Assembly: GCA_021738605.1 (NCBI GenBank)
Contig: JAIPBY010000003.1
Span: forward strand, 1-33,899
Source of the DNA: Chitinophagaceae bacterium
GTDB taxonomy: Bacteria; Bacteroidota; Bacteroidia; Chitinophagales; Chitinophagaceae
DNA length: 33,899 nucleotides
Direction: 5' to 3'
The notes beneath the pieces are model-generated. The model worked only from the letters and a program-made list of their open reading frames with translations, was not told where the DNA came from and did not search any database. Shown piece by piece: positions 1 to 33,899 of the stretch (positions are counted from its first letter, which is position 1; each line of letters starts with the position of its first letter). A program made the translations under genes and the position numbers.

Positions 1-426
1 TACAACAAGAAATACTGGAAAGTTCCTATCGTATACGGTATCCTGGCCATACCCGTCAGCACCTTCAGCTACAACAGCACCTGGTATAAAAAAACAAGGT
101 TCGCCTATTCCGCAAGGTCTGATGCAGACACCACCAACGACAAGCTCATTGCGCCGGAGTTGCAGCCTCTGGCCACAGCGTCGCTGAAGCTCTACAGAAA
201 CGAATTCAGGAAAGGAATGGATTTTTCCATCCTTGGCCTGCTCGTGTTGTGGGGACTCAATGTAGCTGATGCAGCTGTAGATGGGCACCTGAAAACATTT
301 GACATATCTGATGATTTGAGCATGAGATTGAAACCAAATCTTTCAACAGGCAGAAATGGCCAGATGGGATTTACTGCCTCATTTCATTTGGGTAAAGCCA
401 AACCGGTAAAATCCATCTCGTTTTAG
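1..426 (+). CDS. DUF5683-like protein, C-terminal part (5' truncated by window edge)
   Basis: Frame 1 is open from base 1 (YNKKYWKVPIVYGILAIPVSTFSYNSTWYKKTRFAYSARSD...) to TAG at 424-426; the listed ORF at 160 is an internal Met. Hydrophobic segments and a C-terminal beta-rich tail resemble DUF5683. Confidence 0.6.
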   Translation, partial: YNKKYWKVPIVYGILAIPVSTFSYNSTWYKKTRFAYSARSDADTTNDKLIAPELQPLATASLKLYRNEFRKGMDFSILGLLVLWGLNVADAAVDGHLKTFDISDDLSMRLKPNLSTGRNGQMGFTASFHLGKAKPVKSISF

Positions 427-460
427 CGGTAAAAATTTTAACTTCATAAAAATCGCAGGT

Positions 461-1183
461 ATGAACATTGCACTGGTGGGATATGGAAAAATGGGAAAAA
501 TTATTGAAGAGGTAGCCCTCTCAAGGGGTCATCAGGTTGGTATAAAGATAGACATCAATAACCTCGATGAGTTCAATGCCAAGAATTTTGCATCAGTTGA
601 TGCAGCAATTGAATTCACCGGCCCACACACGGCACTGCAGAATGTATTGAAATGCCTCGACTTGAAAAAACCAGTTGTTTGTGGATCAACTGGATGGCTT
701 GAGAATCTTTCAGCAGTGGAAGAAAAATGTACCCAAACCAATGGCAGTTTTCTTTATGCCAGCAATTTCAGTGTTGGGGTGAACATTTTCTTTGAAGTCA
801 ACAAAAAGCTTGCACAACTCATGGAGGGTCAGCGCCAATACGACGTGAGCATTACGGAGATTCACCACACTCAAAAAAAAGATGCCCCCAGTGGAACTGC
901 CATCACCTTGGCTGAGCAGGTATTGGCGTTCAACAGTTCAAAATCCCAATGGGTCAATGAAACTCCCAGTTCACCCAATGAACTTTTTATCAAAAGTGAG
1001 CGCATCGACCCCTATCCGGGATGGCATGAAGTGAAATATAGTTCAGGCATTGATGAAATCCAGATCATCCACAATGCACACAGCAGGAATGGATTTGCCC
1101 TGGGTGCAGTCTTGGCAGCAGAATTCATCCATGGAAAAAAAGGAATTTTCACCATGAAGGATGTCTTGGGATTTGGAAACTAA
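461..1183 (+). CDS. dapB: 4-hydroxy-tetrahydrodipicolinate reductase
   Basis: N-terminal MNIALVGYGKMGKIIEE; EIHHTQKKDAPSGTAITLAE matches the DapB catalytic signature (E(x)HHxxKxDAPSGTA). Confidence 0.97.
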   Translation: MNIALVGYGKMGKIIEEVALSRGHQVGIKIDINNLDEFNAKNFASVDAAIEFTGPHTALQNVLKCLDLKKPVVCGSTGWLENLSAVEEKCTQTNGSFLYASNFSVGVNIFFEVNKKLAQLMEGQRQYDVSITEIHHTQKKDAPSGTAITLAEQVLAFNSSKSQWVNETPSSPNELFIKSERIDPYPGWHEVKYSSGIDEIQIIHNAHSRNGFALGAVLAAEFIHGKKGIFTMKDVLGFGN

Positions 1184-1188
1184 GCAAT

Positions 1189-1599
1189 ATGCTCAATAAA
1201 AAAACACAATATGCATTTCAAGCGCTCATGTACCTTGCCGAACACAAGGATGACGGGCCTGTGCTGATTGCTGATATTGCCACAAAGAAAAAGATACCCC
1301 TGAAATTTTTGGAAAACATCTTGCTGGAACTAAGAAAATCAGGCATCCTGGAAAGTAAAAAAGGCAAAGGTGGTGGCTACTTTCTCAACACCTCACCTGA
1401 TAAAATTCCCCTGGCAGACATCATCAGAAAAATTGATGGCCCGATTGCCATGTTGCCCTGCGCAAGCCTTTATTTCTATGAGCGTTGCAAAAACTGTGAT
1501 GAAAAAAACTGTGGCCTGCACGACACAATGGTATTGGTGCGTGACGCAACATTGAAAATACTGGAGAACAAGACTGTAGCGGATTTGATTCAAAAATAA
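1189..1599 (+). CDS. Rrf2 family transcriptional regulator with a Cys cluster
   Basis: MLNKKTQYAFQALMYLAEH...IPLKFLENILLELRKSGILESKKGKGGGYFL is an Rrf2 winged helix; PCASLYFYERCKNCDEKNC resembles the Rrf2 Fe-S/redox Cys motif. Confidence 0.93.
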   Translation: MLNKKTQYAFQALMYLAEHKDDGPVLIADIATKKKIPLKFLENILLELRKSGILESKKGKGGGYFLNTSPDKIPLADIIRKIDGPIAMLPCASLYFYERCKNCDEKNCGLHDTMVLVRDATLKILENKTVADLIQK

Positions 1600-1603
1600 A
1601 CCA

Positions 1604-2074
1604 ATGGCAGAAGACCTACATATCGGCAGTGGCAGCAAGGAGCAACAATACCTTTCATTGCTTCCCCAAATCAAGGGCTTGCTCAACGGCGAAACAGACC
1701 TGGTAGCCAATCTTGCCAATATCGCAGCCGCACTAAAAGAACAATTTCATTTTTTTTGGGTAGGCTTCTACCTTGTCAAAGCAGACGAACTCGTACTTGG
1801 CCCTTTTCAAGGACCAGTTGCATGTACCAGGATAAGGAAAGGAAGGGGTGTTTGTGGAACATCATGGAGTCAGGCCACTACCATCATCGTTCCGGATGTA
1901 GAAAAATTTCCCGGACATATCGCTTGTAGCAGCATTTCCAAAAGTGAAATCGTTGTGCCCCTGTTCAAAAACAATGAGGTTTGGGGTGTTCTTGATGTGG
2001 ACAGCGACCAGTACAATTCCTTTGACGAAACGGATGCACGATTCCTGCAGGAAATTGTAACACTCATCCCCTAG
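1604..2074 (+). CDS. msrC: GAF-domain free methionine-(R)-sulfoxide reductase
   Basis: GAF fold with FFWVGFYLV, LGPFQGPVACTRIRKGRGVCG and HIACSSISKSEIVVP; the three fRMsr cysteines are present. Confidence 0.9.
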   Translation: MAEDLHIGSGSKEQQYLSLLPQIKGLLNGETDLVANLANIAAALKEQFHFFWVGFYLVKADELVLGPFQGPVACTRIRKGRGVCGTSWSQATTIIVPDVEKFPGHIACSSISKSEIVVPLFKNNEVWGVLDVDSDQYNSFDETDARFLQEIVTLIP

Positions 2075-3033
2075 CCGTCCGAGCCTGCACTGGCGTTCAG
2101 GTTCATCAGCATGTCTGCGGTCATCTTGGCCAAATCAAACTCAGGCTTCCATCCCCAGTCCTCACTGGCCTTGGAATCATCAATGCTCTTTGGCCAGCTG
2201 TCGGCAATTTGTTGGCGATAATCTGGTTTAAAGTCCAGCTGAAATCCTGGAATATGTTTCCTGATTTCATCGCCAATTTCTACAGGTGAAAAGCTCATTC
2301 CTGAAAGGTTGTAGGAAGTCCTCACTTTTATTTTTTCGGCAGGAGCCTCCATCAGTTCAATGGTTGCCCTGATGGCATCAGGCATATACATCATGGGCAA
2401 ATGGGTATCTTCCCTCAGAAAGCTGGTATACTTTTGCTTTTCTTTTGCGGCATGAAATATCTCAACAGCGTAATCAGTGGTTCCCCCACCTGGTGATGAT
2501 TTGTAACTGATCAACCCAGGATAACGCAAGCTCCTTACATCCACCCCATACCGTTGATAGAAATAATTGCACCAGAACTCCCCTGCATATTTGCTGATGC
2601 CATAAACCGTTGTGGGCTCGATAATGGTATATTGAGGGCATTCATCTTTGGGGGATGTTGGTCCAAATACAGCGATGCTGCTGGGCCAATACACCTTGGT
2701 CAGCTTTTCCTCTTTTGCGATATCCAGTACATTCAGCAAAGACTGCATGTTGAGATGCCAGGCCAATGGTGGATTTTTTTCCCCTGTCGCAGAAAGAATG
2801 GCAGCCAATAGATAAACTTGTGTAATGTTCTGCCGGATGATCTGCACATGAAGCATTTCCTTGTTCATCACATCAAGGCTTACATAAGGCCCCGTGCCTT
2901 TCAGTAATTCATTTTCTTCCCTGAGGTCTGAAGCAACAACATTGGCTCCACCATATATTTTTCTCAAAGCCAGGGTGAGTTCTACCCCAATTTGACCGCT
3001 AGCGCCAATGACAAGTATTTTCTCTTTTTTCAT
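2071..3033 (-). CDS. SDR-type NAD-dependent L-threonine 3-dehydrogenase-like epimerase
   Basis: ILVIGASGQIG Rossmann motif, SSIAVFGP, YGISK, RYPGLISY. Start trimmed from 3063 to Met at 3033 because a perfect TAnnTTTG element lies at 3057-3064. Confidence 0.85.
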   Translation of the reverse strand: MKKEKILVIGASGQIGVELTLALRKIYGGANVVASDLREENELLKGTGPYVSLDVMNKEMLHVQIIRQNITQVYLLAAILSATGEKNPPLAWHLNMQSLLNVLDIAKEEKLTKVYWPSSIAVFGPTSPKDECPQYTIIEPTTVYGISKYAGEFWCNYFYQRYGVDVRSLRYPGLISYKSSPGGGTTDYAVEIFHAAKEKQKYTSFLREDTHLPMMYMPDAIRATIELMEAPAEKIKVRTSYNLSGMSFSPVEIGDEIRKHIPGFQLDFKPDYRQQIADSWPKSIDDSKASEDWGWKPEFDLAKMTADMLMNLNASAGSDG

Positions 3034-3056
3034 ATATGTCCTATTCGTTGAATATG

Positions 3057-3064
3057 CAAACATA
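3057..3064 (-). promoter_or_regulatory. Putative Bacteroidota -7 element (TATGTTTG) for the epimerase gene
   Basis: Plus strand reads CAAACATA; 8/8 match to TAnnTTTG. No clear -33 element. Confidence 0.5.
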
Positions 3065-3089
3065 AGACAAGTGACTGTATCTTCGCAGT

Positions 3090-3911
3090 ATGGAGCCGTT
3101 TCTTAAAGACCTGTTTGCCACACAACAATACGATGAAAGCAATTTTTTTCTGATTGCGGGGCCTTGTGTAATCGAAAGCAAGGAAGTATTGAATACTGTT
3201 GCCTCCGGGGTGTCGGCCATTTGTAAGAACCTGGGTATTGCTTATGTCTTCAAGGCCTCCTACAGAAAGGCCAACAGAACCAGTGCAGCCTCCTTTACAG
3301 GCTTGGGAGACGACCTTGGCCTGAACCTTCTCAGGGATACAGGCAATGCATTTTCATTGCCTACGACCACAGATATACATGCGGCAGATGAAGCTGCAAT
3401 GGCAGCGCCCTTTGCTGACATCCTGCAGATTCCCGCATTCCTATGCAGGCAGACCGATCTTCTTGTTGCTGCTGGCGAAACAGGCAATATCATCAATATA
3501 AAAAAAGGACAATTTGTAAGTGGTGAAGCCATGAAATTTGCCGTAGACAAGGTCAGAAAAACCGGCAACAACAACATCATCCTGACAGAAAGGGGTACCA
3601 GTTTTGGCTACCAAGACCTGATTGTTGATTACAGGAATATCCCGATCATGCAATCGCATGGAGTGCCCGTTGTGATGGATTGTACCCATGCCCTTCAACA
3701 ACCCAACCAAACAGCTGGCGTAACAGGAGGAAATCCACACATGATTGGAACCATTGCAAAAGCCGCTGTCGCGACAGGTGCGGATGGCTTGTTCATTGAA
3801 ACACATCCTGAACCATCAAAAGCATTGAGCGATGGGGCCAATATGCTACACTTGGACAAACTCGAAGATTTGCTGAAGCAACTGATCCGAATAAGGAAGG
3901 CAATTGTTTAG
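3090..3911 (+). CDS. kdsA: 3-deoxy-8-phosphooctulonate synthase (KDO8P synthase)
   Basis: FFLIAGPCVIESKEV, FKASYRKANRTSAASFTG, LTERGTSFGYQDLIVDYRNIPIM, DCTHALQQPN. Confidence 0.96.
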   Translation: MEPFLKDLFATQQYDESNFFLIAGPCVIESKEVLNTVASGVSAICKNLGIAYVFKASYRKANRTSAASFTGLGDDLGLNLLRDTGNAFSLPTTTDIHAADEAAMAAPFADILQIPAFLCRQTDLLVAAGETGNIINIKKGQFVSGEAMKFAVDKVRKTGNNNIILTERGTSFGYQDLIVDYRNIPIMQSHGVPVVMDCTHALQQPNQTAGVTGGNPHMIGTIAKAAVATGADGLFIETHPEPSKALSDGANMLHLDKLEDLLKQLIRIRKAIV

Positions 3912-4153
3912 CTGTAGCGCAGTGGGTTTCTTTTTGACTGAAAAATGTAGCGCTTCAGATTCATCCAAAAAGCAAGGATAAAATAAAAAACCACCGGTGA
4001 ACCCAAGGTGAGGCAGGAGATGTACATGAAGTATTTCCGGATGGTGAAAGTGGGTATGCCCATCTTCTCACCAATCCTGGCACAGACTCCAAAAACCTGC
4101 CATTCAATGAAATTCCTGAGTTTTTCCATACTCCAAATATAATTAATCCCCAT
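3908..4153 (-). CDS. PspC domain-containing small membrane protein
   Basis: FGVCARIGEKMGIPTFTIRKYFMYISCLTLGSPVVFYFILAFWMN is PspC-like. Start may be the internal Met (MEKLRNF) rather than 4153. Confidence 0.75.
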   Translation of the reverse strand: MGINYIWSMEKLRNFIEWQVFGVCARIGEKMGIPTFTIRKYFMYISCLTLGSPVVFYFILAFWMNLKRYIFQSKRNPLRYS

Positions 4154-4165
4154 TATATCATCAAG

Positions 4166-4197
4166 TTTGGTAAGCGCCCCTTAATTAATTAATTTTG
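4166..4197 (+). promoter_or_regulatory. Putative Bacteroidota promoter for aconitase: TTTG-N20-TAATTTTG
   Basis: TTTG at 4166-4169, 20-nt spacer, TAATTTTG at 4190-4197 (8/8 to TAnnTTTG), 63 nt before the ATG. Confidence 0.7.
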
Positions 4198-4260
4198 CAG
4201 CGCCTTTACTCTTAAGCCGGAGTTGAGGGGAACATCATAAAACAAGAAAAATCAAATTCC

Positions 4261-6525
4261 ATGGTATTCGATCTTGACCTCATTAAGAAGACCTACAGTG
4301 AAATGCCCGCCAAAGTGGATGCAGCAAGAACTGCGTTGGGTCGCCCACTCACGCTTGCGGAGAAAATACTTTATGCCCACCTTTGGAAAGGTGTTGGAAT
4401 CACAGATTTTGAAAGGGGTAAAGCCTACGTTGATTTTGCTCCAGACAGGGTTGCCATGCAGGATGCCACCGCACAGATGGCACTCCTTCAGTTTGACACC
4501 ACCGGCCGCAAAAAAGTTGCCGTGCCTTCCACTGTTCACTGCGATCACCTGATTGTGGCAAAAGATGAAAGCAAAACTGACCTGAAGAAAGCAGTAACAG
4601 AAAATGAGGAAGTATATGAATTCCTTTCCTCTATCTCCAATAAATATGGCATTGGCTTCTGGAAGCCCGGTGCTGGCATCATCCACCAGGTTGTGTTGGA
4701 AAACTATGCATTCCCCGGTGGAATGATGATTGGTACAGATTCCCATACCGTGAATGCCGGTGGATTGGGCATGGTGGCCATTGGTGTTGGCGGCGCGGAT
4801 GCATGTGATGTAATGGCTGGCCTCAGCTGGGAACTCCTGATGCCCAAGCTGATCGGAGTAAAATTAACCGGAAAATTGAATGGCTGGACTTCACCCAAAG
4901 ATGTAATCCTCAAAGTGGCAGGTATTCTTACTGTAAAAGGTGGAACCAACGCCATTGTTGAATATTTTGGCGAAGGTGCAACCAGCATGAGTTGTACCGG
5001 GAAAGGCACCATCTGTAACATGGGTGCTGAAATTGGTGCCACTACCTCTACCTTTGGCTATGACGAAAGCATGGCAAGGTACCTGCGTTCTACAGGAAGG
5101 GCAGACGTTGCAGCTGCAGCGGATGAAGTAAAGTCCTATTTGACCGGCGATGAAGAAGTCTATGCCAACCCTGAAAAATATTTTGATAAGGTCATTGAGA
5201 TCAACCTCAGCGAATTGGAGCCACACCTGAATGGCCCCTTCACGCCAGACCTCGCAACCCCTATTTCACAAATGAAAGAGGCCGCTGCAAAAAACAACTG
5301 GCCTACCAAAGTTGAGGTTGGTTTGATTGGCAGCTGTACCAATTCATCTTATGAAGACATCAGCCGTGCGGTAAGCCTTGCAAAACAAGTGGCAGAAAAG
5401 GGATTGAAAACCAAGGCTGAATTCACCATCACACCAGGCAGTGAACTGGTGCGGTATACCATCGAAAGAGATGGATTCCTTGATACTTTTGCTGAAATCG
5501 GTGCAACTGTATTTGCCAATGCCTGCGGACCCTGTATCGGCATGTGGGACAGGATGGGTGCAGAAAAACAAGAGAGAAATACCATCGTGCATTCTTTCAA
5601 CAGGAACTTTGCCAAACGTGCTGATGGCAATCCCAATACACTGGCATTTGTGGCCAGCCCAGAAATTGTAACTGCATTGGCCATTGCCGGAGACCTTACC
5701 TTCAACCCACTTACTGATACGCTGATCAATGAAAAAGGTGAAGCCGTAAGGCTTGACCCACCCAGTGGTGATGAATTGCCAACCCGTGGATTTGATGTGG
5801 GAGATGCAGGATACCAGGCTCCTGCAGCAGACGGTAGCGGCGTACAAATCAATGTGAAGCCTGACAGCAAGCGTCTTCAACTGCTCTACCCCTTTGCTGC
5901 TTGGGAAGGAACTGACCTGAAAGGGCTGAAACTCCTGATCAAAGCAAAAGGCAAGTGTACCACAGACCATATCTCTATGGCTGGCCCATGGTTGAAATTC
6001 CGTGGACACCTGGACAACATCAGCAACAACATGCTGATCGGTGCACAGAATTTCTTCAATGAAAAAACAGACAATGTAAAAAACCAGCTCACCGGTGAAT
6101 ACGGAACCGTTCCTAATACACAGCGTGCGTACAAAGCTGCAAATGTTGGAACAATCGTGATTGGTGATGAGAACTACGGCGAAGGTTCTTCGAGGGAACA
6201 TGCAGCCATGGAGCCCCGTCATCTCGGCGTCAAAGTAGTGATGGTAAAATCATTTGCGAGGATCCATGAAACCAACCTCAAAAAGCAAGGCATGCTCGCA
6301 TTAACCTTTGCCAACAAGGAAGATTACAACAAGATTCAAGAAGATGACAACATTGATGTTGTTGGACTGACTTCATTCACACCAGGTCAATCATTGCATG
6401 TGGTCCTTAACCATGCCGATGGAACTGCTGAAACAATTGAGGCCTACCACAGCTACAATGCCCAGCAGATTGACTGGTTCAAGGCAGGTGGCGCATTGAA
6501 TGTGATCAGGGCGAACAGCAAATAG
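4261..6525 (+). CDS. acn: Aconitate hydratase
   Basis: [36 protein letters not shown] (4Fe-4S cysteines), [19 protein letters not shown] swivel motif. Confidence 0.97.
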
Positions 6526-6550
6526 ATTAAAACTGACCAATACTGCTCAT

Positions 6551-6584
6551 GGGAAGGGGAATCACCCCTTCCCTTTCTTTTTTG
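6551..6584 (+). terminator. Rho-independent terminator downstream of acn
   Basis: GGGAAGGGG-AATCA-CCCCTTCCC followed by TTTCTTTTTTG. Confidence 0.85.
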
Positions 6585-7254
6585 TTTTCTCGTATTCCTG
6601 CACTGCTTTAGGAAGCTGTTTTTGAACAGGTTTAGCAATGGTATCTTTTGTGGCATTAGGCTGTGGAACAATTATTGGTGGTCCTTTTTTTTCAAGTTGA
6701 CCGAATACAAAGCGTTCTGTTTTTACAACATCGCCGGTACTGGAGCTGTAATAGGTCCAGGTGCCATTTTTCACTTCAGCAGCTTCATGTTTGATCACTT
6801 TTTCCAACAACCTGTCTGGATGATCCAGGTCAGGCACCATGATGGTATCATATGGATTCTTGGGATCGACAGCCTTGTAACTTTCTTCCCTGAGTATGTC
6901 TCCCATTTGTGTGAAATATTGTTGTCTGCCGTCACGGTATCCACCTTTGTAATTTTCCCTGGCAATCAGGTCTCCCATCAGGCTAAATCGCCTCCAGGCC
7001 CCATCTTTTTTATCATTCAAAAAATACCCCTCTTCCTCACATCCCGGCTCGCCACGCAGTGTTTCAAAACGCAGCACCCATGGGCCTTGTTTCATTTTTT
7101 GCTGATCAAGCCGGTTGATGGTATCACCCCTTGGCGTCAGTTTATAACTCAACCAAAGCTGTGCCTTTGTGGAAATTGAAAACATACAGAAAAAAAGGAG
7201 CATCATCTTACTGTACAAGCGTCCGGAAATAACCATAGAATTTCTATATTGCAT
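6562..7254 (-). CDS. YwqK/MORN-like repeat protein, exported (function unknown)
   Basis: Repeated WRRFSLMGDLIARENYKGGYRDGRQQYF-type units and N-terminal hydrophobic LLFFCMFSISTKAQ. Start uncertain (7254, 7236 or 7206); ORF track extends to 7293. Confidence 0.65.
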   Translation of the reverse strand: MQYRNSMVISGRLYSKMMLLFFCMFSISTKAQLWLSYKLTPRGDTINRLDQQKMKQGPWVLRFETLRGEPGCEEEGYFLNDKKDGAWRRFSLMGDLIARENYKGGYRDGRQQYFTQMGDILREESYKAVDPKNPYDTIMVPDLDHPDRLLEKVIKHEAAEVKNGTWTYYSSSTGDVVKTERFVFGQLEKKGPPIIVPQPNATKDTIAKPVQKQLPKAVQEYEKTKKKGKG

Positions 7255-7282
7255 GGGTATAAATTTATCAAAATAGCGCGAT

Positions 7283-9613
7283 ATGCATACCAAAGGTTTT
7301 CACAATAAAGTTACCACAAGATTCACGTTCGCTTTGCTGACCCTGATGGGCTGTATTTCAATGGTTCAGGCTCAAGTAGCTCAAACACCCGGAGAGGCCC
7401 GTTTGGCTAGCCTTGAAGCCAAAGCAAAGAAGGCAGCAGCAAGCAGTTTGAAGGATGTTACCTTCCGAAACATCGGACCAACTGTCATGAGTGGAAGGAT
7501 TGATGATATAGAGGTAAATCCCAATGACCCAACTGAATTTTATGTTGCTTATGCCACCGGTGGATTATGGCATACCGCCAACAATGGCCAAAGCTTCACC
7601 CCCATTTTTGACAATGGGCTGGTGATAGGTATTGGAGACATTGCGGTCAATTGGAAGACACGCACCATCTGGGTAGGAACTGGTGAAGTGAACAGCAGCC
7701 GTTCCTCATACGCAGGTATTGGCATCTACAAGAGCAATGACAATGGCAAGACCTGGCTTTATCTTGGCCTTCCTGAAACACAACATATTGGCAAAATAAC
7801 GCTGCACCCCTCAAACCCTGATATTGCCTGGGTTGCAGCCTTGGGACATTTGTACAGCACCAACAAGGAAAGGGGTGTTTTCAAAACAACCGATGGTGGA
7901 AAATCATGGAAACAAACCCTGTTTGTTGATGAAACAACAGGGGCCGTTGAGATGGACATCAATCCCAAAAATCCGAATGAACTCTATGCCTCAACCTGGC
8001 ACCGCATCAGAAAAGCCTGGGACTTCACTGAGGGTGGAAAAACATCTGCCATTTATAAGAGCAATGATGGCGGCAAAACTTGGAAGCTCTTGACCAATGC
8101 AGCATCTGGCTTCCCACAAGGCGATGGCATCGGAAGAATCGGCCTGGCCGTCTACCCACAAAATCCATTCATTGTGTATGCAGTAGTAGATAATTACAAC
8201 CTGAAGCCAGATACGTCAAAGACCCCCAAACCCAATACAGGTGCAGGTCCTGCAGCCAATCAGATTTATGGCTGCGAGGTATACAAGAGCATGGACGGCG
8301 GAAAACACTGGAACAAGACCAATGAAAAGAACATTGAGATCTACAATACTTTCGGCTACTATTTTGGCAAGATCTTTGTATCCCCCACCAACCCTGACAA
8401 GGTTGTCATCTTAGGAACCAGTGCCAATCTTTCTACTGATGGCGGAAAATCCTTCACCTCCATGGACAAGGGCAATACCCATGCAGACTGGCATGCACTA
8501 TGGATCAATCCCAAAAGAGACGATCACATGATTGCAGGAAACGATGGAGGATGCAACATCAGTTATGATGCTGGTAAGAACTGGTTCAAAGCCAATTCTC
8601 CTTCAGTAGGACAATTCTATGCCATCAATGTTGACAATGAAAAACCTTACAATGTGTATGGAGGATTGCAGGACAATGGCTCCTGGTACGGAAAATCCAC
8701 CAACAAGGAATCAATAGACTGGACAGATGAGGGGCAGTATGGATTCAAGAGAATGGGCGGTGGTGATGGCATGCAGGTACAGATTGACCCGCGTGACCAC
8801 AATACCGTTTACACGGGTTCTCAGTTTGGGGCCTACATGCGCATCAACAAGCAAAACCAGGGTCCTAAATTCCTGAGGCCTGTTCCCCAGAATTCAAAAG
8901 AAGAAAAGCCCCGGTTCAACTGGCAAACACCCATCCTCTTGTCCAAACACAATCCTGATATTCTTTACATGGCGGGGAACAGTTTGTTCAGAAGCATGAA
9001 CAGGGGTGATGATTTTGAACGGATCAGCGGAGACCTGTCGAATGGAAAAAAATCTGGCGACGTGCCCTTTGGTACAATGACCAGCATCAGTGAATCACCC
9101 TTAAAGTTTGGATTGATCTATACAGGAACTGATGATGGGGTTGTTTCACTTACAAAGGATGGAGGCAATACCTGGACCAAACTGTCAGGACTGCCCCAGG
9201 GTTTGTACATCAGCCGCGTACTGGCCTCTAGCCACCTGCAAAGCCGCGTTTATGTTACCATGAACGGATACCGGGATGATCACTTTGCTGCTTATGTTTA
9301 TTGCAGTGATGACTTTGGCAAAACTTGGAAGAAACTGGGCAACGACCTGCCCATGGAACCGGTGAATGTCATTCGTGAAGATCCAAAATCATCCACCATT
9401 CTTTACCTGGGTACTGATGGCGGTGCATACGCAAGCACTGACGACGGCACATCCTTCATGCAATTCACCAATAATTTGCCCATTGCCATTCCCGTGCACG
9501 ACATGGTGATTCAAGAAAGGGAGAATGAAATCGTGTTAGGCACTCATGGGAGAAGCCTGTATATTGGCAAGCTGGACCTGATCCAGAAAATGGTCATTAA
9601 AGAGACTAAATAA
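7283..9613 (+). CDS. Secreted BNR/Asp-box (VPS10/sortilin-like) beta-propeller protein
   Basis: Signal peptide-like N-terminus (FALLTLMGCISMVQAQ); many Asp-box motifs (SNDNGKTW, TTDGGKSW, SNDGGKTW, SMDGGKHW, STDGGKSF, TKDGGNTW, SDDFGKTW, STDDGTSF). Confidence 0.88.
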   Translation: MHTKGFHNKVTTRFTFALLTLMGCISMVQAQVAQTPGEARLASLEAKAKKAAASSLKDVTFRNIGPTVMSGRIDDIEVNPNDPTEFYVAYATGGLWHTANNGQSFTPIFDNGLVIGIGDIAVNWKTRTIWVGTGEVNSSRSSYAGIGIYKSNDNGKTWLYLGLPETQHIGKITLHPSNPDIAWVAALGHLYSTNKERGVFKTTDGGKSWKQTLFVDETTGAVEMDINPKNPNELYASTWHRIRKAWDFTEGGKTSAIYKSNDGGKTWKLLTNAASGFPQGDGIGRIGLAVYPQNPFIVYAVVDNYNLKPDTSKTPKPNTGAGPAANQIYGCEVYKSMDGGKHWNKTNEKNIEIYNTFGYYFGKIFVSPTNPDKVVILGTSANLSTDGGKSFTSMDKGNTHADWHALWINPKRDDHMIAGNDGGCNISYDAGKNWFKANSPSVGQFYAINVDNEKPYNVYGGLQDNGSWYGKSTNKESIDWTDEGQYGFKRMGGGDGMQVQIDPRDHNTVYTGSQFGAYMRINKQNQGPKFLRPVPQNSKEEKPRFNWQTPILLSKHNPDILYMAGNSLFRSMNRGDDFERISGDLSNGKKSGDVPFGTMTSISESPLKFGLIYTGTDDGVVSLTKDGGNTWTKLSGLPQGLYISRVLASSHLQSRVYVTMNGYRDDHFAAYVYCSDDFGKTWKKLGNDLPMEPVNVIREDPKSSTILYLGTDGGAYASTDDGTSFMQFTNNLPIAIPVHDMVIQERENEIVLGTHGRSLYIGKLDLIQKMVIKETK

Positions 9614-9619
9614 GCCTTT

Positions 9620-10042
9620 TTAGAGGCCTTTGAGGTATTGAGCAGCAAGTGCATAGCCATCAAGACCAAGCCCGCAAATCGTCCCCTTTGCCTTTGCAGA
9701 CACATGGGAGATTTTCCTGAATTCCTCGCGGGCATGCACATTGGAAATATGTACTTCGATTACTGGTGCTGTGATCGATGCAATGGCATCACCAATGGCG
9801 ACAGAGGTGTGCGTATATCCTCCAGGATTGAGGATGATGCCATCGGCAGAAAATCCTGCTTTCTGGATGGCATCAATCAATTCACCTTCAATATTGGATT
9901 GAAAATAATCAATCACCAGATCTGGGTTGGACTCCTTCAACTTTTCAAGATAGGATTCGAAACCCTCACTCCCATAGATACCCGGCTCCCGCTTGCCCAG
10001 CAAGTTCAGGTTGGGTCCGTTGATGATGGTGATTTTTTTCAT
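9620..10042 (-). CDS. aroQ: Type II 3-dehydroquinate dehydratase
   Basis: ITIINGPNLNLLGKREPGIYG, ILNPGGYTHTSVAIGDAI, EVHISNVHAREEFR, GLGLDGYALAAQYL. Confidence 0.97.
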   Translation of the reverse strand: MKKITIINGPNLNLLGKREPGIYGSEGFESYLEKLKESNPDLVIDYFQSNIEGELIDAIQKAGFSADGIILNPGGYTHTSVAIGDAIASITAPVIEVHISNVHAREEFRKISHVSAKAKGTICGLGLDGYALAAQYLKGL

Positions 10043-10044
10043 GT

Positions 10045-11139
10045 CTAGTTGTTGTTGATCAGGTTGATGAAATCATCAAAAAGATAACGGCTGTCGTGGG
10101 GTCCAGGTGTTGCCTCCGGATGGTACTGCACTGAAAAAGCAGGACGGTCCTTGAGCCTTATGCCTTCAATAGAATCATCATTGAGGTTGATATGGGTAAC
10201 CTCAATTTGTTCCGCACTTCTGACAGCGTCGGCGTCAACAGCGAAACCATGGTTCTGTGTAGTTATCTCACAAAGGCCGGTCATCAAATTCTTGACGGGA
10301 TGATTCAAGCCCCTGTGTCCATGGTGCATCTTGAAAGTTTTGATGCCATTGGCCAGTGCCAGAAGCTGATGCCCCAGACAGATGCCGAAAACAGGCTTTC
10401 TTGTATCAAGAATCTTTTTAACGGTATCTACTGCATAATCCATAGAGGATGGATCGCCAGGGCCGTTTGAAATAAAGAAACCATGGGGTTCAAAAGCAAG
10501 CAGTTCTTCAAAGCTGGTCTTGGCAGGATGAACCCTGACATAAGCACCCCTATCGGCCATGCACTGGATGATATTTCTTTTGACACCAAAATCAAGCACT
10601 GCAATACGAATGCTGGCAGATGGATCACCCACATGGTACACTTCTGTGGTAGAAACAACTGAAGCCAATTCCAGGCCATCCATGGAGGGCACTTTTTTCA
10701 AGGCTTCCATCAAAGCCGCAACATCTGTACTCTCAGAAGAGATGATGCAGTTCATGGCACCTTTTTCACGGATATGTGTCACAAGGGCTCTTGTATCAAT
10801 GTCTTCAATGGCAACTACCTGCTGGTTGACCAAGTAGTTCTGCAAGGAATCATCCGCCATCAACCTGCTGTATTTTTCTTCAAGGTTTCTGCCAATAAGA
10901 CCCTTGATCTTCACTGTTTCACTTTCCACATCCCCTGCTTTCACGCCATAATTACCGGTATGCACGTTGTTCATGATCAGCACCTGCCCGAAATAACTGG
11001 GGTCTGTAAACACTTCCTGATAACCGGTCATTCCGGTATTGAAACAAAGTTCACCAGAAGCAGTTCCAATTTTACCAAATGAACGGCCATGAAAAACCAT
11101 TCCATCTTCCAAAATAAGCAAGGCGGGGACTGAATTCAT
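10045..11139 (-). CDS. carA: Carbamoyl-phosphate synthase small subunit
   Basis: ALLILEDGMVFHGRSFG, GMTGYQEVFTDPSYFGQVLIMN, FISNGPGDPSSMDYA, FGICLGHQLLALA, FSVQYHPEATPGPHDSRYLFDDF. Start at 11139 or 11154, since the ORF start at 11193 lies inside a terminator. Confidence 0.95.
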   Translation of the reverse strand: MNSVPALLILEDGMVFHGRSFGKIGTASGELCFNTGMTGYQEVFTDPSYFGQVLIMNNVHTGNYGVKAGDVESETVKIKGLIGRNLEEKYSRLMADDSLQNYLVNQQVVAIEDIDTRALVTHIREKGAMNCIISSESTDVAALMEALKKVPSMDGLELASVVSTTEVYHVGDPSASIRIAVLDFGVKRNIIQCMADRGAYVRVHPAKTSFEELLAFEPHGFFISNGPGDPSSMDYAVDTVKKILDTRKPVFGICLGHQLLALANGIKTFKMHHGHRGLNHPVKNLMTGLCEITTQNHGFAVDADAVRSAEQIEVTHINLNDDSIEGIRLKDRPAFSVQYHPEATPGPHDSRYLFDDFINLINNN

Positions 11140-11171
11140 TTCTTGTGTTGGCATGAGGGGAATTTGGATGC

Positions 11172-11207
11172 AAAATAAAAAAGGCAGGACCAAAAGACCT
11201 GCCTTTA
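11172..11207 (-). terminator. Rho-independent terminator after rplQ
   Basis: Minus strand: AAAGGCAGG-TCTTTTGGT-CCTGCCTTTTTTATTTTG. Confidence 0.8.
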
Positions 11208-11233
11208 AAAGAAATTATTTATCAACATTTTTC

Positions 11234-11755
11234 TTATTCAGAGGCAGTTGATTCTTCGGAAGTGGCTTGCGCTTCAGCAGCAGGAGCTTCTTCAGTTGCA
11301 GCGGCCTTTTTCTTGGCTCCACCACTTCTTCTGGTTTTCTTGGCTGGTTCAGCAGCAGTTGCAATACCCTTTCCGTAGATCTCGTTGTAATCAACCAATT
11401 CAATCATTGCCCTTTCAGCGTTGTCACCCAGACGGATGCCAAGTTTGATGATCCTGGTGTAGCCACCTGGACGAGCAGCAACCTTAGGACCGATTTCAGT
11501 AAACAATTCTTTTACTGCGGTCTTGTCTTGCAAATATGAGAATACAATACGGTGGTTATGCATGATCTGCTCTTTGCTTTCCACCTTTTTTGTCTTGGTG
11601 ATCAAAGGCTCGATGTACGTACGCAATGCTTTTGCTTTGGCGTGAGTTGTTACAATACGCTTGTGCATGATCAGCTGGCTCGCCATGTTGGACATGAGGG
11701 CCTCGCGGTGTGCCTTTTTACGGCCTAGATTGTTGATTTTGTCTCCGTGACGCAT
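11234..11755 (-). CDS. rplQ: 50S ribosomal protein L17 with Ala/Glu/Lys-rich C-terminal extension
   Basis: [45 protein letters not shown]. Confidence 0.98.
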
Positions 11756-11820
11756 GACTGTTGAGTTTAAAGCTGTACCGTGTCAGGAATTACAGCCTGA
11801 TAAAAAATAGGTTTCCCTTA

Positions 11821-12822
11821 TTAAAATTCGTCGATATCGATACCCAATTTGGCAAGATCCATTCCGAAATGAAGGCCTCTTTCCTGAAGTACCTGCTCAA
11901 TTTCAGACAATGATTTCTGTCCGAAATTCCTGAACTTCATGAGGTCTTCCTGCTCATACTGTACCAGCTGGCTAAGACTGTTGATCTTGGCTGCCTTCAA
12001 ACAGTTGAATGCACGTACAGAAAGATCGAGGTCTTCCAAAGGTGTTTTCAGCACTTTCCTCAATTGGAGGGTTTGCTCATCTACCAGGTCTTCCTTCTTC
12101 TCTTCCTTGTTATCGAAAGTGATGTTTTCGTCTGTGATGATCATCAGGTGCTGGATCAAAATCCTTGAAGCCTGCTTTACAGCCTCTTCAGGATGGATTG
12201 TTCCGTCAGTAACCACATCAAGCAACAATTTTTCGAAATCTGTACGCTGCTCAACACGGGTGTTTTCGATGGCGTACTTTACATTCTTGATTGGCGTGTG
12301 GATTGAGTCAATCGGAATAAATCCAAATGGTGCCTCTTTCTGCCTGTTGTCCTCGGAAGGAACGTATCCCCTTCCTTTTGAAATGTGCAACTCAATGTTG
12401 AGTTTTGCAGAAGGATCCATGGTGCAGATGAGCAACTCAGGATTCATTACTTGGAAGGTTCCAGTCACCTCATCAATCATGCCTGCAGTGAAATCTGATT
12501 TTCCTTTGATGGAAATTGTCAGTTTCTCTGTCTGTACATCATGGTCGAGGATCTTTTTGAACCTGATTTGCTTGAGGTTCAAGATTATTTCTGTAACGTC
12601 TTCTACAACACCTTTCAGTGTAGCAAATTCGTGGTCAGCACCTTCAATTACGATACCAGTGATGGCGTATCCTTCGAGTGAGTTCAATAGAACCCTGCGA
12701 AGTGCGTTACCAATGGTAACTCCATATCCTGGTTCAAGCGGACGGAATTCGAATTGTGCTTCGAAGTCGGTTGCTTTCTGGAGGACTATTTTGTCCGGCT
12801 GCTGGAAATTTAAAATGGCCAT
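11821..12822 (-). CDS. rpoA: DNA-directed RNA polymerase subunit alpha
   Basis: FEFRPLEPGYGVTIGNALRRVLLNSLEGYAITGIVIEGADHEF; alphaCTD LDLSVRAFNCLKAAKINSLSQL. Start at MAILNFQQPDK (12822), not 12900. Confidence 0.97.
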   Translation of the reverse strand: MAILNFQQPDKIVLQKATDFEAQFEFRPLEPGYGVTIGNALRRVLLNSLEGYAITGIVIEGADHEFATLKGVVEDVTEIILNLKQIRFKKILDHDVQTEKLTISIKGKSDFTAGMIDEVTGTFQVMNPELLICTMDPSAKLNIELHISKGRGYVPSEDNRQKEAPFGFIPIDSIHTPIKNVKYAIENTRVEQRTDFEKLLLDVVTDGTIHPEEAVKQASRILIQHLMIITDENITFDNKEEKKEDLVDEQTLQLRKVLKTPLEDLDLSVRAFNCLKAAKINSLSQLVQYEQEDLMKFRNFGQKSLSEIEQVLQERGLHFGMDLAKLGIDIDEF

Positions 12823-12846
12823 ATTTAAACTCCTTTTACTTGTTAA

Positions 12847-12901
12847 TTCCCAATTGTCTTGGGAAAACGGGTGATATGAAACCCAGATGCCATGAGGCAT
12901 C
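12847..12901 (-). other. Two small hairpins in rpsD-rpoA spacer
   Basis: TTCCCAA-TTGTC-TTGGGAA (12847-12865) and GATGCC-ATGA-GGCATC (12886-12901). Confidence 0.5.
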
Positions 12902-12908
12902 AGGCAGA

Positions 12909-13514
12909 TTACTTAGAATACAATTCAACAATCAACTGCTCCCTGATGTTTTCAGGAACATTTTCCCTTACAGGGAATGTGATGAAGGTTCCTGACATTT
13001 GGGCCTCACTGAAGTCAACCCATCCAATTTTTGGATTTCTTGGTCTCATCAGGGACTTGATGTTCACACTCTCCTTGCTCTTGTCAGCGATGGTGATGAC
13101 ATCACCAGGCTTCAACTGGTATGAAGGGATGTTAACCACCACATCATTCACCATAACGTGCTTGTGTGAAACAAGCTGACGTGCAGCTGGACGGGATGGA
13201 GAAATACCCATGCGGTATACAGTATTATCGAGGCGTGACTCCAACAAGATGATGAGGTTTTCACCAGTAACACCTTTGATACGAGCTGCTTCTTCAAATG
13301 TCTTGCGGAACTGACGCTCCAAAAGACCATAAGTGTACTTAGCCTTTTGCTTTTCCTTTAGCTGGATAGAATACTCACTCGGCGCCTTGCGCTTGCGTGA
13401 CGCTCCATGCTGACCAGGAGGAACACTGTTCTTGTCGAGATACTTGCCATTTCCGAGGATCGGCTCACCGAACTTCCTACAGATTTTTGTTTTGGGACCT
13501 GTGTAACGTGCCAT
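12909..13514 (-). CDS. rpsD: 30S ribosomal protein S4
   Basis: MARYTGPKTKICRKFGEPILG; S4 domain RLDNTVYRMGISPSRPAARQLVSHKHVMVNDVVVNIPSYQLKPGD. Confidence 0.98.
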   Translation of the reverse strand: MARYTGPKTKICRKFGEPILGNGKYLDKNSVPPGQHGASRKRKAPSEYSIQLKEKQKAKYTYGLLERQFRKTFEEAARIKGVTGENLIILLESRLDNTVYRMGISPSRPAARQLVSHKHVMVNDVVVNIPSYQLKPGDVITIADKSKESVNIKSLMRPRNPKIGWVDFSEAQMSGTFITFPVRENVPENIREQLIVELYSK

Positions 13515-13600
13515 TGTAATTTGTTTTGATTTTTTAAGAAATGACAGTGGATTATTAAAAAATCATAAAACTGAATCTCCTGCCCTATTATAAATAATAA

Positions 13601-14005
13601 TTATACGCGACGCTTCTTTGGAGGACGGCAACCATTGTGTGGAAGTGGAGTAATGTCCTTGATCATTACAACCTCAATCCCGGAATTGGCAAGGGCACGA
13701 ATGGCACCTTCCCTACCTGCACCTGGTCCTTTAACATATACATCAACCCTTTTCAGGCCTGCCTCAAGTGCTACGCGTGAAGCATCTTGTGCTGCCATTT
13801 GGGCTGCATATGGAGTATTTTTCTTTGAACCCCTGAAACCCATTTTACCAGCACTGCTCCAGGAAATTACCTGTCCAGCCTTGTTGGTCAAACTGATGAT
13901 GAGGTTGTTGAAGGTGGCGTTGATGTGGGCATCTCCGAAACTATCAACTTTTACCACTCTTTTCTTCGCAGCCGCTTTGGCGCTGTTTTGTTGTGCTTTT
14001 GCCAT
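13601..14005 (-). CDS. rpsK: 30S ribosomal protein S11
   Basis: [47 protein letters not shown]...[15 protein letters not shown]...[18 protein letters not shown]. Confidence 0.98.
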
Positions 14006-14120
14006 AATTTTTTAAAATAGGTACTCAAAGAAAATCAGTCTTTTCAGACCCTGTTCAACCCTCGATTGCACCCGATTTTCCGGCGATGAACAGCAAAATG
14101 ATGGTGCAGGATATAATGAG

Positions 14121-14145
14121 AGAAAAGCGGCATAGCCACTTTTCT
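14121..14145 (-). other. Hairpin in rpsM-rpsK spacer
   Basis: Plus strand AGAAAAGCGGC-ATA-GCCACTTTTCT; 11-bp stem with one G-U type pair on the RNA; weak T-rich tail on minus strand. Confidence 0.55.
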
Positions 14146-14152
14146 GTTTCAT

Positions 14153-14533
14153 TTATTTCTTGGCGGCCTTTTTCTTGCCAGCAACCGTCTTACGCTTACC
14201 CTTTCTTGTACGGGCATTTGTTTTGGTACGCTGACCCCTTACAGGCAGTCCCTTACGGTGACGAAGACCACGGTAACAAGCGATATCAAGCAAACGCTTG
14301 ATAGACATTTGTGTTTCAGAACGCAGTTGACCTTCAACCTTGAACTCATTGGTGATGATTGTCCTGATCGCATTCAGTTCATCGTCATCCCACTGGTTTA
14401 CTTTTTTATTTACGTCAATTCCTGCCTTTCCTAAAATGTACTGGGCAGTTGACACTCCGATACCATAGATGTAAGTGAGACCAATTTCTCCCCTTTTGTT
14501 CTTTGGCAAATCAATACCTGCGATACGGGCCAT
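14153..14533 (-). CDS. rpsM: 30S ribosomal protein S13
   Basis: [53 protein letters not shown]. Confidence 0.98.
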
Positions 14534-14575
14534 AGATGTTTATTGTATTTGTTCGATTGAATGATTGAGTAAAGA

Positions 14576-14692
14576 TTAACCCTGGCGTTGCTTATAACGT
14601 GGATTTTTCTTGTTGATCACATAGAGTTTACCTTTCCTGCGGACAATCTTGCAATCCGCACTGCGCTTCTTAATGGATGCTCTTACTTTCAT
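14576..14692 (-). CDS. rpmJ: 50S ribosomal protein L36 (38 aa; absent from the ORF track)
   Basis: Manual translation: [38 protein letters not shown]; between infA and rpsM as expected. Confidence 0.97.
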
Positions 14693-14722
14693 ATCTCTGG
14701 TTTGGGCTCCTTGGAGCGGTTT

Positions 14723-14941
14723 TTATTTATACCTGAAAATGATTCTCCCCCTTGTCAAGTCGTATGGACTCATCTCAACCCCAACCCTGTCACCTGGAAG
14801 AATTCGGATGTAGTGCATCCTCATCTTACCTGAAATGGTTGCCAATATCTCATGCCCATTTTCTAACTTCACCTTGAACATAGCATTGCTTAGCGCCTCT
14901 ATGATATTACCGTCCTGTTTAATGAGTGCTTGTTTTGCCAT
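14723..14941 (-). CDS. infA: Translation initiation factor IF-1
   Basis: [72 protein letters not shown]. Confidence 0.98.
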
Positions 14942-14955
14942 GGTTTTTGGGAGCG

Positions 14956-14963
14956 CAAAGATA
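14956..14963 (-). promoter_or_regulatory. Putative Bacteroidota -7 element (TATCTTTG) upstream of infA
   Basis: Plus strand CAAAGATA; 8/8 match to TAnnTTTG; predicts a very short leader. Confidence 0.55.
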
Positions 14964-15093
14964 AGATAATCAACGGAATTAGTAAAAAAACTTTAAGATA
15001 TTTTAACGAAAGGTCAAATTCCCTTCTTTATCCCGGTATTGTCAACTGAAAAGAAAGTTAAGAAAAACCTACAACTATCTGATATTCAATGAT

Positions 15094-15597
15094 ATGAAAA
15101 AAATAGTGCTGCTTTCTGATACACATGGATTCATGGATGAGAGATTCCTCTCCCACTTCAAGGGAGCAGATGAAATTTGGCATGCCGGAGACATTGGCGA
15201 AGGGAGCATCCTTGAGCAGCTGTCGACCTATGCCCCAATGAAAGCTGTTTATGGAAATATTGACGGGCATCCGTTGAGGCATGAACTTCCAGAATGGCTT
15301 GAGTGGGAAACTGAACAGGTGAAAGTGATAATGACCCACATTGGTGGAAGACCTCCCAAATATGTTGGAGGGGTGAAAGAAAGGATTGCCAGTGCCAAGC
15401 CAGCCATTTTTGTCTGCGGGCATTCCCATATCCTGCTGGTGCAGTTTTATGCAGGATTCAACTGCCTTCACCTCAATCCAGGCGCAGCAGGTAGATCAGG
15501 ATGGCATAAAGTACAAACCCTGCTGAAGTTTTGCATAGATGGAAGTGACATCAAGCAAATGGAAATCGTAGAGCTGAAACGATTGCCTTCGAAATGA
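15094..15597 (+). CDS. YfcE/MJ0936-type metallophosphoesterase
   Basis: KIVLLSDTHGFMDERFL, IWHAGDIGEGSIL, VYGNIDGHPLR, CGHSHILL, LNPGAAGRSG. Confidence 0.93.
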   Translation: MKKIVLLSDTHGFMDERFLSHFKGADEIWHAGDIGEGSILEQLSTYAPMKAVYGNIDGHPLRHELPEWLEWETEQVKVIMTHIGGRPPKYVGGVKERIASAKPAIFVCGHSHILLVQFYAGFNCLHLNPGAAGRSGWHKVQTLLKFCIDGSDIKQMEIVELKRLPSK

Positions 15598-15604
15598 GAA
15601 ATGA

Positions 15605-16072
15605 TTACATGCCTGGGAACCATGGCCTGCCGATTTCCCTGAATGGCCAGGGCACAGCTACCAAAATCAACAGCAGCGCTAAAATGAAATAACGGAAAGC
15701 CTTTTTGTACTTTTCTTCGTCGGATACATTTTTCTTGGCCATCCCATGCCCAAGGGTAATCAATACAATGGCCAAAATCATTGAAACAGGATGCTCCATT
15801 TGAAAAAATCTCAGGTATGGATCTTTCATCATAGAAACACCTTCAGGCTTAACGTATGAAAAAATGCCATAACGACCCAGCAACCATTGATACAAGCCCA
15901 ACAATAATGTAATATGTCCAGCAATCATGGTCATCAACCAAACCTTTTTGTCTCCGGCTGCAAATGCTTTCTGCCCCTTCCATCCTGAGAAACTTTTGTA
16001 AATGGATACCAAAAGAAGTACGAGAATGATCCAGCGCAGAAGGTTGTGTAAATGAAGGAGTCCGGTTTCCAT
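15605..16072 (-). CDS. Small polytopic membrane protein ('cytochrome b-like' hypothetical)
   Basis: METGLLHLHNLLRWIILVLLLVSIYKSFSGW...; several TM segments with His residues. Start trimmed to METG. Confidence 0.7.
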   Translation of the reverse strand: METGLLHLHNLLRWIILVLLLVSIYKSFSGWKGQKAFAAGDKKVWLMTMIAGHITLLLGLYQWLLGRYGIFSYVKPEGVSMMKDPYLRFFQMEHPVSMILAIVLITLGHGMAKKNVSDEEKYKKAFRYFILALLLILVAVPWPFREIGRPWFPGM

Positions 16073-16170
16073 GATTGTTGTTTTTATACCTCTCAAAAGT
16101 AAAGTAAGCAATCCAATAAAATGGAATAGGACTAAAAAAAAATCATCATCCTTTCTGTTTAACTTGCAGC

Positions 16171-17310
16171 ATGGCTGCGTTACAATTTGAATTGGAGAAA
16201 AAAGACCCTTCCTCCCAGGCAAGGGCAGGAACCATCACTACAGACCATGGCGTGATCCAAACACCCATTTTCATGCCGGTGGGAACAGCTGGCACCGTCA
16301 AGGCTGTTTCACAACAACAACTGAAATCTGACGTGCAGGCCCAGATCATCCTGGGCAATACCTACCACCTCTACCTTCGACCAGGATTGGAAGTATTGCA
16401 ATCTGCAGGTGGATTGCACGCATTCAATGGATGGGACAGGCCGATACTTACGGACAGTGGCGGCTACCAGGTATTTTCACTGGCTGCCAACAGAAAAATC
16501 AGTGAGGAAGGGGTTGTGTTCCAAAGCCATATTGACGGTTCCAAACATTTGTTCAGCCCGGAAAAAGCGATCGACATTCAGCGGGTCATCGGAGGGGATA
16601 TCATCATGGCTTTTGATGAATGCCCACCCTACCCCAGTGAATACAAATATGTCAAAAACTCAATGGAGTTGACCCACCGTTGGCTGGACAGGTGTTTCAC
16701 CCAAATGGACAATACAGAACCATTATATGGGCATACCCAGAACCTTTTCCCCATTGTGCAGGGTGGAACAGAGAAGGACCTGAGAAAAGCCTCCTGCGAG
16801 TTTATTGCGTCAAAGAATGCAGTGGGAAATGCCATTGGAGGCCTCAGTGTGGGTGAACCCACTGAACTGATTTATGAATACTGTGGATGGTCCTGCGAGC
16901 ATCTCCCAGAAAACAAACCGCGCTATCTCATGGGCGTTGGCACGCCAGCAGATTTGCTGGAATGCATCTCGCTGGGCGTCGACATGTTTGACTGTGTAAT
17001 GCCCACAAGAAATGGAAGGAATGCCATGCTTTTTACCACAGAAGGCATCATCAATATCGACAACAAGAAATGGGAAATGGACCATTCGGTTATTGATCCG
17101 GGCCTTGAGAATGAGACATCACAATATTATTCCAAAGCCTACCTGCGCCACCTGATCAAAAGCAAGGAGATCCTGGGGTTGACCATTGCCAGCATACAAA
17201 ACCTGGCCTTCTATCTTTGGCTGGTCACAGAAGCAAGGGGACAGATCATGAAGGGCAGTTTTTCCTCTTGGAAAAAAGACATTCTACCAGTGATCACCAG
17301 GAGATTGTAA
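16171..17310 (+). CDS. tgt: Queuine tRNA-ribosyltransferase
   Basis: TPIFMPVGTAGTVKAV, ILGNTYHLYLRPG, LTDSGGYQVFSLA, GGLSVGEP, RYLMGVGTPADLLE, DCVMPTRNGRN. Confidence 0.97.
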   Translation: MAALQFELEKKDPSSQARAGTITTDHGVIQTPIFMPVGTAGTVKAVSQQQLKSDVQAQIILGNTYHLYLRPGLEVLQSAGGLHAFNGWDRPILTDSGGYQVFSLAANRKISEEGVVFQSHIDGSKHLFSPEKAIDIQRVIGGDIIMAFDECPPYPSEYKYVKNSMELTHRWLDRCFTQMDNTEPLYGHTQNLFPIVQGGTEKDLRKASCEFIASKNAVGNAIGGLSVGEPTELIYEYCGWSCEHLPENKPRYLMGVGTPADLLECISLGVDMFDCVMPTRNGRNAMLFTTEGIINIDNKKWEMDHSVIDPGLENETSQYYSKAYLRHLIKSKEILGLTIASIQNLAFYLWLVTEARGQIMKGSFSSWKKDILPVITRRL

Positions 17311-17361
17311 TCTGTTTTTTTGACTACTTTAGTACAATCATCGCAGCAGAAAATTATCATC

Positions 17362-18159
17362 ATGAAAAAGTATCTCTACCTGTCAGCTGTATTTTTTCTC
17401 ATCGCAAACTTCACCATGTCTCAGGAAACAACACTATTTGAAAAGCAACTTTTCATATCTGGAGAAGATACCTTGCCATGCAGGATCCTGACACCTGTCA
17501 ATTTCAAAATGGGAAAAAAATACCCCCTGGTTATTTTTCTGCATGGATCAGGAGAAAGAGGAAACGACAATGAAGCCCAACTGAAATGGGGAGGCGATCT
17601 TTTTATGGATTCTGCCAACAGGATCAATTTTCCTGCGATTGTTGTTTTTCCACAATGTCCTAAAAACGACAAATGGGGAGAGTACAACAAAAATAACCCG
17701 AAAGACAGCACGGGCTATGATTTCAGCACAGATGCGCCCATGCGTAAACCCTTGAAATTGGTCAGTGATTTTATCGATACCCTAGTCAGCGCTGGACAAG
17801 TTGACGTGAGACGCATATACATTGGAGGATTGTCCATGGGTGGATTTGGCACGTTTGAATTGCTTTGGAGAAGGCCAGGATTTTTTGCTGCAGCCATCCC
17901 CATCTGTGGAGCCGGAAATCCAGAAAAAACATCCACCTACAAAGCCAACTTTCCCATGTGGATCTTTCATGGCGAAAAAGATCCGGTGATTCCTGTAGCC
18001 AATTCCAGGCTGATCTATGAAACAATGAAAAAAACAAACAACAAGGTGCGCTATACTGAATACCCGGGCGTCGGACACAACAGCTGGGCGAATGCCTTTG
18101 CTGAGCCAACGCTCCTGCCTTGGCTTTTTGAACAAAAATTGTCTGCTAAAAAGAAGTAG
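17362..18159 (+). CDS. Secreted alpha/beta-hydrolase (esterase / PHB depolymerase-like)
   Basis: Signal peptide MKKYLYLSAVFFLIANFTMSQ; YPLVIFLHGSGERGNDN; GGLSMGGFGTFELLWRRP (GxSxG); HGEKDPVIPV; GVGHNSW. Confidence 0.88.
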   Translation: MKKYLYLSAVFFLIANFTMSQETTLFEKQLFISGEDTLPCRILTPVNFKMGKKYPLVIFLHGSGERGNDNEAQLKWGGDLFMDSANRINFPAIVVFPQCPKNDKWGEYNKNNPKDSTGYDFSTDAPMRKPLKLVSDFIDTLVSAGQVDVRRIYIGGLSMGGFGTFELLWRRPGFFAAAIPICGAGNPEKTSTYKANFPMWIFHGEKDPVIPVANSRLIYETMKKTNNKVRYTEYPGVGHNSWANAFAEPTLLPWLFEQKLSAKKK

Positions 18160-18186
18160 GCAATAAAGTACCCTTGGGCAAGTAGA

Positions 18187-20259
18187 TCAAAGGATTAGGC
18201 TACACCCTACCTGAAGATTTCTTCCGGATGCTGGATTGTAAAACCTGCTACCAAATGCATTGATATCATTGCCAAGGCTATACACCGCATCACCCATGTT
18301 GTCAACCAGCAAAAATAATTCAGCCTGTTTTTTTGCAACAGCCCCCTTCCACCCGAACTTTCCCTGCCAAAGACGATAGGCTTGTGCATAGAATGTATTG
18401 GCATCATTGAGGGGGATTTTTCCGGCATAATTCAAATTGATGTTGCAGAAATAATGCTGGAAAAAAGAGGCCTGTACTGAGAAATTATACACGTCTTTTG
18501 GAACACCGGTCATTTTTTTTCCTGCATGGCTGATGTTGGCAACAGTATAGGTACCAAACCTGAAATCATTAACTGTCAGGGCCTGTGTCACTTTCAGTAA
18601 CTGAAAAATTTTACCTTGAGGCCTGTTGATCAACAACCAAGACAATTCCGCTTCAATGCCTTTCTGTACTGCAGTTCCAGCATTTACAAAATATTCTGCT
18701 CCGGATGCATTCACCTGCCTAACAATGGCATCTTTCAAGTCAAATTGAAAGACAGTGGTACTGAAAAAAAACCGTCCCTGATCCGCTGACAACTTCATCC
18801 CGAGCTCCTTGTTTAACCCATATTCTGCCTGTAGTCCTGCATAAAGCCCACCGGCAGAAGGTCTGATCTCTGCAAGGGTGGGCGATGAATATCCTTTCGA
18901 AACCTGACCATAAAAAGCAAGGGCCTGGAAAGGATGAATGGTCAGTGCAAACCTTGGGAGCAACTGGGCATCGAATGCAATATTTTTTTTACCAGAGGCT
19001 GGCAATCCAACTGTCCTCTCTATGGCATAATTGAAACTGTTGACACTGATTCCTGCCTGCACCTGGATGAAGGCAAACGGATGAACACTGAGCTGAGAAA
19101 AAACGAATTGCTGGCGTGCAACAACCATATCCCTTACCATTTTTCCATCGGATATCCCTTTGTTATTTCCGCTGCTGTCAATGGTATAATCACCCCGTTG
19201 TACCTCTACCCCATTGACCCATTGCAATGGAAACGGAAGCTTTGTTTCATATACAAATTTTGAACGGATGCCTAGATTGGCCTCTTTTCTTTTTTCAAAA
19301 TTGGTGATAAAGGGATTTTTAAAGCCAGTAATGGATGTTGAAAAAGAAGTGACCATTTTCCAGTGGTCAGACAAAATAAAACTATTGGAGATCCCTAGCA
19401 TTGCAGTCTTGTTAAAAATACCTGCACGCTGGTCCCTGGCAGAGGGAATGGTGCTGGTGGCTGGCCTTGATTGGCGTGGATTGGCATTGAATTGAACGAG
19501 GTTCAGCCCTCCAGGTGTCTGGTAGGAAAGGTCTGCCAACAGCAACAACAATTCTGTTGTGACTTGATCATTAGCCCTGATCTTGACACCCAGCTGAATA
19601 TTATCCTTGCGCATGCGGCTATTGTCTCTGAATCCATCGGATTGGGCATGGCCCTGCAAGGCACTGATAGAATAGCCGCCTTGTTTTAATTGGTATTGCA
19701 CCGATTCATTAAAAGTCCCAAACCGACCGGCCGATGTCTTGACACTGAGCATGTTGGTATCTTGCTTGGATTCACCAGACAGATTCGCTCCCGAGAGCAG
19801 CAGGGCACCGCCGGTTCCTGCGCCGTAGATGCTACCTGCTGGCCCTTTGATAACTTCGGCCCCACCAATGCTGTTGACATCCAACAGGTTGAGGTATGCA
19901 TTGCCCCCAGCATCGGTAAAGATCATGTCATCCATATAAACTTTTACATTCCGAACTCCAAAAGGAGACCTGAGCAAACTCCCGCGAATAGACAACCTGT
20001 AACTCCCCGGAGACCGTTCCTCCATTCGCACTCCAGCAACAGCATTGAATGCTGGCAAAATACTGTAAGATGAAAACTGCTGCAATTCAGCCTTGCTGAT
20101 GGTTGAAATGGCTGCAGGAACCTGTATGCGCTTTGCATTTGACTCATATCCCCTGATCACAATGGATTCCATTGGAGCAACAGAGTCTTTTTTCTCCTGC
20201 CCAAGAGCCTGAAATGCAACAAATATGAATGCCAATAAACTGATGCGGATTTTCATCAC
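18187..20259 (-). CDS. TonB-dependent receptor
   Basis: Signal peptide, plug (IQVPAAISTISKAELQQFSSYSILPAFNAVAGVRMEERSPGSYRLSIRGS...GGAEVIKGPAGSIYGAGTGG), beta-barrel, no preceding CNA-B domain. Confidence 0.92.
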   Translation of the reverse strand: MMKIRISLLAFIFVAFQALGQEKKDSVAPMESIVIRGYESNAKRIQVPAAISTISKAELQQFSSYSILPAFNAVAGVRMEERSPGSYRLSIRGSLLRSPFGVRNVKVYMDDMIFTDAGGNAYLNLLDVNSIGGAEVIKGPAGSIYGAGTGGALLLSGANLSGESKQDTNMLSVKTSAGRFGTFNESVQYQLKQGGYSISALQGHAQSDGFRDNSRMRKDNIQLGVKIRANDQVTTELLLLLADLSYQTPGGLNLVQFNANPRQSRPATSTIPSARDQRAGIFNKTAMLGISNSFILSDHWKMVTSFSTSITGFKNPFITNFEKRKEANLGIRSKFVYETKLPFPLQWVNGVEVQRGDYTIDSSGNNKGISDGKMVRDMVVARQQFVFSQLSVHPFAFIQVQAGISVNSFNYAIERTVGLPASGKKNIAFDAQLLPRFALTIHPFQALAFYGQVSKGYSSPTLAEIRPSAGGLYAGLQAEYGLNKELGMKLSADQGRFFFSTTVFQFDLKDAIVRQVNASGAEYFVNAGTAVQKGIEAELSWLLINRPQGKIFQLLKVTQALTVNDFRFGTYTVANISHAGKKMTGVPKDVYNFSVQASFFQHYFCNINLNYAGKIPLNDANTFYAQAYRLWQGKFGWKGAVAKKQAELFLLVDNMGDAVYSLGNDINAFGSRFYNPASGRNLQVGCSLIL

Positions 20260-20275
20260 TGTTCAATTGAAATGG

Positions 20276-20303
20276 TCAAAAAAAAACCCGGCATAACCGG
20301 GTT
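20276..20303 (-). terminator. Rho-independent terminator after pdhB
   Basis: Minus strand AACCCGG-TTATG-CCGGGTTTTTTTTG. Confidence 0.85.
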
Positions 20304-20323
20304 CTTCTATAAAGATAATCTTC

Positions 20324-21310
20324 TTATTTGTTCATGTACATCACTTCCTTCACCAATTTCACCGTACGGCTTACATCAGGAAGGTAGGCTGCTACCAGAT
20401 TGGGCGCATAGTGCATGGGGGCGTCAGCTGCCGTTATCCTCCTGATAGGAGCATCTAGGTAATCAAACCCTTCTTTTTGGATTCTGTAGGTAATTTCTGA
20501 TGAAATAGATGCATAGGGCCATTGTTCTTCAACAATGACAAGCCTGTTGGTCTTTTTAACACTTTCGAGGATGGTATACCAATCAAGAGGCCTGATGGTG
20601 CGCAGGTCAATGACTTCAGCGCTGATGCCCTCTTTTTCCAGTTCTTCTGCAGCACCCAGGGCAACCTTCATCATTTTATTGAATGATACGATGGTCACAT
20701 CCCTACCGGGTCTTTTGATGTCTGCCTTTCCAATGGGGATCAGGTACTCTTCTTCAGGAACCTCTCCTTTGTCGCCATACATCACTTCACTTTCCATGAA
20801 AATCACCGGATCATCATCACGGATTGCGCTCTTCAAGAGTCCTTTTGCATCATATGGATTGGATACTGAGATTACTTTTAGGCCAGGTATGTTGGCGTAC
20901 AGGCTTTCAAAGGCAGTGGAGTGTTGTGCACCCAACTGACCCGCTGATCCATTGGCTCCCCTGAAAACGATTGGGCAACCCACTTGTCCACCACTCATGG
21001 CCAGCATTTTAGAAGCTGTATTCAGGATCTGGTCCAGCGGCAATACTGCGAAGTTCCAGGTCATGTACTCAACAATTGGCCTTAAGCCGTTTTGGGCTGC
21101 ACCCACAGCAATTGCAGTGAAGCCAAGTTCTGCAATAGGCGTATCGATAATCCTCTTAGGGCCGAACTCGTCGAGCATACCCTGGCTTACCTTGTAGGCA
21201 CCATTGTATTCAGCAACTTCTTCTCCCATGAGAAAAACCCTGTCGTCTCTTCTCATTTCTTCCTGCATCGCCTCTCTGAGGGCTTCGCGAAAAGCAATAA
21301 TCCTTCCCAT
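20324..21310 (-). CDS. pdhB: Pyruvate dehydrogenase E1 component subunit beta
   Basis: MGRIIAFREALREAMQEEMRRDDRVFLMGEEVAEYNGAYKVSQGMLDEFGPKRIIDTPIAELGFTAIAVGAA; C-terminal transketolase domain. Confidence 0.96.
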   Translation of the reverse strand: MGRIIAFREALREAMQEEMRRDDRVFLMGEEVAEYNGAYKVSQGMLDEFGPKRIIDTPIAELGFTAIAVGAAQNGLRPIVEYMTWNFAVLPLDQILNTASKMLAMSGGQVGCPIVFRGANGSAGQLGAQHSTAFESLYANIPGLKVISVSNPYDAKGLLKSAIRDDDPVIFMESEVMYGDKGEVPEEEYLIPIGKADIKRPGRDVTIVSFNKMMKVALGAAEELEKEGISAEVIDLRTIRPLDWYTILESVKKTNRLVIVEEQWPYASISSEITYRIQKEGFDYLDAPIRRITAADAPMHYAPNLVAAYLPDVSRTVKLVKEVMYMNK

Positions 21311-21331
21311 AAATACTGTTTAAAAGTGATG

Positions 21332-21363
21332 CAAAAGTATTGCATGAAGGGGATTCCAACAAA
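21332..21363 (-). promoter_or_regulatory. Putative Bacteroidota promoter for pdhB: TTTG-N20-TACTTTTG
   Basis: Plus strand CAAAAGTA (21332-21339) and CAAA (21360-21363); 20-nt spacer, same as upstream of acn. Confidence 0.7.
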
Positions 21364-21391
21364 TGTTGTTTGGGACTTTGCAAGTCCGCTT

Positions 21392-21422
21392 CAAAACAAA
21401 AAACCCCGCACTTGCGGGGTTT
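21392..21422 (-). terminator. Strong minus-strand Rho-independent terminator
   Basis: Minus strand AAACCCCGC-AAGT-GCGGGGTTTTTTGTTTTG; ends the region downstream of pulA. Confidence 0.85.
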
Positions 21423-21733
21423 GTATGTTCAGGCGTTGATTCTTTTGTGATTTGGTTTCATAGTCATGACGCCTTGGCTATAACGTAGGATTGGATTTAG
21501 GCTTTTTTAGGTATTGGATTGGGTTGGTTTTTTTAGGATATTGGATGCTGGTTTTATCTGGATGTAGGTTGGAATTTGTCTTGCTTTCGGGTTGTTTGTG
21601 ACGCCCCTGCCGCGTTGACAATGTAAAAATAGGATGGGTTTCTGGCACATAAATGCTTTTTCCAATTGTATTTATAAGATTACGTATTTCTGCTTACGGT
21701 GTTTGCTTAAGGGTACGTAACCTGCGTAAAATA

Positions 21734-23746
21734 TCAGTCTATATAGAGTATTGTGGATGAAAATGGCTTGAGGATAATTGTTCCATTTGCTGCTTTCCCC
21801 GATGACACTACACGGTTATTCATGATGAAGACCTTTTGCATGGCATTTCCCAAATTGAAAGACTGTTGCGCTGCAGATCCATTGTAAATTACCCTGATTT
21901 TTTTCCAGCTATCACCTGCTGCAGCGCCATTGATTTGGTAAGACACAATACCTGGCTGGGCTGATTGGTCAAAATTGATCAGGCCAACTATTTCTTTCTC
22001 GGTAGTCAGCCTGAAAGCAGGATGTGATTTTCGCATCTTGACCAGGGACTGTACATATTGGAAAACATCGGCGTTTTGGGCTTTGTCTTTCCATTGGATG
22101 ACATTAATGCTGTCGCCTGCGTTGAAAGAATTTTCCACCCCTTTCTTGGAGCGGAGAAACTCTGTTCCTGCATGTAAAAAAGATATGCCCTGAGAGGTCA
22201 TCACAATCGTCAATGACAATTTGTGCATCTCTTTTCTTAGTAACAGATCATCCTTTTTATTGGAAATGGCCAGCTTATCCCACAACACATGGTTATCGTG
22301 GCATTCACAATAACTGACAACCTGTGATGGGGCATTGGCATAAGGCCCTTTTGAATAATTCACTTTTGCATAATCAACCTGTGGATGCCTGCAGGCAGCA
22401 GTCACACCAAACTTGATGCTTTCTTCCATTCCCTTCTTTCCTGAGGCAAAACCCTTGTCTTCGTGTTCAAACACACTGCCTTTGATGCCATCCCTCAGGT
22501 CGTCACTGAAAACAGCAATCCTATCAAGCTGGTAGGCATTTTTTTTCAAGGCCCTCAGGGAGTCAGGGATGGGTGAACTTCCAGCAGTCCATCCTTCGCC
22601 ATACAAAAGGATATCAGGTTTTATCTTGTGCAAAGTTGCAGAAATCTGGTTCATGGTTTCGATGTCATGGATGCCCATGAGGTCAAACCTGAAACCATCA
22701 ATATGAAACTCTTTCACCCAATACTCCAAAGATTCCAGCATGAACTTTCTCATCATCGGGCGCTCACTGGCTGTTTCATTTCCACAAGCAGATGCATTGG
22801 AAAATGATCCGTCTTCTTTCTGCCTGTAGTAATACCCAGGCACCAGTTGATTGAAATAAGAATTCTCTGTCAGCATGGTATGGTTGTACACCACGTCCAT
22901 GACCACACGAAGGCCTTTCCTGTGCATGGCCTGGACCATTTGTTTGAATTCTTTTATACGTGTTTTCCCATCTGCGGGGTTGCTTGCATAAGAACCTTCA
23001 GGTGTATTGTAATTGAGTGGATCATAGCCCCAGTTGTATTGTGCACTATCTGGCCTGGACTCATCCACACTGAAAAAGTCATACGATGGAAGCAAGTGGA
23101 TATGGGTTACGCCCAATTCTTTCAAGTGGTCGAGGCCAGTTTTCACCCCAGAAGAATGAACAGTTCCTGATTCTGCCAGTCCGAGAAACTTACCCTTAGC
23201 CTTGATGCCTGATGCGGGGTCAATGCTGGCATCCCTCACATGCAATTCATAAATGATGGCATCAACGGGTAATCCGCCTATGCCAGGCTTCAACCCTTTT
23301 CTGTTGCTGAATGCTGGTGATCTGTCCATGATCCAATCCTGTGGGTTGGTTTCATTCATGTCAACCACGACGGCACGCTTTCCATTAGTACCAACTGCCT
23401 TGGCATAGGGATCTGGGACATCATGCAACCAACGGCCCTTTGTAAATATCCTGAAAGCATAATAGCTTCCTTTTTTGTTCCCCAAAACGGTTTTGACCCA
23501 AGTGCCATTTTCAGCCTTTTCCATGGGCAAACTTTCCCGCTGTTCATTGCCAAGAGATGAGGAATAAAAAACCAGTTCAACTTTTTCTGCAGTCGGGCTC
23601 CAAATGCGAAAGCTGGATGAAGAAGCTGAATATTTCAAGCCCAGATCACTTCCTGCATAAACAGGATAATGTTCGGTATTGAAGAACTGGCTGAATCCAA
23701 ACATTCCCTGGATCATCAGTAATAAAATTAAGAATGATTTCTTCAT
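21734..23746 (-). CDS. pulA: Type I pullulanase
   Basis: YNWGYDPLNYNTPEGSYASNP signature; GLRVVMDVVYNHT, FRFDLMGIHD, YGEGWTAG; N-terminal early-set domain and signal peptide MKKSFLILLLMIQGMFGFSQ. Confidence 0.95.
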   Translation of the reverse strand: MKKSFLILLLMIQGMFGFSQFFNTEHYPVYAGSDLGLKYSASSSSFRIWSPTAEKVELVFYSSSLGNEQRESLPMEKAENGTWVKTVLGNKKGSYYAFRIFTKGRWLHDVPDPYAKAVGTNGKRAVVVDMNETNPQDWIMDRSPAFSNRKGLKPGIGGLPVDAIIYELHVRDASIDPASGIKAKGKFLGLAESGTVHSSGVKTGLDHLKELGVTHIHLLPSYDFFSVDESRPDSAQYNWGYDPLNYNTPEGSYASNPADGKTRIKEFKQMVQAMHRKGLRVVMDVVYNHTMLTENSYFNQLVPGYYYRQKEDGSFSNASACGNETASERPMMRKFMLESLEYWVKEFHIDGFRFDLMGIHDIETMNQISATLHKIKPDILLYGEGWTAGSSPIPDSLRALKKNAYQLDRIAVFSDDLRDGIKGSVFEHEDKGFASGKKGMEESIKFGVTAACRHPQVDYAKVNYSKGPYANAPSQVVSYCECHDNHVLWDKLAISNKKDDLLLRKEMHKLSLTIVMTSQGISFLHAGTEFLRSKKGVENSFNAGDSINVIQWKDKAQNADVFQYVQSLVKMRKSHPAFRLTTEKEIVGLINFDQSAQPGIVSYQINGAAAGDSWKKIRVIYNGSAAQQSFNLGNAMQKVFIMNNRVVSSGKAANGTIILKPFSSTILYID

Positions 23747-23772
23747 TTTAGTCATGAATTCTAGTGATTAGA

Positions 23773-25617
23773 TCAATGTGTTTCCGGAGCAAGCGACCAA
23801 TGTTCAGGGGAACGCCAGAGCCCTGACAACAAGAGCTCGCGCATGAAGAAAAACTCCTTAGGAAGCCTATCATACATCCTTGAAAAAAGTTCTTCATGTG
23901 CCAATACTTCTGTTTTCCAGGCCTCCCTGTCTACTTCCATTACGGCATCATATTGCGATGGAGTAAAGGACAGGCTCCCCCAATCGATGTCTTCATATTT
24001 GGGAACCCATCCAATAGGACTTTCTATGGAAACAACCTCTCCGTATACCCGCTCTACTACCCATTTCAGCATGCGCATGTTTTCACCGAATCCAGGCCAG
24101 ATGAAGTTCCCTTCCATGTCCTTGCGGAACCAGTTTACACCAAATATCCGGGGTGGATTGGGAATGTTGCGGCCCAACTGCAACCAATGGTTGAAATAAT
24201 CAGCCATATGGTAACCACAGAATGGCAGCATGGCAAATGGATCCCTTCTCACCTTTCCAATCTCTCCAAACGCTGCGGCAGTGGTTTCTGAACCCATGGT
24301 AGCTCCGAGGTAAACCCCGAAATTCCAATTGAATGCCTGGTAAAGCAAAGGTATTGTCGTACTTCTTCGACCACCAAATATAAAAGCACTGATGGGAACA
24401 CCAGCAGGATTTTCCCATTCAGCATCGATGCTGGGGCATTGATGGGCGGGAGCAGTAAACCTGGCATTCGCATGGGCAACCGGTTTTCCTGAGCCGGGAT
24501 CATGGAGTTCTCCCCTCCAGTTATAAATAACCTTGGGTACTTCTTTGGTCAGGCCTTCCCACCATACATCCCCCTCGGGGGTAATGCCTACATTGGTGAA
24601 AATACTGTTGCTGGACAAGGCCTTGATGGCATTGGGATTGGTCTTGGCATTGGTGCCTGGGGCTACCCCAAAATAGCCATATTCGGGATTGATGGCGTAG
24701 AGTTTTCCATCTTTCCCGGGTTTTATCCAGGCTATATCGTCTCCTACTGTCGTTACTTTCCAGCCCAGAATGTCTTCTGGTGGAATCAGCATGGCAAAAT
24801 TTGTCTTTCCACAGGCACTGGGGAATGCAGCCCCCAAATAGGTTTTTCTTCCCTTGGGGTCTTCAACACCCAGTATCAGCATGTGCTCTGCCAACCATCC
24901 TTCTTCCTTGGCCATCACAGAAGCAATGCGCAATGCAAAACATTTCTTTCCCAAAAGTGCGTTTCCGCCATATCCAGAACCATAGGATGCAATGGCCCTG
25001 TCTTCAGGATAATGCACAATGTATTTTGTAGTGGGGTTGCAAGGCCATGGAACATCTTGCTGCCCGGGCTCAAGCGGTGCGCCCAGTGAATGAAGGCATT
25101 TGATGAATTCACCATCTGTGCCCAACAATTCAAGCACCTTGTCTCCTACCCGCGTCATGATGTGCATGTTCACCACAACATAGGCTGAGTCAGTGATTTC
25201 AACACCAATTTTTGAAAGCGGCGAGCCCAAAGGCCCCATACAAAAAGGGATCACATACATGGTCCGACCCTTCATCGAACCGGAAAAAACCCTTTTCATC
25301 TTCACCTTCATTTCTTTGGGGTCTACCCAGTTGTTGGTAGGTCCTGCATCCTCTTTTCTCCTGCTGCAGATGAAGGTTTTGTCTTCCACCCTGGCTACAT
25401 CACTTGGGTCAGAATTACAAGCAAAACTATTGGGCCAACGTTCCTGGTTCAACTTGGTGAAAGTTTTGCTGTCCACCAATAATTGACACAATTCGTCATA
25501 TTCCGCTTTTGAACCGTTGCACCAGTGGATGTCTGTTGGGGCGCAAACTGCTGCCATTTCCTGGACAAAATGAACAAGCTCGTTATGCTGCAGAAATGCA
25601 GGCTGATTTGTTGACAT
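23773..25617 (-). CDS. pckG: Phosphoenolpyruvate carboxykinase (GTP type)
   Basis: [47 protein letters not shown] (P-loop-like kinase-1), [21 protein letters not shown]. Start at MSTNQPAF (25617). Confidence 0.96.
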
Positions 25618-25638
25618 AGTGTTTTGTTTAGGATTAAA

Positions 25639-25646
25639 CAAAGTTA
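25639..25646 (-). promoter_or_regulatory. Putative Bacteroidota -7 element (TAACTTTG) for pckG
   Basis: Plus strand CAAAGTTA, 8/8 to TAnnTTTG, 21 nt before the ATG. Confidence 0.55.
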
Positions 25647-25746
25647 ATGTTTTACCATGCTCAATAGGTGTTGGAAAATCTGCTTTTACAGAAAACGATT
25701 AATCCGCAAAAATCATTAACTTTCAAGTTGAAACGATGTTTTTACC

Positions 25747-28086
25747 ATGATGATACCCATACAATTGAAAAAAGCCTCCAAAAAAAAGATTTTGGTAGTA
25801 TCTGCTGGACTGATGCTGATCGGTCTAACCCTTTATTTCATCACTTCTGGGAAAGAGGAAGAAGGTGGTGTGCCTGATGTGGTGGATTTCAATTTTCATG
25901 TCAGGCCTATCCTGTCTGACCGTTGCTTCAAGTGCCATGGGCCTGATGCCAACAAAAGACAAGCCAATCTTCGGTTGGACACTGAAGAAGGGGCCTACGC
26001 TGCATTGAAAGAAGATCCTTCTAAACATATTATTGTTCCTGGAGATCCCATGCAATCTGCCTTGTATGCCAGGCTGATTACTGCTGACACTGCTGAAGTT
26101 ATGCCTCCCCCATCCTCCAATCTCAGCTTGACCAAAAATGAAATTGAGATCATTAAAAAATGGATTGCCCAGGGTGCCAAATACAAAAAACACTGGTCTT
26201 TCATAGCACCTGTCAGGCCCAAAGTGCCTGAGGCGGACGAAGACCTCAACCCAAGAAACCCCATCGACCATTTTATTTTCACGACCCTGGACAAAGTGGG
26301 CTTGGAGCCCAATGCTGAAGCATCAAAAGAAGCTTTGCTGAAAAGGGTTTCCATGGACATTACCGGGCTTCCTCCTACCATTGAACAACAAGAGCGGTTT
26401 CTTGCCGACAAGTCTCCCAATGCATATGAAAAAATTGTAGATGAATTGCTGGCCAGCAAACACTATGGCGAGAAAATGGCCATCCAATGGATGGACCTTG
26501 CGCGTTATGCCGATAGCCATGGCTACCAGGATGATGGCTTACGTACCATGTGGCCTTGGCGTGATTGGGTTATCCATGCCTTTAACAGCAATTACCCCTA
26601 TTCCAAATTTCTCACCTGGCAATTGGCGGGCGACCTGCTCCCCAATCCGTCTAAAGAACAATTGCTGGCAACTGGCTTTAACAGGAACCATAAGATTACC
26701 CAGGAAGGTGGTGTGATTGATGAAGAGTACAGGATTGAATATGTAACCGACAGGACCAATACCGTTGGCAAGGCATTCATGGCCATCACGTTGGAATGTG
26801 CCAAATGCCATGACCACAAATACGATCCTGTATCACAAAAAGACTACTACAGCATGTTTGCGTTTTTTGACAAGGTTCCGGAAAAAGGGCTTGTCGGTAC
26901 CATAGATGCCTCTTTTGCAGATCCTCCCAGCATGAAAATCAGTACTGCAGACGTTTCCTCCATATTGGCTTTTATCAACAAAAAAGACACGATGGATGTA
27001 TCCGTGATGGTCATGAAAGACAGTGTTGGCATACGGGAAACACAGCTGCTCAGAAGAGGTGTGTACGATCAAAAAGCAGATACTGTTCAGATGGCTACTC
27101 CGGCTTCCATCCTAACGTATAACCCCAAAAAATATGAGCAAAACAGGCTAGGCCTGGCAAAATGGATGATCGATCCTCAAAACCCATTGACAGCAAGGGT
27201 TTATGTGAACAGGATCTGGCATGAGCTCTTTGGACGTGGGCTGGTGAAGACTTCAGGGGATTTTGGGATGCAGGGAGAACTGCCCTCACATCCTGAATTG
27301 CTTGACTGGCTGGCAGTTGAGTTCAGGGAATCCGGATGGGACATCAAAAAACTCATCCGATTGATTGTCACCTCCTCTACCTACAGACAATCGGCCCAAA
27401 GGACATCAGACAAATTCCAAAAAGATCCTGACAACAAATACTATAGTTTCTTTCCAAGGCTCAGGCTAAGTGCTGAACTGCAACGCGATTTACTGCTTAC
27501 TGCATCAGGCATTTTGAATCCAGAAATTGGCGGACCCAGTGTGAAACCCTACCAACCCAAAGGCGTATGGGAAGCCACTACCTCCGGCAGGGGCGAACTG
27601 GCCAAATATATCCAGGACAAGGGCGACAAACTGTACAGAAGAGGTTTATACAATTTCATCAAAAGAACGGCTCCTCCACCAGCTTTGCTGATCATGGATG
27701 CAAGCACAAGGGATCAGTGTGAAGTGACAAGATCAAGAACCAATACACCCCTCCAAGCATTGGTATTGATGAATGATCCACAATTGCTGGAAGCCGCGAG
27801 GGTATTGGCCCAGCGCACTTCAAACCTGAACCTTTCCGAAGACCAAAAACTGGATAGGTTATTCAGGCTGGTGCTTTGCAGAAAAGCCAACGAGAAAGAA
27901 ATGAAAATGCTCAAAGGATATTACCTCCAGGAAAAAAACAAATTCATTCAGCAGAAAGACAAGGCTGAAGGATTCTTGAAAGCAGGAGAATTTGAGCAAA
28001 TTAAAACGAAGAATATCGCTGAAACAGCTGCATTGATGCAGGTGAACCAGATGATTTTCAATTTGGATGAAACCACTGTAAAATAA
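25747..28086 (+). CDS. PSCyt1-DUF1549-DUF1553 'planctomycete cytochrome' protein
   Basis: N-terminal TM anchor; NFHVRPILSDRCFKCHGPDANKRQANLRLDTEEGAYA (PSCyt1); PIDHFIFTTLDKVGLEPNAEASKEALLKRVSMDITGLPPT...ECAKCHDHKYDPVSQKDYY (DUF1549); RVYVNRIWHELFGRGLVKTSGDFGMQGELPSHPELLDWLA (DUF1553). Confidence 0.95.
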   Translation: MMIPIQLKKASKKKILVVSAGLMLIGLTLYFITSGKEEEGGVPDVVDFNFHVRPILSDRCFKCHGPDANKRQANLRLDTEEGAYAALKEDPSKHIIVPGDPMQSALYARLITADTAEVMPPPSSNLSLTKNEIEIIKKWIAQGAKYKKHWSFIAPVRPKVPEADEDLNPRNPIDHFIFTTLDKVGLEPNAEASKEALLKRVSMDITGLPPTIEQQERFLADKSPNAYEKIVDELLASKHYGEKMAIQWMDLARYADSHGYQDDGLRTMWPWRDWVIHAFNSNYPYSKFLTWQLAGDLLPNPSKEQLLATGFNRNHKITQEGGVIDEEYRIEYVTDRTNTVGKAFMAITLECAKCHDHKYDPVSQKDYYSMFAFFDKVPEKGLVGTIDASFADPPSMKISTADVSSILAFINKKDTMDVSVMVMKDSVGIRETQLLRRGVYDQKADTVQMATPASILTYNPKKYEQNRLGLAKWMIDPQNPLTARVYVNRIWHELFGRGLVKTSGDFGMQGELPSHPELLDWLAVEFRESGWDIKKLIRLIVTSSTYRQSAQRTSDKFQKDPDNKYYSFFPRLRLSAELQRDLLLTASGILNPEIGGPSVKPYQPKGVWEATTSGRGELAKYIQDKGDKLYRRGLYNFIKRTAPPPALLIMDASTRDQCEVTRSRTNTPLQALVLMNDPQLLEAARVLAQRTSNLNLSEDQKLDRLFRLVLCRKANEKEMKMLKGYYLQEKNKFIQQKDKAEGFLKAGEFEQIKTKNIAETAALMQVNQMIFNLDETTVK

Positions 28087-28090
28087 GATC

Positions 28091-29542
28091 ATGGAAAATC
28101 AGGAGAAACAATTCAGGCTGAACGTTACCAGAAGACATTTTCTAACCAAAGCCGGATTGGGATTTGGAAGCGCCGCACTGGGCTCAATGTTGTTCAAGGA
28201 CCAATTGTTTGGAGCTGATGCACAATCCTCAATACCTTTGGGATTGGCACAGTATGCACCTAAAGCCAAACGGATCATTTATCTTTTTCAGAATGGTGCC
28301 CCTTCCCAGTTGGAAACATTCGACTACAAACCCTTGCTCAACAAGATGCATGGTGAAGAATTGCCAGCCTCCATTCGCATGGGCCAGAGGCTTACCGGCA
28401 TGACTGCCAACCAGGAAAAATTTCCACTTGTTGGCTCTTCATTTGGATTCTCACAACATGGCAAGTCTGGCGCATGGATATCAGAACTTTTTCCCAACAT
28501 TGCTTCCATTGCTGATGATATCTGTATTGTCAAAACAATGAATACAGAAGCCATCAACCATGACCCCGCCCTGACATTTTTCCAAACAGGGGCACAACAG
28601 GGCAACAGGCCCAGCATGGGTGCATGGATGAGCTATGGACTGGGAAGTGAAAATTCTAACCTCCCTTCCTATACAGTTCTTCTCTCTCGTGGCCGTGGAA
28701 ATGGACAGGGTGTTTATTCAAAATTATGGACCAACGGCTTTCTGGACAGCGTTCACCAGGGCGTTGTGTTCAGCAGCGGTGACGATCCAGTACTTTACCT
28801 CAACAATCCTGAAGGGCATGACAAGCAAAGCCGGAGAGACATGCTCGACCAGCTGGCAAAATTCAATGCAGAAGCATTCGACAATTTTGGGGACCCTGAA
28901 ATCAATACCCGCATCAAACAATACGAAATGTCTTACCGCATGCAGAGTGCGGTGCCTGAACTGACAGACCTGAGCAAGGAGTCTGATAATACCATCAAAA
29001 TGTATGGCCCGGATTGCCTTGTGCCTGGCACTTACGCAGCCAACTGTTTGCTGGCCAGAAAGCTCTCTGAATCTGGCGTTCGTTTTGTGCAACTTTACCA
29101 CCAGGGATGGGATACGCATGGCAACCTGGTCAATGACATGAGGATGCAGGCAGAAGACGTAGACAGGGCTTCTGCTGGCCTGATCAAGGACTTGAAGCAA
29201 AGGGGACTGCTGGATGAAACACTGGTGATTTGGGGTGGTGAATTTGGACGGACCAATTATTGCCAGGGCAAGATTGATGGGGCCAACTACGGTCGCGACC
29301 ATCATCCCAAATGCTTCAGCATCTGGATGGCCGGCGGTGGAATCAAACCGGGCACGGTATATGGTGAAACAGATGAATTCGGCTACAATACCATCAAGGA
29401 TCCAGTAAGCGTGCATGATTTTCATGCCACCGTACTCCACCTGATGGGCATCAACCATGAGCAGCTCACCTATCGCCATCTGGGAAGACGTTACAGGCTC
29501 ACAGACGTTGCCGGACAAGTAGTGAACGGAATTATTGCCTAA
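28091..29542 (+). CDS. DUF1501 family protein with Tat signal
   Basis: TRRHFLTKAGLGFGSAALGSMLF Tat motif; AKRIIYLFQNGAPSQLETFDYKPLL, GWDTHGNL, VIWGGEFGRT, GRDHHPKCFSIWMAGGGIKPGTVYGETDEFGY are DUF1501 hallmarks. Confidence 0.95.
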   Translation: MENQEKQFRLNVTRRHFLTKAGLGFGSAALGSMLFKDQLFGADAQSSIPLGLAQYAPKAKRIIYLFQNGAPSQLETFDYKPLLNKMHGEELPASIRMGQRLTGMTANQEKFPLVGSSFGFSQHGKSGAWISELFPNIASIADDICIVKTMNTEAINHDPALTFFQTGAQQGNRPSMGAWMSYGLGSENSNLPSYTVLLSRGRGNGQGVYSKLWTNGFLDSVHQGVVFSSGDDPVLYLNNPEGHDKQSRRDMLDQLAKFNAEAFDNFGDPEINTRIKQYEMSYRMQSAVPELTDLSKESDNTIKMYGPDCLVPGTYAANCLLARKLSESGVRFVQLYHQGWDTHGNLVNDMRMQAEDVDRASAGLIKDLKQRGLLDETLVIWGGEFGRTNYCQGKIDGANYGRDHHPKCFSIWMAGGGIKPGTVYGETDEFGYNTIKDPVSVHDFHATVLHLMGINHEQLTYRHLGRRYRLTDVAGQVVNGIIA

Positions 29543-29566
29543 TATTTTTCCAAAGAAAAAATATGT

Positions 29567-31729
29567 ATGTCTAGACATCTTCTCGTGCTCTCCAACCTGC
29601 TGATCGTATTACAGGTTTTTCTTCTTTTGTTCTGTTTTTTAGACCTGAGCGTACTTCCACAGATTATATTGTTTGTAGGAAGATTTCATCCTGTTGTACT
29701 GCATTTGCCCATTACGTTAATCATTTTGTTGGTCCCCTTCTCTGTTTACCTCCAAAAAAGGACAGATACCGATGGTCTTACTGGCATATTTGATTTGATG
29801 CTTCACTACATCGCATTGATTTCAACGCTTACTGCACTTGCAGGATTTTTGCTGGCAGCAGATGGCGGATACGATCAGGAGTCACTCCGTGTTCATAAAT
29901 GGCTTGGTGTTGCCGTCGCTTTTTCAACACATGCCCTTGTGTACATCAAAAAAACATTTGCACAAAACGCCATGGTATGGAACATTGCCATGTCTGCCAC
30001 CCTAATTATCATGGTCGCGGGAAGTCATTATGGCGGAAACCTGACACATGGCGAAGGATTCTTTGCATTCAATAAAGAAAATAAACCAACCATCACCATC
30101 CCTGTGTTTACAGAAAAAACAACGGTTTACCAGGGTGCTGTTCAACCCGTTTTGGAAGCCAAATGCATCACCTGCCACAACGATAAAAAAATGAAGGGTG
30201 GACTCAACCTCAGTGCTTTTCAGGCGGCGGCCAAGGGTGGGAAAAATGGAGCAGCATGGGTTTCAGGAGATCCTGATAAAAGCTTGATGATTGAAAGGAT
30301 GCTACTTGACATGGACGATCAAAAGCACATGCCACCCAAAGGAAAAGCCCAGCTCAGTAGTGTAGAAATTCTTTTGTTCAAGGAATGGATCAGGGCAGGC
30401 GCCAATCCAACCAAGACCTATCACTCCCTCGCAGCTACCGACACCCTCAAAACAATTGTCAGCAGCATCATCAATGTTGCACCGGTAGAAAAAGCAACCA
30501 AAACATATTCTTTTTCGGCCGCCTCCACCTCTACTATCGAGCAGCTCAATTCTCCCTTCAGGAGAATTCTTCCACTGGCCTCCAACTCACCTGCCCTGAG
30601 TGTCAAATTTTATCTCAAAGAAAAATATGACCTGAACATGTTGAAGGAATGCAAATCCATCGCGGAGCAGGTTGTTGAAGTCAATCTCTCCAACATGCCT
30701 GCCGATGACAAGGCCATAGAAGTGCTTTCTTCCTTTGAAAACATTGAGCGCATCAACCTCAATGGAACTGCCATTTCTGGCAAGAACCTGGGTGTATTAA
30801 AATCCAACAAACACCTTGAACAAGTTTCACTGGCCAGCACAGCAGTTGGTTTTGCCATGCTGGATGCGTTAGGAGCCATCCCTTCGCTAAAAAATGTTTT
30901 CCTCTGGAATACTGCACTCACTGCTCCTGAGTTGGATGCCATCAAGAAAAAGTTTCCAAAAATCAATTGGGATCTTGGCTATATTCCAGACAAGAATGAA
31001 TTGCTCAAACTGACAGTCCCGAGATTGCTCGATGCAGACAAAAGGATTTATTCACCTGGTGAACTCATTGCCTTCAAGCCCCAGATGTCTGGCGTTCAGA
31101 TCCGTTATACCATTGACGGCTCCAAACCAGATTCATTGGCCAGCATATTGTACACCAAGCCATTCCCTGTCATTGGTATGATGAAACTCAGGGCTATTTC
31201 GGTCAGCCCTGGATGGAAAACAAGTGATACAACTGACAATACTTTTTTCCTCAAAGGTTTTAAGCCTGACTCCATCAGGATGATCAATCAGGCAGACAAA
31301 CAATACAAAGGACAGGGCGCAATTACCCTTACAGACCTTGTGAAGGGCGGTCCAGGCAACCTCAATGTCAATTGGTTGGGATATCGCGACAACTCTTTCA
31401 AAATTGGTGCCTATTTTTCAAAGGGCGAAGACATCCAGCAAATCCTGCTCAGCACGGTAGAACACATTGATGGATATATCATGCCCGCAAAAAAAATCAT
31501 CATCAAAGGCGGCGACTCACCAACATCGATGAAGCTGCTCAAGACGATTGTTCCGGAACAGCCCAAGGAGAAAAGAAGAAGACACCTCATCCCATTTGTG
31601 ATTCCATTGGAGAAAAAACAATACAAATACTTTGAAATTGAAGCATTCCCAGTCAATGTATTGCCCAAATGGCATCCCGGAAAAGGCGATAAGGGATGGG
31701 TCTTTGTTGACGAGTTGTTTTTTTATTGA
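29567..31729 (+). CDS. DUF2231-like membrane protein with c-type heme (PSCyt1-like), LRR-like and chitobiase-C-terminal-like domains
   Basis: FVGRFHPVVLHLPITLIILLVPF (DUF2231); VQPVLEAKCITCHNDKKMKGGLNL; VNLSNMPADDKAIEVLSSFENIERINLNGTAISGKNL; IRYTIDGSKPDSLASILYTKPF. Confidence 0.88.
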   Translation: MSRHLLVLSNLLIVLQVFLLLFCFLDLSVLPQIILFVGRFHPVVLHLPITLIILLVPFSVYLQKRTDTDGLTGIFDLMLHYIALISTLTALAGFLLAADGGYDQESLRVHKWLGVAVAFSTHALVYIKKTFAQNAMVWNIAMSATLIIMVAGSHYGGNLTHGEGFFAFNKENKPTITIPVFTEKTTVYQGAVQPVLEAKCITCHNDKKMKGGLNLSAFQAAAKGGKNGAAWVSGDPDKSLMIERMLLDMDDQKHMPPKGKAQLSSVEILLFKEWIRAGANPTKTYHSLAATDTLKTIVSSIINVAPVEKATKTYSFSAASTSTIEQLNSPFRRILPLASNSPALSVKFYLKEKYDLNMLKECKSIAEQVVEVNLSNMPADDKAIEVLSSFENIERINLNGTAISGKNLGVLKSNKHLEQVSLASTAVGFAMLDALGAIPSLKNVFLWNTALTAPELDAIKKKFPKINWDLGYIPDKNELLKLTVPRLLDADKRIYSPGELIAFKPQMSGVQIRYTIDGSKPDSLASILYTKPFPVIGMMKLRAISVSPGWKTSDTTDNTFFLKGFKPDSIRMINQADKQYKGQGAITLTDLVKGGPGNLNVNWLGYRDNSFKIGAYFSKGEDIQQILLSTVEHIDGYIMPAKKIIIKGGDSPTSMKLLKTIVPEQPKEKRRRHLIPFVIPLEKKQYKYFEIEAFPVNVLPKWHPGKGDKGWVFVDELFFY

Positions 31730-33522
31730 TGACCAACCGTCTATCCATATTTTCCAATTTAATCCTTGTATTGCAGGTTTTTTTGGTGTTGCTCTGCTTT
31801 GCAGACCTGAGTTCATTGCCTTCCACTGTTTTATTTGCCGGCAGACTTCATCCACTGATTTTGCATCTGCCGATCACCCTTATTCTTTTGCTCCTCCCGA
31901 TTTCTTTATATGCAGCCAATAGCAAAGAACAAAAAAACATTGTAGCATTTTTTCAACTGTTGCTTCATGGTGTAGCATTGATTTCAACATTAACAGCCAT
32001 AACAGGTTTCTTTCTTGCAGCAGGTGGATCATATGATGCTGATTCACTTTTCATACACAAATGGCTTGGGGTTTCTATCGCCTTACTTAGCCATGCCCTC
32101 ATCTACCTATACAATCTGCTGCATACAAAACCAATGGTTTGGAATACCTTCCTGGCATTAACCATTTTGATTGCAGTCGCTGGGGGGCACTTTGGCGGTA
32201 CACTAACACACGGTAAAAGTTTTTTTAGTTTCAGCAACAACAGAAAAGCTGTTTTGGCGAATCAATCTGAAACCGAAAAAATATATCCTTTTGCCGCCGC
32301 TTCAACATCTTCGATTGAAAAATTGAACAATCCTTTCAGGAGGGTATTGAAGGTTTCAGCAAAAAGTCCAGCCCTTGTTGTAAAGTTCTCACTAAAGGAA
32401 AAGTTTGACATTGAACAATTGAAAGCCTGCAAAGAAATTGCTGAACAAATTGTAGAGCTGAACTTGTCAGGCATGCCGGTTGATGACCAGGTTTTTCCAA
32501 TACTTGCGGGTTTTGTAAACCTTGAAAAACTAAACCTCAATGCAACATCCATTTCAGGTGTTGGGATCAACGCATTAAGCGGATTAAAAAAACTGGAACA
32601 ACTTTCTGTGGTAAACACCGCTGTTGGTCTGCAAGCAATTTTGCCACTGATCAATATGGCATCACTCCAGCATGTTTTCATTTGGAATACAAGGATTGAA
32701 GCCCAAGATCTTGTGCTGCTGAAGACCAAGTCACCCAAGATCAAGTGGGAAATAGGCTATCAGGCAAACAAAAATGAAATCCTGCAATTATCTCCCCCTT
32801 ATCTTGAAGACAATGAAAACCTCATCTTTGAAAAAGGATTGAGTATTGCATTGAAAAATCCATTTCCCAATGCAAAGATCCGGTATACCACTGATGGATT
32901 AGACCCTGACTCAAGCAATGGAAACATATATACTAAAGCAGTCTATACAAAGGAATTGTTGAGAATCAAGGCCGTTACCACATTAGAAGGCTGGATTACA
33001 AGTGCAATTACAGACTTCACTGTCTATCCAAAAGGCATTGCATGTGATTCCGCAACCCTTTTGAGCAAACCGAACAGGGGCAGAACTTTTGGAGCAAAAA
33101 TACTCATTGATGGTAAGAAAGGATACAGCCAGACCGCTGATCAATTGTACAACAGTTGGCTTGGCTTCAAAAAAGAAGACTTTAAGGCAGGTTTTCATTT
33201 TGGAAGCAATCCAATCCTACAGCAAATTGTGGTAAGCACTGCAGACATGACCAATTCCTCCGGAGCATCGGTTTTTCCTCCCACCAAAATAACCATCAAG
33301 GGTGGAGAAAATGCCAAAAAGATGAAAACAATTGGGGTCCTTTCCCCAGATATGCCCCTCATGCGCAGGCCCAATGCATCCATCCCTTATGTCATCCCCA
33401 TTAAACCGGGCAAATATCCCTATATTGAAATAGAAATGTTGACACTGAAGTCACTTCCCGAATGGCACCAGGAAAAGGGGCAAAAGGGGTTTGTATTTTT
33501 GGATGAAGTGTTTTTTTATTAA
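31729..33522 (+). CDS. Tandem paralog of the preceding gene lacking the heme c module
   Basis: FAGRLHPLILHLPITLILLLLPI; LRR-like block; IRYTTDGLDPDSSNGNIYTKAVY; C-terminus GFVFLDEVFFY parallels GWVFVDELFFY. ATG at 31729 (the track's 31726 start is TTG). Confidence 0.88.
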   Translation: MTNRLSIFSNLILVLQVFLVLLCFADLSSLPSTVLFAGRLHPLILHLPITLILLLLPISLYAANSKEQKNIVAFFQLLLHGVALISTLTAITGFFLAAGGSYDADSLFIHKWLGVSIALLSHALIYLYNLLHTKPMVWNTFLALTILIAVAGGHFGGTLTHGKSFFSFSNNRKAVLANQSETEKIYPFAAASTSSIEKLNNPFRRVLKVSAKSPALVVKFSLKEKFDIEQLKACKEIAEQIVELNLSGMPVDDQVFPILAGFVNLEKLNLNATSISGVGINALSGLKKLEQLSVVNTAVGLQAILPLINMASLQHVFIWNTRIEAQDLVLLKTKSPKIKWEIGYQANKNEILQLSPPYLEDNENLIFEKGLSIALKNPFPNAKIRYTTDGLDPDSSNGNIYTKAVYTKELLRIKAVTTLEGWITSAITDFTVYPKGIACDSATLLSKPNRGRTFGAKILIDGKKGYSQTADQLYNSWLGFKKEDFKAGFHFGSNPILQQIVVSTADMTNSSGASVFPPTKITIKGGENAKKMKTIGVLSPDMPLMRRPNASIPYVIPIKPGKYPYIEIEMLTLKSLPEWHQEKGQKGFVFLDEVFFY

Positions 33523-33600
33523 TGCATTCTAACAACCGAATCCGCTGATCGACGCAGTTGGCTTCCCAGTTCATACAACGCAAATCTTGGAAAAACTTCA

Positions 33601-33608
33601 TAAATTTG
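33601..33608 (+). promoter_or_regulatory. Putative Bacteroidota -7 element (TAAATTTG) upstream of dnaG
   Basis: 8/8 to TAnnTTTG, about 50 nt upstream of the dnaG start; no clear -33. Confidence 0.45.
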
Positions 33609-33657
33609 CAGTATTTTCTCCTTCTTTCAAGCTCAATTCCACAACCCAGAACCCACT

Positions 33658-33899
33658 TTGATATCACAGCAAACCATACAAGAAATTCAAAACAGGATCG
33701 ATATCCACGATATCGTAGGGGCTTTTGTTAAGCTGAAAAGACGGGGAACCAACTATATTGGCAACTGCCCTTTCCACAACGAAAAAACACCTTCCTTCAC
33801 TGTTTCACCTTCCAAAGAAATCTACAAATGCTTTGGATGCGGAAAGAGCGGCAATGCCATCGGCTTTGTCATGGAGCATGAAAAATACTCCTATGTTGA
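33658..33899 (+). CDS. dnaG: DNA primase, N-terminal fragment (truncated by window end)
   Basis: (TTG)ISQQTIQEIQNRIDIHDIVGAFVKLKRRGTNYIGNCPFHNEKTPSFTVSPSKEIYKCFGCGKSGNAIGFVMEHEKYSYV; CHC2 zinc-binding domain. Not in the ORF track because it is open to the window end. Confidence 0.93.
   Translation, partial: MISQQTIQEIQNRIDIHDIVGAFVKLKRRGTNYIGNCPFHNEKTPSFTVSPSKEIYKCFGCGKSGNAIGFVMEHEKYSYV

Follow-up and report, generated by a model that had tools for sequence, protein, structure and literature searches.

Some freshwater Bacteroidota have, in one operon, a gene for a membrane-anchored cytochrome whose head resembles a sugar-binding module, and beside it an old heme-less sister gene. Our reading, to which we assign a probability of about 0.58, is that the sister gene (copy B) is an old second copy that lost its heme c once, and that its product now acts as a membrane and glycan-recognition subunit beside the heme-bearing copy (copy A, or HEME). 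The pair was studied in a window of 33,899 nucleotides, which is one contig of a draft genome (2.0 Mb, 74% complete). Since only the heme domain was removed from the sister gene, the membrane and recognition parts were kept and the electron carrier was not, which suggests that copy B was kept for recognition rather than electron carrying. Some aquatic bacteria have PSCyt/PSD1/DUF1501 operons in abundance, and PMC5615132 describes their function as unknown. A heme-deleted paralog, whose counterpart in some relatives has kept its heme, separates the selected parts (the membrane histidines and the sugar-binding-like head) from a dispensable heme c, and offers a natural pair for probing these systems.

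All genes of the operon lie on the forward strand. The first (25747-28086) encodes a 779-aa protein with PSCyt1, PSCyt2 (DUF1549) and PSD1 (DUF1553) domains (Pfam E 1.5e-14, 2e-87 and 4e-100, respectively) and CXXCH motifs at residues 60 and 351; in the relatives, the gene order around it matches that of the window. It is to be noted that the second CXXCH, inside PSCyt2, is retained by almost all relatives, and that the protein matches the SO2930 diheme cytochrome family below threshold. The next gene (28091-29542) encodes a DUF1501 protein of 483 aa (Pfam E 5e-155), which is 97-99% identical to its counterparts in the closest relatives and probably carries a twin-arginine signal (RRHFLTKAG), its NCBIfam TAT match being under the cut-off. 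The two membrane proteins follow, as had been listed in an earlier, sequence-only reading of this DNA: HEME, of 720 aa (29567-31729; defined by ORF, Pfam, AlphaFold2, and sequence and fold matches), and copy B, of 597 aa when counted from its ATG, or 598 from a TTG three bases upstream (31729-33522; defined by ORF, Pfam, BLASTP and ortholog alignment). The stop codon of HEME and the start codon of copy B overlap in a TGATG sequence (31727-31731), so placed that translational coupling is possible. HEME has the same domain and the same partners (PSD1/DUF1549 and DUF1501) as the PSCyt1 (PF07635) proteins of known PSD1/DUF1501 operons; copy B differs from the planctomycete PSCyt1 proteins in missing their defining domain.

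Comparison of the two copies by BLASTP produced two collinear blocks. One matched residues 1-197 of both proteins (49% identity, E 4e-43), the true match stopping near residue 172, and the other matched HEME residues 304-720 to copy B residues 176-597 (42%, E 5e-111), covering the whole LRR/chitobiase/F5-8C ectodomain. As the likeness spans all domains but the heme, it is neither due to chance nor a one-domain match, and the proposal that the proteins are paralogs through their membrane, LRR and chitobiase-like parts, down to the C-terminal ends FVDELFFY (copy A) and FLDEVFFY (copy B), was indeed confirmed. Missing from copy B are about 128 residues with the PSCyt1 heme-c domain: BLASTP of the pair found no counterpart to HEME residues ~173-310, and Pfam found no PSCyt1 match. 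Copy B instead has the same membrane domain, the short linker RKAVLANQSETE, and then the LRR, Fn3_assoc/CHB_HEX_C and F5/8C-like parts; both copies score above the cut-offs of 22 and 23 for Fn3_assoc/CHB_HEX_C_1 (PF13290/PF13287), with 35.7 and 42.6 bits in HEME and 30.3 and 36.3 bits in copy B. In the DNA, the missing segment (HEME residues ~173-309, the PSCyt1 module between two flexible linkers) corresponds to about 30085-30495 by BLASTP, alignment and AlphaFold2 pLDDT, and within it the CITCH heme-c attachment motif (HEME residues 200-204, from the ortholog alignment) lies at 30164-30178. These positions agree with the sequence-only reading, which had also recognized the replacement of the heme module by a short linker. 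None of the seven heme-free orthologs examined contains a CXXCH, and the deletion boundaries are identical in all seven. That the copies differ by the precise in-frame removal of one module is supported by these alignments.

The domain plan of HEME consists of the membrane domain (residues 1-165), a linker, the PSCyt1 heme-c domain (residues 200-259; 54.4 bits in Pfam against a cut-off of 22, E 2e-14), a second linker, the LRR (residues ~330-478), Fn3_assoc/CHB_HEX_C (residues 505-560), and an F5/8C-CBM32-like part (residues ~565-720). All 35 aligned heme-bearing homologs have the CXXCH motif, and H254 and W274 are likewise invariant among them. In the AlphaFold2 model of HEME, with a mean pLDDT of 87.9, values below 50 were found at residues 168-173 and 307-310, and these low-confidence linkers flank precisely the segment that copy B is without.

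The membrane domain was modeled by AlphaFold2 as a five-helix bundle with a mean pLDDT of 91. Five of its histidines (H41, H46, H110, H154, H161) are present in every heme-free ortholog that has sequence at the site and are conserved in nearly all homologs, heme-bearing as well as heme-free; by the order of the helices in the model, they would lie near the periplasmic face. When compared with the PDB by Foldseek, the domain matched nothing at E <= 0.001, the best hit being a designed bundle at E 0.34, and no match to a known b-type cytochrome fold was obtained. As no PDB fold matched, it is the conserved histidines themselves that suggest a heme b or quinone site. In Pfam, the domain scored 14.1 bits for DUF2231 (PF09990) in HEME and 25.8 bits in a short heme-less relative (L102), against a cut-off of 26.4, and copy B had no match at E 0.1. 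Our searches retrieved no solved relative of DUF2231 and the literature searched gave no function for it; likewise, in a literature of mostly open papers, nothing was found on the function of this domain combination in Bacteroidetes. In the ectodomain, HEME residues 505-719 matched residues 562-774 of the GH20 beta-hexosaminidase BT0459 (6q63) by sequence (E 6e-34), and the same protein came out on top of the fold search, with F5/8C/CBM32-type folds among the matches; the modeled ectodomain may have a sugar ligand. Both window proteins share the CHB_HEX_C_1 plus F5/8 type C module of BT0459, but the catalytic GH20 domain is missing from both, leaving the accessory module only.

A heme-free copy occurs in seven of the 41 compared genomes of the genus (G000, G017, G006, G004, G030, G002 and G009). 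It stands directly behind the heme copy in five of them and also in G030, where it is itself interrupted by a contig break, and it begins at a contig end in G009. Most of the remaining genomes have a single copy, with heme, and the gene order PSD1 - DUF1501 - HEME. In all 13 of the compared genomes that have sufficient sequence there, the last copy is adjoined by the same 574-aa ORF (read as dnaG). All close genomes are draft MAGs, labeled mostly Chitinophagaceae, with several contig breaks inside the repeats; isolate names point several of them to lakes. The heme motif CXXCH is borne by the other full-length homologs in the genus and, with the exception of L172 and L211, by full-length relatives outside the heme-free group at the 80 best Bacteroidota loci. 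These two were considered as split heme-less genes and rejected, since their CXXCH is intact in another frame, which identifies them as frameshifts.

The sequence-only reading had envisaged a duplication followed by loss, or gain, of the heme module, and had asked whether single-copy relatives bear the heme. They do, and so do two-copy relatives (both copies of L139/G063 and copy B of G036), because of which the direction is read as loss. A gain by copy A, which is suggested by the two-gene comparison only, is contradicted, since outgroup homologs across Bacteroidota have heme, as does copy B in both G063 and G036; such a gain is scarcely credible. The tree used for polarity was built with the heme columns left out; in it, the seven heme-free proteins formed one clade (100/100) nested within the heme-bearing proteins, so that the module was lost once; by this topology, the deletion is placed before the divergence of the seven genomes.

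The other part of that reading, a recent local duplication, did not hold, since in the per-domain trees copy B does not branch as sister to its tandem neighbor. In the C-domain tree, the sister of the heme-free clade was copy B of G036 and L139 (100/99), followed by G011/G032. Forcing the heme-free clade together with its neighbors cost 137.5 log-likelihood units in the C-domain (p-AU 1.4e-96) and 26.8 units in the N-domain (p 0.005), for which the trees have poor resolution and are perturbed by what looks like gene conversion in L139/G036; recent in-place duplication was rejected by these AU tests. Since copy B groups with the heme-bearing second copies of other species, the duplication (or acquisition) is older than those species. 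The state before the deletion is shown, as judged from its sequence, by L139 (= G063:C114), in which DUF1501 is followed by HEME proteins of 721 and 727 aa in tandem, both with CXXCH at residue 200. G036 appears to be in the same state over two contigs, one with the N-terminus of copy A behind DUF1501 and the other with a heme-bearing copy B before dnaG; the 90.6% identity over 267 overlapping bases indicates separate copies, unless strains are mixed. Copy B of G036 contains one stop codon, about 50 bases off a contig end. As DUF1501 is too conserved to resolve relationships, gyrB, rpoC and rpoB were used, and in their tree G036, G063, G016 and G027 grouped apart from the group with the heme-free copy. 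The simplest account would be that the A/B duplication preceded the split of the species groups, after which B was lost in G016 and the heme of B in the window's group.

Copy B might alternatively have come from outside, if a divergent, heme-bearing ortholog from a G011/G036-like species recombined into the operon behind the resident copy and then lost its heme, with no old vertical duplication. The C-domain of copy B indeed groups with the single-copy G011/G032 proteins and with copy B of G036/G063, and in G011/G032 it is a B-type ectodomain that occupies the first place after DUF1501. The operon, moreover, seems able to move: G032 (L084) lies deep in the gyrB/rpoC/rpoB tree, yet its operon groups with that of G011, a sign of horizontal transfer or of a MAG that is mixed. 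However, two copies are present at the same place in G036 and G063 too, and with the A/B arrangement common to sister species groups, an old duplication and loss needs no repeated transfer. We therefore consider such an acquisition unlikely, though it deserves to be kept in mind.

Estimates of dN/dS were 0.10-0.17 for the heme-free copy (six orthologs); the heme copy gave 0.08-0.14 and DUF1501 0.01-0.02. The heme-free gene is open in all seven genomes, contig breaks aside. By these indications, the heme-free gene is retained as a working protein under purifying selection. A portion of the ancestral protein is gone, as would be seen in a decaying pseudogene, but the open frames and the dN/dS values contradict decay, which is very improbable. 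In the L139 pair (1602-3767 and 3906-6089), the heme modules are 92-98% identical and the C-terminal halves 35-62%. The window's heme copy is merely 65-78% identical to the L139 modules over the same windows; constraint alone is thus insufficient to explain their likeness, and this two-heme array appears to homogenize its redox half by gene conversion.

The course of events that we favor would start from an ancestral operon of PSD1/PSCyt, DUF1501 and a membrane cytochrome, in which the last gene was doubled with heme in both copies. The PSCyt1 module of the second copy would later have been deleted in-frame, once, between two flexible linkers, in the ancestor from which the window's species group descends, and the membrane domain and the glycan-recognition-like ectodomain would have been kept under purifying selection. 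The product would be an inner-membrane subunit without heme c, its LRR/chitobiase-like/F5-8C head facing the periplasm. The histidine cluster would bind heme b or quinone, the ectodomain a glycan, and the PSCyt1 heme would exchange electrons with the PSD1/PSCyt protein; copy B would retain the histidine-site and glycan functions, and depend on its neighbor for the c-type heme link to PSD1/PSCyt. Copies A and B are most likely parts of the same complex, and a heterodimer, as already suggested in the sequence-only reading, is plausible from the TGATG overlap and the co-conservation of the two. It is also conceivable, if rather doubtful, that gene conversion keeps the redox half (membrane and heme c) alike while the recognition half diverges, so that the window's copy B would lend its head and histidine site to a mixed complex, in which two recognition subunits share a single c-type heme.

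A part for copy B outside redox chemistry, as a scaffold, an anchor or a sensor of glycans working apart from HEME, the histidines serving in folding or metal binding, would fit the heme-less, ectodomain-only ORFs upstream of HEME in seven related loci and the heme-free TM-LRR proteins behind DUF1501 in L100 and L102; such heme-less companions suggest that extra recognition heads are useful alone. Against it, all five membrane histidines are retained and the HEME and copy B genes overlap, and we think it less likely, though a serious alternative, than the reading of copy B as a subunit working next to the heme-bearing copy. As to published systems, PSCyt proteins are reported to be abundant in freshwater Verrucomicrobia, with unknown function and in some cases a CBM; the pertinent sections of that report (PMC5615132), on another phylum, describe no heme-less tandem paralogs.

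Related loci showed further variation. In the seven mentioned above (L177, L180, L183, L189, L190, L194 and L206), the ORF immediately upstream of HEME is ~262-288 aa long and has a signal-peptide-like start and solely the Fn3_assoc/chitobiase C-terminal/F5-8C-like module; in L190 it occupies 5208-5996, with a beta-propeller ORF between it and DUF1501. The second 'HEME-like' ORF of L170 was dismissed as a copy, since it is a GH20 hexosaminidase with only the C-terminal module in common; this gene (8224-10524), which ends in that module, lies directly downstream of HEME. A paralogous operon (L100, 197-5900; L102, 9884-15521) encodes a PSD1 protein of ~1060 aa, which contains Laminin_G_3 in L100, a DUF1501 protein, and a TM-LRR protein without heme and without the chitobiase-like module. 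Lastly, the PSD1 gene is present as a tandem duplicate upstream of DUF1501 in L084 (G032) and L104 (G036).
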